In this document: one piece after another, positions 1 through 64,000 of the stretch
Layout: each line of letters opens with the position of its first letter
Position numbering within the stretch: the first letter of the stretch is position 1
Origin: Thermoanaerobacterium sp. RBIITD
Lineage (GTDB): Bacteria > Bacillota > Thermoanaerobacteria > Thermoanaerobacterales > Thermoanaerobacteraceae
Assembly: GCF_900205865.1 (NCBI RefSeq)
Contig: NZ_LT906662.1
Location: forward strand, 1,873,411 to 1,937,410
Direction: 5' to 3'
DNA length: 64,000 nt
The notes under the pieces: model-generated
Told to the model about the DNA's origin: nothing
Databases searched by the model: none
Seen by the model: the letters and a program-made list of their open reading frames with translations, nothing else
Translations under genes and position numbers: made by a program

Positions 1-64
1 GTAATAAATAAAATTACTTAAAATTAGACGTGAAATAAACCTAACAATTTCCAGTTTTAAAAAT

Positions 65-91
65 AAAAAAAGCCTATTTTTAGGCGTTTTT
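65..91 (+). terminator. Rho-independent terminator-like hairpin
   Basis: A 5-bp stem GCCTA/TAGGC with a four-T loop (72-85) is followed by GTTTTT. A-rich sequence upstream would also let it work on the minus strand. Whatever gene it serves lies outside the window to the left. Confidence 0.5.
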
Positions 92-216
92 AAGGTTTAT
101 AAAGAAAAGATGTGTTATCACTGTCATGAATTATAACTAAAATTTTATGTATGATTTTCTTTCTTATACATGCTTTTTTTATATAACCTGTTTTTTCCTA
201 AAGTTTGCGCGCAAAA

Positions 217-236
217 GGTAGCGGTTCGCCGCTACC
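217..236. other. Perfect 8-bp hairpin with TTCG loop
   Basis: GGTAGCGG (217-224), TTCG loop, CCGCTACC (229-236). The stem is far more GC-rich than the surrounding sequence. No T-run follows, so it does not look like an intrinsic terminator. It could be a mobile-element end structure or the remnant of a structured RNA; no nearby gene explains it. Confidence 0.4.
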
Positions 237-337
237 AATAAAGAGCGGAAATCATCACCTATCCAAGAATAGAATTAGCATTTTATTTCTTCTGGATGGA
301 GGATGACTTTTTTTATATAATTTTTAAGTACAGTTTT

Positions 338-425
338 ATCCTGACTTTTGCAGCAAAAAGAGATAAAAAAAGCTATAAACTTCTTTAAAATAAAGGATTT
401 TGGGCTTTTTAATTTTGTTTCAAAG
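338..425. mobile_element. Solo end fragment of an IS1634-type element
   Basis: The sequence starting CCTGACTTTTGCAGC at about 338 matches, with few changes, the transposase-3'-side end of the IS1634-type copies at 58686 and (reversed) up to 28179. It includes the AAAGCC...GGGCTTTTT terminator-like hairpin that lies inside those ends. No transposase remains next to it. This is a leftover terminus about 88 bp long. Confidence 0.75.
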
Positions 426-469
426 CAGATAAACTGCTATATTATTCAGGACAGTACTTTGTTCACTGA

Positions 470-620
470 TGTTAGAAATCCCAATACGTGAAATATTAAG
501 ATATCCGACTATTTTGCCGTTGTAATTATCTCATATCAGCATTTCAGTACAATACCAATCCTTGAATAAGTCGCAGTAATGATCTTTATTGATATTTATA
601 AAATATGCCTCCCCTTTGTC
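470..620 (-). pseudogene. Remnant of a GAF-domain sensor regulator
   Basis: Read on the minus strand, this stretch encodes NKDHYCDLFKDWYCTE, then a frame break, then DNYNGKIVGYLNIS. This matches the GAF-domain segment GKDHYCRLFSNWYCTAAP...YYSEKIIAYIDM of the intact regulator at 43572-44390. The frame is broken by a stop and an indel, and neither end of the gene is present. It is a decayed fragment of an AcoR/GAF-type regulator, probably truncated by the IS remnant beside it. The rest of 620-889 holds nothing I can name. Confidence 0.6.
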
Positions 621-889
621 CTACAATGCTTTCTAAATTTAAAAAAGGTAATTATATAAAGCATGTCTATAAGGCTACTATGGCGTTTAAAAGTAATTTT
701 ACAAGAAGATAATTTATTTAGTCCATACAATGGTTTAGCGTGGGTTAAAATTCAACTTAATTCTCTTTTTTAACGCAAACAATCATATTTTTACATATTA
801 CTTTTTATTATTTTACCATTTTTATTTATAACTTTATATTTCCCCCTATAAAAATCAATAACAATCATTGGATATGAGCTGTGTTTATT

Positions 890-1279
890 TTACAATACTT
901 CCCAATAAACTAATTCTTTTCTAGGATTTTCTGTTGTCTCGTGTTTCAACTCTATTTTCAAAATCTCATCGCATAACTTATTATTATTTACAATTGATAT
1001 TGCTTTTTCTCTTGAAATACCATCTTTGGAGTTAACCGTATATTCTAAATGTGGATTAAAAAAATGAATTTGATTTATAAAATAAATATTCCTATTACCT
1101 TTATTGTCAATAGCATTTACAACAGTTAATGGTCTACCAATATTATTAAAATGTAAAGAAGTAATTTTAATTGAATGTCCTTCATAAATAACTAGAGAAA
1201 TGGCTTGTATTTGTTTAAAAAAAAGTAATATCAAAAAACAGGTTATTAAAATAAATAATAACAATATTTTGTATTTCAT
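890..1279 (-). CDS. Membrane-anchored PepSY-like protein, prematurely stopped
   Basis: This is a protein of about 129 residues. The likely start is the ATG at 1279, downstream of an AGGAGG site (1294-1300). It has a basic N-terminus, one hydrophobic membrane segment (about residues 3-22), then an extracytoplasmic region. The region GISREKAISIVNN...ELVYWEVL resembles a PepSY repeat, a small domain thought to inhibit or chaperone secreted enzymes. The frame ends in TAA right after YWEVL. In the same frame, 33 more sense codons follow (PMIVIDFYRGKYKVINKNGK), which is exactly what the end of a PepSY domain should look like. The gene therefore probably carries a recent nonsense mutation or a sequencing error. 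Family assignment is from pattern only. Confidence 0.55.
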   Translation of the reverse strand: MKYKILLLFILITCFLILLFFKQIQAISLVIYEGHSIKITSLHFNNIGRPLTVVNAIDNKGNRNIYFINQIHFFNPHLEYTVNSKDGISREKAISIVNNNKLCDEILKIELKHETTENPRKELVYWEVL

Positions 1280-1540
1280 TTTTATAATAATAACCTCCTT
1301 AGTGTAAAAGTCAATATATCCTTGTACAAAAAGTGGAATATAATTTTGTACAAAAAATATACTAATAAGATGCATTAGAAGAACTGTGTTATACAGCAAA
1401 TTATTTCAATATAAAAAGCGCTATAAAAAGCAAAATAATTTAACTTTATCCATTATGTAAAACTAATTAATTTTCATAATCATGTATAAGATTGGTTAAT
1501 CTTACCTTTCTTATGTTAATCTTAACATAAAAAAGGAAAA

Positions 1541-1998
1541 ATTGAAAGGTTTTTCAGGACATTAAAAGACCAATGGATGTATGGATTTGATTGGCAGAAA
1601 ATATCTTACATAGACGAATTGAATGAGAACTTGAATAAATATATCGAAGGAATATATCATCAAGTACATTCATCAATAAATATGAAGCCCATAGAGAAAT
1701 TCATTAAATATACAGACACGATGAAATTCATAAATTCTAAGGAAGAACTTGATAACATATTTCTCTATAGAGTTAAAAGGCGTGTAATTAAAGATGCCAC
1801 AGTGTCAATAGAAAAAATTAAATTTGAAGTACCAATGCAGTATATATTGGGGATTATGCAAATATACGATATTACCCTAAATCACTTGATAAAGCATATA
1901 TTTTTAGCGAAGACGGTAAACTCTTACAAACAATACATCCAGTAAATAAAATTGATAATTCTAAGATAAGAAGAAAAGAAATAGACTTTTCTTTGTAA
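1541..1998 (+). pseudogene. C-terminal part of a Mu-like DDE transposase
   Basis: The open frame begins IERFFRTLKDQW, the conserved stretch around the last catalytic glutamate of rve-type integrases. It runs through the Mu_transpos_C-like region VRRVIKDATVSIEKIKFEVPM. A frameshift near 1855 then moves the rest (RYYPKSLDKAYIFSEDGK...KEIDFSL) to another frame, ending with TAA at 1996-1998. The N-terminal DNA-binding domain and the first catalytic aspartates are absent. The gene ends immediately before the ATPase, the usual transposase-ATPase order of Mu/TnsB-TnsC-type elements. It is non-functional. Confidence 0.8.
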
Positions 1999-2019
1999 AT
2001 GAAGAAAGAAGGAAAAACA

Positions 2020-2823
2020 ATGTTCAATGTATATTATGGATTAACATTTAATCCATTTTCTAAAGACTGTGATGTAAAATATCACTACAAATCACAGGAT
2101 TATATACAAGCAATGAGCAGATTAGAATTTTTAAAAGATAAAAAAGGATTTGGGTTAATAACAGGAGATCCTGGATCTGGTAAGTCATATACACTAAAAT
2201 GTTTTGTAACTTCTTTAAATCCTAATATGTACAAGGTTGTGTACATACCAATATCAACACTTACCGTTATGGATTTTTACAGGTATTTATCTGACGGTTT
2301 AGGATTAATACCGAAGCATAGAAAATGTGATATGTTTCGCCAGATACAGGATGTAATATTAAGTTATCATTCAAAAAACATAATTCCTGTTATCATTGTT
2401 GATGAGGCTCAGTTCATAAGCAACTCAATCCTTGATGATTTACGCATTATATTTAATTTTGACATGGACACAAAAAATTATGCATTACTTATATTGTCTG
2501 GACAAACACAATTAATTATACAGTTGAATAGACAAGCACATGAAGCATTAAGGCAGCGAATAGTTTTAAATTATTCATTTAAGGGTTTAAACAAAGATGA
2601 AACAAAAGAATATATAACATCCAGATTAAAATGTGCAGGATGCAATGAAACAATATTTACTGATGACGCAATTGAATTAATATATTCAAGCACAAATGGA
2701 TATTTAAGAAAAATTAATTTACTTGCAGAAATGTCAATGATATTAGGAGCTAAAGAAAGTCAAAAAACTATAAATGGTGAGCTAGTATTTAGAGCTCAAA
2801 GTGATATAAATATTACAGAATAA
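2020..2823 (+). CDS. ExeA/TnsC-type AAA+ transposition ATPase
   Basis: A 267-residue AAA+ ATPase starting MFNVYYGLTFNPF, the typical N-terminus of ExeA-family proteins. Walker A is GDPGSGKS (about residues 49-56) and Walker B is VIIVDEAQ (about 125-132). A sensor-type arginine region ALRQRIVLNYSF follows. I prefer the ATG at 2020 to the in-frame ATG at 1999 because AGAAGGA sits about 7 nt before it. In Mu/Tn7-like transposons such ATPases select the target and activate the DDE transposase. The partner gene upstream is broken, so this ATPase is probably an orphan. Its last 119 codons recur almost unchanged at 14405-14764. Confidence 0.85.
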   Translation: MFNVYYGLTFNPFSKDCDVKYHYKSQDYIQAMSRLEFLKDKKGFGLITGDPGSGKSYTLKCFVTSLNPNMYKVVYIPISTLTVMDFYRYLSDGLGLIPKHRKCDMFRQIQDVILSYHSKNIIPVIIVDEAQFISNSILDDLRIIFNFDMDTKNYALLILSGQTQLIIQLNRQAHEALRQRIVLNYSFKGLNKDETKEYITSRLKCAGCNETIFTDDAIELIYSSTNGYLRKINLLAEMSMILGAKESQKTINGELVFRAQSDINITE

Positions 2824-2840
2824 TTGGATATATGAGTGTA

Positions 2841-2947
2841 TCTTCTTCTCCGGAGGGGATAGGGAAATGCAGGGGTGCAACCTGAGCACTTCGGAGAGGG
2901 TTGGTGCCATAAACAACTTTCTCCCGGTTCAATCCGGGGGAGAAGGT
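2841..2947 (+). ncRNA. Conserved structured element of the Mu-like transposon, copy 1
   Basis: This lies just after the ATPase stop and before the transposon right end. A 10-bp hairpin pairs 2918-2927 with 2934-2943 around the loop TTCAAT, with two G-U pairs. CTCCGG (2848-2853) can pair with TCGGAG (2891-2896), and CAACC (2878-2882) with GGTTG (2899-2903), giving a possible pseudoknot. The segment is much more G+C-rich than its surroundings and has no plausible reading frame. Copy 2 (14782-14889) is nearly identical. It could be a transposon RNA, an ATPase-binding site or a terminator-like leader. I do not recognise a known family. Confidence 0.5.
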
Positions 2948-3165
2948 ACATTCAAGATGGCATTTACCCAAAAAGCGTAAAACCCAAAAATGGATATACT
3001 TAAAGCTATATGTATATGATTTAGAATAATATGATCTTATAGATTGTATAATGTAAATTTTTAAGTAAAAACTCTGTTTAGTGATTGTTTAATCTTTATA
3101 CTTTTTATGATAAGTCAGCTTATTTAATCTCAATTTTTCAGGATGTGATATCTTACTGTTTAACA

Positions 3166-3565
3166 ATATATTTTTGTGATAGATGGAAAAGACAGCTTAT
3201 CAATCAAGAAGGTATTTGATGAACTCAAAGCACAATATAAGGAGAATTTTTCAAAGATATTTAAGAGTATAACGGCAGACAATGGCGCGGAATTTGCCGA
3301 ATTGAGTAAGATATTAAAGGAATGTGAAAGCAAGGCATATTTTAGTCACCCATATTCTGCATTTGAGAGAGTGACAAACGAGCGTCATAATGGGTTAATA
3401 AGGAGGTTTATACCTAAAGGAAAAACGATAGCTGACTTATCAGAGTGGGCTATAAGACTAGTGCAAAATTGGTGCAATCAACTTCCAAGGAGGATCTTAA
3501 GATACAAGACACCTGAGGAATGTTTTTTAGATGAGGTTAGCAAAGTTATCAATTATGCACAATGA
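3166..3565 (+). pseudogene. IS30-family transposase, C-terminal fragment
   Basis: The frame (open from about 3176) encodes the C-terminal half of an IS30-type DDE transposase. SITADNGAEFAEL holds the second catalytic aspartate, YFSHPYSAFERVTNERHNGLIRRFIPKGK holds the catalytic glutamate (NERHNG), and the end is LRYKTPEECF. The N-terminal HTH and the first aspartate are missing because the Mu-like transposon right end (3165) abuts the gene. The probable IS30 right terminus is near 3690-3716 (GTTGCATTTAATATTGCAA). From 3717 to 3881 I see only sequence that probably belongs to the start of the next element. Confidence 0.8.
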
Positions 3566-3881
3566 TTACGATGAAATAGTTCAACCATGGCAAAATGCAA
3601 AATTAAGGCCGCTGTTTTCCCTATAGGGCAAACAGATATATCATACATGGTTAGAAAATTATGGTTTTATCAATTATTTAAAAAGTGTTGCATTTAATAT
3701 TGCAATTTACAACCCCAAAAAAACGTAAAGAAATGCAACTTTGAAGTGCATGAAGAATGAAAAACGTAAAAATTACACCCAGGAACAAAAAATTTTCTCT
3801 AAAAGTGTGAAACCCACTTTTCTATAGTGTAAAATGGTAGTTGAAAACAAAAATAAACACTAAAGCAAAAGGGTTTCACAT

Positions 3882-5220
3882 ATGGCTATTATACCACAAC
3901 AAACACTATTTGTGTGGAATAAAATTGAAAATTTAGGCGATCTGGAAAGATTAAGATTGGTAATAGAGTATATGCCCGATGAAGAACTGATGGAAAAGCT
4001 TGAAAAAGAACGCAAGAACGGTCGAGATGATTATCCCGTGAGAGCAATGTGGAATGCCATATTGGCAGGAGTAGTATACCAACATATATCCGTGGAAAGC
4101 TTAAGACGAGAGCTATCGCGGAATGGGCAACTAAGGATTATGTGTGGACTTCACACTGCAAAAACAAAAAAATATAGAGGTGAGAAGAAGACGGAAATAG
4201 TACCACCAGCATGGGTATTCACAAGATTTTTAAAAAAGCTTTATGAACATGAGGAAGAATAAACAAGATATTCGAAAAACTTGTAGAAGAGCTAAAAAGG
4301 CTTCTACCGGACTTTGGCAAGGATTTGGCTATAGACAGTAAGGCAATAAAATCACTGGCGAAAAGAGAGAATAAAAATAGGGAAGCTGATGGACGAAGGG
4401 ACAAAGATGCCGACTGGGGCAAAAAGGAGTATCGAGAAATCAGGGAAGACGGAACTGCTTGGGAGAAAATAGTCAAATGGTTTGGATATAAGCTGCACCT
4501 AATAGTGGATGCTAACTACGAACTGCCGGTGGCATTCAGTGTAACAAAAGCTTCTCAAGCTGATGTAAAAGAAGCACACAGGATGATTGAAAAAATAGCG
4601 GAAGAAAGACCTGAAATACTTGAAGCGTGTGAAACGATGGAAGCAGACCGTGGTTATGATGATACAAAGTTGATAAAAAAGCTATGGGATGAATACAAAA
4701 TAAAGCCTGTAATAGATATCTGCAACAATGGAAAGATTCTGACGGGACAAGGCCGTTAGAAGGACATGAGAACGTAGTATATAACTATAAAGGCAATGTA
4801 TACTGTTATTGCCTTGATACAGGCGAAAAGAGAGAAATGGCAGTAGGAGGTTTTGAAGAAGATAGGAAGACATTAAAAAAACTATGCCCTGCAAAACAGT
4901 ATGGATTAAAATGTAAATACATAGATAGGTGTTCTGCGAAAAAAGGAATCCGAATTAAGCTAGATGTAGACCGGAGAATATTCACACCAATAGACCGTGC
5001 CAGTTACAAATGGGAAAAGTACTATAACAAGCGTACATCAGTAGAAAGAGTAAATAGCAGAATAGATGAAACATTCGGATTCGAGAAGCATTACATAAGA
5101 GGTAAAAAGAAAATGACAGTAAGATGTGGGATTGCATTATGTATAATGCTTGCGATGGCAGTTGGCAGGATAAAAGAAAAGCAGCAGGAAAAAATGAGAA
5201 GCCTGGTAAAAACGGCATAA
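3882..5220 (+). pseudogene. DDE transposase (IS5/IS1182-like) with two frameshifts
   Basis: Three consecutive frames make up one transposase. 3882-4262 carries a DUF772-like N-terminus (PVRAMWNAILAGVVYQHISVESLRREL). The middle part, about 4263-4745, carries DDE_Tnp_1 motifs (LAIDSKAIKSLAKR, YKLHLIVDANYELP, ADRGYDD). 4760-5220 carries the Cys-rich and C-terminal part (KWEKYYNKRTSVERVNSRIDETFGFEKHYIRG). The breaks fall near 4258 and near 4742. All catalytic regions can be read across the frames, so this is a recently inactivated insertion sequence. Exact family and termini are uncertain. Confidence 0.75.
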
Positions 5221-5571
5221 AAAATCTACAGAGATTTGAATAAATGATCCACAAAAAAAAGTACAAGAAACATACTGCGGAATGCAATGAAACATTGCCG
5301 AGGATGTGGTGTGACACGCGAAAAAACTCTTTCCTGTCATTTAATGGCGGGGTTAGGGTTAGGGGGTTATTGTCTTTTTCAGAAAGGATGAGGACATATA
5401 CTCTGAGTTTATGTATTTTTTGAAGGAGAAAATATCTCCGAGTGAAAAAATTAAAAGAGGTTTAGTTCTTTAGGCCTCATTTTTTTAGTAAATTTTTTAA
5501 AAAAGTGCTACAAAGCAAAAAGCATTTTAAAAAACTGTCTTGACAGATGGGGCATTATAATTAACGTAAGT

Positions 5572-5601
5572 TTTACACAAATTTAATTTATACTTTACAA
5601 T
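5572..5601 (+). promoter_or_regulatory. Probable sigma-A promoter of the ABC importer operon
   Basis: TTTACA (5572-5577), an 18-bp spacer, then TACAAT (5596-5601), about 50 bp before the substrate-binding protein start. The rest of 5221-5571 contains only A+T-rich sequence and a small hairpin (GGAGA/TCTCC near 5424-5439). Confidence 0.45.
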
Positions 5602-5651
5602 CAAGATATATAATTACAAAATAAACAATATTTTGATTGGAGGTATATGTC

Positions 5652-6695
5652 TTGAAAAGATTAAAAAAAGAGTTTGTCGTTTTGCTCTTATTAACCATAT
5701 CATTAATTGTTTTTACATCGTGTAAGCAAAATAGCAAAAATACAAGTACATCAAGCAATAGTCCAACACAAACAAATATTTCCGGGAATCTAACATTATA
5801 TACATCACAACCTGATCAAGATGCACAAGGTCTTGTTAAGGCTTTTAATGAAAAATATCCAGATGTCAAAGTAAATGTTTTTCGTTCTGGTACAGAAGAA
5901 GTTGTGAGTAAAATATTAGCTGAAAAGAAATCTGGCAAAGTCATGGCAGATGTAGTTTTATTAGCAGATGCTGTAACATTTGAAACTTTAAAAGAAAATG
6001 ATCTTTTACAATCATATGATTCTCCTGAAGCTACGAAAATTCCTAAGCAATTTATTGATAAAGACAAAATGTATTATGGAACAAAATTGATATCAACAAT
6101 CATTGCAATTAATACGCAAAAAGTTAAAACTACTCCAGATTCATGGAAATCATTAATAGATCCAGCTGCAAAAGGACAAGTTATCATGCCAAGTCCATTA
6201 TATTCTGGTGCAGCTGCATATAATATTGGAGTATTGGTGAGGCAAAAGGACTTTGGATGGGACTTTTATAAAAAGTTGAAGTCTAATGGCGCATCAGTTA
6301 CACAAGGAAATGGTGGAGTTATTAAAGCAGTTGCATCTGGTGAAAAACCATATGGTGTTGTTGTTGATTTTATGGCTGCAAGAGAAAAAGCAAAAGGTTC
6401 TCTAATTAATTTGGTATACCCTAAAGAAGGTGTACTAGCGATAACTGAACCTGTCGGCATAATAAAAGGCACAAGCAATGAAAATGCTGCTAAAGCATTT
6501 GTGGATTTTATATTATCAAAGGAAGGACAATCATTAGAAGCAAGTATGGGATATAACCCATTAAGAGAAGGTGTTAAACCACCTGCTGGATTAGAAGAAA
6601 TATCAAAATTAAAAGTTTTGGATTACAACATACAAGAACTTTATAAAAGCAGAGAAGAAGACAAAAAGAAATTTAGCGAAATTTTCTCTAAATAA
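5652..6695 (+). CDS. ABC importer substrate-binding lipoprotein, Fe3+/AfuA-FbpA type
   Basis: A protein of about 347 residues. I choose the TTG at 5652 because GGAGG (5639-5643) lies 8 nt upstream. It has a lipoprotein signal peptide: basic KRLKKE, hydrophobic core, then FTSC as the lipobox. The mature part is a family-1 extracellular solute-binding protein: LTLYTSQPDQDAQGLVKAFNEKYPDVKVNVFRSG, then ADVVLLADAV and KGTSNENAAKAFVDFILSKEG. This matches the AfuA/FbpA/IdiA cluster, whose members carry ferric iron; related proteins bind phosphonates, phosphate esters or polyamines. The tyrosines typical of iron coordination cannot be confirmed by eye. It is the first gene of a three-gene operon with a fused permease and an ATPase. 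Confidence 0.85.
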   Translation: MKRLKKEFVVLLLLTISLIVFTSCKQNSKNTSTSSNSPTQTNISGNLTLYTSQPDQDAQGLVKAFNEKYPDVKVNVFRSGTEEVVSKILAEKKSGKVMADVVLLADAVTFETLKENDLLQSYDSPEATKIPKQFIDKDKMYYGTKLISTIIAINTQKVKTTPDSWKSLIDPAAKGQVIMPSPLYSGAAAYNIGVLVRQKDFGWDFYKKLKSNGASVTQGNGGVIKAVASGEKPYGVVVDFMAAREKAKGSLINLVYPKEGVLAITEPVGIIKGTSNENAAKAFVDFILSKEGQSLEASMGYNPLREGVKPPAGLEEISKLKVLDYNIQELYKSREEDKKKFSEIFSK

Positions 6696-6712
6696 TTGTA
6701 GGTGTTAATATT

Positions 6713-8422
6713 ATGCAAAAAAATCATTCAGTCAGTTTAAATTTAAACAAAAGTATAAGGCCTATTGGCTTTATAATTGTTTTTGTATTTTTTCTATTGC
6801 CAATAATCAAATTGATATATTTAAGTTTCAGTTTCTCTAAAGGATTATTAACATTAAACAATTATATTACCATTTTTAGCGACCACGAAACATGGTACGT
6901 AATAAGGAATACTTTAATAATGATTATTGGTTCATTAATTATATCGATATTCATTGGTACTGTAATGGCGTGGATTGTGGCATATAGCGATATCAAACAC
7001 AAAAAATTTATAAATATGTTAATTTTATCAAGTTTTCTTATTCCGTCATACATTTTTACTTTATCATGGACGCAATTAACATATAGCAATGGTTTAATAT
7101 CTATATTATCTAAAATGATTATTGGAAAATCAATCAGTATCAATTTATACAGTATGGGTGGAATAATTTTTATAATGGGACTTGTAAATTACCCACTTGT
7201 ATATTTACTAACGGCTAGTGTACTGAGGAGAATTCCAAGAGACTTAGAAATGGCTGCTAGAGCATCTGGTGCAGATAGATTAACAATATTATTTAAAATT
7301 ATTATTCCATTATCTCTCCCTGGGATTTTAAATGGAGCATTGTTAGCATTTTTAGCTAGTTTGGATAACTTTGGTGTACCGGCTTTTTTAGGTATTCAAG
7401 CAAATATAACAGTGCTTAGTACATATATATATCAGCAAATAATCGGGTTCGGTCCAACTGCATTTGCAAAAGGTGCAGTTTTATCGGTTATATTGGGTAT
7501 TATTGCATTAATTGGCACGTTTTTTATTTGGTTAATACTTAGAAACTTTAAGCAGATGGAAACTGTGACGGAAGATTTAAACCCTAGATATCATTTGAGG
7601 AATTATCGAAAAATAGTTGAAACATTGATATGGGGTTTTTTAATAATAACAATTTTTTTACCTTTATTTTCAATGCTAATTACATCTTTCCTTAAAGCTT
7701 ACGGACTCGATATAGATTTTTCAAATCTAACATTTAATCATTATAGATTTATTTTATCAGATGATAAAACTAAAAATGCTATCGTAAATAGTTTTATACT
7801 TTCAATAGTTACGACATTTATATGCCTAATAATTGGTACTCATGTCGCTTATAGTATAGTCCGCAAACCAAGCAAATTAATTAAACTCCTAGAAATGGTA
7901 ATTGGACTTCCATATGCACTGCCTGGAATTGTAATGGCTTTATCTATTATATTAAGCTGGATGGAGCCTTTACCAGGTTGGAATCCCGGGATATATGGGA
8001 CCATAAAGATATTATTTATAGCATATATAACAAGATTTATGATATTACAAGTAAGAGGAAGCATAACAGCAATATTACAAGTTGATACATCCGTTGAAGA
8101 GGCCGCTTCAATTTGCGGTGCAGATCAATTAATAAAATGGCGTAAAATATTACTTCCATTGATTTTACCGGGCATATTAAGTGGAGCCTTTTTAGTATTT
8201 ATTACGTCGTTAACTGAGTTGACTGTATCATCTCTTTTATGGTCAAGCGGATCAGAAACAATCGGTGTAGTTATATTTAATTTTGAACAAGGCGGATATA
8301 CTACGAATTCAACGGCATTTTCGAGTTTTGTATTACTGTTAATCGTAATTGGTAGTTTATTTTTGTTTTTTATACAGCGTTTTTGGAATAGAAGGGTGAT
8401 ATTACATGATGGTAGAAATTAA
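6713..8422 (+). CDS. ABC importer permease with two fused membrane domains, FbpB/AfuB type
   Basis: A 569-residue membrane protein that contains two BPD_transp_1 domains in tandem, so one chain supplies both halves of the permease. EAA-loop signatures occur twice: DLEMAARASGADRLTILFKIIIPLSLPGI (about residue 175) and SVEEAASICGADQLIKWRKILLPLILPGI (about 460). Around twelve hydrophobic segments are visible. This fused layout is usual for Fe3+ and 2-aminoethylphosphonate importers. The gene starts 17 nt after the binding-protein stop and overlaps the ATPase gene by 17 nt, implying translational coupling. Confidence 0.88.
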   Translation: MQKNHSVSLNLNKSIRPIGFIIVFVFFLLPIIKLIYLSFSFSKGLLTLNNYITIFSDHETWYVIRNTLIMIIGSLIISIFIGTVMAWIVAYSDIKHKKFINMLILSSFLIPSYIFTLSWTQLTYSNGLISILSKMIIGKSISINLYSMGGIIFIMGLVNYPLVYLLTASVLRRIPRDLEMAARASGADRLTILFKIIIPLSLPGILNGALLAFLASLDNFGVPAFLGIQANITVLSTYIYQQIIGFGPTAFAKGAVLSVILGIIALIGTFFIWLILRNFKQMETVTEDLNPRYHLRNYRKIVETLIWGFLIITIFLPLFSMLITSFLKAYGLDIDFSNLTFNHYRFILSDDKTKNAIVNSFILSIVTTFICLIIGTHVAYSIVRKPSKLIKLLEMVIGLPYALPGIVMALSIILSWMEPLPGWNPGIYGTIKILFIAYITRFMILQVRGSITAILQVDTSVEEAASICGADQLIKWRKILLPLILPGILSGAFLVFITSLTELTVSSLLWSSGSETIGVVIFNFEQGGYTTNSTAFSSFVLLLIVIGSLFLFFIQRFWNRRVILHDGRN

Positions 8423-9437
8423 TGATTTATTAAAAAAGTTTGGCGACTTTACGGCACTAAATTCTATTAGATTATCAGTTGAAATGGGAGAATTTCTAGC
8501 AATATTAGGGCCATCTGGTTGTGGTAAAACTACATTATTGAGATTAATAGCTGGCTTTGATGTACCTACATCTGGTGAAATAAGAATAAATGACAAACTT
8601 GTTGCAAATAAGTCTTACTCGGAACCACCAGAAAAACGAAATATAGGAATGGTATTTCAATCATTTGCATTATGGCCTCATATGAATGTGAAGGAGCATA
8701 TTCTTTTCCCGTTAAGGTACCATAAATTTATAACGAGTGATTTAAAAGAAGATATAAACAAAAGAGCTGACGAAGTTTTAAATATTGTAGGACTGCAGAA
8801 TTTATATGACAGAAAGCCATATCAATTATCTGGGGGGCAAAAGCAAAGAGTTGCTCTAGCAAGAGCAATATCACCGAAACCATCCCTTCTTTTGATGGAT
8901 GAACCTCTAAGCAGTCTAGATGCAGAGCTTAGAATTGATATGAGAAAAGAAATAAAAAAAATACATGATATTACCAAAACAACGATAATATATGTTACAC
9001 ATGATCAGGCAGAAGCATTGGCTATGGCTGATCGTATAGTTGTAATGAAGGATGGAAAGATTCAACAAATTGGAAATCCAGAAGAAATATATACTAATCC
9101 GCAAAATGAATTTGTTGCGAAATTTGTTGGCAAAGCAAATTTAATAAAAGGTCATTGGACGAATGATATATTTATACCCGATTTAAATAAAGAAATAAAA
9201 TGGAATGGGGAAAACATAGCAGAAGAATTCCGCAATAAAGCTATATACCCAGTTAGGCCAGAACAATTCAAAATAAAAAGAAATGGTGTTGGTATCAAGG
9301 GAAGAATAACAAATATACAATATCAAGGAAAAGAATTTTTAGTTACGGTAAAAGCATATGATCAATATATAAATGCAATTGAAAATGTATATGATCGTTT
9401 TTCGATTGGAGATACAGTTAATCTAATTTTAAAATAA
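8406..9437 (+). CDS. ABC importer ATPase, FbpC/PotA-like
   Basis: A 343-residue ABC ATPase energising the upstream permease. Visible motifs in order are Walker A GPSGCGKTT (about 34-42), Q-loop VFQSFALWPHMN, signature LSGGQKQRVALARA, Walker B LLLMDEPLSSLDA, and H-loop YVTHDQAEA. The C-terminal 100 residues form a TOBE-type regulatory region (YPVRPEQFKIKRNG...). The start is in the last codons of the permease gene. The operon ends here; 22 bp later a group II intron fragment begins. The annotation as an iron importer rests on family resemblance of all three genes. Confidence 0.88.
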   Translation: MMVEINDLLKKFGDFTALNSIRLSVEMGEFLAILGPSGCGKTTLLRLIAGFDVPTSGEIRINDKLVANKSYSEPPEKRNIGMVFQSFALWPHMNVKEHILFPLRYHKFITSDLKEDINKRADEVLNIVGLQNLYDRKPYQLSGGQKQRVALARAISPKPSLLLMDEPLSSLDAELRIDMRKEIKKIHDITKTTIIYVTHDQAEALAMADRIVVMKDGKIQQIGNPEEIYTNPQNEFVAKFVGKANLIKGHWTNDIFIPDLNKEIKWNGENIAEEFRNKAIYPVRPEQFKIKRNGVGIKGRITNIQYQGKEFLVTVKAYDQYINAIENVYDRFSIGDTVNLILK

Positions 9438-9459
9438 TATTTAACTCAGGGATGGTTTT

Positions 9460-10258
9460 GTGCGCGGAGCAAAGCTTAGGTGCTAAAGTGGATGTGAATC
9501 TAGCTTGATAAAGTTTAACCAGCAGCCGTACTTAGTATTGGGCGATATATGGCGACGAATATTAAGTGTAGGTAGAGAAGATAATAGGCTGAAAATCGAA
9601 AGATTGAAGGTGTTGAGCTACGAAATTTCAATTGGGAAGGCCCATGCTCTGGGATGAGCTAAAGACAGAATTCTATTAGTTATTATGGCAAGAATAATAG
9701 AACTTCCTCGGGGCCGTAGGCCTTGGTATGCTATACAATATTAGCACTAGGGAATTCGGAAGGCTCTGCAAGCTCCCGAAGAGGGTACGACATTACAAGT
9801 CCAAAACACAAGTAACAAGTAAGTTGGATGGTTAGCAAGGAGTTGGATTACAGTATAGTGCTGATGAAGCTGGGTAATGCCAGCAGAGGGAAGGCTGTAA
9901 CATATCATCGACCTTTAAAGAGAAACATCTTACACATTGAAGGCACAATAAAGATGAAAACGGAACTAACGAGGATAGCCGAAGTTGTAGCAAAACATCC
10001 AAATGACAAACTACAAACACTCGTATATTATATCAATGAAGAGAAATTAAAAGAAAAGCAAATAGATATAGGTGCGAGAAAAGTGCCAGGCATAGATAAA
10101 ATCACAAAAGGTGAATATGACATGTACTTTAAACAGCAATTTAGAAGATCTGGTGGGAAGAATGAAAAGAAAGGCTTACAAGCCACTCCCAGTCAGAAGA
10201 ACATATATTTAAAAATAATGAAGCAACAAACTCAGATTACTTTTGTATTCCAGCATCT
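9460..10258 (+). mobile_element. Truncated group II intron (5' ribozyme part plus IEP start)
   Basis: The 5' end GTGCGCGG matches the group II intron start consensus GTGYG. The following ~490 nt read like domains I-III of a bacterial intron, with segments such as AGCCGTACTTAG, GGGCCGTAGGCC and GGAAGGCTCTGCAAGCTCCCG. The domain IV reading frame begins at about 9954. The intron is cut at 10258 by the left end of the second Mu-like transposon, so domains V and VI and most of the reverse transcriptase are missing. It is inserted just after the ABC operon. Confidence 0.8.
9954..10258 (+). pseudogene. Group II intron reverse transcriptase/maturase, N-terminal fragment
   Basis: MKTELTRIAEVVAKHPNDKL...LVYYINEEKLKEK...GARKVPGIDKITKGEY matches the N-terminus of LtrA-like intron-encoded proteins (RT0 region and the GIDKVTK motif). 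After about 10130 the match continues in another frame (NLEDLVGRMKRKAYKP, PVRRTYI). It then meets two stops and fades toward what should be the PLGIPA motif, where the Mu-like transposon end lies. Several mutations plus the truncation mean it is dead. Confidence 0.78.
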
Positions 10259-10391
10259 TGTTATACAGCAAATTATTTCAATATAAAAAGTGCTATAAAA
10301 AGCAAAATAATTTAACTTTATCCATTGCATTTGTCAAGTGAAAAATACTCCAAATTTCAATCGAATTTTCCTCCACTTAGTGTATAAAAAA

Positions 10392-11024
10392 TTAAGCAAT
10401 ATTCTGACTCTTTATCCATTCCTCCGTTTCTTTAAGTCTATATGAATTTCCATTCATATTTACTAAATAGGCTTTATGTGTTAGTCTATCTACCATCGCT
10501 GCTGTCATAACTGGGTCTTGGAATATTTCAGCCCACCTTTCAAATGATAAGTTTGTTGTTATTATCGTTGATTTTCTTCCTGCTCTTAATGATAAGTTTG
10601 TAAATAAAAACTCAGACCCTTCTTTATCAAAAGAGATAAACCTGAGTTTATCCGCTATCACAAGATCGTATTTTGCAAATTTGTTTTCAAAAGTATGTAA
10701 TGTTCTCTCTGACCTATTTTCTTTTAATTGATTTATTAAAGTTGGAATTGCTGTGAATAGTACTCTATATCCTGCTAAACAAGCTTTTATGCCTAGTCCT
10801 ATTGCTATATGTGTTTTGCCTGTACCTGGATTTCCTGCAAGTATTACATTTTGTCCATTCTTAATAAATTCAAGTGAACTTAATATCTTTAATTTTCTAT
10901 TCGCATCATCTGGTAGATACTCTACTTTTAGGTCTTCTAGATATTTTTTGTATGGAAAATTAGCTAGTCTTATACGATTTTCTTTCGCATGTTCCTGTCT
11001 TAGATCATATTCTTTCTGGAGCAA
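10392..11024 (-). CDS. istB: IS21 helper ATPase IstB
   Basis: A 210-residue DnaC-like AAA+ ATPase, the target-selection helper of IS21 transposition. Motifs are Walker A GNPGTGKTHIA and the Walker B region YDLVIADKLRF (the usual DE is changed to DK here, which may impair hydrolysis). The end is WAEIFQDPVMTAAMVDRLTHKAYLVNMNGNSYR. IstB proteins usually run about 250 residues. Here the frame starts MLQKEYDLRQEHAKENRIRLANFPYKK, and upstream sequence (11025-11107) still resembles an IstB N-terminus in another frame. The gene may therefore be 5'-frameshifted. Confidence 0.78.
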   Translation of the reverse strand: MLQKEYDLRQEHAKENRIRLANFPYKKYLEDLKVEYLPDDANRKLKILSSLEFIKNGQNVILAGNPGTGKTHIAIGLGIKACLAGYRVLFTAIPTLINQLKENRSERTLHTFENKFAKYDLVIADKLRFISFDKEGSEFLFTNLSLRAGRKSTIITTNLSFERWAEIFQDPVMTAAMVDRLTHKAYLVNMNGNSYRLKETEEWIKSQNIA

Positions 11025-11107
11025 TCCGTATAAGTATTCTTCATAGCTTATATCTCTTGCTGCAGCATCTTTTGTATCTTCTCTAAAATATTTCTTTTTT
11101 ATTCATT

Positions 11108-11992
11108 TTAAATGACGGCCTCCTCTTTGAAATTTTCGGCCTCTTTAGGTATTAAATTGCCGAATTCTTTCAGCATTTCTTTTGATTTATCTTCTATTTC
11201 ATTATTTGTTTTTGTCTTTTCTATATATTCATCAACCTTTCTTTCGCATATTATTTTTATTTTATCTGTTGTAATATCAATTGGATCTATTTTTCTCAAT
11301 TTCTCAATAGCATCAAGTATTTTTTGCATACCTACTATACCTACATATTGCAAGAGATCTATGAATTCTTTCTCCCTGGTGGTATAATAGGTATGGTAGA
11401 TATTTTGCAACCTTGGGTCTGCCTGTTTAAGCGCTGTGCTTGAAGGCAGGGCCCCAGGTTTTTTCTTTAGTGTATTCAAGTAGTGCTCTATTTTTATTGA
11501 CCATTCGTTAAATCCGTATATTCGCTCATGTTCGGCAATTTTTACATTGTCATAATAGCAAAGTATTTTATGCGAATATATTTTTGTAAATATGATTTTA
11601 CCGACATAAGCATCAGGTACAGAATAATGACATGAGTCTATAACTATTGTTGAATATTTATCTACCCGCAAGTCTTCACATCTTGCTGCATCAAATGGTG
11701 GTAATTGCGGCAGCAAATACGGTCTCTCTTCTTCAAGTATCTCTGCAGGTGACTTATTGTCTTTTAAATAGTTTTTTGTATTATTCAGCTTTTTACATAC
11801 TTCATAAAGATAGTTATTAGCTTCTTCCAATGAGTCAAAGTAGTCTTTATTAGAAAATGCCTTTCTTCTTATAAATTCTACGCTTCTTTCAACGTGTCCT
11901 TTTTCATTGCCTCGATATGTATTGCAAAATCTAAATTTAAAGCAGTAATATATTGATAGTTTTAAAAGTCCTTTTGTTGGTTCTTTTTCACT
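11108..11992 (-). pseudogene. istA: istA, 3' part, separated by IS110
   Basis: Minus-strand sequence from the IS110 boundary reads SEKEPTKGLLKLSIYYCFKF and, in frame, NTYRGNEKGHVERSVEFIRRKAF. It continues into the C-terminal half of an IstA transposase (EEANNYLYEVCKKLN...EERPYLLPQLPPFD) with the catalytic glutamate in GHVERS. With the N-terminal part at 13593-14305 it makes one istA gene. Joining the two flanks gives FVG|SEKEPTKG in frame, so the IS110 insertion is the only break. Confidence 0.8.
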
Positions 11993-12043
11993 CCTTGTAT
12001 AATATATTTAGGTTAATAAAGGCAACCTATAATCCTTTTTTAG

Positions 12044-12072
12044 CTGATAAATTATACTTAAAATTGTATAAT
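12044..12072 (+). promoter_or_regulatory. Probable promoter of the IS110 left-end RNA
   Basis: CTGATA (12044-12049), a 17-bp spacer and TATAAT (12067-12072) lie in the noncoding left end, just before the region with the guide-like matches. Confidence 0.5.
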
Positions 12073-12078
12073 TAAGTT

Positions 12079-12255
12079 ATTAGATAGAGTATTGTCGTTC
12101 ACTCCTTGAGATTGAAAGCTCGTACTTGAAAGACTGACACCTCTGTCTGATAAACTGATTACGAATAAGTTGGATGTTGACTAACTCGATTAGTACTTCG
12201 AATGTAGAACAAGGCAGTAACGTTTATCAGTTTAGAGGAACTATCTAAAATACAT
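12079..12255 (+). ncRNA. Candidate IS110 bridge RNA
   Basis: In IS110-group elements the noncoding left end encodes a bridge RNA with a 5' target-binding loop and a 3' donor-binding loop (known for IS621). The expected matches are here in the right order. TTCACT (12098-12103) equals the left target plus core at 11987-11992. AGTTGG (12168-12173) equals the right element end at 13586-13591. ACAAGG (12209-12214) is the reverse complement of the left element end CCTTGT (11993-11998). A right-target guide is less clear. RNA ends are estimates. Confidence 0.6.
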
Positions 12256-12274
12256 TGATTATGGGTGATTAAAA

Positions 12275-13468
12275 ATGTTTTATTTAGGTATTGATATCGG
12301 GAAAAACAATCATGTAGCTTCTTTAATTGATGAAAAATGTAAAATCCTCTTTAAAGCTTTCTCTTTCCCAAACTCTTACGTTGGTGGTGATAGCTTACTT
12401 GATAAGCTTGCTTCCTTTAACATCTCTGTTAATAATGTTGAAATTGGTATGGAAGCTACGGGCCACTATTGGTTATCTATTTATTCTTTTCTTGTTGAAA
12501 AAGGTTTTGTTATTCATGTTATTAATCCTATTCAAACTGATGGTTGGCGTAAAGGAACTGAAATCAGAAAGCGCAAAACCGACATCATCGATTCTATACT
12601 AATTGCAGATCTTATTCGCTACGGTGATTTCTTAGAAACTTCTTTAGCCAACGAAGATACTATCTCTCTTCGCAATCTTTCTCGTTTTAGAAATTACCTC
12701 ATCAATTCTATAGGTGACCTTAAGCGTAAGACCGTTTGTGTTTTAGATCAAGTTTTCCCCGAATATCAATCTATCTTTTCTAATATCTTTGGACAAACGT
12801 CTAAGGAAATCTTACTCCACTTTAATACGCCGGATGATTTTGAAAATATTTCTTCTGAACAATTGCAGCAGGTTTTGTCTGAAATTACTATGAAAAAATT
12901 TGCTATGGATAAAATCAATGAAATTTCTTCTGCTGCTAAAAAATCTTTTGGTATTAAGTTTTGTTTGGATAGTTTTTCTCTGCAATTAAGATTATTAATT
13001 GAGCAAATTAATTTTATCGAAAAACAGGTCACAGATGTTGAAGAGCAGATATCAGTTTTACTTGATAAAATCAATTCTCCTATTACTACAATACCTGGCA
13101 TTGGCAATGTAACAGCTGCAACAATTTTAGGAGAAATAGGAGATATTTCAAGGTTTAAAAATCCATCAAAGCTTGTAGCTTATGCCGGTATTGATGCTTC
13201 TATATCACAATCAGGAGAATATAACAGTACAAATAACAAAATGAGTAAGCGAGGTTCTCCTTATCTTAGGAAAGCTCTTTTTAGTGCTGCATTAGTTGCT
13301 TCTAATTGTGACCCTGTTTTTAAGGCTTTTTACCAAAAGAAACGTTCAGAAGGCAAACATCACCTTACAGCTATTGGAGCTGTAGCACGCAAGCTTTGCT
13401 ATACTATTTGTGCTATTTTAAAAAACAACTGTGCTTATGAAGTAAAACTTCCTAAAAATGATTGTTAG
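12275..13468 (+). CDS. IS110-family DEDD recombinase
   Basis: A 397-residue intact recombinase. The N-terminal RuvC-like DEDD domain shows YLGIDIGKNNH (first Asp), EIGMEATGHYW (Glu) and RKRKTDIIDSILIADLIRYG (last Asp pair). A coiled middle region follows, then the Transposase_20 domain with ITTIPGIGNVTAATILGEIGDISRF and NKMSKRGSPYLRKAL, which contains the nucleophilic serine. Length and motifs are complete, so the element may be active. It is encoded opposite to the disrupted istA. It would use the RNA encoded just upstream to choose targets. Confidence 0.92.
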   Translation: MFYLGIDIGKNNHVASLIDEKCKILFKAFSFPNSYVGGDSLLDKLASFNISVNNVEIGMEATGHYWLSIYSFLVEKGFVIHVINPIQTDGWRKGTEIRKRKTDIIDSILIADLIRYGDFLETSLANEDTISLRNLSRFRNYLINSIGDLKRKTVCVLDQVFPEYQSIFSNIFGQTSKEILLHFNTPDDFENISSEQLQQVLSEITMKKFAMDKINEISSAAKKSFGIKFCLDSFSLQLRLLIEQINFIEKQVTDVEEQISVLLDKINSPITTIPGIGNVTAATILGEIGDISRFKNPSKLVAYAGIDASISQSGEYNSTNNKMSKRGSPYLRKALFSAALVASNCDPVFKAFYQKKRSEGKHHLTAIGAVARKLCYTICAILKNNCAYEVKLPKNDC

Positions 13469-13592
13469 TAAATCATACTAATTACATATATTTACTTTTA
13501 ACTTGGTATTACCAGGTTTATTTGTCATGCATTTTTATTCACCCTCTTGGCAAAATTTTTTTATTTTTTTCTATTGACTTTTTATAGTTGGT

Positions 13593-14305
13593 CTTCCTAC
13601 AAATTTTTTAACCATAACTTTTGCATTGTCATATACTACAGTATGATAAACGCCTTTTATATCTTCAAAGAATGATACATGTGCTTCTTGAAAGCATGAA
13701 GTATCTTGTTTTGGAAAAAGTTTTGCAAATCTGTAATTGCCTTTGGCACTTGTAAATACCGCCATCTGAAATGTTTTTAACTCGCTTTTTATAAATAATT
13801 TGACTTCGCCCCAGTCGAATTCACACACATCTCCAAGTTGATATTCCGCCTTTATATATGCTTCTTTTTGGTCATTTAATATTTCATTTTTTGCTTGACA
13901 AACGGATGTATAACCGATGTCATAGCCTTCTTCTCTTAAGGCATTATATATATCAATTTTCTTTTTTTGTTGTTTGGACTGTCCTAAATACCTTTTTTGC
14001 TCATTTTCTCTAAGATAAAATTTTATGCGATTTATCACTTCCTCAGTTAACTTTATCTTATGCCTGTTTTCGATATTGTACTTAGGTTTCTCAATTATGT
14101 CATCAATAATCTCTTGAATATCTGTATTTCCATCTATTTTCCATTCATTTATCAAGTCTCTTCTCTTTTCTTCATATTTTTTAATATATTTTCTAATAAC
14201 TTTTCTATCAATACCAGTTTCTCTAGATATCTGTCTTTGAGATTTACCATCTCTTATATATGATAATATGATTTCTTGCTTGTTTAACAATTGATTAAAC
14301 TCCAC
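13593..14305 (-). pseudogene. istA: istA, 5' part, separated by IS110
   Basis: The N-terminal half of an IS21 IstA transposase. It has a helix-turn-helix (LSYIRDGKSQRQISRETGIDRKVIRKYIKKY, about residues 13-43), a linker, then the start of the rve domain. There VCEFDWGEVKLFI carries the first catalytic Asp and TVVYDNAKVMVKKFVG the second. The frame then runs into the IS110 end and stops at 13571. The remainder of the gene lies beyond IS110 at 11108-11992. A strong hairpin with stem ACATGAGGGA occurs in the leader (about 14308-14337). Confidence 0.85.
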
Positions 14306-14404
14306 TACTCCCTCATGTATTTTATTACATGAGGGAAATTTTATCTTAATGTGGGGGATTTTTCAACTGAAATACTGGGGTACTTTTAGGGTAACATAGA
14401 CACA

Positions 14405-14764
14405 ATGGACACAAAAAATTATGCATTACTTATATTATCTGGACAGACACAATTAATAATACAGTTGAATAGACAAGCCCATGAAGCATTAAGGCAGCGA
14501 ATAGTTTTAAATTATTCATTTAAGGGTTTAAACAAAGATGAAACAAAAGAATATATAACATCCAGATTAAAATGTGCAGGATGCAATGAAACAATATTTA
14601 CTGATGACGCAATTGAATTAATATATTCAAGCACAAATGGATATTTAAGAAAAATTAATTTACTTGCAGAAATGTCAATGATATTAGGAGCTAAAGAAAG
14701 TCAAAAAACTATAAATGGTGAGCTAGTATTTAGAGCTCAAAGTGATATAAATATTACAGAATAA
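14405..14764 (+). pseudogene. C-terminal fragment of the ExeA/TnsC-type ATPase, copy 2
   Basis: Its 119 codons are essentially identical to the last part of the intact ATPase at 2020-2823, from MDTKNYALLILSGQTQ onward. The Walker A and B motifs are missing. The break coincides with the right end of the IS21 element, so the truncation is tied to that insertion. Apparent translation from the ATG at 14405 is unlikely to make a working protein. Confidence 0.85.
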
Positions 14765-14781
14765 TTGGATATATGAGTGTA

Positions 14782-14889
14782 TCTTCTTCTCCGGAGGGGA
14801 TAGGGAAATGCAGGGGTGCAACCTGAGCACTTTGGAGAGGATTGGTGCCATAAAACAACTTTCTCCCGGTTCAATCCGGGGGAGAAGGT
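14782..14889 (+). ncRNA. Conserved structured element of the Mu-like transposon, copy 2
   Basis: Nearly identical to 2841-2947, with substitutions CTTCGGAG to CTTTGGAG and GAGGGTT to GAGGATT and one extra A. The first change keeps pairing with CTCCGG through a G-U pair; the second weakens the proposed pseudoknot. The 10-bp hairpin with loop TTCAAT is unchanged. The sequence from 14890 to 15108 also matches copy 1 and ends in the transposon terminus. Confidence 0.5.
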
Positions 14890-15108
14890 ACATTCAAGAT
14901 GGCATTTACCCAAAAAGCGTAAAACCCAAAAATGGATATACTTAAAGCTATATGTATATGATTTTAGAATAATATGATCTTATAGATTGTATAATGTAAA
15001 TTTTTAAGTAAAAACTCTGTTTAGTGATTGTTTAATCTTTATACTTTTTAGGATAAGTCAGCTTAATTAATCTCTATTTTTCAGGATGTGATATCTTACT
15101 GTTTAACA

Positions 15109-15969
15109 ATTGTTTGTGCATATTTGTTCAATGTCCTCTTTGTTTTTGATAAGATATTCCATTAATTCTTTATAATGAGATTCGTGATAATTTATCTTTT
15201 TATCAATTAATATATGGACAGATATCAAGTCTGTGTTAAAATATACATGTAACTCATTTTCTACTGTTTTAAGAGTTACAGTTTTATTTATTGAGTATCT
15301 ACTACCTTTGTAATATATCATAGAATCTTTATGGACAGTTGCTTTTTGTTCGAAGTTCATATAACCTTCTATGATATCATTACTTGGCAGAGGAGATAGA
15401 TACGCCTTTTCTTTTTGGAATAATATTATAGGTTGTATCCCTTTGTCAAAAAGTATTTCATCTGGAACGCCTCCTGTAGCTTTAAAAGCGTTTATCAAGC
15501 ATTCAATTACATCTTGTTGTGTTTTTGCTTTCCTATATTCAAAGTAGCAATATCTTGAATATCCAAGCTTATAGTTAAAAACATTAAAAATGAATTCTTC
15601 TCCATATTTAGAAACTAATTTTATCTCTTCTTTCCAATCTACCTGGGCTTGCTTTCCCGCAGGAGTTTCAAATCGTGGATGACCACTTACTTTTTTAGCA
15701 GGTTTCAAGCCTTTTCGATTTACATATTTGTTGAAATTAGAATATGTTCCAATATCATAATTTTTAGAAACAAAGTATTCGTATACTCCCTTTACCGTAA
15801 CCCCCTTTATTTCAAGTTTTGCTTTTATTTCATCGTAGTATTTGTCTAATTTGCTTTGTTTGTTTCTTGTTTTTGGTTTGCTTTCATATCCTTCATAATA
15901 CTTTTTAACAGTTCTTCTGTCTACTCCATATTCCCTTGCTATCTCTGAAAAATTAGGTTTTATCTCCAT
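15109..15969 (-). pseudogene. istA: IS21 IstA transposase with internal deletion
   Basis: An IstA-type protein with HTH (FSEIAREYGVDRRTVKKYYEGY) and the rve start (GKQAQVDWKEEIKLV). At GGVPDEILFD the second catalytic region is interrupted. The frame jumps directly to KGIQPIILFQKEKAYLSPLPSNDIIEGYMN, so about 100 residues carrying the rest of the active site are deleted in frame. The C-terminus is cut at ICTNN by the Mu-like transposon right end. It is clearly non-functional despite the open frame. Confidence 0.8.
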
Positions 15970-16111
15970 AGCCTTTAATATGCTAATTTAACCTAATAGA
16001 TTTTTCATTGCTGGTATCCCTCCTACGAACAGAAGGATACCAAATTTATGTACAAATTTGTACATTTTTATTTTCCACTTTTCGTACATTCTTATTTTAT
16101 CATTTTCATCA
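15109..16111 (-). mobile_element. Decayed second IS21-type element abutting the CRISPR array
   Basis: The right end, read inward on the minus strand, starts TGATGAAAATGATAAAATAAG and contains two copies of AATAARAATGTAC, an IS21-like terminal repeat layout. It holds a deleted istA and is cut at 15108 by the Mu-like transposon, so istB and the other end are gone. Its outer end replaces the first bases of the leftmost CRISPR repeat. Confidence 0.7.
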
Positions 16112-19100
16112 ATTCCTGATAGGTAGGCTAAAAACAAGGTATTGAAATAAAATTTATAGAAGTTAGATTATCGTTTCAATTCCTGATAGGTAGGCTAAAA
16201 ACACTAAAGAAATTAATAATCTTATTCATTCTGAGAATATGTTTCAATTCCTGATAGGTAGGCTAGAAACTTTATCATCACCAGACAAAGATTACGTTCA
16301 AGCCTTGTTTCAATTCCTGATAGGTAGGCTAAAAACAAGAACACTTAAAAAAGGAATGAAATTGACACTAGCAGTGTTTCAATTCCTGATAGGTAGGCTA
16401 AAAACCGTCGCCTTTCCAGTTTTTTTTCTCGGCGATGTCATCTTGTTTCAATTCCTGATAGGTAGGCTAAAAACTTTGACAGGGTTGAATTACTTCTTTG
16501 GACAGGAAAGTAGTTTCAATTCCTGATAGGTAGGCTAAAAACTATATTTAATAGCCGACGTGAAGAAGCTAAGGAATTGTTTCAATTCCTGATAGGTAGG
16601 CTAAAAACAGAAGTTTTGCGATCGATGAAATAGAAGTTTTTAAGGTTTCAATTCCTGATAGGTAGGCTAAAAACGTATTTATAATAGTGTAGCAGTATCG
16701 ACACACAGCATGTTTCAATTCCTGATAGGTAGGCTAAAAACATTTTGGGAAGAAGGGAGGGTTGAGATTGATTTAAGCAAGTTTCAATTCCTGATAGGTA
16801 GGCTAAAAACGGAAAGCGTTAATGGTGAATTAATAAGGGTATGTAAGTTTCAATTCCTGATAGGTAGGCTAAAAACGATAAAATTTTCGTTCATAAAAAT
16901 TAAGAGTAATCTTGTTTCAATTCCTGATAGGTAGGCTAAAAACACCTGTTATTGTTTTATAAGAAAAAAATAAGGAGGAAAGTTTCAATTCCTGATAGGT
17001 AGGCTAAAAACGGGTGGTGTTAGATTATGACCCCCTACTCTAATATTTAGTTTCAATTCCTGATAGGTAGGCTAAAAACGGAAAGCGTTAATGGTGAATT
17101 AATAAGGGTATGTAAGTTTCAATTCCTGATAGGTAGGCTAAAAACGAACAAGCAGCAACTCAACTATAATTTCAAAGAGGGTTTCAATTCCTGATAGGTA
17201 GGCTAAAAACTTCACGATTACCACGTTTATATCATCCATCCAGGTATTGTTTCAATTCCTGATAGGTAGGCTAAAAACCTACTTCATTAAGAAGGTTGAG
17301 GGGGAGGACTACTTCGTTTCAATTCCTGATAGGTAGGCTAAAAACAGCTTAAAAAGGCAGGATATGATATTACTCAATATCCGTTTCAATTCCTGATAGG
17401 TAGGCTAAAAACTTGTTTTTGCACCCATCGAATATAATAATCCATCTATTGTTTCAATTCCTGATAGGTAGGCTAAAAACGTTTTCTGTTACTATTGTAT
17501 TACCTTCAAAACCTAATTGTTTCAATTCCTGATAGGTAGGCTAAAAACAAAATTTTTTAAAAAAATTATAAAAACTATTGACTTTGGTTTCAATTCCTGA
17601 TAGGTAGGCTAAAAACAATAAAATAACATGTACAGATGAACATCCTATTGCTGGTTTCAATTCCTGATAGGTAGGCTAAAAACTGGTATTCGATGCTAAC
17701 AAATCCCCATCCTACTCCGGTTTCAATTCCTGATAGGTAGGCTAAAAACTTAAAGCTGATAATGTTAAGAAGATTAAAAAAGGAGTTTCAATTCCTGATA
17801 GGTAGGCTAAAAACCAAGCAGGTATAAGCGAACACGATATAGGGATAGTGCGTTTCAATTCCTGATAGGTAGGCTAAAAACGCTGCATATTTGGAGTGTA
17901 GACAACGAAGATTTCTTGTTTCAATTCCTGATAGGTAGGCTAAAAACATCATCTTGCCAGTACACAATGGAGTCATAATCACCAGTTTCAATTCCTGATA
18001 GGTAGGCTAAAAACCATAGAAGCAAAAGTAAATATCAATATAGGTATAAATGTTTCAATTCCTGATAGGTAGGCTAAAAACTTAACATTGCAGGATGGAT
18101 ACGATTTAACAGATGTAATGTTTCAATTCCTGATAGGTAGGCTAAAAACTTTAGTTCTGGCTTATAGTCGATTATATTGTCATCTGGTTTCAATTCCTGA
18201 TAGGTAGGCTAAAAACGAAATTAGAATACATAATACAAATATTAACATCTTGTTTCAATTCCTGATAGGTAGGCTAAAAACGCTTTCAGCAATTTGCAGT
18301 ATGGAATTCCAATTTGTTCGTTTCAATTCCTGATAGGTAGGCTAAAAACGCTTACGTCTTTTTTCTCTGCAATTTTTTTGAATTGGGTTTCAATTCCTGA
18401 TAGGTAGGCTAAAAACACCAAGTATTTTCCTTGTCATCCACAATGCTAATTCCTGTTTCAATTCCTGATAGGTAGGCTAAAAACAGCTTTTTCACAAATT
18501 TGTGGAACACAATTACAAGCAGTTTCAATTCCTGATAGGTAGGCTAAAAACTGCAGAACAGGCTTTAAGAATGGAGATAGCAGAAAAGTTTCAATTCCTG
18601 ATAGGTAGGCTAAAAACCCAAAAGCACAGCATATTTTTATAGGTCATTCTTAGTTTCAATTCCTGATAGGTAGGCTAAAAACGCGCTGTATATAAAAAGG
18701 GAGGCGGGATATTGTCTCCGTTTCAATTCCTGATAGGTAGGCTAAAAACATAGCTTCAATGACTATATGTAATACATTAGCTATAAGTTTCAATTCCTGA
18801 TAGGTAGGCTAAAAACGAAACCCTCTTAAAAGAGCATGATTTACGTCATGCTCGTTTCAATTCCTGATAGGTAGGCTAAAAACAACGGATATTTGGACTG
18901 ATGACCAAATAAGAGCTTAGTTTCAATTCCTGATAGGTAGGCTAAAAACTTAACTTATTCCCAATTACTTTTTGAATCATTTTAAGTTTCAATTCCTGAT
19001 AGGTAGGCTAAAAACAGAAAATGAGCTTATTGATGCGGGATATTTTATAGACGTTTCAATTCCTGATAGGTAGGCTAAAAACCGCCCTAACGTTTTACCC

Positions 19101-21006
19101 ACAGATGGAGAAGAGTAGTTTCAATTCCTGATAGGTAGGCTAAAAACCTAAAAAAGAGTCTTTTTTAAGATTTTTAGATGCCAGTTTCAATTCCTGATAG
19201 GTAGGCTAAAAACAGAAAATGAGCTTATTGATGCGGGATATTTTATAGACGTTTCAATTCCTGATAGGTAGGCTAAAAACCGCCCTAACGTTTTACCCAC
19301 AGATGGAGAAGAGTAGTTTCAATTCCTGATAGGTAGGCTAAAAACCAAATTATACAAACCCAGAAGAAGGGTTTGAAGCGTAGTTTCAATTCCTGATAGG
19401 TAGGCTAAAAACAAGACGAGGAATAGGAATATTGTATAAATGATATGGGTTTCAATTCCTGATAGGTAGGCTAAAAACATTTCATCAACAGTTAGTTTAT
19501 TTCCCAACATTTTTGTTTCAATTCCTGATAGGTAGGCTAAAAACACATTTCATACAAGAACGTTAATTACCCTGAAATGTTGTTTCAATTCCTGATAGGT
19601 AGGCTAAAAACTACGAAATCCGTACGAAGGAACTACGAAGGAAACAAGTTTCAATTCCTGATAGGTAGGCTAAAAACATGAACCCTGCAAGATTAGAATT
19701 TTTTTTACAAGACGGTTTCAATTCCTGATAGGTAGGCTAAAAACTTGTATTATTAACATCTTGCTGCCCTATATTGTTTTGGTTTCAATTCCTGATAGGT
19801 AGGCTAAAAACTTTCAATTGCCACGGGCCGTCCTACGTCCCAAAAAAAGTTTCAATTCCTGATAGGTAGGCTAAAAACCTGGACAATTTACTATGTTGAG
19901 GAGAGATTTGATACGTTTCAATTCCTGATAGGTAGGCTAAAAACAAATATGACAGAACGTATCAATATAGAATAAATTTGTTTCAATTCCTGATAGGTAG
20001 GCTAAAAACTGCCTGATAGGGTCAGACTTGAACAAATTGATAAAGGTTTCAATTCCTGATAGGTAGGCTAAAAACCAAAGATGCTAAATAATCTTTTACA
20101 CGTTTGTAAAAGTTTCAATTCCTGATAGGTAGGCTAAAAACCTCTCTAAGCCTTGCATAGAGAGCCTTAAAACTTTGTTTCAATTCCTGATAGGTAGGCT
20201 AAAAACAGTAATAATAATTATGAAAAAAGCGAATCTATAAAGTTTCAATTCCTGATAGGTAGGCTAAAAACGGGATAGCAAAAAAGGATTGTATTAATGA
20301 AGGTATAGGTTTCAATTCCTGATAGGTAGGCTAAAAACGAAACACCTATTAAATTATACAAGTTCCATTTTACTAGTTTCAATTCCTGATAGGTAGGCTA
20401 AAAACATTCCTCTAATGAAACTTCTTTTTTTCTAATTCTATGTTTCAATTCCTGATAGGTAGGCTAAAAACTTTTAAAATGATATAAGGCTTATTTAAGC
20501 TTTATATAGTTTCAATTCCTGATAGGTAGGCTAAAAACATGATAGGATGCTCGATAGGCAGATTAGAGCGATTGTGTTTCAATTCCTGATAGGTAGGCTA
20601 AAAACAATAAAATATTTGGTGTTTTTCGTATGCTTTTAAAAGTTTCAATTCCTGATAGGTAGGCTAAAAACGTAGCATGTGCATGTGAACATGCCATCTG
20701 TTATCAGTTTCAATTCCTGATAGGTAGGCTAAAAACAAATAAATACTTATAATTTAGATTTATCTTTTTTGGAGTTTCAATTCCTGATAGGTAGGCTAAA
20801 AACCGTCATCAACTTTCATATTTCCACCCTCAAATACGTTAGTTTCAATTCCTGATAGGTAGGCTAAAAACGTTAAAGTATTGATATTAGTATTAATATC
20901 GTTAATTTGGTTTCAATTCCTGATAGGTAGGCTAAAAACTGACTTTCTCTAATCTTTTTGTCTTTAAAATAGTCTTGTTTCAATTCCTGATAGGTAGGCT
21001 AAAAAC
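16111..21006 (-). CRISPR. CRISPR array, about 74 repeats, type I-B-like repeat
   Basis: A 30-nt repeat beginning GTTTCAATTCC and ending GGCTAAAAAC on the plus strand occurs about 74 times, with about 73 spacers of 34-40 nt. Read on the minus strand the repeat ends in ATTGAAAC, the usual 5' handle of type I-B crRNAs, so I assign transcription leftward from a leader at the right end. The leftmost copy keeps only its last 25 nt, where the IS21 element ends. One internal variant has AGAAAC (16265-16270). Several spacers are duplicated (16811/17080; 19015-19115 and 19213-19314). No cas gene is seen in this window, so the array must rely on genes elsewhere or be inactive. Confidence 0.97.
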
Positions 21007-21136
21007 TCATTTAAAAGGCTTTACAAAAGCATTTAACTTTATACAAACTTCTGTTGCTTGTCAGTCTGTTTAACTTGATTATACCACAAAATATAGTAAA
21101 GTCGATAATTTTTTAAAAAATAAAATTATAAAAAAT
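21007..21136 (-). promoter_or_regulatory. CRISPR leader with promoter
   Basis: On the minus strand TCGACT (21100-21105), a 16-bp spacer and TATAAT (21078-21083) form a promoter pointing into the array, about 70 bp from the last repeat. The region is A+T-rich and non-coding. Position at the perfect-repeat end of the array supports it being the leader. Confidence 0.65.
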
Positions 21137-21180
21137 GTCGTCGCTCACCAACACTTTTTGCACTACTGGAGGTCGACGAC
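21137..21180. repeat. GTCGTCG...CGACGAC inverted motif next to CRISPR leader
   Basis: GTCGTCG (21137-21143) and CGACGAC (21174-21180) enclose 30 nt. I recall, without being able to check here, similar GTCGTCGACC-type motifs beside CRISPR leaders of other thermophiles. It stands out as GC-rich against an A+T-rich background. The sequence 21181-21300 shows nothing further. Confidence 0.45.
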
Positions 21181-21300
21181 AAAATTCATACATCTGGTGA
21201 CAGTTCATTTACTTTTTCAAGTTCTTACCTTGGTACGACATAATCTCCTATTAGGTTCCAAAAAAGAAAGCAAATAAACCATCTCTATGCTTCATTCTTT

Positions 21301-21651
21301 TTATTTTAAGAGTCTAGTTACTTCATCATCTCTACCCAGAAAATCATTTTTAATTACGTTATATCTTTCTTCATCAGATAAATTGCTGCTCATAAATTCT
21401 ATAAGCACTTCCTGAGGCCTTTTTCTCTTCATTTCAATCTCAGTCAAAATCAAGTTAAAATAATTTTGGATTGCAAAACGTCTTAATGTCATCGGGTTAT
21501 TTATTCTTACAAATATTTCAGTATTTTTCCCCCAATTCTTCATAACCGGCAAGTTCAAATAACTCCAACAATATACTGCCAAATATATCAAGTTTGGCCT
21601 CTTGCTATTGTTGGCAACAGCTATATAAGTAGAATATATATCTAGATTATG
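21301..21651 (-). pseudogene. Unrecognised protein, C-terminal fragment
   Basis: An open frame ending at 21301 (TTRLLK-type end, reading DEVTRLLK) includes NWGKNTEIFVRINNPMTLRRFAIQNYF and IEFMSSNLSDEERYNVIKNDFL. An ATG exists at 21591, but the same frame stays open further upstream (YSTYIAVANNSKRPNLIYLAVYCW), so the real gene probably began earlier and is truncated. I do not recognise the family. Its position just outside a CRISPR leader makes a decayed defence-related gene possible, but nothing in the sequence shows that. Confidence 0.35.
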
Positions 21652-22420
21652 ATGATGGATAATCTCTTAAAATATTGCGTCAGGATTGTTTTCTATTTTT
21701 GCCTATTATTACAGCTTCTGCTAAAGATTATCAAACCAGATTTTATATGGAACACATCTGTTTTAACATTGGCAAAGGGCTTATTGGTGATGATGAAGTA
21801 TGTATATCAACTTCCAACAGAAATTTTTTAAGAAGGATGGGTTCACTAAAATCTAAAGTATTTTTAGGAAATGACCGAGGTAGCAGGAGTATTAGCTTTA
21901 GTAAGGTTATCATCGAATATAGAAGAGTGGTCATGTACAGTTGGTCCACCCGTAGACAATACTGAAATCAAAATTATTAATTTACAAAAATATCAAGATA
22001 TATTTATTGGGGATATTGTGTGTAGAAGTCCATCTATCGCAGATTACTATTTAGATGAAAAAGGTGTTTAACCCATACATAAAGATTGTGGTTGGTTTAT
22101 GACAAATGATGTAGGGTACATTACTGATAACGGTTGTTTAAGGGTCTTAGGCCGAAAAAGTGATTTAATCAAAAAATCGTCATATGTAATATTTACATAT
22201 GATATTGAAAAAATATTAAATAATCAATGTTGCATAGATACTTGTGTTATTAAAAAATATTTATACAAATGATAAAGTTTATGCATTTATTGTTACTAAA
22301 GATAAATCAAATATTATTATTCAAGAATTAGAAGAATATTGGAAAGCAAATATGAAAAGTTATGAATTGCCAGATTACTACATTTTTATTGATAACAAAC
22401 CATTAACACCAATGTGATGA
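21640..22420 (+). pseudogene. Acyl-CoA synthetase / AMP-binding ligase remnant
   Basis: Pieces in several frames follow the order of an acyl-adenylate ligase. MTEVAGVLALVRLSSN and TVGPPVDNTEIKIINL (21871 onward) are the A5-like region. GDIVCRSPSIADYYLDEKG follows, then GWFMTNDVGYITDNGCLRVLGRKSDLIKKS, the A7/A8 hinge region, with SYVIFTYDIEKILNNQ after it. At least three frame changes separate these parts, and no start region survives. It is decayed beyond function. Original substrate is unknown. Confidence 0.65.
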
Positions 22421-22499
22421 TGATTAAATATTAAGAAGATTTATGCTAATGCCATTAAGGTTAATTAAATGTAATTTATCTAAAAGTATTCAACAATGC

Positions 22500-22670
22500 G
22501 GAATAAGCGCAATAGATATGTATAAAAATTATTACTACAGTTACAAGAAGATGGTTTTATTATCATAGATGATAAGAATATAGTATTTACAGAATTAGGG
22601 TCTTTTTGGGCTAATAATATTAGAGGCGAATTTGCAAATAATAATGAAATTACTTATATAGGATATGATT
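22500..22670 (+). pseudogene. Short remnant resembling a HemN/HemZ-type C-terminus
   Basis: The frame reads LQEDGFIIIDDKNIVFTELGSFWANNIRGEFANN. This resembles the C-terminal HemN_C region (winged helix with a TELG..W..NI pattern) of coproporphyrinogen dehydrogenase-like radical SAM proteins. Only about 55 residues are recognisable. Assignment is weak. Confidence 0.25.
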
Positions 22671-22848
22671 TAAAAGGCGCTGGCAAAATTGGGCGAGGTA
22701 ACTAAAGCGGTCGTAATACTGCCGCCGCGTAAGAAAGTAAAAGGTTAAGAAAATAAAGAGAAGGTGAAAAGATGATTAAAATAATAATTCCGGAGATGAG
22801 GGAAAAAATTGAACAGCACATTGAGAATCTTGGAGTATCTTTTAGAAA

Positions 22849-23160
22849 ATGTTGATAAAACCGAAAGAAATTAGATTAACGGATAATATGAAAGAAGATA
22901 ATCGAGATGACTATTTAGTAAAACGGATTAAAAATATCATAAAATTTGCTGTTATCATTATTCTTTTAATTGGTTTAATTCCAATGAATATATTTACTGA
23001 CCAAGGGGTAAAAGTTTATATTGATGGGCAGTTAATAAATTTTACCTAGTCTGCAGTTATTCAAAACAGCAGGACTATGGTTCATTATAGAGACATATTT
23101 GAAAAGCTCGGAGTTGCAGTAAATTATAGCAGTGAGGTCATATTCTCAGTGCGCAATAAG
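22849..23160 (+). pseudogene. Copper-amine-oxidase N-domain-like cell-wall protein, interrupted
   Basis: The frame has a membrane segment (IIKFAVIIILLIGLIPMNIF), then VKVYIDGQLINFT. An in-frame TAG follows at 23047, then SAVIQNSRTMVHYRDIFEKLGVAVNYSSE. This is the repeat called Cu_amine_oxidN1 in Firmicute surface proteins. The amber stop and loss of frame after 23160 make it a pseudogene. The following 23160-23600 carries only short broken frames. A 27-codon frame (22772-22855, MIKIIIPEMREKIEQHIENL) precedes it and might be a phage gene remnant. Confidence 0.55.
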
Positions 23161-23608
23161 AACTACGAGTTTCTCCGAAGTTTCTACAAATTGGTTTGGT
23201 ATAGGTAAAGATGGAAGTGTTAATATCATTACCAGATGGATATGAAGCTGTAAAGCAAATCATAGATAAAAGCAGGACAAAGTTATCTGCTATGTTTCTC
23301 GGTAGAAAAATACAATAAATCCAATTTTGGGTGATACTAATCAACTTGGAGGATTGGAACGATTACGGAAGGCCAGCTGCCTGACTTTAATTTGTGGGAT
23401 GTAATAAATAGAAATTTAAAAAATTAACTAAAGCTGTAATGTTTTAAAAATAACTTAAATTTGTGAAAATTATTAACGATAACGGGTATATAATTCTATT
23501 GAGGATATATCCGTTATTTTTATTTAGCTTTTTTCAATATATAACTTTTTTCACTTTTTAACATATTATATATGATGATTATATATATAAAGGAAGGTGG
23601 TATTTTAT

Positions 23609-24271
23609 ATGCTAATAGTTTTAGATCCCGGGCACGGAGGAAACGACAGCGGAGCTGTAGGCAATAATTTTCTTGAAAAGGACATAAACTTAAATATATC
23701 ACTTAAATTAAAAGATATTGTAAAATCCAAAAATATCAATGTTATCATGACAAGAGATAAAGATATCTCATTAGGGCTACAGGAAAGGTGTGATATAGCA
23801 AATAAAAATAAAGCAGACTATTTTATATCTATCCATTGCAATGGTTTTAAAGACACTTCTGCGAAAGGTACAGAGACATACTCATATCCCGGAAGTATCA
23901 TCGGGGCAAAATTGGCAGTATCTATACAAAGATCGATTGTTTCGATGTTAAATACAATTGATAGAGGTACGAAGACAGCAAATTTTTATGTGCTTCATCA
24001 TACAGATATGCCTGCAATATTAATTGAAACGGGATTTATAACACACTTTGAAGATGTAAATTTACTTGTAAATAAACCAAATCTTTTTGCTACAGCTATT
24101 TCAAATGGTATTTTTAATTTTCTTGGATTACAAGGAGTAAGTATTTCCGATGATATTGAAAAATTACATCAAGGTGGTTTAATAAATGATTACCATGATC
24201 CTGAAAGCTATGTAAAATGGAAGGACTTTGCATCAGTTATATTAAAATTAATAGGAGGTTATAAGAAATGA
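23609..24271 (+). CDS. N-acetylmuramoyl-L-alanine amidase (phage-type endolysin)
   Basis: A 220-residue Amidase_3 enzyme that cleaves the amide bond between muramic acid and the stem peptide. The start is the ATG at 23609, behind AGGAAGGTGG. Zinc ligands are visible in LDPGHGGNDSGAVG (His), the GNNFLEKDINLNI segment (Glu) and ISIHCNGF (His). The catalytic Glu is in PAILIETGFITH. The C-terminal tail (DDIEKLHQGGLINDYHDPESYVKWKDFASVI) resembles the short repeat region found in clostridial phage endolysins. There is no signal peptide, and it overlaps a holin gene by 4 nt, the classic lysis-cassette arrangement. The rest of the prophage is not visible. Confidence 0.88.
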   Translation: MLIVLDPGHGGNDSGAVGNNFLEKDINLNISLKLKDIVKSKNINVIMTRDKDISLGLQERCDIANKNKADYFISIHCNGFKDTSAKGTETYSYPGSIIGAKLAVSIQRSIVSMLNTIDRGTKTANFYVLHHTDMPAILIETGFITHFEDVNLLVNKPNLFATAISNGIFNFLGLQGVSISDDIEKLHQGGLINDYHDPESYVKWKDFASVILKLIGGYKK

Positions 24272-24603
24272 GAGACCTTATAATGACGATATTGACTGCC
24301 GGCGTACAACTTGTAATAATGGTTGCACTTGGATACTTTATAAATTTTTTATATGCAAAAATAGGAACTGAAAAGACAAAGAAGTATTTTGATATTGCAA
24401 AGATGCTTGTAAGAGGTGTAGAGCAGGAATTTGGATCTGGAAATGGAGCGGATAAAAAAGTAGAAGTTTTTAATTTATTAAAGAAAATAACAGGTAATAT
24501 GCTTTCTGACGAAGAAATAGATAAGTTAATTGAAGCGGCCGTTTTTGAAATGAACTATATTTTAAACTTAAAAGGAATACAAAGCATGAGCAAAAAAGTA
24601 TAA
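24268..24603 (+). CDS. Phage holin, LLH-like
   Basis: A 111-residue protein with one N-terminal membrane helix (IMTILTAGVQLVIMVALGYFI) followed by a charged amphipathic domain (VRGVEQEFGSGNGADKKVEVFNLLKKI). This matches the LLH phage holin type (Phage_holin_6_1). It has its own AGGAGGT (24252-24258) inside the amidase gene and overlaps that gene by ATGA. It would form the membrane lesion that releases the amidase. This pair is either a prophage relic or a domesticated lysis module. Confidence 0.8.
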   Translation: MRDLIMTILTAGVQLVIMVALGYFINFLYAKIGTEKTKKYFDIAKMLVRGVEQEFGSGNGADKKVEVFNLLKKITGNMLSDEEIDKLIEAAVFEMNYILNLKGIQSMSKKV

Positions 24604-24630
24604 CCGGTTGACGGTTATACTTTTTCGTAA
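24594..24630. terminator. Bidirectional terminator between holin and uraA
   Basis: AAAAAGTATAACC pairs with GGTTATACTTTTT around the loop GGTTGAC. The A-run and T-run on the two sides let it stop both convergent genes. Confidence 0.85.
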
Positions 24631-24689
24631 CATAAATACTAATCCATGTAGAGTACACATAAATGAACACTTCTCTAAGTTTTAATCTA

Positions 24690-25982
24690 TTAAACTTCAC
24701 TTACAATATTACTATTGCCTACATTTGCATTTTTTACCTTCTCATCTTTAGGTGTCGATTTTGTTAACTTCAAATTAGGTAATACAAGGTTTAGAAGTAT
24801 CCCTGCCAATGTTGCTGGTCCAACACCTTCGAATATGAAGTTACCGGAACCTATCTTAATTCCACCAACACCAAGTGTCAGAATTACTGATGCTATTATT
24901 AAGTTTCTGCTGTCTGAAAAATCTACTTTATTTTCTACCAATGTCCTTATACCAGCTGCAGCTATCATACCGAAGAGTATTATTGTTACACCGCCCATAA
25001 CAGGTTGAGGGATAACTTGTATTAAAGCACCGATTTTTTGTACAAAGCTTAAAAGTATTGCTATGACTGCAGCTCCTTCTATGACTCTTGAGCTGTAGAC
25101 TTTTGTCACAGCAAGAACACCAATATTTTCGCCATATGTTGTGCTTGGTGGTCCACCGAATAACGCCGCGATTGACGTTGCAAGACCATTTCCAAGCATG
25201 ACTCTATGGAAACCGGGGTCTTTTACTAAATCTTTATCCACGATATTCCCTATTACAAGCACATGGCCTAAATCCTCAATTATTGCAACGAATGCGAGTG
25301 GTGCTATTAACGTCACTGCACCCCATGCAAGGACAGGTGAATGACCTATCATAAATGAAAACTTGGGCAGTGCTATCCAAGATGCCTTAGCAACAGGCCC
25401 AAAATCTACAAGACCTCTTGCTATTGCAAATAGATATCCTCCTATAGTGCCGAGGAGGATTGGTATTACTTTAATAAAGCCTTTGCCGAACATGCTAAAA
25501 ATTATGACTAATGCCGCTGTAACAAGTGCTGTCGGTAAATCTTTTTGTGCTTCACCTATAGCTGTTGGTGCTAAGCTTAAACCTATTATCATAACGACTG
25601 GACCTACTACAACAGACGGTAATATCTTTTCGATCCAGTTAATTCCTGTAACGCTTATTATTGCAAAAACTGCTACATAAACAAGGCCAGCGGCAATCAT
25701 ACCTGTAAAAGCACCTCTTACACCGAATGCCTTTGTAGCTGCAATTATTGGTGCTATAAAGGCAAAAGATGAGCCAAGATAAGCTGGTATCTTTCCTTTT
25801 GTTATAAGATGAAATATCAATGTACCAAGTCCTGATGTAAATAATGTAACTGCAGGATCGAGTCCTGTCAGAAGCGGCACTAATATTGTTGCACCAAACA
25901 TCGCAAAAACGTGCTGAAATGACAGTGGAATTGATTGATTAATTGGTGGAACATCCTGAATACCATAAACTTTGTCTTTCAT
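24690..25982 (-). CDS. uraA: Uracil permease (NCS2 family)
   Basis: A 430-residue NCS2 nucleobase:cation symporter that imports uracil across the inner membrane. Hydrophobic segments fill most of the chain. Family features are the N-terminal QHVFAMFGATILVPLLTGLDP and PAYLGSSFAFIAP. AIIEDLGHVLVIGNIVDKDLVKDPGFHRVMLGNGLATSIAALFGGPPSTTYGENIGVLA carries the conserved Glu and NG/GG motifs of substrate-binding helices. The start ATG at 25982 follows AGGAGGTTATAAA. A PyrR-type attenuator lies in its leader, which supports uracil rather than xanthine as substrate. Confidence 0.92.
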   Translation of the reverse strand: MKDKVYGIQDVPPINQSIPLSFQHVFAMFGATILVPLLTGLDPAVTLFTSGLGTLIFHLITKGKIPAYLGSSFAFIAPIIAATKAFGVRGAFTGMIAAGLVYVAVFAIISVTGINWIEKILPSVVVGPVVMIIGLSLAPTAIGEAQKDLPTALVTAALVIIFSMFGKGFIKVIPILLGTIGGYLFAIARGLVDFGPVAKASWIALPKFSFMIGHSPVLAWGAVTLIAPLAFVAIIEDLGHVLVIGNIVDKDLVKDPGFHRVMLGNGLATSIAALFGGPPSTTYGENIGVLAVTKVYSSRVIEGAAVIAILLSFVQKIGALIQVIPQPVMGGVTIILFGMIAAAGIRTLVENKVDFSDSRNLIIASVILTLGVGGIKIGSGNFIFEGVGPATLAGILLNLVLPNLKLTKSTPKDEKVKNANVGNSNIVSEV

Positions 25983-26010
25983 TTTATAACCTCCTTTTAA
26001 TTTTCGGCAT

Positions 26011-26100
26011 AAAAAAACCCTCCAAAGGAGGATATAAAAATATTCCGCTCCTCCTTTTTAGCCTCGCTGGACTAAATTTAAAGGGTCTTATTAAACTACA
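26011..26100 (-). promoter_or_regulatory. PyrR-dependent attenuator of uraA
   Basis: On the minus strand the leader contains AGTCCAGCGAGGCT (26061-26074), which fits the PyrR-binding consensus ARUCCNGNGAGGYU. It is followed by an intrinsic terminator CCTCC/GGAGG with seven T residues (26011-26032), about 30 nt before the uraA start. PyrR bound to UMP is known to favour the terminator in pyrimidine genes of Bacillus and relatives. Confidence 0.88.
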
Positions 26101-26106
26101 AAGATT

Positions 26107-26209
26107 ATAACATATCTAAAAAACATTGTCTACATAATAATTTAAAATTTTAATCAAGTCTCTTTTTAAATCTTAATACTGCTAATGTTAATAGCATAAG
26201 ACCCATTGC
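26107..26209. repeat. Left copy of a 103-bp direct repeat flanking IS1634-type element
   Basis: Matches 28180-28282 at 102 of 103 positions (T for C at about 26167). It holds a copy of the 3' end of the ABC permease gene, including its stop. Its boundaries meet the IS ends exactly, so it is the target-site duplication. Confidence 0.92.
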
Positions 26210-28179
26210 CCTAGTTTTGCAGCAAATTTTTATGTAACGTAACCCGAAACCATTAATTTCACTGATGATTTCGGGTAAATTTATTTTAAAATTTTGTCAT
26301 TTTTATATGGATTTTTCTGGATTATTGTGTTATAATTAGTATTAAAGGGGGAGCGATGCTACTATGTATCTTAGAAAAGCTACAAATAAAAAAACTGGCC
26401 GTACATACTTATCTATTGTTCATAATTATTGGGATAAAAATACCAAAACCACAAGATCTGTAACCATTGAATCTCTTGGTTACCTTGATGAATTGGAAAA
26501 AAAGTATGAGAATCCTATTGAATTTTTTACTCACGAAGCGAAAAAGTTAGAGGAACAAAGATTATCTGAAAATGCTCATCTTACGTTTACTATTGCTAAA
26601 AATGAGTTGATACCTTCTAACTCTGTTAATCGTAAAAACTTTGGCTATGCAGCTTTTAGTAAAATTTATCATGAGCTTGAAATAGATAAATTTCTAAAAA
26701 ACAGACAACGTCACTCAAAAGAAGAATATGATGCTAATGCTATCATGAAACTTCTTGTATTCTCACGCTTATTGTATCCTGCTTCAAAGAAAAAGACTTA
26801 TGAGAATAAAGATATATTCTTTGAGAAATTTGATTTTTCTTTGGATGATGTTTATAGATGTCTTACTTTTTTCAACAAGCATAGTGAAGCTTTACAACTT
26901 TGGATTCATGAGCACATTAAATCTTTGTATGATCGTAATACAGATTTGGTTTACTATGATGTTACTAACTATTATTTTGAAATTGATGAGCAGGATGAAT
27001 TGCGTAAAAAAGGAGTTTCTAAAGAACACAGACCGGATCCGATTGTACAGATGGGATTATTTATGGATACCAATGGTATCCCCATTACATATAAGCTTTT
27101 TCCTGGTAATGTGCCTGATAAAACTACTTTGATTCCAGCTTTAAGCAGGATCCAACGAGAATATTCTTTAGGTAGAATAATTATTGTAGCAGATAGAGGA
27201 TTAACTACTGGTGATAATATCTGGTATATTCTATCAGCTAAGAACGGCTATGTATTAAGTTATTCTATTCGTAGTGCAGACAAAGATTTTCAGGATTATG
27301 TTCTTGATGAAAGCGGATATATTAATAAGGGTAATGGCTTTAAAATCAAATCAAGACTTTACCCTAGGGAAATTCAAGTAACTGCAACGAATGGCAAAAA
27401 AATAAAAAAGGTAGTAGATGAGAGACAAGTTATTTTCTATAGTCCTGAATATGCAGCTAAAGCCAAGATAGATCGTACTGCTTCAATAGCTAAAGCAATG
27501 GATATGATTAAAAATCCTGGGAAGTACAATAAATCTATATCATATGGTGCAGCTAAATATGTAAAGAATCTTGTTTTTGATGCTGATACAGGGGAAATAT
27601 CCGAGAGTGTGCGTCAGCATTTGGCTTTTGACGAAGAAAAATTACGTGAAGAAGAAAAATTTGATGGCTATTATGCTATAGTGACCAGTGAATACAAAGA
27701 GACGCCTGAAAAAATAATTGACATGTATCGTGGGCTTTGGAAGATAGAAGAATCCTTCAAAGTAACGAAAAGTGATTTTGAAAGTAGACCTGTCTATTTG
27801 TCGCTAAAAGAGCATATTGATGCTCACTTTTTGATATGCTTTATAGCACTTGTAATTGTAAGGATATTAGAATATAGATTGAAAGGCAAATATTCGGTAA
27901 CAGAAATACTTGAAAGTCTTGGTAAGGCATGCTGCAGTCATATCAAAGAGAATTATTATTTATTTGATTTTTGTAATAATGCTCTTGAAGATATTGGAAA
28001 AGAGTTAAACATTGATTTTAGAAAAAAAATTATGAGTCTTGGGGAAATAAAAAAATCTTTAGCACAGACAAAAAAGTTCTGATCTCACCATGAATCTTTG
28101 ACAAAAGCAAAAAGCCCAAAACCCTTTATTTTAAAGAGGTTATGGGCATTTTTTGTCCCTTTTTACTGCAAAAGTCAGG
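26210..28179 (+). mobile_element. Intact IS1634-type (IS4-group) insertion sequence
   Basis: A 1970-bp element with terminal inverted repeats CCTAGTTTTGCAG (26210) and CCTGACTTTTGCAG (inverted, ending 28179). It carries one long transposase gene and a terminator-like hairpin near its right end (28106-28155). It is flanked by a 103-bp direct repeat. IS1634 of Mycoplasma is known to make unusually long, variable target duplications, which fits. Confidence 0.92.
26364..28082 (+). CDS. IS1634-family transposase
   Basis: A 572-residue DDE transposase. N-terminal YLRKATNKKTGRTYLSIVHNYWD is followed by DLVYYDVTNYYFEID with the first Asp. IIIVADRGLTTGDN holds the second Asp (DRG), and FDGYYAIVTSEYKETPEKIIDMYRGLWKIEESFKVTKSDFESRPVYL is the YREK-like region with the catalytic Glu. 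The frame is complete with a start at 26364 behind AAAGGGGGAG. A second, inactivated copy lies at 58784-60500, about 85-90 percent identical by eye over the shared part. Confidence 0.92.
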   Translation: MYLRKATNKKTGRTYLSIVHNYWDKNTKTTRSVTIESLGYLDELEKKYENPIEFFTHEAKKLEEQRLSENAHLTFTIAKNELIPSNSVNRKNFGYAAFSKIYHELEIDKFLKNRQRHSKEEYDANAIMKLLVFSRLLYPASKKKTYENKDIFFEKFDFSLDDVYRCLTFFNKHSEALQLWIHEHIKSLYDRNTDLVYYDVTNYYFEIDEQDELRKKGVSKEHRPDPIVQMGLFMDTNGIPITYKLFPGNVPDKTTLIPALSRIQREYSLGRIIIVADRGLTTGDNIWYILSAKNGYVLSYSIRSADKDFQDYVLDESGYINKGNGFKIKSRLYPREIQVTATNGKKIKKVVDERQVIFYSPEYAAKAKIDRTASIAKAMDMIKNPGKYNKSISYGAAKYVKNLVFDADTGEISESVRQHLAFDEEKLREEEKFDGYYAIVTSEYKETPEKIIDMYRGLWKIEESFKVTKSDFESRPVYLSLKEHIDAHFLICFIALVIVRILEYRLKGKYSVTEILESLGKACCSHIKENYYLFDFCNNALEDIGKELNIDFRKKIMSLGEIKKSLAQTKKF

Positions 28180-28282
28180 ATAACATATCTAAAAAACATT
28201 GTCTACATAATAATTTAAAATTTTAATCAAGTCTCTTTCTAAATCTTAATACTGCTAATGTTAATAGCATAAGACCCATTGC
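28180..28282. repeat. Right copy of the 103-bp direct repeat
   Basis: The original target sequence: it contains the natural 3' end of the ABC permease gene (28223 onward) and continues into it. See 26107-26209 for the duplicated copy. Confidence 0.92.
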
Positions 28283-29347
28283 TGTCAATATAATGATTTG
28301 ATTTAAAATTATATCTGCACCTACGCCTTTTATTATAATTCCCCTCAATATATTTAGAAAATATGTTAATGGAATGATATTGCTTATTGCCCTTATAATT
28401 AAGGGCATCTGTTCACGTGGAAATATGAAGCCTGATAATATTATAGTAGGCAATAATATCATAAAAACACCCTGCATTGCCTGTGTTTGCGTCTTGGCAA
28501 CTGTTGATATAAGCATACCGATTGCAAGTGCACATATTATGAAGTCAAAGCCCAGCAGTAAAAGCAAAAATATATTGCCGTTTACAGGGACATGAAACCA
28601 GTACATGCTTAATGCCAGGACCATAAGAAAATCTGCATATCCGATTAATACATATGGTATAAGCTTTCCTATCATTAATTCTGCTGATTTTATGGGTGTG
28701 ACAATAAGCTGTTCCATCGTACCTTTTTCCTTTTCTCTAACCAATGAAAAAGCTGTTAATATTATCGTGATATTCTGCATTACTAATCCTAGAAGTCCCG
28801 GTATAGTAAAAATTAATGTATTTAAATCTGGATTGTATTCGACCTTTGTCCTAATATCTATCCCTGAATCTGGCAATTTTAAACCTTTTTTAGATAGTTC
28901 GTTTTGCAAATTTTTACTTGAAAAATATTGTGAAACCATTATCCCACTTGATAAAGCTGTTCTTGCTGTTGTAGGGTCTGAACCGTCAATTTTCAATAAT
29001 ACCTGCGCTGATTTATTATTATACATAGAAAAACCAGGCGGGATAATTAAACCTGCTCTAACTGTACCTTTATCAAGGAGTGCATTAAGGTCATTAATAT
29101 TATTTACATAAAAGTCTGGATCGAAATACAATGAATTTTTATATGCATCAATAAAAGCTCTGCTTTCCTGTGTTTTGCTTTGGTCTAAAACTGCCATTGG
29201 TATATGATCGACTTCTGTTGAAACGGCATAGCCAAAGAGAAAAAGCATTGCTAAAGGCATTACTACAGATATGATTAAACTCGGCTTATCCCTTTTTATT
29301 TGTATAAATTCCTTTTTTATAATAGCTAAAAGTCTTAATATGTTCAT
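28223..29347 (-). CDS. ABC-2 type efflux permease
   Basis: A 374-residue ABC-2 membrane protein of the YbhR/YbhS type. One N-terminal helix (ISVVMPLAMLFLFGYAV) is followed by a large extracytoplasmic domain (about residues 45-175). Five to six C-terminal helices follow, with the conserved loop EKEKGTMEQLIVTPIKSAELMIGKLIPY. It would form the export channel with the ATPase encoded 16 bp upstream and the HlyD-like lipoprotein. The 3' end of this gene is the target of the IS1634-type insertion, but thanks to the target duplication its stop is intact. Confidence 0.88.
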   Translation of the reverse strand: MNILRLLAIIKKEFIQIKRDKPSLIISVVMPLAMLFLFGYAVSTEVDHIPMAVLDQSKTQESRAFIDAYKNSLYFDPDFYVNNINDLNALLDKGTVRAGLIIPPGFSMYNNKSAQVLLKIDGSDPTTARTALSSGIMVSQYFSSKNLQNELSKKGLKLPDSGIDIRTKVEYNPDLNTLIFTIPGLLGLVMQNITIILTAFSLVREKEKGTMEQLIVTPIKSAELMIGKLIPYVLIGYADFLMVLALSMYWFHVPVNGNIFLLLLLGFDFIICALAIGMLISTVAKTQTQAMQGVFMILLPTIILSGFIFPREQMPLIIRAISNIIPLTYFLNILRGIIIKGVGADIILNQIIILTAMGLMLLTLAVLRFRKRLD

Positions 29348-29363
29348 TTACACCATCCTTTCA

Positions 29364-30107
29364 TTACAATTTATCAATACCACCATGCTCATTTACATAC
29401 TTAATAAAGACATCCTCAAGATTATTTAAATTATTCTCCATGACAATATCATGTGGTGTACCATATGTCATAAGATGACCGTTAAACATAAATGCAATAT
29501 AATCGCTTTGCCCAGCCTCTTCAATGTAATGTGTAGTAACAAGAACAGAAAGGCCTTCAGATGATAGTTTTTTAATGATATCCCAGAACAATCTTCTTGA
29601 AACGGGGTCAACACCCGATGTTGGTTCATCGAGTATAACAAGCTTTGGGTTATGAAGTAATGCACAACCGAGTGCCAATCTTTGTTTCCATCCACCAGAA
29701 AGTGTAGAAACTAATTGTTTTTCCCTTTTATTTAATTCCATCAAATCTATAATATATTTTTCTCTGTCGAGCCTTTCATCTTTTTTTAGACCATATATGC
29801 TTGAATAAAAATCCAAATTTTCTTTAACTGTCAAATCTTCATAAAGACTGAATTTTTGCGACATATATCCAATAGAGCTTTTAATCTTTTCACTTTCCCT
29901 TTCTATGTCGTAACCAAGCACCATTCCTTTTCCAGAGGTAGGTTTTAATATTCCACATATCATTCTTATCGTTGTTGACTTGCCTGAGCCGTTTGGCCCT
30001 AATAGCCCTAAAATTGTACCAGAAGGGACCTTTAATGACAGTTTTTCGACAGCGGTGATATTTTCAAAACGTTTTGTAAGATTGTCTAATTCTATAACAT
30101 ATTTCAT
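29364..30107 (-). CDS. ABC exporter ATPase
   Basis: A 247-residue ATPase with Walker A GPNGSGKST (about 36-44), Q-loop YMSQKFSLYEDLTV, signature STLSGGWKQRLALGCALLH, Walker B LVILDEPTSGVDP and H-loop LVTTHYIEEA. It belongs to the YbhF/CcmA-like drug-export group. It sits between the membrane-fusion lipoprotein gene and the permease gene in one operon controlled by the TetR regulator at its head. Confidence 0.9.
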   Translation of the reverse strand: MKYVIELDNLTKRFENITAVEKLSLKVPSGTILGLLGPNGSGKSTTIRMICGILKPTSGKGMVLGYDIERESEKIKSSIGYMSQKFSLYEDLTVKENLDFYSSIYGLKKDERLDREKYIIDLMELNKREKQLVSTLSGGWKQRLALGCALLHNPKLVILDEPTSGVDPVSRRLFWDIIKKLSSEGLSVLVTTHYIEEAGQSDYIAFMFNGHLMTYGTPHDIVMENNLNNLEDVFIKYVNEHGGIDKL

Positions 30108-30120
30108 CTATATCACACCC

Positions 30121-30864
30121 CTATAATGTCACATCTGCTAACATTCCGGGTTTCAAATTGTTTATATGGTCTTTAATCTGGATTTTAACCTCAAATACAA
30201 TGTCTTCTTTTGAAGCTTTTGTTACTGTATTTTTAGGTGTAAATTCTCCTTCCGATGCTATAAATATTACTTTACCCTTAATTGAATTATTAATAGAATC
30301 AACTTTAATTGTGACATCTTTATTTAATGATACTTTACTTAAATATTTTTCCGGTACATATATTTTTATATATAAATTATTTAAATCAGATACTTGCGCA
30401 ATATTACTCCCAGGTACAACCATTTCTCCTTTGTTTAAATTTATATCTGTAACAATACCATCAATAGGAGATGTTATTGTGCCTTTTTCTATCATTAAAT
30501 TAGCTAGATTATAAGCTGATTGAGCTTGGTCAACATTTAACTTTGCTATATCTGCTTCCATTGTATTGCTTTTTTTAATAGTATTATATTTTATATTCGC
30601 TATATCGAGGGCATCTTTTGCTGTTCTAGCTTGCTCTTTATACTGGCTCACATCGAGCAAAGCAATTTTATCACCTTTTTTAACTGTGTCACCATTATTT
30701 ACATAGAGATTTATTATTCTGCCAGCAATTTCAGGCTGAATATTGACAGTCGAAGACTCTATTGTTCCTGTATAAGTATTGATATCAGAAGCTTTTGTAG
30801 AACATCCTGCAAAAATAAATGCCAGTGAAAAAATTATTAACACAGATATTAAAATACGTTTCAT
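30121..30864 (-). CDS. HlyD/YbhG-like membrane-fusion lipoprotein
   Basis: A 247-residue protein with a lipobox signal peptide (ILISVLIIFSLAFIFAGC). It carries a biotinyl-lipoyl-like half (GTIESSTVNIQPEIAGRIINLYVNNGDTVKKGDKIALLD) and a helical hairpin (about residues 75-115). The second lipoyl half is SPIDGIVTDINLNKGEMVVPGSNIAQVSD, followed by a beta-barrel region. In Gram-positives such proteins act as extracytoplasmic adaptors for ABC exporters. It is co-transcribed with the TetR regulator (3 bp gap), the ATPase and the permease. Confidence 0.87.
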   Translation of the reverse strand: MKRILISVLIIFSLAFIFAGCSTKASDINTYTGTIESSTVNIQPEIAGRIINLYVNNGDTVKKGDKIALLDVSQYKEQARTAKDALDIANIKYNTIKKSNTMEADIAKLNVDQAQSAYNLANLMIEKGTITSPIDGIVTDINLNKGEMVVPGSNIAQVSDLNNLYIKIYVPEKYLSKVSLNKDVTIKVDSINNSIKGKVIFIASEGEFTPKNTVTKASKEDIVFEVKIQIKDHINNLKPGMLADVTL

Positions 30865-30867
30865 GAT

Positions 30868-31482
30868 TTATTCTCCTTTCTTTTTTATACCGTTCATATA
30901 TATATCAACAATTGTTCTAAGCTCTTTATCGACATCTTTTGATTTATAGTCATCAGGGAGAAACTGCTGCTCGGCAATCAGCATAAAAAGTGAGCCAACA
31001 AATGAGCGCACGACTGCACGTGGGGGTAATTCACGAAAAACTCCTCTTTCAAAACCGGCTTTGTAGAATTTCTCACCCATTTTGATTGCCTTTAAAGGAA
31101 TTGCCTTGACAATATTATCCCTTAACTGTTTTTTTGTCATCGCTTCAGTTCCTAAGATTTTTATTATTGAGAAGTTTCTTGTTATGATATCATATCTATC
31201 TCTTAAAATTTCGTACATTATCTCTTCTTCTTTTTTATTGCTTTTAATAATCTTATTAATAGGTTTTATAACCAAGATATTCGTTAAAATATCCATTGCC
31301 TTTGAAGCGATTGACGATAGAATATCTTTTTTAGTCTTGAAATACCTGAAAATTGTACCTTCTGCGACACCAGCTTTTTTTGCTATTTCACTAGTTGTAG
31401 TTCTGTCAAAGCCCTTCTCGCAGAAAAGATCTACTGCTGATTCAAAAATTTTTTCTTCTGTACTTTTTTGATCATTATCCAT
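30868..31482 (-). CDS. TetR/AcrR-family repressor of the efflux operon
   Basis: A 204-residue regulator. The N-terminal HTH is typical of the family: IFESAVDLFCEKGFDRTTTSEIAKKAGVAEGTIFRYFKTKKDIL (residues 12-56). The C-terminal all-helical half would bind an inducer; NVIAVKA-type motifs are not informative about its nature. It is the first gene of the operon. A perfect palindrome in its own leader suggests autoregulation. Confidence 0.9.
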   Translation of the reverse strand: MDNDQKSTEEKIFESAVDLFCEKGFDRTTTSEIAKKAGVAEGTIFRYFKTKKDILSSIASKAMDILTNILVIKPINKIIKSNKKEEEIMYEILRDRYDIITRNFSIIKILGTEAMTKKQLRDNIVKAIPLKAIKMGEKFYKAGFERGVFRELPPRAVVRSFVGSLFMLIAEQQFLPDDYKSKDVDKELRTIVDIYMNGIKKKGE

Positions 31483-31502
31483 TAATCATCCCTCCGAAGA
31501 AT

Positions 31503-31555
31503 GTGAGTACTTACTCATTACAAATTAATTATAATCCATAAGAAAAATATGTCAA
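31503..31555 (-). promoter_or_regulatory. Promoter and operator of the tetR-efflux operon
   Basis: Minus-strand TTGACA (31550-31555), 16-bp spacer and TATAAT (31528-31533). Just after the expected start site lies TGAGTA-CT-TACTCA (31503-31516), a perfect palindrome typical of TetR operators. Confidence 0.75.
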
Positions 31556-31600
31556 TGGTTTGTAATGAAAGTATTTTAGACTTTAAAAATATATTTTCGA

Positions 31601-31635
31601 CAAAGTACTAAATGCTTTCGAGAAGTATTAAGTAC
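31601..31635. promoter_or_regulatory. Candidate operator upstream of nifJ
   Basis: Two tandem copies of a TTCGAnAAGTAnTAA-like motif lie one after the other with a period of about 21 bp. Together they also make an imperfect inverted repeat GTACTAAAT (31605-31613) / ATTAAGTAC (31627-31635). Two-turn spacing fits a dimeric regulator. No known regulator consensus is recognised. Confidence 0.35.
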
Positions 31636-31752
31636 ATATTAAAAATTAATATTTTACATTTATAGTTGATATGTAAAAGATATGTATAAAATGTATTACA
31701 ATATTCCATTAAGGAATAATAGTTTTAGAAAAATAAAAAGGAGGATTTTTTT

Positions 31753-34700
31753 ATGCCGAATAATATGAAATCAATGGATGGAAATGGTGCTGCTGCATAT
31801 GCATCATATGCATTTACAGAAGTTGCAGCAATATATCCGATTACGCCGTCATCACCGATGGCTGAAAGTGTCGATGAATGGTCGGCACATGGCAAAAAGA
31901 ACATCTTTGGACAACCAGTTAGGGTTGTTGAAATGCAGTCAGAAGCTGGAGCTGCTGGTGCTGTACATGGCTCACTTCAGGGTGGTGCATTAACGACTAC
32001 ATATACAGCATCACAGGGATTATTACTTATGATACCGAATATGTACAAAATAGCCGGTGAGCTTTTGCCTGGCGTATTTCATGTAAGCGCTCGTGCAGTT
32101 TCAGCACATGCGTTATCTATCTTTGGTGATCATCAAGATGTTATGGCGACAAGACAGACTGGATTTGCACTTCTGGTATCAAATGGTGTACAGGAAGCTA
32201 TGGACTTAGGATGTATTGCACACCTTAGTGCAATTAAATCAAGAGTTCCCTTTTTGCACTTTTTTGACGGATTTAGGACATCTCATGAAATTAAAAAAAT
32301 TGAAGTTATAGATTATGAAGATCTAAAAAAACTTGTAGACTATGAAGCATTGAAAGAATTCAGAAATAGAGCGTTAAATTCTGAACATCCCGTTATAAGA
32401 GGAACAGCTCAAAACCCGGATATATACTTTCAAGGCAGAGAAGCATCAAATAAGTTTTATGAAAAGATACCAGATATAGTCGAAGAATATATGGAAAAAA
32501 TTAAAGAATTAACGGGGAGAGAATATCACCCGTTTGATTATTATGGGGCAAAAGATGCAGAATATGTAATTGTAGCAATGGGATCTGTATGTGAGACGAT
32601 TGAGGAGACTATTGATTATCTATCAGGACTAGGAGAAAAGGTAGGATTGCTTAAAGTTCACTTATACAGGCCGTTTTCTGAAAAATATTTTTTCAGTGTT
32701 CTTCCAAACACAGTTAAAAGAATTGCAGTACTAGATAGAACAAAGGAACCAGGATCTATTGGTGAGCCACTATATTTAGATGTATCAAAGGTATTCTTTG
32801 ATAAGCCAAATAAGCCTTTGATTGTAGGTGGAAGGTATGGGCTTGGCTCAAAGGATACAACGCCATCACAAATTATAGCCGTATATGAGAATCTTAAAAA
32901 ATATAAACCGCTTGATAGATTTACAATTGGCATAAAAGATGATGTCACAAAAACATCTCTTGAGATAGGAGAGCTAATTGAGACAACACCGGTGGGTACA
33001 ATAAGCTGCAAATTCTGGGGTCTTGGTTCAGACGGTACAGTTGGAGCGAACAAATCTGCAATAAAGATTATCGGCGATAATACAGACCTTTTTGTACAGG
33101 GATATTTTCAATATGACAGTAAAAAATCAGGTGGTACAACGATATCCCATTTAAGGTTTGGACATAAACCGATTAAATCCAGCTATCTGGTAAGCAATGC
33201 GGATTATATTGCATGCCACAACAAATCCTTTATATATAATTATGACTTATTAAAAGGGTTAAAAAAAGGCGGTACTTTTGTATTAAACTGTCCTTGGACA
33301 GAGTCAGAGCTTGATGAGAAGTTACCAGCATCAATGAAGAAGTATATTGCAAAAAACAATATTAATTTTTATATAATTGATGCAGTATCAATTGCAAGGG
33401 AAGTAGGACTTGGCGGTAGAATAAATATGATTATGCAGACAGCATTTTTTAGACTTATAAATATTATACCATTTGAAGATGCTATAAGATATTTAAAAGA
33501 ATCTATTCAAAAGACGTATGGGAGAAAAGGCCCAAACATAGTTGATATGAATATAAAGGCTGTCGATAGAAGCCTTGAGTCGCTTAAAAAAGTTAATGTT
33601 CCGACATCATGGGCAACTTCAGTTGATGAGGATTTTGCCAAAGATGAGCCAGCATTTGTCACGAAAATACAAAGGCCTATGGCGAAAAACGAAGGCGATG
33701 ATTTACCGGTAAGCACATTTAATGGCATGGAGGATGGCACATTCCCAACAGGTACGACAGCGTATGAAAAACGTGGAATTGCTGTCATGATACCACAGTG
33801 GCAGATTGAAAAATGTATACAGTGCAATCAGTGCTCATTTGTATGCCCGCATGCCGTTATACGTCCATTTTTGTTAAATAACGATGAGGTTAAAAATGCT
33901 CCCAAAACGTTTGAGACTAAAAAGGCGGTAGGCAAAGGGCTTGAAGCATTTCAGTACCGCATACAGGTAAGTCCATTGGACTGTACGGGCTGTGGAAACT
34001 GTGCAGATGTATGCCCCGCACCTGGAAAAGCACTTGTAATGATGCCGGCAGAAGGAGAAATAGAGAGTCAGGCTGATAATTGGGAATATGCAATTAAACT
34101 AAAACCAAAAGACAATATCATGGAAAAGACAATGCTTAAGGGAAGCCAATTTGTTAAACCACTATTTGAATTTAATGGTGCATGTCCGGGCTGTGGTGAA
34201 ACACCGTATATCAAACTTTTGACACAGCTATTTGGCGATAGAATGATAATAGCAAATGCGACGGGATGTTCTTCCATATACGGTGCTAGTGCACCATCTA
34301 TACCGTATACAACAAATAACCTAGGTAAAGGACCTGCATGGGCAAACTCACTTTTTGAGGACAATGCTGAATATGGGTATGGGATATACCTTGCGAATAA
34401 ACAGATAAGGGAAAGGCTTGCAGATTTAATAAGTCAAGCTTTAAATACACAGATATCTGATGAACTTAAAGCAGCATTTTACGAGTGGCTAGAAAACATG
34501 GATAATGGTGAAGACTCTGAGCTTCCATCTGCAAAGATAATAAATATTATTTGTCATGAGGATTTTAAACGAAATAAGATTATACAAGATATTTATGATA
34601 TGAAAGATTACCTTGTAAAGAAATCACAGTGGATAATAGGTGGTGATGGTTGGGCATATGATATAGGATTTGGAGGGCTTGACCATGTATTAGCTTCTGG

Positions 34701-35265
34701 TGAAGATATCAATGTGCTTGTACTTGATACAGAAGTATATTCAAATACAGGTGGACAATCATCAAAATCTACTCCAACAGCAGCAATAGCAAAATTTGCT
34801 GCGGCAGGTAAGAAGACAAGGAAGAAAGACCTTGGCATGATGGCTATAAGTTATGGCTATGTATATGTTGCACAAATAGCACTAGGTGCAAATATGAACC
34901 ACACGATTAGGGCAATTGCCGAAGCAGAGAAATACAAAGGTCCATCACTTATCATTGCATATGCACCGTGCATTAACCATGGTATAAAATCCGGCATGGG
35001 AACTAGCATTGCTGAAGAAAGAAAGGCTGTTGAAGCGGGATATTGGCATCTATATAGGTACAATCCTGAACTTAGAGAACAAGGTAAAAATCCATTTACA
35101 CTTGATTCGAAAGAACCGACAGCATCATATCAAGACTTCATCAAAGGCGAAATTAGATATTCATCACTTGCAACATTGTTTCCTGATAAAGCACAGCAAA
35201 TGTTTGATGAAGCAGAGAAAAATGCAAAAGAGCGCTACGAAAGGTACAAAACCCTTGCACAATGA
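31753..35265 (+). CDS. nifJ: Pyruvate:ferredoxin (flavodoxin) oxidoreductase
   Basis: A 1170-residue single-chain enzyme converting pyruvate and CoA to acetyl-CoA, CO2 and reduced ferredoxin, the central step of clostridial fermentation. Domains in order: N-terminal pyrimidine-binding domain (MDGNGAAAYASYAFTEVAAIYPITPSSPMAE), domain II, gamma domain, and a ferredoxin domain with two [4Fe-4S] motifs, CIQCNQCSFVCPHAV and CTGCGNCADVCP. The thiamine diphosphate domain has CPGCGETPYIKLL and CSSIYG, then GGDGWAYDIGFGGLDHVLA with the GDG...N motif. The length is normal for the family. AAGGAGGA precedes the ATG. It is monocistronic, with a terminator at 35268-35310. Confidence 0.97.
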   Translation: MPNNMKSMDGNGAAAYASYAFTEVAAIYPITPSSPMAESVDEWSAHGKKNIFGQPVRVVEMQSEAGAAGAVHGSLQGGALTTTYTASQGLLLMIPNMYKIAGELLPGVFHVSARAVSAHALSIFGDHQDVMATRQTGFALLVSNGVQEAMDLGCIAHLSAIKSRVPFLHFFDGFRTSHEIKKIEVIDYEDLKKLVDYEALKEFRNRALNSEHPVIRGTAQNPDIYFQGREASNKFYEKIPDIVEEYMEKIKELTGREYHPFDYYGAKDAEYVIVAMGSVCETIEETIDYLSGLGEKVGLLKVHLYRPFSEKYFFSVLPNTVKRIAVLDRTKEPGSIGEPLYLDVSKVFFDKPNKPLIVGGRYGLGSKDTTPSQIIAVYENLKKYKPLDRFTIGIKDDVTKTSLEIGELIETTPVGTISCKFWGLGSDGTVGANKSAIKIIGDNTDLFVQGYFQYDSKKSGGTTISHLRFGHKPIKSSYLVSNADYIACHNKSFIYNYDLLKGLKKGGTFVLNCPWTESELDEKLPASMKKYIAKNNINFYIIDAVSIAREVGLGGRINMIMQTAFFRLINIIPFEDAIRYLKESIQKTYGRKGPNIVDMNIKAVDRSLESLKKVNVPTSWATSVDEDFAKDEPAFVTKIQRPMAKNEGDDLPVSTFNGMEDGTFPTGTTAYEKRGIAVMIPQWQIEKCIQCNQCSFVCPHAVIRPFLLNNDEVKNAPKTFETKKAVGKGLEAFQYRIQVSPLDCTGCGNCADVCPAPGKALVMMPAEGEIESQADNWEYAIKLKPKDNIMEKTMLKGSQFVKPLFEFNGACPGCGETPYIKLLTQLFGDRMIIANATGCSSIYGASAPSIPYTTNNLGKGPAWANSLFEDNAEYGYGIYLANKQIRERLADLISQALNTQISDELKAAFYEWLENMDNGEDSELPSAKIINIICHEDFKRNKIIQDIYDMKDYLVKKSQWIIGGDGWAYDIGFGGLDHVLASGEDINVLVLDTEVYSNTGGQSSKSTPTAAIAKFAAAGKKTRKKDLGMMAISYGYVYVAQIALGANMNHTIRAIAEAEKYKGPSLIIAYAPCINHGIKSGMGTSIAEERKAVEAGYWHLYRYNPELREQGKNPFTLDSKEPTASYQDFIKGEIRYSSLATLFPDKAQQMFDEAEKNAKERYERYKTLAQ

Positions 35266-35267
35266 AA

Positions 35268-35310
35268 AAAAGGCATATCTTCCAATATTGGAGGATGTGC
35301 CTTTTTTGCT
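35268..35310 (+). terminator. Terminator of nifJ
   Basis: AAAAAAAGGCATATCTTCC pairs with GGAGGATGTGCCTTTTTT around AATATT; a long stem with a T-run. It may also serve the convergent small gene at 35313. Confidence 0.9.
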
Positions 35311-35312
35311 GA

Positions 35313-35474
35313 TTATTTTTCGTTTTCGTCGACCCATTTTTTTGCATTTATAACTTCCATTTCACTTGGTATAGGTACATTTGCTTTTTCTGTTGTCTCT
35401 TTTATATTAGCCCATGAAGCTGTTTCATGTTTTTCTATTGGTTCTTTAGAGTATTTTTTGCTTTTTCTTATCAT
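35313..35474 (-). CDS. Small spore-surface protein, DUF3787/CDIF630_02480 type
   Basis: A 53-residue gene preceded by AGGAGTGAT. The sequence has the family pattern KEPIEKHETASWANIKE and, near the end, IPSEMEVINAKKWVDENEK. Related short proteins are annotated as spore-surface proteins in clostridia. This fits a spore-forming host. Function beyond that is not known. It lies convergent to nifJ with only the terminator between. Confidence 0.75.
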   Translation of the reverse strand: MIRKSKKYSKEPIEKHETASWANIKETTEKANVPIPSEMEVINAKKWVDENEK

Positions 35475-35563
35475 AGTATCACTCCTCATAATGTAGTATA
35501 ATCATTGTGTATTATTTTATTATTTAAATTTAATGACATTTTATTTTGAAGGAGAATAAATAA

Positions 35564-35962
35564 ATGCTTATAAGAGGGCATCATCTATTATGTATACTAG
35601 GTTTTAGAGGATATGGATATGATGAATACTTTGTTAATAATATGAACAACATCATTAAAAAGCTAAATAACGAACAAGATATGTTGATAAAGCTTGTGGA
35701 TAGTGTGGATAACATTTGCGAGAAATGTCCAAACAATATTGATGGGAAGTGCAAAAATGAACATCATCAAGGTAGCATAAAGGAAATGGATGACAGTGTA
35801 CTTAATATCCTTGAAATAAAACCTAATACTTTGATGAAATATGATGATGTTTTGGACAAAATAAAGCTATTAATGACAGAAGAGGCTATGGATGATATAT
35901 GCTGTAATTGCACTTGGAAAGGATATGGTTGTTGCATAGAAGGATTGAAGAATTTGAGATAA
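35564..35962 (+). CDS. DUF1284 cysteine-rich protein
   Basis: A 132-residue protein with N-terminal LIRGHHLLCILGFRGYGYDEYF, the hallmark of DUF1284. Eight cysteines follow in CxxC-like groups (ICEKCPNNIDGKCKNEHH; ICCNCTWKGYGCC), suggesting binding of an Fe-S cluster or another metal. Function is unknown. AAGGAGAA lies before the ATG. Monocistronic by position. Confidence 0.8.
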   Translation: MLIRGHHLLCILGFRGYGYDEYFVNNMNNIIKKLNNEQDMLIKLVDSVDNICEKCPNNIDGKCKNEHHQGSIKEMDDSVLNILEIKPNTLMKYDDVLDKIKLLMTEEAMDDICCNCTWKGYGCCIEGLKNLR

Positions 35963-36041
35963 TTAGAGATTTTGATATTTTATTAATTATTTTGATGCTA
36001 AAATAAAATTAAATACGCAATAAAAAGATGAATGAAATAAG

Positions 36042-36700
36042 ATGAAGTTAAAAAGCTTTTTAAAATTGGTAAAGATTCAAACAAAAGTTGCTAATGTAAC
36101 ACCATTTGCACTCGGTACAGTCTTTATACTAGATACGGTTTTCATAGATTTAATATTATGAATTTCTTATATATGTTTATATCATTGTTTTCATTTGATA
36201 TGGCAACGACAGCAATTAACAATTATATATAAGAAGGCAAACAAGACACACTGGTATAAAATTATGAAAAGCATAATGCAGTCGTAAGAGATAATTTAAA
36301 AGAATCGACTGTAGTAGCTGTAATTTTTATTCTTTTAGCGATAGCATCCATATCAGGTTTTATATTATTTCTTCATACGAGTATAGTTGTTTTATTTATC
36401 GGCATGTTATCTTTCCTAGTAGGAATTTTGTATTCATTTGGCCCTATACCTATATCAAGGATGCCGCTCAGAGAAAATTTTTCCGGCCTTTTCATGGGCT
36501 TTGTCATAGTGTTTTTGTCGATATTTATTCATATATATGCATAAATATTGTATTAATTGCATATAATAATGAAATGGCCAATGTGAGTTTAAATATTTTA
36601 GCTGTATTGCGGATTTTCTTAGTATCATTACCAGCTGTATTAGGTAATCATTAATTTTTTAGTTTTTAATAGATCGTGCTGATGTAGAGGTTTGATCTTT
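36042..36700 (+). pseudogene. UbiA/MenA-like prenyltransferase remnant
   Basis: Pieces in different frames follow MenA order. MKLKSFLKLVKIQTKVANVTPFALGTVF is the N-terminus. FDMATTAINNYI resembles the first Asp-rich motif region (DxxTxxxNxY). ILYSFGPIPISRMPLREN and FSGLFMGFVIVFLSIFIHIYA are later membrane helices. Several stops and frame changes make it inactive. An isolated menA relic in a fermentative anaerobe fits loss of menaquinone synthesis. The stretch 36700-37043 holds only A+T-rich sequence and one hairpin. Confidence 0.7.
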
Positions 36701-36957
36701 AGTTATATTATATTTATAGATATAAAATTGATGGTTGAAAACTTTGTTAATAAGTTAAAAATAAATATAAAATAAAAATGAGAAACATTGCTTAAAATAA
36801 GTTATATTTAAGCTTTCACAAAATTACCAATTTCTATCATGCCAACAAAACCTCTTGTTACATTTTCATCATGTAATTATTATTTAAGCAAGTTATGAAG
36901 CAACAAAGAAATTATAAATTAATTCAACTCATATACAGTTCTTGTTTTTGCATGGAA

Positions 36958-36988
36958 TAGGAATGGCTTAATAAATTAAGCCATTCCA
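36958..36988 (-). terminator. Hairpin downstream of the DUF2680 gene
   Basis: GGAATGGCTTA pairs with TAAGCCATTCC around ATAAAT. A weak A/T tail follows on the minus strand, so it is likely the terminator of the secreted-protein gene. Confidence 0.5.
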
Positions 36989-37043
36989 TTAAATAATATT
37001 CTTCAATAAATTATTAAATGGAAGTAAATGCTTTTGTTTTATG

Positions 37044-37535
37044 CTACTGTATATTTCGGCCTAAACCTGCTCCACGTCCTCTGCCAAATCCATTGCCTCT
37101 TCCATATCCTATACCAAGTCCTGCTCCACAATTTCCTGTGCCATCACATGCATTTATTCTTTTCTTTAGCAAGTCCTTAATTTCTTTTGCTCTTTCTTCT
37201 GTTAAAATACCGTCTTTAACCATTTGATCGATATAATCTGTTCTTTCTTGAAGCATAGCCTTTTTGAAGTCTTCTAATTTTACACCATTTTCTACGGCTA
37301 TTTGTGCTAATGTTTTGTTGGAGTCGAGAAGTTTTAGTACTTCTTCTTTAGTCTTTCCTAAGAGGTTAGAGAGAAAATCAACCATTTGTGTCCTTCCATA
37401 TCTCGGCGGTACATAAGATGAATTTACTTGTGTTTTTTGTGTTGTATTCTCATTTGCAGTTCCTGCATATGCAGCAATTCCTGTTAAAAGAATGCTTCCT
37501 ATAAGTAATGATGCAATTGTTTTTTTGATGTTCAT
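37044..37535 (-). CDS. Secreted DUF2680 protein with Gly/Arg-rich tail
   Basis: A 163-residue exported protein. The start is the ATG at 37535, with AAGGAGATG upstream. Signal peptide NIKKTIASLLIGSILLTGIAAYAGTA (Ala-x-Ala type cleavage). The body has a helical region (MVDFLSNLLGKTKEEVLKLLDSNKTLAQIAVENGV) resembling the SHOCT/DUF2680 pattern. The end is low-complexity (GIGYGRGNGFGRGRGAGLGRN). It is divergent from a two-component system, which is often the regulator of such envelope-stress proteins. Function unknown. Confidence 0.75.
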   Translation of the reverse strand: MNIKKTIASLLIGSILLTGIAAYAGTANENTTQKTQVNSSYVPPRYGRTQMVDFLSNLLGKTKEEVLKLLDSNKTLAQIAVENGVKLEDFKKAMLQERTDYIDQMVKDGILTEERAKEIKDLLKKRINACDGTGNCGAGLGIGYGRGNGFGRGRGAGLGRNIQ

Positions 37536-37614
37536 AAAAACATCTCCTTTCAAAATTTATTTATCTTACATTTTTTATTTTATCCTTTAAATATGATACA
37601 TTTTTAATGAAAAT

Positions 37615-37636
37615 GTGAGGATTTTGTGAGGATTTT
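37615..37636. promoter_or_regulatory. Tandem 11-bp direct repeat, candidate OmpR-type binding site
   Basis: GTGAGGATTTT occurs twice in immediate tandem (37615-37625, 37626-37636). OmpR/PhoB-type regulators bind direct repeats with an 11-bp period, and the adjacent gene encodes one. The site lies between the divergent secreted-protein gene and the response-regulator gene. Confidence 0.5.
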
Positions 37637-37693
37637 TTTGTCATATTGTAAATCATTTAAAAAATTTGTAAACTTAAATTGGAGGTGTAAAAA

Positions 37694-38365
37694 ATGCCGC
37701 AAAAAGTACTGGTCATTGAAGATGAAGAAGGTATGAGGGATATATTAAAAACATATCTTGAAAATAATGATTATAAAGTATATTTTGCTGAAGATGGCAA
37801 AACAGGCATAAATATTTTTAAAAATAATTCTATCGATATAGTTTTACTTGATGTAATGCTTCCAGATATAAGTGGATGGAATGTTTTAAAAACAATAAGG
37901 GAAACATCAAAGGTACCAGTAATGATGATAACTGCCCGCAGTGAAGAATATGACAGGCTTTTAGGTTTTGACCTTGGAGCAGATGATTATGTTGTTAAAC
38001 CATTTAGTCCAAGAGAAGTTGTGGCAAGGATAAAGGCTATTTTATCAAGATCAAACTGTAAAGAGCCAAATAGTACTATATCATATTCAGGCATAACTAT
38101 TGATTTAGATTCAAGGGATGTTTATGTAGATAAGAAAAAAATAGAGCTAACACCAAAAGAATTTGATCTTTTAAGCTTATTAGCAAAAAACATAGGGAAA
38201 GTTGTAACACGGGAGAAATGCCTTAATAATGTTTGGGGTTATGAATTCTATGGTGATTTGCGAACAGTAGATACACATATAAAACAATTAAGAGAAAAAC
38301 TCGGAAAAAAAAGAGATCTGATAAAAACTGTTTGGGGATATGGATATAAATTGGGTGGTGATTAA
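37694..38365 (+). CDS. OmpR/PhoB-family response regulator
   Basis: A 223-residue regulator. The receiver domain contains the acidic pair VIEDEEG, the phospho-acceptor Asp in IDIVLLDVMLPDISGW (about residue 53), the MITARSE threonine region and VVKPF with the conserved Lys. The C-terminal winged helix has LTPKEFDLLSLLAKNIGKVVTREKCLNNVWG and RTVDTHIKQLREKL. GGAGGTG precedes the ATG. It is transcribed together with the histidine kinase whose start lies immediately after the stop. Confidence 0.93.
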   Translation: MPQKVLVIEDEEGMRDILKTYLENNDYKVYFAEDGKTGINIFKNNSIDIVLLDVMLPDISGWNVLKTIRETSKVPVMMITARSEEYDRLLGFDLGADDYVVKPFSPREVVARIKAILSRSNCKEPNSTISYSGITIDLDSRDVYVDKKKIELTPKEFDLLSLLAKNIGKVVTREKCLNNVWGYEFYGDLRTVDTHIKQLREKLGKKRDLIKTVWGYGYKLGGD

Positions 38366-38366
38366 T

Positions 38367-39734
38367 TTGAAAGGCATCAGGGGAAAATTGTTTATGACAT
38401 ATATAATAATAACAGGATTGATATTTTTATTGTTCTATTTATCACAGGTTGTATTTATTGAAAAAATATATACATATTATAAAGTTAACCAGTTAAAAAG
38501 TTATAGTTCTAAAATTATAAATTCAATTAACAAAAACAATGATAAAACCATAAATGAGCTTATTGACGAATCAAATGCCAAAGTTTCGGTAATAACTGAC
38601 GAAGGTAATATAATATTAGGATCGCATGGAAATGGTCCAGGTGGCGGCTTGGGGATTCCCAGAATTTATTTAAATACTGATAAAAAAATAAGTGTCATAG
38701 AATTTACTCATCCGGTACTTGGTGTAAAATACCTTGCTGTTATTAATTCATTTACTTATAAATCGCAAGGTGCAAAATTAATAATGAGTATACCTATGTC
38801 TATAATTACTGATACCGCTGCAATATTTAAAGAGGAATTTTTCCTTATTCTATTGATTTCTATTATTATAATAATTATTGTATCATCTATCATGTCAAAA
38901 AAACTCACAAAACCGATTAATAATTTAAAAAAGGCAGCACATGACATTGCTTCAGGTAACCTTAATGTAAAAATAGATTTAAAAACAAGTGATGAAATAG
39001 AAGACCTAGCAGCATCAATGAATGATATGGCGGTAAATCTCAATAGGGCCGAAAAATTCAGAAAGGATTTAATAGCTAATATTACCCATGATCTAAAAAC
39101 GCCCCTTGGTCTTATTAAAGGTTATTGCGAAATGTTATTAGATTTTTATGGTGATGATAAACATAAAAGAGATGCATATTTAAATACTATGATTAAAGAA
39201 GTTGATAGGATGTCAAAGATGATAGATAATGTTTTATCGCTATCAAAACTTCAATCGGGTCTTATTAAATTGAACATATCATCATTTAATTTGAAAAGTT
39301 TAGTTGAGGAAGTAGTAAATAGCTTTGAACCATTATTACGCGAAAAAAATATAAATATCAAAATGGATAATATTGATGTAATGGTAAATGCTGATAAGGA
39401 ATTAATAAGAAGAGTTTTTATAAATATCATAAGCAACTCTATAAAAAGCATAAAGGATTCAGGGGTTATTACAATTACTTCAATGCAAGATGATGGATAT
39501 GTAAAAATTAAGATATCTGACACAGGTAAAGGTATGAGCAAAGAAGACCTTCAAAATATCTTTAAAAAATTTTATAAGGGTGAACAATCAGGTACAGGAC
39601 TTGGACTTGCGATAGTAAAAGAAATCCTTGATTTGCATGGAAGTAAATACTTTTTTGAAAGCGAAATAAATAAGGGCACCTCGTTCTTCTTCACATTAAA
39701 TATAAAAGGGGCTGTTGCACAACTGACTGAATAG
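38367..39734 (+). CDS. Membrane sensor histidine kinase, C-terminus altered by IS insertion
   Basis: A kinase of about 455 residues. I choose the TTG at 38367 (GGTGGTG just upstream) rather than the in-frame ATG at 38340. Two membrane helices flank an extracytoplasmic sensor of about 110 residues. HAMP (SKKLTKPINNLKKAAHDIASGNLNV), the phospho-acceptor His in NITHDLKTPLGLIKGY, the N box (RRVFINIISNSIKSI), DTGKGMSKEDLQNIF and GTGLGLAIVKEIL are all present. The final residues KGAVAQLTE and the stop are read from the left end of the IS1182 element at 39708. The native last residues are lost, though all catalytic boxes remain, so activity is plausible. Confidence 0.88.
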   Translation: MKGIRGKLFMTYIIITGLIFLLFYLSQVVFIEKIYTYYKVNQLKSYSSKIINSINKNNDKTINELIDESNAKVSVITDEGNIILGSHGNGPGGGLGIPRIYLNTDKKISVIEFTHPVLGVKYLAVINSFTYKSQGAKLIMSIPMSIITDTAAIFKEEFFLILLISIIIIIIVSSIMSKKLTKPINNLKKAAHDIASGNLNVKIDLKTSDEIEDLAASMNDMAVNLNRAEKFRKDLIANITHDLKTPLGLIKGYCEMLLDFYGDDKHKRDAYLNTMIKEVDRMSKMIDNVLSLSKLQSGLIKLNISSFNLKSLVEEVVNSFEPLLREKNINIKMDNIDVMVNADKELIRRVFINIISNSIKSIKDSGVITITSMQDDGYVKIKISDTGKGMSKEDLQNIFKKFYKGEQSGTGLGLAIVKEILDLHGSKYFFESEINKGTSFFFTLNIKGAVAQLTE

Positions 39735-41601
39735 GTCATAGTGCATCAGTCTCTTTTTATACACAAAAAAGAAATTACAGGTTCCAAAGAACCTGCAATT
39801 ACTGTATAATTAAGTTATGCAAAAAAGTAAATTATACAATAAGAATTATACACAATTTAATGGATGTTATCAATTAGTTCTTCCATTAAATTGTGAAATG
39901 TTAATACCAGAGGATGATTCGGTTCGCCTGCTTAGCCAAATATTGGAGGGATTGAATTACGAAAAGTTGTACAAGGCATATTCTTTCACTGGAAGAAAAC
40001 CTGCAGTAGAGCCAAAAATCCTGTTTAAGGTATTAACTTATGCTTACATGAATAACATTTATTCCAGCAGAAAGATAGAAAGTGCATGCAAAAGGGATAT
40101 TAATTTTATGTGGTTGCTTGAAGGAAGCAAAGCACCTGACCACTCTACTATTGCCAGATTCCGCAAGGAATATCTCGCCGATGCAATGGAAGATTTGTTT
40201 TATCAGTTGGTACAGCATCTCCATGAAATAGGTGAAGTAAAGTTTGAGCATCTCTTCGTAGACGGTACAAAGATTGAAGCCAATGCTAACCGCTATACAT
40301 TTGTATGGAAAAAGGCTATTAATAAAAATCAAGCAAAGATGTTTACAAAAATACAATCTTGCATAGAATCAATTAATCTTACGTATATGACTAATTTTAC
40401 TGTTACTAAAGAAACTTTATTGGATGACATAGAAAAGATAATTGACTATCTTAAAAAGAAAAAAGAAGAAGAGCAGATAGAATTTGTTCATGGTATAGGG
40501 AAACGCAAGTCAAAACTCCAAAAATTTAATGAAGAGCTAGAGAAGTTTTACGAACGTCAAAAGAACTATGATACACACAATCAATTATTGGATGGAAGGA
40601 ATAGTTATTCTAAAACTGATCCAGATGCAACATTTATGCATATGAAAGATGACCACATGAACAACTCTCAATTAAAGCCAGGATACAATGTGCAGATTGG
40701 GGTTGAAAGTGAGTATGTCACTGGTGTTGGTATATTTCAGGACAGGTCTGACAACACTACCCTTATTCCATTTCTAAATGATATGGAATCAAATTTAGGA
40801 AACAAATATCAAAATATCATAGCGGACTCTGGATATGAGAGTGAAGAAAACTATCTGTATTTGGAAGAAAAAAATCAAAAATACTACATAAAGCCGCAGA
40901 CATATGAAAAGTGGAAGAAAAAAAGTTTTAAAAATGATATTAGTAAGCGTGAAAACATGGTTTATGATAAAGATAAAGATGAATATACCTGCCACAATAG
41001 AAAACAACTTAGACCAATTGGAATCATTTATAGGACTTCAGCAAGTGGCTACCGTTCAGAAATTACTGTATACGAATGTGAAGACTGCAACAATTGTCCA
41101 TATAAATCAAAATGTACAAAAGCACGAGGCAACCGAAAGATGCAAGTATCAAAAACATTTGTAGAGAAGCGACAAATATCTTATGAGAATATCACATCTG
41201 AGGAGGGAATTCTCCTGAGAGTTAATCGTTCAATACAGGTAGAAGGTGCTTTTGGAGTTCTAAAAAATGATTACCAATTTAATAGATTTTTAACACGTGG
41301 GAAAAACAGTGTAAAAACGGAGTTTATGCTGTTATGTTTTTCCTACGATGTAAACAAACTGCATGCAAAAATACAGAATGAGAGATGTGAAAAGCACCTT
41401 CATGGAATAAAAATAGCCTGAGATTTGAAGAAAAAAATTACAGAAAGCCCAAGGCTTATTTAAGTGCGCCTAAAACTCAACAATCATAGAAAATCAGATG
41501 AATTACATATATTTTCATGATTGTTTTTTCATTTTTATACAGCCTTTTTACATTAAAAAGGGGTATTGCAAACTACTTTAAAGTAGTTTTGCAACAGCCC
41601 C
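39708..41601 (+). mobile_element. IS1182-family insertion sequence
   Basis: A 1894-bp element with terminal repeats GGGGCTGTTGCACAACT (39708) and GGGGCTGTTGCAAAACT (inverted, ending 41601). A hairpin GCAGGTTC-type (39778-39800) and TATAAT lie before its gene. A long near-palindrome (41558-41601) at the right end may block read-through. It separates the histidine kinase from a truncated membrane-protein frame. Confidence 0.88.
39817..41421 (+). CDS. IS1182-family transposase
   Basis: A 534-residue intact transposase. The N-terminal DUF772-type domain (VEPKILFKVLTYAYMNNIYSSRKIESACKRDINFMWL) leads to HLFVDGTKIEANANRYTFVWKK with the first Asp. Then come PGYNVQIGVESEYVTG and NIIADSGYESEENYLYLEEK (second Asp). 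A Cys cluster (CEDCNNCPYKSKCTKA) follows, and the end region VNRSIQVEGAFGVLKNDYQFNRFL carries the catalytic Glu. The complete frame suggests recent activity. Confidence 0.93.
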   Translation: MQKSKLYNKNYTQFNGCYQLVLPLNCEMLIPEDDSVRLLSQILEGLNYEKLYKAYSFTGRKPAVEPKILFKVLTYAYMNNIYSSRKIESACKRDINFMWLLEGSKAPDHSTIARFRKEYLADAMEDLFYQLVQHLHEIGEVKFEHLFVDGTKIEANANRYTFVWKKAINKNQAKMFTKIQSCIESINLTYMTNFTVTKETLLDDIEKIIDYLKKKKEEEQIEFVHGIGKRKSKLQKFNEELEKFYERQKNYDTHNQLLDGRNSYSKTDPDATFMHMKDDHMNNSQLKPGYNVQIGVESEYVTGVGIFQDRSDNTTLIPFLNDMESNLGNKYQNIIADSGYESEENYLYLEEKNQKYYIKPQTYEKWKKKSFKNDISKRENMVYDKDKDEYTCHNRKQLRPIGIIYRTSASGYRSEITVYECEDCNNCPYKSKCTKARGNRKMQVSKTFVEKRQISYENITSEEGILLRVNRSIQVEGAFGVLKNDYQFNRFLTRGKNSVKTEFMLLCFSYDVNKLHAKIQNERCEKHLHGIKIA

Positions 41602-41605
41602 TTAA

Positions 41606-41824
41606 TATTATATTTCATACATTGACATTGTGGTTCTTGTAGTTTTAAAGGTGCTGCCTTTATTGGCGCTTATTGTGTTGTTGACGTTTGTGCCTGTGAA
41701 TAAAAACATAAGAAAATTTTACAAAGTCCAGACAAAGAAAGATACATTTCCACTGTCTGTCAAAAACTTTTTGATGATGAATATAGCTGAGATAATCGCA
41801 ATAGGATTGGGATTACTTCATTGA
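41606..41824 (+). pseudogene. C-terminal fragment of a membrane protein cut by IS1182
   Basis: The frame is open from the IS boundary: YISYIDIVVLVVLKVLPLLALI, then VPVNKNIRKFYKVQTKKD, then a final helix MNIAEIIAIGLGLL. Two hydrophobic segments separated by a basic loop suggest the end of a polytopic protein. The 5' part is not found on the other side of the IS, where the histidine kinase lies, so a deletion accompanied the insertion or the gene is short and lacks its start. The GTG at 41630 could allow translation. Family unknown. Confidence 0.4.
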
Positions 41825-42739
41825 TTCTGCTATTTTTAATAATTGTTCTTCTGAAATGCCTTTTGCTTCCATTTGGTATATAATATCATCTTCTATCCAG
41901 ACTATCTGGAGATATTTTACGCTTTTTTCTTTGTCTTTATTTAAAGCATTTGCATCTTTTAAATAGTACGACACTATAATACCTTTATTTTTATTAATTG
42001 TGGTGTAATCCAGTTTTTCTCTTTTTGCTGATTCTGGTATGTCTAATAAATTTTTTAGATCTATTGTACTCGCGATTTGGCTTTGTAAATAATACGGTAA
42101 AAAAGGCAAACTTGATACAGCGCATTTAACTTTGTTTTTATCAACTCCAGCTGGAACGTCTATTTTTGGAATTTTTCTAATTTCAAGGCTAAAAGTTATT
42201 GAACCCGGAAAATTATATTCATTACTATTATCCATGTGAATATATACTATTTTATAAAAATCTATTCTGAAGTTTTTACCTTTTAAGTTTTCTGGGAATA
42301 CATTATTGCTTTTATATGATTTTATAAGTTTATTAATAGCATCTATATTTAAATTAAATTCGATTATTTGATTTCCATAAATACTACTTTCTATCTTATT
42401 AAGATCGCTCAGAATGTTATTTTCCTGTGGCAGTTTGAAATTATAATTTACGTCAGATTTGAGCTTGTATAAATCGTTTAGTTTATATTCATATTTTTTT
42501 TCTTTATTATCTTTATTTACCTTTAAATACCCTAATTGTTTGAGATCAATATATTTATTTCCATCTTCAGATAATTGCAACATTATTTTATCAAAATAGT
42601 CAGGTGATATGTAATCAGTCTGGTAATCATATGCTCTTAAATTGTTTAAAAAATTCCCCGTATTTGGGAATATGGACAACAATACTATAACAACAGCAAA
42701 TCCTATTCCTATTAATGCAGTTCTATGTTTTTTAATCAT
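41813..42739 (-). CDS. Membrane-anchored paralogue of the anti-sigma ectodomain
   Basis: A 308-residue protein with an N-terminal membrane anchor (TALIGIGFAVVIVLLSIF) and a large outside domain. Shared pieces with the anti-sigma factor at 46196-47335 include EFNLNIDAINKLIK / EFKLNVDKINNLIK, FPENLKGKNFRI / LPENLNEKTFKI, the VPAGVDKNKV / VPEGVDIEKV segment, QSQIAS / RNQIAS and the end KIAESM. It lacks the cytoplasmic zinc-finger domain, so it cannot bind a sigma factor the same way. It may compete for the same outside ligand. It overlaps the convergent membrane-protein fragment by 12 nt. Confidence 0.75.
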   Translation of the reverse strand: MIKKHRTALIGIGFAVVIVLLSIFPNTGNFLNNLRAYDYQTDYISPDYFDKIMLQLSEDGNKYIDLKQLGYLKVNKDNKEKKYEYKLNDLYKLKSDVNYNFKLPQENNILSDLNKIESSIYGNQIIEFNLNIDAINKLIKSYKSNNVFPENLKGKNFRIDFYKIVYIHMDNSNEYNFPGSITFSLEIRKIPKIDVPAGVDKNKVKCAVSSLPFLPYYLQSQIASTIDLKNLLDIPESAKREKLDYTTINKNKGIIVSYYLKDANALNKDKEKSVKYLQIVWIEDDIIYQMEAKGISEEQLLKIAESMK

Positions 42740-42846
42740 AAATTAATTTCCTTTCTATGTATTTATGGTATTAAAATAAGGCAGATAAGAAATATCCGTT
42801 ATTTCTTATCTGCTATTTTTGTAAAATGAAACATAAATTAAACAAT

Positions 42847-43395
42847 TTAATAACTAGTTAGTACGGCATTTGCTATATCAATTCGAGAATTACTGCTATT
42901 CATGTTTTTCCAAAGAAATACATATTTTCCTTTTGGTAAATTCATAAAATTTACTTTATGATCACCAGCAGAATATATAATGCTATAACTAATCACATAT
43001 TTTGTCGGATCTTTTTCTATTTCAGTCCTGTGGTTTACATAGTCATCTATTTTGTATACACCTAAGAATAAATTAACGGGATTTCCACTTGCCTTAAAAG
43101 AAATATGGAAATCGTCCTCATAAAATGGAAGATCTGATCCATCAGAATAAAAGCCAATTCCACTTTGCGTCGTCCAAGCCACTTCGCCTTTTACTAGGTA
43201 GAAGTTAGGTATTGAATAATTATATGCTGTTTGAGGCTCAATGGAATTAGCATTGTTCGGTCGGACATCTCCTTTCTGCGGATTAACAGTTATTATAGAA
43301 TCTGCAGTACTTTTATTTAAATTATCCGATGCAAGTGCAACCGATGTTGACATAAGTAACACTAAACATAGCAAAATTGATACTAACTTTTTCAT
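42847..43395 (-). CDS. Secreted protein of unknown function
   Basis: A 182-residue protein with a clear signal peptide (MKKLVSILLCLVLLMSTSVALAS). A polar mature part follows with aromatic-rich strands (YSIPNFYLVKGEVAWTTQSGIGFYSDGSDLPFYEDDF) and GKYVFLWKNMNSSNSRIDIANAVL near the end. It is probably a beta-sandwich. I do not recognise a family. It lies between the anti-sigma paralogue and the GAF regulator, all on the same strand, so co-regulation is possible. Confidence 0.65.
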   Translation of the reverse strand: MKKLVSILLCLVLLMSTSVALASDNLNKSTADSIITVNPQKGDVRPNNANSIEPQTAYNYSIPNFYLVKGEVAWTTQSGIGFYSDGSDLPFYEDDFHISFKASGNPVNLFLGVYKIDDYVNHRTEIEKDPTKYVISYSIIYSAGDHKVNFMNLPKGKYVFLWKNMNSSNSRIDIANAVLTSY

Positions 43396-43571
43396 TTAAA
43401 CCATCCCTTCAACTATTATTGAACTCAGAATGGCCATTCATATGTTCAATTAATATTATATATTCTAATCATGCAGTTGAGAAGTTATTGAATTCGCCGA
43501 TTTTTTTATCAATATATGTCGAACTATGTCGTAAGTTTAAGCGATTTCGTTCAAAAATGTGATTATTTTTA

Positions 43572-44390
43572 TTACAGTATATTTCCACAAGTATCTAAAA
43601 TACCGGCATTTATGGCGTTTAAAATTAAAACAATATCATTTTGTGCTTTTAACTTGATTTTTAATTTTTCAATATACCTTCTTAATGTAGCTTCAGATAT
43701 ATTCATTTCCTTAATAATTTCTTTCCTATTCAAGCCATTTGCTAAATATGTTAAAATCAATTTATCTGATAGACTTAGTCTACTGTTGATAGTAGTATAA
43801 ATCTCATGTCTATACATAATTATTTCTTCAATATAATTTGAGATATTACTTAATATAATATTTCGTAGTTTGTTGTATGATTTGTTTACTACAGTCATGT
43901 CAATGTATGCAATTATTTTTTCACTGTAGTAATCTATGATAGGTGCTGCAGTACAGTACCAATTACTGAATAATCTGCAATAATGATCTTTTCCATTTAT
44001 TTCAACTTGCTTATTCGTTTTTATTGCTAAATTAATTGCATTTGTACCGCAATCTTTAAGTCTCATGCTAATACCTTCCGTAAAGTGCAATGCATCAAAG
44101 TAATTTTTTAGCTGTTCATCATATATTAACTTAACCACATAACCATCTGTATCGCATATTATAAAAAAATAACCTTTTTTTACTAAGTTGTCATATATAT
44201 GATTTTTCCTTATTAAATTTTCTATTATTGAGATTATGTGCTTATTTTTGTCTTTACGTATTGCAAGTTCTTCATTAGACAGTACTTTATCAAAGAACTT
44301 TATATTTGGGCTTACATTTATGAGTAATGACTCTCCGTATGAATTAATTAATTCTTCACATCCTTTTTCAACAGACAGTATACTTTTCAT
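43572..44390 (-). CDS. GAF-domain transcription regulator with LuxR-type HTH
   Basis: A 272-residue protein. The start is the ATG at 44390, behind GGAGGG. Residues about 40-185 resemble the GAF-type sensor of AcoR-like activators: LHFTEGISMRLKDCGTNAINLAIKTNKQVEI, then KDHYCRLFSNWYCTAAPIIDYYSEKIIAYIDM. Instead of a sigma-54 AAA+ domain, it ends in a LuxR/GerE-type helix-turn-helix (LSLSDKLILTYLANGLNRKEIIKEMNISEATLRRYIEKLKIKL). It lies 48 bp after the ABC permease gene of the sigma-factor operon and may be part of it. A decayed relative is at 470-620. Confidence 0.8.
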   Translation of the reverse strand: MKSILSVEKGCEELINSYGESLLINVSPNIKFFDKVLSNEELAIRKDKNKHIISIIENLIRKNHIYDNLVKKGYFFIICDTDGYVVKLIYDEQLKNYFDALHFTEGISMRLKDCGTNAINLAIKTNKQVEINGKDHYCRLFSNWYCTAAPIIDYYSEKIIAYIDMTVVNKSYNKLRNIILSNISNYIEEIIMYRHEIYTTINSRLSLSDKLILTYLANGLNRKEIIKEMNISEATLRRYIEKLKIKLKAQNDIVLILNAINAGILDTCGNIL

Positions 44391-44437
44391 AAATTTTACC
44401 CTCCAAAATTTAATTTTTTTATTTATTAATGTCCACA

Positions 44438-45292
44438 TTACAAATCTCTTTTTTCAAATTTCTTTGTTCCGTAATACAGCAAAAAACAAACGTAGAAGAT
44501 GATATACACAAACATAATAGGACTTGGCTGTGAAGTACCGCCAAAGGGCCCTTGTGCAAGAAAGCTTAAGCCTGTATTTTGAGTAAGAAGTTCTACATTC
44601 ATCTTTCTAAATATCACATCTGTAGGTAAAATTAAGCTTGTGATAATACCAACATTTGAAAGACCTTGACTTGTCGCATCTGTGAAAAATGATCCCATTT
44701 GTTCGAGTATGCCTCCTATCATTGCGATGCCGTATGTCATTACAGCTAAAACACCTGTATTTACAGTTGACATTATTGAACTTGAAGCGATTACTAAGGA
44801 TAAAAGGACTACTGGACCAAGGTCAAAAAAGAATAATGCACGGAAGACGTTTCCTAATCCTAAGTATACTTTCGTGCCAAAAACGATATTAAGCCCTATT
44901 ACTGAAAGAAACAACAATGTGCTGTATACAGTGATGATTATGCCAAGCCCTATAAATTTGCCAAGTACGTATTCATACCTTTTTAGAGGTTTATACAGTA
45001 AAGCATATATAGCACCACTTTCCACATCGCCTGACACGGCACCTACAGATGTAAGTACTATCAAAAATGCGATTATAAAATTTGAAAAATAAAGCCCTGC
45101 AGAGAGAAGCTGTGATGCAAGTAAAATTTTGCCTATGTCTGGTACATTGCCTATAAAGGAACTGCTGCTATGAAAAGCTAAACTCAATCCATAGCCATAA
45201 ATAAAAAGATATCCTACTGTAAGTATTGCAATTAGGAGGAATGCACGCTTTTTAATCATCTCTTTGATGGTGTATTTCGTTATTGTCAGCAT
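44438..45292 (-). CDS. ABC-2 type permease, NosY-like
   Basis: A 284-residue protein with six hydrophobic segments. N-terminal IKEMIKKRAFLLIAILTVGYLFI is followed by the loop SGDVESGAIYALLYKPLKRYEYVLGKFIGL typical of ABC-2 permeases with NosY-like architecture. It overlaps the ATPase gene by 7 nt and is in the ECF sigma operon. It probably exports an envelope-active compound or lipid; substrate not deducible. Confidence 0.85.
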   Translation of the reverse strand: MLTITKYTIKEMIKKRAFLLIAILTVGYLFIYGYGLSLAFHSSSSFIGNVPDIGKILLASQLLSAGLYFSNFIIAFLIVLTSVGAVSGDVESGAIYALLYKPLKRYEYVLGKFIGLGIIITVYSTLLFLSVIGLNIVFGTKVYLGLGNVFRALFFFDLGPVVLLSLVIASSSIMSTVNTGVLAVMTYGIAMIGGILEQMGSFFTDATSQGLSNVGIITSLILPTDVIFRKMNVELLTQNTGLSFLAQGPFGGTSQPSPIMFVYIIFYVCFLLYYGTKKFEKRDL

Positions 45293-46191
45293 ACATCCTC
45301 ATCCTTTCCAACTATATTTATAAATAGATCTTCCAATGAACTTGTTTTTGAATCCAATTGATACAGTTTTGCTCCGGAATCTACGACAGTTTTTGCGATC
45401 TTAGGAATACTATCTTTATCTTTTACTTTAAATGTAAGTTTGCCATCTTTAAATACAGTGTCATACGCTAAGTTAGATATCTTTTCGATTAATTCGCTAT
45501 TATAATCTGATATAACCATCTCTACATAAGTGTTTTTACTTAACAAGTTTTCAAGCTTTCCATCTGCTATTACATGCCCGTGGTTTATAATTGCGACTTC
45601 ATCACATACCATTTCAACTTCACTTAAAAGGTGGCTGTTTAAAAATACTGTTTTACCATTATCTTTTAATCTTTTTATTATTTCTCTAACATCAATTCTG
45701 CCAACTGGGTCAAGTGCAGAGGTTGGTTCATCAAGAAAAATTATTTCTGGGTCATTTAAAAGAGCTATGGCAAGGCCGATCCTCTGCTGCATACCCTTGC
45801 TATAGTTCTTTATTTTCTTGTTTTCATGTCCTTTAAGCTTAACAAGCTCGAGAAGTTCTTCGATTTTTTTATCTGGATTTTTCATTTTGTATAATTCTGC
45901 ATGAAATTTCATTAATTCTTTACCTGTCATCCAGCCGTAATATTTGAAGTTTTCAGGCAAAAATCCGATTTTTCTTTTTGATTCAATAGTACCAATAGGT
46001 TCTCCCATAATCCATGCAAAACCAGAGGTGGGGTATAAAAGCCCCACCATAGTTTTTACAAAGGTGCTTTTGCCGGCGCCATTTGGGCCAAGGAATCCAA
46101 AAACCATACCATTATCAACAGATATATTTACATCTTTAAATCCGCCTTTACCATCAAACTGTTTTGTAAGGTTCTGCGTTTCCAGTATCAT
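45286..46191 (-). CDS. ABC transporter ATPase
   Basis: A 301-residue ATPase with Walker A GPNGAGKST, Q-loop FLPENFKYYGWMTG, signature KNYSKGMQQRIGLAIALLN, Walker B IIFLDEPTSALDP and the H-loop region FLNSHLLSEVEMVCDEV. The C-terminal extension of about 80 residues is typical of CcmA/BcrA-like exporters. It lies between the anti-sigma gene (4 bp gap) and the permease gene, so this exporter is part of the sigma factor's own operon. Confidence 0.9.
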   Translation of the reverse strand: MILETQNLTKQFDGKGGFKDVNISVDNGMVFGFLGPNGAGKSTFVKTMVGLLYPTSGFAWIMGEPIGTIESKRKIGFLPENFKYYGWMTGKELMKFHAELYKMKNPDKKIEELLELVKLKGHENKKIKNYSKGMQQRIGLAIALLNDPEIIFLDEPTSALDPVGRIDVREIIKRLKDNGKTVFLNSHLLSEVEMVCDEVAIINHGHVIADGKLENLLSKNTYVEMVISDYNSELIEKISNLAYDTVFKDGKLTFKVKDKDSIPKIAKTVVDSGAKLYQLDSKTSSLEDLFINIVGKDEDVC

Positions 46192-46195
46192 TTCA

Positions 46196-47335
46196 TCACC
46201 TCATTGATTCTGCTATTTTTATAAGCTCGTCTGGTGAAATATTGTTTCCACTGAACAAATATATTACACCATTATTATTTAACGCAAGATTTGAATATAC
46301 TTCTAAAATATCGGAACCTTGGAATTTTTTTGATATTACAATTCCTTTACTGCCGTTTATAGTAACGTCTTTTATATCATCTGTATCTGACACAGGAAAT
46401 GGTATTGTGGTTTTCCAGTCTTTTATGCTGGCTATTTGATTTCGAATGTCGTCTGGAATGAATGGCATGTTGATGACGGCATCTCTGACTTTTTCAATAT
46501 CGACACCTTCAGGTACGATTATTTCAGGGGTTTTCATTATATCAAGTCCGTAGCTTATATTTTTTGGAGAATCTGATTCATTTTTATCTGTAGAAGATAT
46601 ATGCACACTATTGCCTAAAATTATTTTAAATGTCTTTTCATTTAAGTTCTCTGGCAGCAGCTTATTTCCTCCAAATGTCTTTATTAGATTATTTATCTTA
46701 TCTACATTTAATTTAAATTCAACAGTTTGACCTTTTTCCACATAAATGCTGTCTCTTATTTTGAAGCTGTCCACATCTTGAGGGATTTTAAAATTGTAGC
46801 CAACATAAGATTTTATTTCATTTAAATTGTCTTTATTAAATTCCTTAGAATTATCACCACCAATTACTTTTATATCACCGTATTGTTTTAAGTCGATATC
46901 CTTATTTCCAGTCTGATAAAATTTATTTTTGATATTTTGTATATCATCAGGTGTTATTGTGACAGTTTTAAAGTTGTTGAGTCTAAATAGGCTCAATATC
47001 TCTGCTTCTACTTTTTGTATAGGTGGCAATGCTATAGATGCTGTGATTACAGCTACCGCAGCGGCTGCTGCCACATACTTTTTGTATTTTTTAAACATAT
47101 AGAATACACCTCTTTCTTCTTTATTGATCTTTTTATTCAGATTTTGCCATGCTTCATTGAGATCGATAGAACTTGTTTTTAAGGCTTTATCTAAAAAGCT
47201 ATTTAAATTTTTAAGCTCATTAAGCTTACTTGAACACTTTTTGCACGTATCAAGATGCTTTTTTATCTGTTCTTTTAGTGAATCATCTATTTCACCGTCT
47301 AAGTATGATTGCAGTGTCCCTTCATCGAAGCACAT
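46196..47335 (-). CDS. Zinc-finger transmembrane anti-sigma factor
   Basis: A 379-residue protein. Residues 1-40 form a zf-HC2-type anti-sigma domain (LQSYLDGEIDDSLKEQIKKHLDTCKKCSSKL) with the H...CxxC zinc ligands. One membrane helix (YVAAAAAVAVITASIALPPI) is at about residues 90-110, then an outside domain shared with the protein at 41813-42739. It would hold the ECF sigma factor encoded just upstream (3 bp gap) until an envelope signal arrives. Confidence 0.87.
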   Translation of the reverse strand: MCFDEGTLQSYLDGEIDDSLKEQIKKHLDTCKKCSSKLNELKNLNSFLDKALKTSSIDLNEAWQNLNKKINKEERGVFYMFKKYKKYVAAAAAVAVITASIALPPIQKVEAEILSLFRLNNFKTVTITPDDIQNIKNKFYQTGNKDIDLKQYGDIKVIGGDNSKEFNKDNLNEIKSYVGYNFKIPQDVDSFKIRDSIYVEKGQTVEFKLNVDKINNLIKTFGGNKLLPENLNEKTFKIILGNSVHISSTDKNESDSPKNISYGLDIMKTPEIIVPEGVDIEKVRDAVINMPFIPDDIRNQIASIKDWKTTIPFPVSDTDDIKDVTINGSKGIVISKKFQGSDILEVYSNLALNNNGVIYLFSGNNISPDELIKIAESMR

Positions 47336-47338
47336 GTG

Positions 47339-47842
47339 CTACACCCCCTTTTCATAAAGCTCTTTAAATTTTTTGTGTGCTCTTGCTATTGTTGTTCCGA
47401 CAGATGATTTTTTTATTCCAAGCGATATGGAAATTTCCTCGTAATTGTATCCTGAGTGTTTCAGCACGAGACAAAGCATATCTCGTCTATCCATTTTAGA
47501 CAAAACTTTTCTAACTTTGTCTATCTCTATTTTTTCAATTGCTATGTCCTCAGGTGATATAAAATCGCCATTAAACTGAGATACTTTTAATTCCCTTGAT
47601 TTAAGGTTTTTTTCTGAGCGGATGAAGTTTAGTGCTTGATTAATAGCCACTTTCGATAACCAGCCTCCTATATTTTCATCATTGTGGGGAGGGTTTTTAA
47701 TCAATTTGATGAAGACTTCCTGCGCAATGTCTTGTGCTTTATCTTCATCGTTTATAATAAGAGCTATTTGTCGATAGATCTTACTGTAGTATTTTTCAAA
47801 GATATCTTTGAATGAATCTGGTATTTTGAACACCTCCCACAT
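47339..47842 (-). CDS. ECF-type RNA polymerase sigma factor
   Basis: A sigma factor of about 168 residues. Region 2 (FEKYYSKIYRQIALIINDEDKAQDIAQEVFIKLIKNP; GWLSKVAINQALNFIRSEK) and region 4 (MDRRDMLCLVLKHSGYNYEEISISLGIKKSSVGTTIARAHKKFKELYE) are clear. The start is uncertain. The ATG at 47842 contains the ribosome site GGGAGG within its own codons, so translation may really begin a few codons later (VFKIPDSF or an ATA codon). It heads an operon with its anti-sigma factor and an ABC exporter. Confidence 0.88.
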   Translation of the reverse strand: MWEVFKIPDSFKDIFEKYYSKIYRQIALIINDEDKAQDIAQEVFIKLIKNPPHNDENIGGWLSKVAINQALNFIRSEKNLKSRELKVSQFNGDFISPEDIAIEKIEIDKVRKVLSKMDRRDMLCLVLKHSGYNYEEISISLGIKKSSVGTTIARAHKKFKELYEKGV

Positions 47843-48151
47843 GAGACTTACATAATATAAACACATCTGAACCGTATTTTGTGACATAAAAAATTAGTAC
47901 TTTTGGACAGTTGACAAATTTATGTAATAGTCTATTATAATTATTAAGAGAATTACCGGTAAGCTCTCGGGCATCAAAAGTAAAGCCTAACAATGCATTA
48001 AAGATTTAAGAAAACCTTCAAAATACAATGATTATAATACTTGCAATTTGATTTTCAAAATGTGTTTTTGCGCGATAAGTATAGAGCTTTATAGTCTAAA
48101 TGCGTGTACCATAAAATTTTGGATGTCAATAAAAATTTAGGAGGTTTTTTT

Positions 48152-49180
48152 ATGAAGCATTTTTTTATAAAACTATTAGCGGTTATTTGTACTATAGTGC
48201 TTATAATTAGCTCGAATTTATCAGCGTTTGCGAGCGAAAATAAAACACAAAATGTGGAGCAATTGCCTACATCAATGTTAAACTTTGATACGGATACTAC
48301 TGCTAAATTTAAATTTGAATTATCAGAAGTAAGTGACAATGCTCAGCTTTCAAAAGGTGTAAACATTGAGACTATAAAGAAAGGACTTCAAATTGCGGTA
48401 AACTCTAAAAATGAAATGAATAGTGTTGTGTCTCAAGCTTTAACAGATCCGTATGAACCAAACAATAATTCTGACAGTGCTAAATCCATTTCATATAACC
48501 AGTATATACTTGCAAATATTGATACCGTAGGCGATGAGGACTGGTATAAGATATATTTGAATGCTAGTTCTGATCCTAATCAAATAGTTGCATTTTTACT
48601 TAAAGATATTCCTGCTGGCTGTGATTATGATTTATATGTATTCGATCCTAATTTCAATTATGCAGCGTCACAAAATTCTGGTAATAGCGATGAAAGGATA
48701 TATATACAGGTACAAACAACAGGAACATGGTATGTTGTCGTAGTACCTTATAGTGGATACGATGACAATGCGAATTATAAACTTTTTGTAGGAGATGCAT
48801 GGCAGAACGGGACAACAGGATGGAGGTCAACAAATATGACATTTAATTTTACATCTAGTAATGTAGGTACAATTTTACCATATCAGATATTTGATTTAAG
48901 CAATGACACAAGTATCCCAGACACAGCCGTAGTACAGTATATACAGATCGATAGTACTGGTGTTGGAAGTTGGTCAGGACAGCATAAATACATTTATTCA
49001 CCACAGACACGAGTTCGATATGAAACTTATCCAGGATTGGATTATGTTCTAAATATTCCTGAAAATACTTTATCTGTAAAACAACAATGGGGTATTTCAA
49101 CTGGAATAGAACATCTTTTTACTCCAACCGCAAAATGGACTCCGAATATTTATTTCGCGTATAAATATATTATTCAATGA
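48152..49180 (+). CDS. Secreted protein with a PPC (pre-peptidase C-terminal) domain
   Basis: A protein of about 342 residues. The start is the ATG at 48152 after AGGAGG (48139-48144). Signal peptide FFIKLLAVICTIVLIISSNLSAFAS. Residues about 105-205 hold a PPC-type beta-sandwich (DPYEPNNNSDSAKSISYNQYI, DEDWYKIYL, GCDYDLYVFDPNF, GTWYVVVVPYSGYD). The C-terminal part (TSSNVGTILPYQIFDL...YVLNIPENTLSVKQQWGIST) is not recognised. No protease domain is present, so the PPC domain may act as a carbohydrate or protein binding module. The region 47888-48151 upstream shows no other gene. Confidence 0.78.
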   Translation: MKHFFIKLLAVICTIVLIISSNLSAFASENKTQNVEQLPTSMLNFDTDTTAKFKFELSEVSDNAQLSKGVNIETIKKGLQIAVNSKNEMNSVVSQALTDPYEPNNNSDSAKSISYNQYILANIDTVGDEDWYKIYLNASSDPNQIVAFLLKDIPAGCDYDLYVFDPNFNYAASQNSGNSDERIYIQVQTTGTWYVVVVPYSGYDDNANYKLFVGDAWQNGTTGWRSTNMTFNFTSSNVGTILPYQIFDLSNDTSIPDTAVVQYIQIDSTGVGSWSGQHKYIYSPQTRVRYETYPGLDYVLNIPENTLSVKQQWGISTGIEHLFTPTAKWTPNIYFAYKYIIQ

Positions 49181-49341
49181 CAGTGTAGGTATTTACGCTA
49201 ATGTGCCGATATATAAAATGCGGTGTAAATCGTACTAAAATATAAAAAATCAAATGAAAACAAAATATATTTGTGTAAGATGAGGATATGTTGTTTAAAT
49301 AATAGGGTATATCCCCTTTAAAAAATATGGAGGTGAATGTT

Positions 49342-50070
49342 TTGAGAGTAGAAGCTTATAATACGTATGCATCAATAATTTACCAAGGCAATAAAGTTAA
49401 CAAAAGAATGCCTAACTTTGCGCCACAAGACAGTTTATATGCAGAGAGTCTAAACGACGAATCTAAACAGCTTAAAAATGTATATTACGACGTGAGTGAA
49501 TTTAACCCTTTGAATTTTTTAGGTACAACATACACAAATTCAAAAGCTATTGAATCAGCACAAGTTCAAGAAAATTCTATTAACTTAACACCCGGAACCA
49601 CAGTAAGCCTTGGTGAATATTCTGGGCAGGATGTTGTATTGCATGTTGGTGATAGTTCTATTAGCATGTTTTGGGGTTCAAATCCGATAGGCAGTGATTA
49701 TAGCAAAAGAATCACGGATTATATAAATCAGATGATAAATTATGCTGTTGATAAATACGGATTCCCTGACATGTCAAAATTAACGAAAGAACAAGTCGCT
49801 CAACTTTGGAAAGTTGAAAAGAATCAACAAAATGTTATATATAAATTAGGGGGACCAGAAGAATATGATTATTTAACCAAAATAGGCGGTGCAGTAGACT
49901 GCTTAATACGTGTAGCGAATGGCCAAATGCCAATGGCTTCGTTAAGTCATGACGTGTATGAAAAAATCAAAACAGGTTTGGATAAAATGGGGATAGATAC
50001 TTCAAGACCATTTTATGTTAATGGACAGAAATTTGTATTTTCAGATGACGGAGTTTTGAGATATGCTTAA
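49342..50070 (+). CDS. Conserved-looking protein of unknown function
   Basis: A protein of about 242 residues. I choose the TTG at 49342 (GGAGG 49329-49333, 8 nt upstream). It has no signal peptide or membrane helix. The N-terminus RVEAYNTYASIIYQGNKVNKR resembles the start of short flagellar or secretion-adaptor proteins. The middle (LTPGTTVSLGEYSGQDVVLHVG) is beta-rich, and a helical part (DYINQMINYAVDKYGFPDMSKLTKEQVAQLWKVE) follows. I do not recognise the family. It stands alone between two intergenic regions and ends at a strong terminator. Confidence 0.55.
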   Translation: MRVEAYNTYASIIYQGNKVNKRMPNFAPQDSLYAESLNDESKQLKNVYYDVSEFNPLNFLGTTYTNSKAIESAQVQENSINLTPGTTVSLGEYSGQDVVLHVGDSSISMFWGSNPIGSDYSKRITDYINQMINYAVDKYGFPDMSKLTKEQVAQLWKVEKNQQNVIYKLGGPEEYDYLTKIGGAVDCLIRVANGQMPMASLSHDVYEKIKTGLDKMGIDTSRPFYVNGQKFVFSDDGVLRYA

Positions 50071-50081
50071 CATATACTTTG

Positions 50082-50118
50082 TAGGAAAAGCCTGACGGAT
50101 GCCGTTGGGCTTTTTTTA
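50082..50118 (+). terminator. Intrinsic terminator
   Basis: AAAAGCCTGACGG pairs imperfectly with CCGTTGGGCTTTTTTT; strong T-run. Confidence 0.85.
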
Positions 50119-50208
50119 TCACTACAAACACTATCCCCTACCCAAACATATAATGTATTGTACTTCTATTTGTAATATGTTCTTTTTAAATTTGCCTATA
50201 TTATATCA

Positions 50209-51576
50209 TTAATTGTTTAAGCTGTGAAGTGGTGCAGGGATTCTTCCGCCTCTTTCTATGAAATCTTTCGGTGAGAAGCTGTTTACTTTCATAACAGGTG
50301 CATGGCCTAAAAGACCGCCAAATTCTACGTGGTCACCTTCTTTTTTGCCGGGAGCTGGAATGATTCTTACAGCAGTCGTCTTCTTGTTTATCATGCCTAT
50401 TGCCATTTCGTCGGCTATTATGGCTGATATGGTCTCGTAAGGTGTGTCTCCCGGAATTGCGATCATGTCAAGGCCTACAGAGCATACACATGTCATGGCT
50501 TCTAGTTTTTCTAGTGATAAGGCACCCGCTTCAACAGCGTCTATCATTCCAGCGTCTTCACTTACAGGTATGAATGCACCGCTTAAGCCTCCAACGTATG
50601 ATGATGCCATGACACCGCCTTTTTTTACAGCGTCGTTTAAAAGGGCTAGTGCTGCTGTAGTTCCATGTGAACCGCATTTTGAAAGCCCCATTGACTCAAG
50701 TATGTTTGCTATGCTGTCACCTATTTCTGGAGTCGGAGCCAAAGATAAGTCAAGTATTCCAAATGATGTACCTAGTCGCTCTGCAGCAAGACGTCCTATG
50801 AGTTCACCAGCACGCGTTATTTTGAAAGATGTCTTCTTGATTGTTTCAGATATTTGACCGAAATCTGATTTTTTGTCAAGCTTTGATAATGCCGCGAGAA
50901 CTACACCTGGTCCGCTAACACCGACATTTATGACACATTCTCCTTCGCCGACGCCGTGAAATGCTCCTGCCATAAAGGGGTTATCTTCAGGTGCATTGCA
51001 GAACACAACGAGCTTGGCAGCACCTATACCGTCATTTTCTTTTGTAAGCTCTGCTGTGTCTTTTATTATTTTTCCCATTAAAGCTACTGCATCCATGTTT
51101 ATGCCTGCTTTAGTCGTCGCAAGGTTTACAGATGAACACACTCTTTCAGTTGATGAAAGTGCTTTTGGTATCGAATTAATAAGATTTATATCACCATTTG
51201 TAAAGCCCTTGTGTACAAGTGCTGAATAGCCTCCAATGAAATTTACACCAACAGCTTTAGCAGCAAAATCAAGCGATGCTGCTACTTTAACAAAATCATC
51301 GGTTGATTTAAGACTTTCTGCCACAATTGCTATAGGTGTAACAGATATACGCTTATTAACAATAGGGATACCGAACTCGGATTCAAGGTCTTCCGCTACT
51401 TTAACTAAATTTTCTGCTCTTTTTGTCACTTTATCATAAATTTTTCTTGATATGGTATTGGCGTCATTGCCCGTACAATCTCTCAAACTAATTCCCATCG
51501 TTATTGTCCTTATATCGAGCTTTTCTGATTGAACCATTCGGATGGTTTCTTTTATTTCGTCAAATGCAAATCCCAA
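50209..51576 (-). CDS. UPF0210 (DUF711) family protein
   Basis: A 455-residue cytosolic protein matching the UPF0210/DUF711 family along its length: [24 protein letters not shown], then [36 protein letters not shown] and [34 protein letters not shown]. The family is structurally related to pyruvate formate-lyase barrels but lacks a glycyl-radical domain; its reaction is not known to me. It is encoded just after an ACT-domain gene, an arrangement widely conserved in Firmicutes. Confidence 0.9.
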
Positions 51577-51652
51577 ATTATATCATCCCTTTCAAAACAC
51601 GTCATATGTATTGCATTGTGTTAAGAATTCGATTTATCAAATCCTTTTTACA

Positions 51653-51931
51653 TCAAAGTCTATGCATAGCTCTAAAGATATCTTCTTTCTGGATATCGAT
51701 CTTAACTCCCATCTCTTCGCCGAGCTTATTAAGATTCTGTTTTAGAATACCAAATTCTTTTGTTGACTTTCTTAAATCAACTATCATTATCATAGTAAAA
51801 ATATCCTTCAAAATTGTCTGGCTAATATCGAGGATATTTACATTGCTTTCTGCTAATAATTTCGAAACAGAATAGATTATTCCAACTCTGTCAACGCCAA
51901 TAACGGATATTATAGCCTTTTGTACATCCAT
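51653..51931 (-). CDS. ACT-domain protein, UPF0237 family
   Basis: A 92-residue ACT-domain protein (KAIISVIGVDRVGIIYSVSKLLAESNVNILDISQTIL). ACT domains bind small molecules, often amino acids, and regulate enzymes. It is the partner of the UPF0210 gene 76 bp downstream and may be its regulatory subunit. The intergenic stretch 51932-52138 shows no other gene. Confidence 0.9.
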   Translation of the reverse strand: MDVQKAIISVIGVDRVGIIYSVSKLLAESNVNILDISQTILKDIFTMIMIVDLRKSTKEFGILKQNLNKLGEEMGVKIDIQKEDIFRAMHRL

Positions 51932-52138
51932 GTAGAAACACTCCCTTCATATTTGTACATAGTATACTATATGATGAACATGTATGCAATACATAAAACT
52001 ATGATTTTAATAATGAGTGTAATATAATTAATAATGGTGTCTTAGTAAAACAAAAGACTTTTTTCATTCTATAATTTTGTTATTTATTTTATACATAATA
52101 AAAAAAGAAAAATAAAAGAGATAAGAATTGGAGGTTAA

Positions 52139-53080
52139 ATGATGAGGCTTAAAAATTACATTCCGTATTTATCAGCTATTACGACATCAACAATATTTGG
52201 ATTTTCTTTTATGTTTACATCTATCGGGCTTCAAATTGTAAAACCGATGGACTTAATTGCATACAGATTTTTAGCGGCTGCTATTGTAATGACTGTTTTA
52301 TGGGCGATGAGGCTTATTAAATTAGATTACAAAGGAAAAAATTTGACATCTGTAGTATTGCTGTCACTATGCGAGCCGGTAATTTATTTTATATTTGAGA
52401 CATATGGCATAAAAAACACTACATCATCACAATCGGGATTAATGATAGCATTGATACCTGTTGTTGTGACAATATTTGCTGCAATTTTTCTGAAAGAACG
52501 ACCGTCTATTTATCAGGTATTATTTATTATTTTATCTGTTTTAGGTGTTGCTATTATTGTTTTATTGAATGGTATGGAAGGTGGCAATTCAAAATTAATT
52601 GGATTTGTATATTTATTGGGTGCGGTTTTATCAGCAGGGTTTTACAGCATATTGTCGAGAAAATCCTCAAAAAACTTTACACCAATTGAGATAACCTTTG
52701 TCATGATGTGGTTCGGTGCAATATCTTTCAATGTAATTGATATTGCGGAAAGAATTGTAAATAACAGTATTGATCATTATTTTATTGATATAGCTAATTA
52801 CAATGTATATATTCCAGTATTATACCTTGGTGTAGCATCATCAGTTATTGCATACATATTAAATAATTTTGCTCTATCAAAGCTTCCGGCAAGTCAGGCA
52901 ACGGTTTTTGCAAATCTTACAACGGTTATATCTGTTATCGCAGGAGTCTTTATAAGGCATGAAAGCTTCTACTGGTTTCACATACTTGGCGGCATAATGA
53001 TACTAATCGGTGTATGGGGTACAAACTATTACAGTAAAAAAGTTGAGACAGGGATGAATTATTCTTTCAGTTTCAAATGA
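52139..53080 (+). CDS. EamA/DMT-family transporter
   Basis: A 313-residue membrane protein with ten predicted helices in two EamA repeats (first about residues 8-140, second about 155-300). Typical segments are YRFLAAAIVMTVLWAMRL, TSSQSGLMIALIPVVVTIFAAIFLKERPSIYQ and LYLGVASSVIAYILNNFALSKLPASQATVFANLTTVISVIAGV. These transporters usually export amino acids or nucleosides. GGAGG precedes the ATG pair at 52139/52142. The substrate is not deducible. Confidence 0.88.
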   Translation: MMRLKNYIPYLSAITTSTIFGFSFMFTSIGLQIVKPMDLIAYRFLAAAIVMTVLWAMRLIKLDYKGKNLTSVVLLSLCEPVIYFIFETYGIKNTTSSQSGLMIALIPVVVTIFAAIFLKERPSIYQVLFIILSVLGVAIIVLLNGMEGGNSKLIGFVYLLGAVLSAGFYSILSRKSSKNFTPIEITFVMMWFGAISFNVIDIAERIVNNSIDHYFIDIANYNVYIPVLYLGVASSVIAYILNNFALSKLPASQATVFANLTTVISVIAGVFIRHESFYWFHILGGIMILIGVWGTNYYSKKVETGMNYSFSFK

Positions 53081-53106
53081 ATAGCTATTCCTGTCCAACA
53101 TTTATA

Positions 53107-53412
53107 CTAATCCTGGATTACGTTGGTAGCCCCACATTGTTCCATTGTCTCTCTAATTTTAGATAGTTCTTTTTTGGGAGCTTCTAATGTTACTAAAATG
53201 CCTGATTCTGCATCATCAAGATAAAAATCAGTATATGGCTTCCTTTCGCCGAAGCCTTCTCTTTCTGATTTAAGGTCTATTGTGTTGTCAACCATGAAGT
53301 CCATATCTTTTACTGCTATAATCATATCTTTTCTATCAAAGCCCATTTTTTTAAGCGTATCAACTAGTGCACTAGCTTGGTCTTGCCTTGGCAAAACAGC
53401 AGTGATCTTCAT
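53107..53412 (-). CDS. Small conserved protein of unknown function
   Basis: A 101-residue soluble protein. The start is the ATG at 53412 behind GGAGGTG. The N-terminal ITAVLPRQDQASALVDTLKKMGFDRKDMIIAV looks like a ferredoxin-like alpha/beta fold. ILVTLEAPKKELSKIRETMEQCGATNV at the end repeats that pattern, as in heat-induced stress YflT or DUF-type regulators of general stress. Family not certain. It is divergent from the methyltransferase operon. Confidence 0.6.
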   Translation of the reverse strand: MKITAVLPRQDQASALVDTLKKMGFDRKDMIIAVKDMDFMVDNTIDLKSEREGFGERKPYTDFYLDDAESGILVTLEAPKKELSKIRETMEQCGATNVIQD

Positions 53413-53515
53413 AAAAACACCTCCATTAGTAATATCCCACATTTAAATGTTTATTATAAATAAGATTCAAGCCAAATTTTTCATGTGTTATAAATGTTAA
53501 AAAAGATTTTTAATA

Positions 53516-53577
53516 TTTACATTAAATAATTTATGTGGTATACTTTTTGTAAAAGTACCACCCCTCCATATGGGGGT
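53516..53577 (+). promoter_or_regulatory. Promoter and GC-palindrome operator of the peptide/radical SAM operon
   Basis: TTTACA (53516-53521), exactly 17 bp, then TATACT (53539-53544), with an extended -10 TG at 53536-53537. Just downstream of the predicted start lies ACCCCTCCATATGGGGGT (53560-53577). It has a CCATATGG centre and C/G tracts, resembling operators of CsoR-type metal sensors. Confidence 0.65.
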
Positions 53578-53624
53578 TGTAATGCTTAAAATTGAAATAA
53601 AGAAATTTACAAGGCGGTGACTCA

Positions 53625-54254
53625 ATGAATATAAAAGAAAACATCATAAGTAGATATGAGAAATTAGCAAATGATGAAGATAATTTAAGTTGTGGCGGTA
53701 AAAATATCACACTTGCCGAATTAAAAGAAGGTGAGAATGTCCTTGACCTTGGCTGTGGAAGAGGGAACGACGTTTTAAATGCTGCACAAATAATTGGTGA
53801 AAATGGCGTTGCAGTAGGGCTTGATTTGACAAAAAAGATGATAGATGAAGCAGAAAAAAGTAGAATGAATCACAATATAAAAAATGCTGAATTTATCGTA
53901 GGTGATGTTGAAAACATACCACTTCCTGATGACAAATTTGATGCAGTCATAAGTGACTGTGTTATAAATCATGCAAAAGATAAAGAAAAAGTGTATAGAG
54001 AAATACATAGGGTATTAAAAGATGGTGGTAGATTTATCGTATCTGATGTTGTATCAATTGATAAACTTCCGGATGAAATAATAAATGATCCAAATGCATG
54101 GGCAGATTGCTTCGGTGGTGCGATACCTGAGGAAGATTATATTAAGGCGATCAAAAATGCCGGATTTAGAGAAGTTCAATATTTAAAAAGGCGCGAATAT
54201 AAAAAAGAAGGCTATCTTGTTGCAAGTATAACAATAAAAGGCATCAAAAAATAA
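53625..54254 (+). CDS. SAM-dependent methyltransferase, ArsM-like
   Basis: A 209-residue class I methyltransferase. SAM-binding motif I is VLDLGCGRGNDVLNAA (about 39-54) with the acidic loop GLDLTKKMIDEAE. The motif SDCVINHAKDKEKVYREIHRVLKDGGRFIVSDV and the later ADCFGGAIPEEDYIKAI match the arsenite methyltransferase family, whose members carry conserved cysteines at these sites. Cysteines here are at 23, 44, 112 and 162. ArsM transfers methyl groups to As(III) and needs a thiol reductant. First gene of the operon that also encodes a Cys-rich peptide, a radical SAM enzyme and a thioredoxin system. It could instead methylate another thiophilic substrate. Confidence 0.75.
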   Translation: MNIKENIISRYEKLANDEDNLSCGGKNITLAELKEGENVLDLGCGRGNDVLNAAQIIGENGVAVGLDLTKKMIDEAEKSRMNHNIKNAEFIVGDVENIPLPDDKFDAVISDCVINHAKDKEKVYREIHRVLKDGGRFIVSDVVSIDKLPDEIINDPNAWADCFGGAIPEEDYIKAIKNAGFREVQYLKRREYKKEGYLVASITIKGIKK

Positions 54255-54287
54255 AATTATTTTTGCTAATTAAAGGAGGTGATATGA

Positions 54288-54392
54288 ATGAAGGCAATTA
54301 CAAATAAAGCAGAAAACTGCTGTACGCAAAAGAATACTGTTGCACAGTGCTGCTCAAAATCTTCAAAGCTTGTAGTTGGCTGCCATGATTGA
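54288..54392 (+). CDS. Cysteine-rich 34-residue peptide, candidate RiPP precursor
   Basis: A short gene with a textbook AAAGGAGGTGAT site. The ATG at 54288 opens the Cys-rich frame; the ATG at 54284 gives only seven codons. The peptide has Cys at positions 11, 12, 21, 22 and 32, in a CC-x8-CC-x9-C pattern after a ten-residue N-terminus (MKAITNKAEN). No signal peptide. It sits directly before a radical SAM/SPASM gene, separated by a perfect hairpin. This is the usual layout of sactipeptide/ranthipeptide-like precursors and their maturases. Alternatives: a small metal-binding thiol peptide or metallothionein-like chaperone. I know no named family for it. Confidence 0.7.
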   Translation: MKAITNKAENCCTQKNTVAQCCSKSSKLVVGCHD

Positions 54393-54395
54393 AAG

Positions 54396-54418
54396 ATGCG
54401 GTAGATTATCTACCGCAT
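54396..54418 (+). other. Perfect hairpin between peptide and radical SAM genes
   Basis: ATGCGGTAGA (54396-54405), loop TTA, TCTACCGCAT (54409-54418). No T-run follows, and the radical SAM ribosome site (AAGGAG) starts 6 nt later. It could stabilise the upstream peptide mRNA or partially stop transcription, giving more peptide than enzyme. Confidence 0.6.
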
Positions 54419-54437
54419 AAATTAAGGAGTGATTTTA

Positions 54438-55796
54438 TTGTACTTTAGTAAGTATAACATGATTTTGCCTTTTAGTGAAGAGCTAAAAAGTTACATTTTA
54501 TTAAATTTATTATCGGGTAGCTTTGATATTGCTTCAAAAGATGAAATAGATAAATTAAATAAAATAAAATCAGGAAGCAATATTAAAGACATTGATTTTT
54601 TAGATTATGTAATTGATAGAGGATATATATACGAAGACAAAAAATACGAAGATTTAAGGCTAAATGAAGCATATGAAGAATTTAAAAACATCATGGAAGA
54701 ATCTCCTACACAGGTTTTGCTTGTTCCGACATACGGTTGCAATTTTTCTTGTATTTACTGCTATGAAAGGGGTATACCTGGTAAAAAGGATTTAATAACT
54801 ATTGATGCTGTTGATGCCTTTTTTGATGATATAAATGAAAGGCTTGGGAGAGAGAAAGTAAAACCGTATATTACTTTATTCGGCGGCGAACCATTTATAG
54901 ATACAAAAGAACAAAAAGAAATAATATCTTATATTATCAATAAAAGCAGTGAATTAGGATATGAAATTGCTGCGGTCACAAATGGATACAATCTATTAGA
55001 ATATATGGATATTCTAAAAAAAGCAAATATAAAGGAAATACAAGTAACTCTTGATGGACCACCAGGCATTCATAATAAAAGAAGAAGGTTATTAGGTGGT
55101 GGAGATAGCTTTGAAAAAATATTAAAAGGGATGGATAGTCTTATAAAAAATAATATACCAGTAAATTTAAGGGTTGTTGTTGATAAGGACAATTATGAAT
55201 ATTTACCAGAACTTGCGGTTATTCTTGACAAAAAAGGTTATCTCGATTTACCTTCTGATAAATTTAAAACGCAGGTAGGCAGAAATTATGAATTATTTGA
55301 ATGTTCTCTAAATCATCAAAGCCTTATGACACAAGTAGAACAGTGGGCTACATTTGTTAGGTTATCTGAAAAATATCCCATATTAAAGAAATTTCATAAA
55401 CCAGAATTTAAAGGGATAAGAAATGCAGTAATTTCAGGTACGATGTATACTCCGACATTTGATACATGTCCTGCGGGTAAAAAAGAATGGCTTTATGATT
55501 TATATGGTGATATTTATGGTTGTACTGCTAGCTGTGGAAGAAAGGATTACAGGCTCGGTACGTTTTATCCTGAAAGAGAGATTTTTGACGATAAGTTAAG
55601 TTTGTGGAAAGAAAGAAATATACTAAATATTCCACAGTGTAAGGAATGCCCGGTAAGCCTTGTATGTGGTGGTGGGTGTGGCGTTGTTGCGAATGAGAAG
55701 AATGGAAGTGTATTGTCAACAGACTGTAGAGATATTGAAAAACTATATAAATTGGGAATTGAATATTACAAAGATGATTTATTATCGGTAATTTAG
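54438..55796 (+). CDS. Radical SAM/SPASM protein, candidate peptide maturase
   Basis: A 452-residue enzyme. The TTG at 54438 is preferred (AAGGAG 8 nt upstream). The N-terminal 90 residues (FSKYNMILPFSEELKSYILLNLLSGSFDI) look like the leader region common to peptide-modifying SPASM enzymes. The radical SAM cluster motif is CNFSCIYC (Cys 101, 105, 108), and TLFGGEPF follows. The SPASM region holds TCPAGKKEWLYDLYGDIYGCTASC and QCKECPVSLVCGGGCGV plus a last Cys in STDC, enough to bind auxiliary 4Fe-4S clusters. Family members make thioether or C-C crosslinks in peptides or mature sulfatases. No sulfatase is nearby, whereas a Cys-rich peptide is directly upstream. Confidence 0.85.
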   Translation: MYFSKYNMILPFSEELKSYILLNLLSGSFDIASKDEIDKLNKIKSGSNIKDIDFLDYVIDRGYIYEDKKYEDLRLNEAYEEFKNIMEESPTQVLLVPTYGCNFSCIYCYERGIPGKKDLITIDAVDAFFDDINERLGREKVKPYITLFGGEPFIDTKEQKEIISYIINKSSELGYEIAAVTNGYNLLEYMDILKKANIKEIQVTLDGPPGIHNKRRRLLGGGDSFEKILKGMDSLIKNNIPVNLRVVVDKDNYEYLPELAVILDKKGYLDLPSDKFKTQVGRNYELFECSLNHQSLMTQVEQWATFVRLSEKYPILKKFHKPEFKGIRNAVISGTMYTPTFDTCPAGKKEWLYDLYGDIYGCTASCGRKDYRLGTFYPEREIFDDKLSLWKERNILNIPQCKECPVSLVCGGGCGVVANEKNGSVLSTDCRDIEKLYKLGIEYYKDDLLSVI

Positions 55797-55878
55797 CTCT
55801 GCAGATATGAATAGAAAATTTTTTATAAATCTTTCAAATATGTTCTTATAATGATTTGAAAATTAGGAGGTTATAATT

Positions 55879-57147
55879 ATGGTAAGAGAGATTAATGCCA
55901 ATGACTTCGATGAAGTTGTATTAAAATCAAAAAGGCCGATCGTTGTAGATTTCTATTCGACAGATTGTCCACCATGTGCTCAACTGAAGCCTATATTTCA
56001 TAGATTAGCCGAAGCATATGGTGAATACATGGATTTTATTGAAATATATAGGCAAGGGAATAAAGATTTCGCATTAAGCCTTGGTGTTAAAGGAAGCCCA
56101 ACATTGGTATTTTTTAAAGATGGTAAAGAAACTGGGAAAAGATTAAACGGCTATATATCAAAACCCGATTTACGCAAAGCAATTGAGAGTATAATAGGTT
56201 TCTCACTTCTTGATAAAGAACCCGAAAAGGTTGAGTGTGATGTTCTTATAATGGGTGGTGGTCCTGCAGGTTTAACAGCAGCACTTTATTCAGCAAGAGC
56301 AAATCTCAATACTATAGTTTTAGAAGAGGGTATAACAGGAGGACAGACGGCAAATACCTATTTTATAGAGAATTATCCAGGGACAGACGGGCAAATAGAA
56401 GGGAAAAAATTGACAGATAATATGAGAAAGCAAGCAGAAAGCTTTGGTGCGAAGATAGATGATTTGAAAGAAGTATTTGAGATAAATCTTACGGATAGCG
56501 AGAAATACGTAAGGACAGAAGATAAGATATATTATTCAAAGGCAGTTATCGTTGCTATGGGAGCACAGCCGAGAAAGCTTCCTGCAGAAGGTGAAGTTGA
56601 ATTTAGAGGTAAAGGCATCCACTACTGTGCTATATGTGATGGTGCAATGTATGAAGGTAAACATGTGGCAGTAATTGGTGGAGGAAACTCTGCAATCCAG
56701 GAAGCATTGTACCTTGCAAAGATTGCTGATAAAATTACAGTAATACACGAATTTGATAATCTTCAAGCATCAAACATATTACAAGATAAAGCTTTTTCTA
56801 ATCCTAAAATAAATTTTATCTGGGAATCACATGTCATAAAGGCCAATGGTGATGGAATGTTAAAGTCCCTAACATATAAAAATCTCAAGACTGGAGTTCT
56901 GAATGATGTTTCAGTTGATGGTGCATTTGTATATATTGGTCTTACACCTAAAACAGATTTGTTTAAAGGTGTACTAAATTTAAATAAATATAGTTATATA
57001 AAGACCGATGATGACCTTATGACAAATGTAAAAGGCGTTTTTGCTGCTGGTGATATTAGAGATAAAAAAATAAGGCAAGTAGTAACAGCTGCAGGTGATG
57101 GTGCTGTAGCAGCGATAAATGCAGAAAGGTATATATCAGAATTATAA
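55879..57147 (+). CDS. Thioredoxin-thioredoxin reductase fusion
   Basis: A 422-residue fusion. Residues 1-105 are a thioredoxin domain with active site CPPC (30-33; WCxxC is replaced by DCPPC) and the cis-Pro loop KGSPTLVFF. Residues about 118-422 are an NADPH-type thioredoxin reductase: GGGPAGLTAALYSARA, GGQTANTYFIENYPG, redox CAIC (250-253), GGGNSAIQEALYLAK and the FAD-binding end GVFAAGDIRDKKIRQVVTAAGDGAVAA. It would deliver electrons to a disulfide or arsenical/thiol substrate. The spacing (about 80 bp from the radical SAM gene, own AGGAGG) suggests the same operon. Confidence 0.92.
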   Translation: MVREINANDFDEVVLKSKRPIVVDFYSTDCPPCAQLKPIFHRLAEAYGEYMDFIEIYRQGNKDFALSLGVKGSPTLVFFKDGKETGKRLNGYISKPDLRKAIESIIGFSLLDKEPEKVECDVLIMGGGPAGLTAALYSARANLNTIVLEEGITGGQTANTYFIENYPGTDGQIEGKKLTDNMRKQAESFGAKIDDLKEVFEINLTDSEKYVRTEDKIYYSKAVIVAMGAQPRKLPAEGEVEFRGKGIHYCAICDGAMYEGKHVAVIGGGNSAIQEALYLAKIADKITVIHEFDNLQASNILQDKAFSNPKINFIWESHVIKANGDGMLKSLTYKNLKTGVLNDVSVDGAFVYIGLTPKTDLFKGVLNLNKYSYIKTDDDLMTNVKGVFAAGDIRDKKIRQVVTAAGDGAVAAINAERYISEL

Positions 57148-57238
57148 GTTAAAAGCGGGTATGTAATATAATTTTCTAAAACGTTGGATGGAAAACCGCC
57201 ACTAATCAATTTCTATATTTGTATGAAGGGAGATAATT

Positions 57239-57961
57239 ATGGAGTGCTGCGAGAAAAAATATATGGAAAACTGCATGGTATGCGGAAAGCCGCTTATTTA
57301 TTTAGAAAAGCCGGTTTTGAAAAAATGCGAGTACTGTGGTATAGAAGAATTAACTCGTGCCCACTGTATGGATGGGCATTACGTCTGCGACAGTTGTCAC
57401 GCAAAGGACGGCATTGAAGTAATAAAAGAATATTGTCTTAATACAAAATCAAGAGATCCTATGGAAATAGTTGAAAATATAATGGCTGATAGTAGGATAC
57501 CAATGCATGGACCAGAACACCATGCATTGGTGCCAGCTGCAATTGTTACTGCATATAAAAATTTAACAGGAAAGGCATCTGACGATGATATAATTGAAAC
57601 AATTAATAGAGGTAAAGAAGTACCTGGTGGTGTGTGCGGATATTACGGTGCATGTGGTGCAGGCGTAGGTGTTGGCGTTGCTATTAGTGTTATTTATAAA
57701 GCTACACCTTATACACCTTTAAAACGCTCGAAAGCCCATTTAGCGGTAGCAAATGCGCTTAAAAGAATTGGAGAAGCTGGTGGTGCTAGGTGCTGTAAAA
57801 AATGTACAAGAATTTCCATAGAGGAGGCCGTAAAATTTTTTGAAATGGAATTTGACATTAGATTTCCAAAGGGTTTCAAAAGGGAGAATAAGTGTAATTA
57901 TTCTAAGATAAACCGGGAATGCTATATAGGGTGTAAATACAGGAATAAGAAAGGAATGTGA
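57239..57961 (+). CDS. DUF5714 cysteine-rich protein
   Basis: A 240-residue protein with about 20 cysteines. The N-terminal zinc-ribbon-like part is CMVCGKPLIYLEKPVLKKCEYCG and HYVCDSCHA. The middle helical segment MHGPEHHALVPAAIVTAYKNLTG is followed by GVCGYYGACGAGVGVGVAISV. The Cys-rich end (GGARCCKKCTRISIEEAVKFFE, CNYSKINRECYIGCKYR) completes it. This is the DUF5714 pattern, often beside methyltransferases and radical SAM proteins in anaerobes. Function unknown; likely binds metals or Fe-S clusters. It overlaps or abuts the next gene. Confidence 0.78.
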   Translation: MECCEKKYMENCMVCGKPLIYLEKPVLKKCEYCGIEELTRAHCMDGHYVCDSCHAKDGIEVIKEYCLNTKSRDPMEIVENIMADSRIPMHGPEHHALVPAAIVTAYKNLTGKASDDDIIETINRGKEVPGGVCGYYGACGAGVGVGVAISVIYKATPYTPLKRSKAHLAVANALKRIGEAGGARCCKKCTRISIEEAVKFFEMEFDIRFPKGFKRENKCNYSKINRECYIGCKYRNKKGM

Positions 57962-57966
57962 TTATT

Positions 57967-58350
57967 ATGGAATTGGGTATAACAAAAAAGGTAGATTATT
58001 CATTTGAGGAGACCATAACTAAGGTTAAAGAGGCTTTAAAAGCTGTTGGATTCGGTGTTCTTACTGAAATTAATCTTAAAGAGACTATTAAGAAAAAGAT
58101 TAATAAAGACTTTAAAAATTACGTAATTCTCGGTGCCTGCAATCCAAATCATGCATATGAAGTACTATCAAAAGAACCTATTGTAGGACTTATGCTACCA
58201 TGTAATGTAATTGTATATGAAGATAATGGCAAAACAGTTGTATCGGCAATAAATCCTGAGGAGGTAATAGGCATGATAGACAATGACGAGTTAAAAGATG
58301 TCGCTAATGTTGTAACAGAAAAATTAAAAAAAGCCATAGAGACGCTTTAA
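57967..58350 (+). CDS. DUF302 protein
   Basis: A 127-residue protein of the DUF302 family (YSFEETITKVKEALKAVGFGVLTEINLKETIKKKI...YVILGACNPNHAYEVLSKEPIVGLMLPCNVIVYED). I choose the ATG at 57967. Members are small alpha/beta proteins with a conserved C-x-P-x-x-A segment and a second LPCN motif, and are often near metal or sulfur genes. The exact role is unknown. Last intact gene of the operon. Confidence 0.85.
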   Translation: MELGITKKVDYSFEETITKVKEALKAVGFGVLTEINLKETIKKKINKDFKNYVILGACNPNHAYEVLSKEPIVGLMLPCNVIVYEDNGKTVVSAINPEEVIGMIDNDELKDVANVVTEKLKKAIETL

Positions 58351-58372
58351 AATGTACTTGAGGTGATATATA

Positions 58373-58459
58373 TGGCAAAAAATATAGAGATGGATGTAAA
58401 ATCTGCTATAGAAATTCTCAGTAAAGGTAATGAATTAGCTCTAGGTAAAAATTATTAAT
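58373..58459 (+). pseudogene. 28-codon gene start, truncated
   Basis: MAKNIEMDVKSAIEILSKGN...LGKNY then TAA, with GAGGTGATATAT upstream. The helix-like start looks like the beginning of a longer protein cut by a mobile-element end that begins at 58460. Too short to classify. Confidence 0.4.
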
Positions 58460-58530
58460 GTCAATAGTCTGTAAAAATGTTACCTAAAAAAGAACAAATT
58501 TATTTAGTAAAAATGTCATCTCTACGGTAT
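58460..58530. mobile_element. Remnant terminus of an IS21-like element
   Basis: The sequence starts TGTCAATAGTCTGTAAAAATG and contains two copies of GTAAAAATGTYAYCT about 42 bp apart, a layout like IS21 multiple terminal repeats. No transposase remains. From 58531 to 58685 I see nothing more. Confidence 0.45.
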
Positions 58531-58685
58531 GCTTTATATTTTAGTTGTAGCATTAGGAACTATGATAACAAAATAAGAATTGAAACTAGGAATTTTTTCA
58601 TATGTTGCTATGGCAAGGTTGGTTAGTGATATAAAATTAAAGGTATTTTAAAAAAGGGCATAGGAAATTAAGCCTTGATAAATAC

Positions 58686-60674
58686 CCTGACTTTTGCAGC
58701 AAAAAGAGATAAAAAAAGCCTTAAACCTCTTTAAAATAAAGGGTTTCGGGCTTTTTAAATTTGTCCCAAAGATGTAGTGAAAATTAACTTTTTTTCGTTT
58801 CTCCTAAAATTTTTTTAATCTCTCCAAGTGTCATAAACTTTTTACTAAAATCAATGTTTAACTCTTTTCCGATATCTTCAAGTACATCATTATAAAAATC
58901 AAAAAGATAATAGTTCTCCTTAACATGACTACAAGATGCTTTACTTAAGCTTTCAAGCATTTCTGTTACTGAATATTTGCCCTTCGATCTGTGTTCCAGT
59001 ATCCTTACAATTACAAGAGCTATAAAACATGTCAGAAAATGAGCATCAATATGCTCCTTCAACGATAAATAAACTGGCCTACTCTCAAAATCACTTTTTG
59101 TTACCTTGAAGGACTCTTCTATCTTCCAAAGTCCACGGTACATCTCAATGATTTTCTCAGGTACCTCTTTGTATTCACTTGTAACAATAGCATAATAACC
59201 GTCGAATTTTTCTTCTTCACGTAATTTTTCTTCGTCAAAAGTCAAGCTTTGATGTACGTTCTCAGATATTTCACCTGTATCAGCATCAAATGTAAGGTTT
59301 TTCACATATTTGGCTGTACCATAAGATATAGATTTATTATACTTTCCAGGATTTTTAATCAGGTCCATTGCTTTAGCTAGTACAGCAGCACGATCTTGCT
59401 TGGCCTTTGCTGCATATTCAGGACTATAGAAAATAACCTGTTTTTCATGTACTACCTTTTTTATCTTTTTACCATTCGTTGCAGTCACTTGAATTTCCCT
59501 AGGATAAAGTCTTGATTTAATTTTAAAACCATTACCTTTGTTAATATATCCATTTTCATCAAGAACATAATCCTGAAAATCTTTATCTGCACCACGAACA
59601 GAATAACTTAATACATATCCATTTTTAGCAGATAAAATATGCCAAATGTTATCTCCAGTAGTTAATCCTTTGTCTGCTACAATAATTATTCTACCTAAAG
59701 AATATTCTCGTTGGATCCTGCTTAAAGCTGGAATCAAAGTAGTTTTATCAGGCGCATTACCAGGAAAAAGCTTATATGTAATAGGCATACCATTTGTGTC
59801 CATGAATAAGCCCATCTGTACAATTGGATCTGGACGGTGTTCTTTTGAAACTCCCTTTTTACGCAGATCATCCTGTTCATCTATTTCAAAGTAATAATTT
59901 GTGACATCATAGTAAACCAAATCTGTATTTCGATTATACTGGTTTTTAATATGCTCATGTAACCAAAGCTGAAGAGAATCACTGTGTTTGTTAAACAGAG
60001 TAAGACACCTATATATATCATCCAAAGAGAAATCAAATTTTTCAAAGAATATATCTCTGTTTTCATAAGTCTTTTTCTTTGAAGCGGGATAAAGCAAGAG
60101 TGAGAATACCAGAAGTTTCATAATAGCATTTGCATCATATTCTTCTTTTGAGTGCCGTTGTCTGTTTCTGAGGAATTTATCTATTTCAAGTTCATGATAA
60201 ATTTTATCAAAGCTGCATAGCCAAAATTCTTGCGAGCGTTGTAATTAGAATTCATAGATTCATTTAAGGCAATTTGGAGATTAACAGGAAGCTTCTTGTC
60301 ATTATTCTTTTCATTCATTTTTCGAACTTCTTCAGTAAAAAATGCAATTGGGTCATCATATTCTTTTTCAAGTTCATCCAGATAACCAATAGAGCGAACC
60401 GTGGCTGTGCGAGATTGCTTTGTTTGCTTATCATAATAACTGTTAACAATTGACAAATAGGTTCTTCCTGTTTTATGGTTTGTACTTTTTTTAGATACAA
60501 AATTAAATACCTCTACAGTCTTGTGATATCAAAGAATTACTCTTTTATTATACCACAATCCTCTAGAAAACGACATTAAAATTTGACAAAATTTTAAAAT
60601 AAAAATACCCGAAATCATTAGTAGAATAAATGGTTTCGGATTACATTACATAAAAATTTGCTGCAAAATTGGGG
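58686..60674 (-). mobile_element. Second IS1634-type element, inactive
   Basis: The ends CCTGACTTTTGCAGC (58686) and CCCCAATTTTGCAGC (inverted, ending 60674) match the intact copy at 26210-28179. Unlike that copy, no long direct repeat flanks it. The transposase gene has two frameshifts. A conserved internal hairpin lies near 58715-58760. Confidence 0.85.
58784..60500 (-). pseudogene. IS1634-family transposase with two frameshifts
   Basis: Compared with the intact copy, a small indel near the start separates MYLKK from NHKTGRTYLSIVNSYYDKQ. A one-base deletion near 60190 (TTTAGT to TTTGAT region) then breaks the frame between NFGYAA and KIYHELEID. The remaining frame 58784-60121 still carries the DDE core (DLVYYDVTNYYFEID, IIIVADKGLTTG with DRG changed to DKG, YRGLWKIEESFKVTKSDFE). 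It is inactive. Confidence 0.88.
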
Positions 60675-60718
60675 ATATGACATTATCACAGAATAATTAC
60701 ACAATTTATATTTTTCTA

Positions 60719-60746
60719 TTGACAAATAATATTTTAGTGATATAAT
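60719..60746 (+). promoter_or_regulatory. Promoter of the RpiR-family regulator gene
   Basis: TTGACA (60719-60724), 16-bp spacer, TATAAT (60741-60746). The rest of 60541-60862 is A+T-rich leader up to AAAGGAGGT at 60844-60852. Confidence 0.75.
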
Positions 60747-60862
60747 TAAGAATAAGAACATTCAAAATATATTACATAAAGAATGGATTCATTAATTGCT
60801 AGATTTTAAATTACTTTAGCTTAAATATTATTTAATAGTATTTAAAGGAGGTAACCAAAGTT

Positions 60863-61726
60863 ATAAAAGTAAAATCAAATATTAATAGTATTGAAGAGTT
60901 TGAGAAGAATTTATTTTTAGTTTCAGAAAAATCGCCTATTTTTAAAAAAATCGCACATTATTTTAAAGAAAATTATAAACATGTAACATTTATGACTGCA
61001 AGTGAGGTAGCAAAAGATTTAAATATTAGCCAAGCTAGTATTTCTAGGTTTTGTACTTTATTAGGCTACCATGGTTATAGTGATTTTTTGCGACATTTGA
61101 AAGAATATGTTAGACAAGAAATTACAACACCAGAAAGGTTGAAATATATAAATAATGACGAGGGTATAATAGATATAATTAATAGTGAAAAGACTAATGC
61201 TGACGAGCTAAAATATATAATTAACCAAAAATCATATAAAGAATTAGTTAAAAAAATAATTAATGCTAAAAATTTAGTTCTATTGTCTGCAAGGATGTCT
61301 GCAACTCTATTACCCTATATATTTTATATACTAAATAAAATAAGAGGTGGCATTACTTGTGTTACACCGGGAACATCTTTATGGGATAGTATTAATTTAC
61401 TAAACCCTAAAGAAACCCAAATTATTACAATAATATTTCCAAGGTATCCTAACATATTAATTAATAAATTAGACGAATTGGGTAAAAAGGGCTTTTCTGT
61501 TGCAGCTATTACGGATAGAATGTTTTCGCCAGTTATTAATTTTGCAAATCCGATTATAATTGTTCCAATTACAAATATATCAATATTTGATGTTTATAGT
61601 ACACCAATGTTGTTTTTTAATTTATTACTACGTGATGTTGCAAAGGGAATAAAAGAAATTGATGAAAGATTTAAAGAAATTGATGAGTATGAACAAAAAA
61701 ACAATATTTATTTTACTGAGGATTAG
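60863..61726 (+). CDS. MurR/RpiR-family transcription regulator
   Basis: The first ATG in frame is at 60992, but the frame is open from about 60860. The 43 upstream codons (SNINSIEEFEKNLFLVSEKSPIFKKIAHYF) complete the RpiR HTH_6 domain, whose recognition part is MTASEVAKDLNISQASISRFCTLLGYHGYSDFLRHL. AAAGGAGGT lies 8-11 nt before GTT/ATA codons at 60860/60863, so translation probably begins at a non-standard codon, or the ATG has mutated. The C-terminal SIS domain (NAKNLVLLSARMSATLLPYIFYIL...ITIIFPRYPNILINKLDELGKKG) would bind a sugar phosphate or similar. It is upstream of aconitase X and likely controls it. Confidence 0.75.
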   Translation: MKVKSNINSIEEFEKNLFLVSEKSPIFKKIAHYFKENYKHVTFMTASEVAKDLNISQASISRFCTLLGYHGYSDFLRHLKEYVRQEITTPERLKYINNDEGIIDIINSEKTNADELKYIINQKSYKELVKKIINAKNLVLLSARMSATLLPYIFYILNKIRGGITCVTPGTSLWDSINLLNPKETQIITIIFPRYPNILINKLDELGKKGFSVAAITDRMFSPVINFANPIIIVPITNISIFDVYSTPMLFFNLLLRDVAKGIKEIDERFKEIDEYEQKNNIYFTED

Positions 61727-61793
61727 TAAAAATTTCTTAATATTATGTAATTTTTTTAAAAAATAATAATAAAATTATTTATTAAGATAAAGC

Positions 61794-61833
61794 AAAGATG
61801 CTTTTCATTTAAAAATGAAAGGCATCTTTTTTA
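61794..61833 (+). terminator. Long hairpin with T-run before aconitase X (terminator/attenuator)
   Basis: AAAGATGC and TTTCATTT pair with AAATGAAA and GCATCTTT (about 17 bp, one mismatch), followed by six T. It ends about 30 nt before the ATG at 61864, leaving no room for a promoter in between, so the downstream genes must be transcribed through it. Confidence 0.75.
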
Positions 61834-61863
61834 TTTAAAATTATAGTATTGGAGGTTAAATAT

Positions 61864-63066
61864 ATGACTCTTACTGATGAAGAGAAAGATATGCTTTATG
61901 GTAAATATGGTGAAGGTACTGCGCTAGCAATGAAAATACAAGTGGCTATTGGCGATGCATTAGGTGCTGAAAAAATGGTACCAATTTCTCGTGCACATGT
62001 AGCTTTAAGCAATCAGGAAGCCGATTTATGGTTTGCTGAGAAATTAGTAAAGGCTGGGGCAAAGTGTAAAATTTCGCCTACAGTAAATCCCGGGTTTAAT
62101 TTAGAGTATTTTAAAAATTTAACGGATATTTCTATCGAAGACGAAAAGATGATAAGGCGTACACGACAAGTTTATAAAGATATTGGAGCAACTTTAACAT
62201 ATAATTGCACACCGTATTTAGAAAAGAACATACCAAGATTTGGGGAGATAACAGCATTTTCTGAATCTAGTGCAACACCTTTTATAAATTCAGTATATGG
62301 AGCGAGAACGAATAGAGAATCAGCTCAAAGTGCTTTATGTGCTTCTATAACAGGTCGAACACCATTATATGGATTTTTAATTGATAATAATAGGAAAGGT
62401 CAGGTTTTGGTTGATGTAAAAGCAAATATTAAGGATGAATTTGATTATCAACTTTTAGGATATTTATTACCCAAAAAGATAGGATTCAAAACACCAGTTT
62501 TTGTTGGTTTACCTTCAATTATATCAAATGAATCTTTGATGAATTTAGGAGCTCAACTAAACACTGCTGGAAATATATCAATGTTTCATATTGTTGGAAT
62601 TACACCAGAAGCAAAAACTTTAGATGATGCTTTTAAAGGTGATAAACCAAAGAAATTTGTAACAGTTACAGATGATGATTTAAGGTCAATACAAGATACT
62701 ATTTCAGAAAGTGGAGGAAAAATTGATTTTGCTTTATTTGGATGTCCACATTTTACTATTAATCAAGTTGGACAAGTAGCTAGGCAAATAGCAGGAAAAA
62801 AGCTAGCTGTTAAATTATGGATCATGACATCCTTCCTGACAAAGGAATTAGCCAAGAGAATGGGTTACCTCCAGATAATAAATGAAGCGGGAGGTGATAT
62901 TGTGGATGATACTTGCATGGATCAGCCATGTTGGAATTTTTTGTATGGGAAGAGAGGTGTTACAGATTCTCCAAAATGTGCTTATTATACCAAAAGAAGG
63001 AATATCACATTTGTTATAAGAAGATTACCAGAATGTGTTGATGCTGCTTTAAAGGGGGAGATATGA
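61864..63066 (+). CDS. Aconitase X large subunit
   Basis: A 400-residue protein of the AcnX catalytic family. The start is the ATG at 61864, behind TTGGAGG. Visible features are MTLTDEEKDMLYGKYGEGTALAMKI, RAHVALSNQEADLWFAEKL, GATLTYNCTPYL, SESSATPFINSVYGARTNRES and FALFGCPHFTINQ. Late cysteines in DDTCMDQPCW would help hold the cluster. AcnX enzymes dehydrate hydroxyproline or phosphomevalonate using a cluster. With a bacterial split architecture and no mevalonate genes nearby, a hydroxyproline-type dehydratase is likelier, but this is inference. It overlaps the small-subunit gene by 4 nt. Confidence 0.85.
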   Translation: MTLTDEEKDMLYGKYGEGTALAMKIQVAIGDALGAEKMVPISRAHVALSNQEADLWFAEKLVKAGAKCKISPTVNPGFNLEYFKNLTDISIEDEKMIRRTRQVYKDIGATLTYNCTPYLEKNIPRFGEITAFSESSATPFINSVYGARTNRESAQSALCASITGRTPLYGFLIDNNRKGQVLVDVKANIKDEFDYQLLGYLLPKKIGFKTPVFVGLPSIISNESLMNLGAQLNTAGNISMFHIVGITPEAKTLDDAFKGDKPKKFVTVTDDDLRSIQDTISESGGKIDFALFGCPHFTINQVGQVARQIAGKKLAVKLWIMTSFLTKELAKRMGYLQIINEAGGDIVDDTCMDQPCWNFLYGKRGVTDSPKCAYYTKRRNITFVIRRLPECVDAALKGEI

Positions 63067-63488
63067 TGAATATAAAAACATTAAAATTTAAATGCCATAA
63101 AATTTCAGAAGGGAAAGCAAAAGGTGAAGTTATTATATCAAAAGATGATTTTTGCTTCTATTTGGTAGAACCAAAAACAGGTATTGTTATTGAAAAAAAT
63201 CATGATCTTGAAGGTAAGTGTATATCGGGGAAAATACTTGTTTTTCCAAGTGGCAAAGCTAGTTCTGTTGTTCAGGCTGATGGAATGTACCAATTGAGCT
63301 TAAATGGAACAGCACCAAAGGCACTCATTATAAAATATCCAGATCCCGTTTTAGTTGCTAGTTCAATTATTATGGAGATGCCAATGGTTGACAAAGTAGA
63401 TAAAGAATTTTATGAAACTTTGCAAAATGGAGATATTATTGAAGTTGATGCTTACAACGAAATAATATCTTTAACAAAACAAAACTAA
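63063..63488 (+). CDS. Aconitase X small (swivel) subunit, DUF126
   Basis: A 141-residue protein, the swiveling domain of AcnX. KISEGKAKGEVIISKDDFCFYLVEPKTG and GKCISGKILVFPSGKASSVVQADGMYQLSLNGTAPKALI match DUF126, including the PSGKGSS-like catalytic serine loop. The start overlaps the large-subunit stop (ATGATGA), so the two are translationally coupled and together form the active enzyme. Confidence 0.87.
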   Translation: MMNIKTLKFKCHKISEGKAKGEVIISKDDFCFYLVEPKTGIVIEKNHDLEGKCISGKILVFPSGKASSVVQADGMYQLSLNGTAPKALIIKYPDPVLVASSIIMEMPMVDKVDKEFYETLQNGDIIEVDAYNEIISLTKQN

Positions 63489-63651
63489 TAAGAGTTATTT
63501 TTAAAGACCAGCTAGTAAAAGTCAATAGGTTTTAGAGAAAAATTTAAACTTTTTACATTGCAAAAAGGGCATAACAAACAAACTCAATTAAGAGCCGAAC
63601 TTTGAAAACTTAATAGAGCTTAATCGTTATTTCCAGGCATAATGCAAAACT

Positions 63652-64000
63652 TTAAGCAGCTTTATGAATGTTCTGATATTGTAATTTGTGTTCATCAGGC
63701 GTCTTTATTACAAAAGGCTTATTGTCTCTTAGAACAGCAAATACAATGTCTGAAATCTTGTGCATAATTGCTCCAAGAGCCACCTTTTTAGGTTTAGATT
63801 CTTTCTTTTTCTGATAATAATCATATTTTGGACATTTTATTGTCAGTACCTTTAAAATGCACAGATTCATTGAGAAGGATCTACACCAAAATATGCAAAA
63901 AGCTGCTTGGGTTTGCTAAATGCTGAAAAATCGCCTATTTCACACATAAGAGTAACCGCTGAAAGAAAGCCTACACCAGGTATAGAATCAAGATAATAAA
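63652..64000 (-). pseudogene. IS110-family transposase, internally deleted, runs off the window
   Basis: Minus-strand sequence reads SIPGVGFLSAVTLMCEIGDFSAFSKPKQLFAYFGVDPS (Transposase_20), then a frame change into HFKGTDNKMS. A jump follows directly to YDYYQKKKESKPKKVALGAIMHKISDIVFAVLRD, the C-terminus. The stretch between NKMS and YYQKK (with the catalytic serine context) is deleted. This is a different element from the intact IS110 at 11993-13592. The region 63489-63651 is its noncoding end. Confidence 0.75.

Follow-up and report, generated by a model that had tools for sequence, protein, structure and literature searches.

The closest described counterparts of the operon reported here come from peptide maturation and from arsenic metabolism. 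In the CteB/SCIFF thioether (ranthipeptide) system, as in this operon, a SPASM maturase accompanies a short cysteine-rich peptide; to our knowledge, no ArsM-like methyltransferase or thioredoxin-thioredoxin reductase (Trx-TrxR) belongs to that system. The arsinothricin and arsenosugar pathways pair ArsM with a radical SAM enzyme (ArsL/ArsS), and we know of no ribosomal peptide, SPASM RiPP maturase or Trx-TrxR in them. The operon studied here lies in a 64,000-nucleotide stretch of the Thermoanaerobacterium sp. RBIITD genome (the whole stretch analysed is hereafter "the window"). All six genes that an earlier note had proposed between positions 53516 and 58459 were found in place (Table 1).

Table 1. 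Features of the operon and its promoter region, in window coordinates
Feature	Position	Strand	Basis
Sigma-70-like promoter, TTTACA-17-TATACT	53516..53544	+	Direct sequence reading; congener alignment
Palindrome ACCCCTCCATATGGGGGT, CsoR-family-type operator candidate	53560..53577	+	Congeners; site counts
ArsM-like SAM methyltransferase (MT), 209 aa, Cys23/Cys112/Cys162	53625..54254	+	NF008823; PDB matches
34-aa precursor-like peptide MKAITNKAENCCTQKNTVAQCCSKSSKLVVGCHD	54288..54392	+	Conserved core; purifying selection; co-occurrence
Radical SAM/SPASM peptide maturase, CxxxCxxC and seven-Cys SPASM motif	54438..55796	+	Models; alignment
Fused thioredoxin (CPPC)-thioredoxin reductase (CAIC)	55879..57147	+	Pfam; NCBIfam
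DUF5714, N-terminal Zn-finger-like part and Cys-rich helical domain	57239..57961	+	PF18978, 209 bits
DUF302 protein	57958..58350	+	PF03625
31-codon stub, probable second-methyltransferase remnant	58363..58458	+	Likeness judged by eye

The peptide and its probable maturase

The earlier note had described a peptide with five cysteines spaced CC-x8-CC-x9-C. This is correct for the window peptide, but only the last three cysteines are invariant in relatives, whose C-terminal consensus is AQCC[SA]KxSx[ILV][VI]xGCH[DN]-stop. The first CC pair is not conserved, so that the cysteine conservation on which the note had staked its reading holds for three of the five residues, those of AQCC...GCHD. The peptide itself recurs in homologous loci, as the note had expected: a pattern search fixing AQCC, K and CH[DN] found it, with 30 distinct cores, in 68 of the 81 loci scanned, a set in which some genomes are counted twice and two peptide starts (L058, L066) are wrongly set. 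The 13 loci lacking it comprise eight Actinobacteria, four in which the contig stops close to the maturase (L062, L078, L087, L092) and L071. As expected of a RiPP precursor, it is a short encoded peptide that co-occurs with its maturase, the two being present in the identical 20 genomes of 199 relatives. It mostly lies directly 5' of the maturase gene; in several Myxococcota-type loci it stands apart, between the MT and the Trx-TrxR.

The core is almost identical between phyla, and comparison of the gene's final 18 codons with three congeners gives a dN of 0.02 and a dS of 0.8-2.7. Judged by this conservation, the 34-residue peptide is a real gene under strong selection. Five peptides scanned against family models gave no match better than E = 0.2. 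A selenocysteine version was considered and rejected: a search that allowed UGA in place of the Cys codons, up to 6 kb from the maturase in 67 loci, returned none at the peptide's place, and its two matches (L045, L064), distant from the maturase, were judged to be chance.

TTG 54438 (MYFSKYN...) is the most likely start of the radical SAM ORF; AAGGAG lies eight bases 5' of it, and homologues start at the corresponding position. Its protein has the CxxxCxxC core and seven-Cys motif expected of a SPASM maturase, and C101, C105, C108, C344, C362, C401, C404, C410, C414 and C430 are invariant among 12 aligned homologues. The SPASM domain model TIGR04085 is passed by one homologue (L073; 39.3 bits, cut-off 27). 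The highest-scoring NCBIfam maturase families for the window maturase are CefB (NF038107) and TIGR04463. Among the matches listed for the five proteins scanned, the CefB, TIGR04463, Clo7bot, SCIFF, CcpM and PapB models all stayed far under cut-off, and no named NCBIfam maturase family exceeded its cut-off for the maturase among the matches listed. The frame of one homologous maturase (L051) is broken near its start.

The note had held that grouping with sulfatase-maturing enzymes would undo the RiPP reading. By sequence scores the protein is nearer to RiPP maturases: it reaches 52.8 bits against the anaerobic sulfatase-maturing enzyme model TIGR03942 (cut-off 349), and its best PDB match by sequence is CteB. 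CteB also ranks first by fold for the model of a fused maturase homologue; fold alone does not separate the two kinds of maturase (TM 0.68 for CteB, 0.69 for the sulfatase enzyme), and a role in sulfatase maturation was ruled out on sequence scores, not on fold. Thioether formation is the annotated activity of some of the closest families (CteB, PapB), and any thioether crosslink made by the window maturase is putative. The presence of the peptide, its three conserved cysteines and the sequence scores uphold the proposed pairing of a precursor with a SPASM maturase, and the RiPP part of the reading appears well supported.

Associated genes and promoter region

Against the arsenite methyltransferase model NF008823 the MT scores 205.8 bits, under the cut-off of 263; the ArsM models NF040538 and NF038099 also match under cut-off, and the best PDB matches are the arsenic methyltransferases 4kw7 and 4fr0. 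Its Cys112 and Cys162 align with C174 and C224 of CmArsM, which we take to be As(III)-binding, and all 43 aligned MTs have both. Cys23, the putative equivalent of CmArsM C72, is present in all 42 that have a residue there. The aligned MTs are ORFs placed upstream of the maturase by the gene caller, and most Myxococcota copies are therefore absent from the set. As far as this alignment tells, the As(III)-binding cysteines of ArsM are kept in the MT. A link to arsenic-resistance operons through ACR3 was rejected: ACR3 was not found in this genome and is not enriched in operon genomes (12 of 20, versus 82 of 179 others). ArsR-like genes, named by eye, lie 1.9-6 kb away at five loci only.

The co-occurrence of the MT and the Trx-TrxR, which the note had put forward as a check, was borne out. 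Thirty-five loci, among them an identical pair (L039, L040) and several close relatives, extend 3.5 kb or more to either side of the maturase. All 35 have an ArsM-like MT, 34 have the peptide and 33 have the Trx-TrxR; 33 hold all three within the locus, sometimes in a rearranged order. The count left the position of all three in the locus free, with distances reaching 6 kb for the MT and 7 kb for the Trx-TrxR, and a pair of matches on one strand no more than 1.6 kb apart qualified as a Trx-TrxR. The exceptions are L042, with no Trx-TrxR match, and L071, with neither peptide nor Trx-TrxR. The co-occurrence set as a whole numbers 59 loci, the eight Actinobacteria and two matches with no gene start (L068, L069) being excluded. 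Maturase, MT, Trx-TrxR and peptide occur together in 6 of 12 Myxococcota-type loci, and most of the remainder are cut by contig ends. By record titles, the carriers include anaerobes such as Thermoanaerobacterium and Desulfosporosinus metallidurans as well as Myxococcota and Spirochaetia; three plasmid matches are distant (25-29% identity). Apart from the maturase, MT, Trx-TrxR and clustered DUF5714, no neighbour cluster exceeds 10 of 68 loci, in a clustering that would miss non-homologous proteases or exporters; the fourth recurrent cluster consists of mixed ABC ATPases in various places at 10 loci.

The window Trx-TrxR passes TIGR01292 (355 bits, cut-off 343), and 42 loci-derived ORFs of 395-490 aa are single fusions of this kind. 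The proposed link to DUF5714 finds support in 11 loci where it is fused into the radical SAM ORF; the domain is present in 16 of the 35 complete loci and, as neighbour or fusion, occurs in roughly half of loci. It matches the MbdU model at 158 bits (cut-off 600), its sequence profile found nothing under E = 0.06 in the PDB, and Foldseek gave no match at E up to 0.001. A second look at the fold returned the cysteine desulfidase CyuA (Z 5.3, rmsd 4.0, 133 aligned) and MmgE (Z 5.2); a CyuA-like fold, tied with MmgE, was set aside as too weak to use. A second DUF5714 gene in the same genome adjoins an ArsM-like protein ending in CC. The case for DUF302 as a member of the system did not hold: its cluster is confined to 4 of 68 loci (the window, L035, L036 and L043), and the gene is probably lineage-specific. 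The stub beyond it is probably what remains of a second methyltransferase gene: by eye its start resembles that of a 182-aa methyltransferase which follows DUF302 in two sister species (L035, L036), a likeness that tblastn did not report. Directly past the stub lies a DDE transposase gene. Elsewhere, the operon is followed by DUF302 and a disulfide-reductase/rhodanese fusion in L043 and by desulfoferrodoxin in L053.

The promoter proposed by the note is indeed promoter-like, and TTTAC[AT] and TATACT are retained in an alignment of this genome with eight congeners. Directly 3' of the -10 is a palindrome resembling a CsoR-family operator, with a similar one at the equivalent place in the eight congeners. 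Strict TACCC-N-GGGTA-type sites lie 5' of 13 of 48 operons versus 6 of 321 control ORFs, the loci being related and the pattern chosen after some sites had been seen; the window site fits only a looser CsoR-type pattern (18 of 48 versus 18 of 321). In its own genome the strict pattern has no site (control, 4), and the looser one has six matches on both strands, at four places including the operon promoter, against two for the reversed control, which is no clear margin. At another place in the genome, a CsoR gene has a similar site next to it. CsoR-family genes occur in 24 of 24 operon genomes tested and in 6 of 14 control genomes. By pattern tags, 17 of 32 fetched CsoR loci have a thioredoxin-like ORF within 1.5 kb and 9 have an HMA or P-type ATPase ORF nearby; the CsoR genes are therefore not mainly copA-linked. 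The candidate sites would favour a metalloid no more than Cu(I) or persulfide.

In Actinobacteria a different peptide, ending in CC...GC[ED]-stop and detected by eye and by a CC...C-stop pattern, accompanies a SPASM enzyme and an ArsM-like MT. The peptide lies 5' and the MT 3' of the maturase in 8 of 8 loci, and an OPT-family transporter gene adjoins this version. For another distant maturase (L021), the peptide search gave only an unconvincing match.

Proposed function and competing explanations

We propose, with a probability of about 0.55, that the operon provides an intracellular thiol peptide, matured by a radical SAM enzyme, whose partners in acting on a soft metal(loid) or reactive sulfur are an ArsM-type enzyme and a dedicated reductase. 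The ribosomal peptide would be made and used inside the cell. The radical SAM/SPASM enzyme would recognise its conserved N-terminus M[KR]xx[TS] and modify the 16-residue C-terminal core AQCC[SA]KxSx[ILV][VI]xGCH[DN]-COOH, where a probable C-S or similar crosslink would tie the vicinal cysteines to the GCH(D/N) end. DUF5714 may assist as a partner domain that binds metal or Fe-S. The dedicated Trx-TrxR fusion would keep the matured, thiol-rich peptide reduced, and this peptide may serve as ligand or carrier of a soft element: As(III)-like metalloid (the choice of a metalloid is one that we infer), Cu(I) or sulfane sulfur. The MT would methylate the bound element or the peptide itself, and a CsoR-family repressor, on sensing the element, would switch the operon on. 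A more ambitious and distinctly tentative version sees a new class of ribosomal peptides as dedicated thiol partners of ArsM-type enzymes. Here the CC...GCH(D/N) peptide would present a soft metal(loid) to the MT as a pre-organised thiolate complex and be recycled by the Trx-TrxR, the result being either a peptide that carries an organometal(loid) or a detoxification cycle run on the peptide. The actinobacterial branch, with its OPT transporter and TldD-type peptidases, might then use the same chemistry in a natural-product or metallophore pathway.

The matured peptide might instead have no metalloid role and be a dedicated low-mass thiol, a bacillithiol-like peptide or persulfide carrier recycled by the Trx-TrxR and S-methylated by the MT, with a CsoR/CstR-type regulator inducing it in response to reactive sulfur. 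The CsoR-type sites, the thioredoxin-like ORFs beside CsoR-family genes and the neighbours seen in L043 and L053 fit this possibility, which we nevertheless think unlikely, since three ArsM-type cysteines without exception in 43 aligned MTs are unexpected of a plain thiol methyltransferase. Less likely again is a role in copper handling, with CsoR controlling a RiPP or metallothionein-like peptide that binds Cu(I). The CC, C and H of the core could bind Cu(I), and both the CsoR-type sites and the actinobacterial OPT-family gene would suit it, but copper does not call for an ArsM-like MT and the fetched CsoR loci are not mainly copA-linked.

An ordinary sactipeptide or ranthipeptide bacteriocin cluster would also place a short Cys-rich peptide 5' of a SPASM enzyme. 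Its core should diversify, whereas this one hardly changes between phyla, and no exporter, protease or immunity gene recurs in the non-actinobacterial loci save the mixed ABC ATPases at 10 loci; we regard this explanation as very improbable. We give equally little credence to the small ORF being a regulatory leader and not an enzyme substrate. Its shortness and usual place directly 5' of the maturase would suit a leader, but selection acts on its amino-acid sequence, and the Myxococcota-type loci in which it stands apart from the maturase also argue against it.

Comparison with described systems

If the preferred reading, that of a thiol peptide working with an ArsM-type enzyme, is true, the operon encodes a highly conserved radical-SAM peptide, probably confined to the cell, that acts alongside an enzyme resembling arsenic methyltransferases, and RiPP chemistry is thereby linked to soft-metal or sulfur stress. 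It would give an unnamed SPASM maturase family its likely substrate and DUF5714 a context. The gene set is small and has named cultured carriers, so each proposed step is directly testable. No description of this gene set, or of a CsoR-RcnR-type operator before such a set, was found in open-licence PMC papers (two Haft papers naming MbdU/MduS and related families lie outside this body of literature). Since the set is kept together in several phyla and no description was found, it may represent a new metal- or thiol-handling peptide pathway.

A passage of PMC10318464 gives CsoR-RcnR operators as G/C-tract pseudo-palindromes, often with TAC/GTA ends; the G/C-tract pseudo-palindrome is common to these and to the window candidate. 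MbdU/MduS are termed "double selenoproteins" in a passage of PMC13188914, and the window DUF5714, while matching MbdU, has Cys instead of Sec. Compared with CteB/SCIFF, the precursor is another one and the maturase reaches 76 bits against TIGR03974 (cut-off 425). It is not a member of CefB (NF038107) or TIGR04463 either, with 157 of the 600 and 137 of the 525 bits needed. With the arsinothricin and arsenosugar pathways the operon shares an ArsM-type enzyme and a radical SAM enzyme. With ArsM (CmArsM 4kw7/4fr0; NF008823) the MT shares its nature as a SAM methyltransferase with C174/C224 equivalents; however, at 209 aa it is under the family cut-off and has no counterpart of the C-terminal portion of CmArsM, whose chains run to 377-383 residues, and, unlike ArsM, it is tied to a RiPP-like pair.

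Conservation of the peptide and of its putative maturase

The 34-residue peptide encoded between the methyltransferase and the radical SAM/SPASM protein (hereafter the maturase) is a real gene. Among 199 relative genomes, the maturase was detected in 20 (E-value<1e-140), and exactly those 20 matched the peptide profile (E-value<1e-12). One more maturase-like match (G156, 32% identity) lacked a peptide match, and two extra peptide-profile matches (E-value = 0.005) appear to be due to chance. Both genes are present in 9/9 genomes of the genus Thermoanaerobacterium; none of the 10 genomes listed of a sister genus has both. Eighteen codons of the peptide exhibit a dN of 0.02, against a dS of 0.8-2.7, in comparisons with three congeners.

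Scanning genome contigs with the maturase alignment yielded 69 loci. A pattern fixing AQCC, K and CH[DN] identified 68 peptides in the 81 loci searched (some genomes being counted twice), and their 16-residue ends take 30 different forms. Near the maturase, a looser pattern revealed no further convincing variant. The C-terminus reads A-Q-C-C-[SA]-K-x-S-x-[ILV]-[VI]-x-G-C-H-[DN]-stop; the exceptions are a single A at the S position and, at the second hydrophobic position, occasional M or T. The N-terminus is mostly M-[KR]-x-x-[TS]. Of the five cysteines described previously, those of AQCC and GCH[DN] are conserved, but not the first pair, which is absent from eight peptides (L079-L083, L086, L089, L090) and differently spaced in Carboxydothermus.

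The radical SAM motif and the complete seven-cysteine SPASM motif of the maturase are invariant in an alignment of 12 homologues. Its best NCBIfam scores are with RiPP maturases (CefB, 157 bits with 600 needed; TIGR04463, 137 with 525 needed), and the sulfatase maturase model gives 53 bits with 349 needed. Four homologues behave similarly, one of them passing the general SPASM domain model. The best PDB sequence match is CteB (86.5 bits, versus 57 for an anaerobic sulfatase-maturating enzyme). Fold comparison also ranks CteB first (E-value = 2e-17, TM 0.68), but by TM the sulfatase enzyme is equally close (0.69, E-value = 3e-14). A grouping with sulfatase maturases is therefore disfavoured by sequence, while TM does not separate the two. 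In the predicted model of a homologue fused to DUF5714 (mean pLDDT 87.5, pTM 0.66), the N-terminus (three strands, three helices) looks, by inspection only, like a recognition element. The RiPP-type reading of the pair is well supported and very probably correct.

A gene module found in several phyla

Fifty-nine loci were tested for the accompanying genes, 35 of which are complete, with at least 3.5 kb on each side of the maturase. The ArsM-like methyltransferase is present in 35/35 complete loci, the peptide in 34 and the fused thioredoxin/thioredoxin reductase (Trx-TrxR) in 33, all three together in 33. The exceptions are L042, with no Trx-TrxR match, and L071, with neither a peptide nor a Trx-TrxR match. 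DUF5714 is present in 16/35 complete loci and is fused to the maturase C-terminus in 11 loci. DUF302, previously counted as a member of the system, forms a cluster covering 4/68 loci and is thus excluded from the core module.

Judged by their record titles, the loci are spread over Firmicutes, Spirochaetia, Leptospiraceae, Myxococcota-type MAGs and others. The four core genes all occur in 6/12 Myxococcota-type loci, with the maturase on one strand and the other three on the opposite strand in several of them. The sole Hydrogenedentota contig (L081), which is short, shows maturase, methyltransferase and peptide only.

A sister system exists in Microbispora, Sphaerisporangium and Streptomyces, whose maturase homologues show 29-32% identity. 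In 8/8 loci a short peptide that contains DCC and terminates in GC[ED]-stop lies 5' of the maturase, and an ArsM-like methyltransferase follows it. The methyltransferase of one locus, L094, ends in CC and scores 175 bits against the arsenite methyltransferase model (263 needed); the same stretch encodes an OPT-type transporter, two TldD/PmbA-type peptidases and a flavin-monooxygenase-like protein. The actinobacterial loci represent a RiPP-like cluster that is apparently unnamed. Since they share a cysteine peptide, a SPASM enzyme and an ArsM-like methyltransferase, the pairing is wider than the anaerobe module.

Operon layout and CsoR-type sites

All six genes of the operon lie on one strand behind a single sigma-70-like promoter.

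Features of the operon, its surroundings and related loci
Feature	Position	Remark
Sigma-70-like promoter	53516-53544	TTTACA-17-TATACT, ahead of the co-directional genes
ArsM-like methyltransferase	53625-54254	
34-residue peptide	54288-54392	
Radical SAM/SPASM protein	from 54438	start most likely TTG
Trx-TrxR fusion	55879-57147	
DUF5714	57239-57961	
DUF302	57958-58350	
Divergent 111-aa gene	53107-53442 (minus)	upstream of the operon
Probable stub of a second methyltransferase gene, with surroundings	58363-60121	DDE transposase gene nearby
Repeated segment	26630-28179	copy of 58686-60235, 86% identical
Second DUF5714 region	L110:3710-8144	window genome 3107000-3116000
Second CsoR-family gene	L111:4244-5137	window genome
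Actinobacterial sister loci	L094-L097, L100-L103	

The divergent gene, which lies upstream of the operon in the eight congeners examined as well, had no convincing match in a family-model scan. Two sister species (L035/L036, at +3822) retain an intact version of the gene that probably left the stub.

In Thermoanaerobacterium a palindrome lies just 3' of the -10 element (ACCCCTCCATATGGGGGT in the window). TACCC-N2-10-GGGTA-type sites precede 13/48 operons versus 6/321 control ORFs from these loci (p about 1e-8 by Fisher's test, a guide only, since the pattern was picked after some sites had been seen, some operon starts are miscalled and the loci are related); a looser pattern gives 18/48 versus 18/321. 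CsoR-family genes occur in 24/24 operon genomes tested versus 6/14 control genomes, and among 32 CsoR loci the neighbours include a thioredoxin-like ORF in 17 and an HMA or P-type ATPase ORF in 9. Between the second CsoR-family gene of the window genome and the downstream DUF3006 gene lies a palindrome much like that of the operon (ACCACCCCCTATATATAAGGGGGG, minus strand). According to PMC10318464, the operators of most CsoR-RcnR proteins are pseudo-palindromes containing G/C tracts, several of them have a TAC/GTA inverted repeat, and the family takes in copper sensors and reactive-sulfur sensors.

Possible chemistry and comparison with ArsM

The open-licence literature searched contained no description of this gene set. 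We prefer the reading in which the peptide acts with the methyltransferase in soft-metal(loid) or sulfur chemistry (probability about 0.55 for this statement as a whole); its main rival makes the peptide a pure thiol cofactor. Two observations argue against an arsenic role. ACR3 scores above cut-off in 12/20 operon genomes versus 82/179 others, and not in the window genome; ArsR-like genes lie near the operon in only five loci, 1.9-6 kb away.

The window genome has a second DUF5714 gene, preceded by CsoR, RseC-like and thioredoxin genes, and overlapping the start of a 373-aa ArsM-like protein that ends in SSCC. The DUF5714 of the operon is predicted, fairly confidently (mean pLDDT 83), to form a helical domain; comparison with solved structures gave no clear match.

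ArsM uses thioredoxin-type reductants. The PDB structures closest to the methyltransferase are those of CmArsM, and the alignment places Cys112 on C174 and Cys162 on C224, residues of a kind that binds As(III) in CmArsM. Both are invariant in 43/43 aligned methyltransferases, as is Cys23 in the 42/42 with a residue at that position. The methyltransferase thus shares with CmArsM the cysteines matching C174 and C224, but differs in being short and in scoring below the arsenite methyltransferase cut-off.
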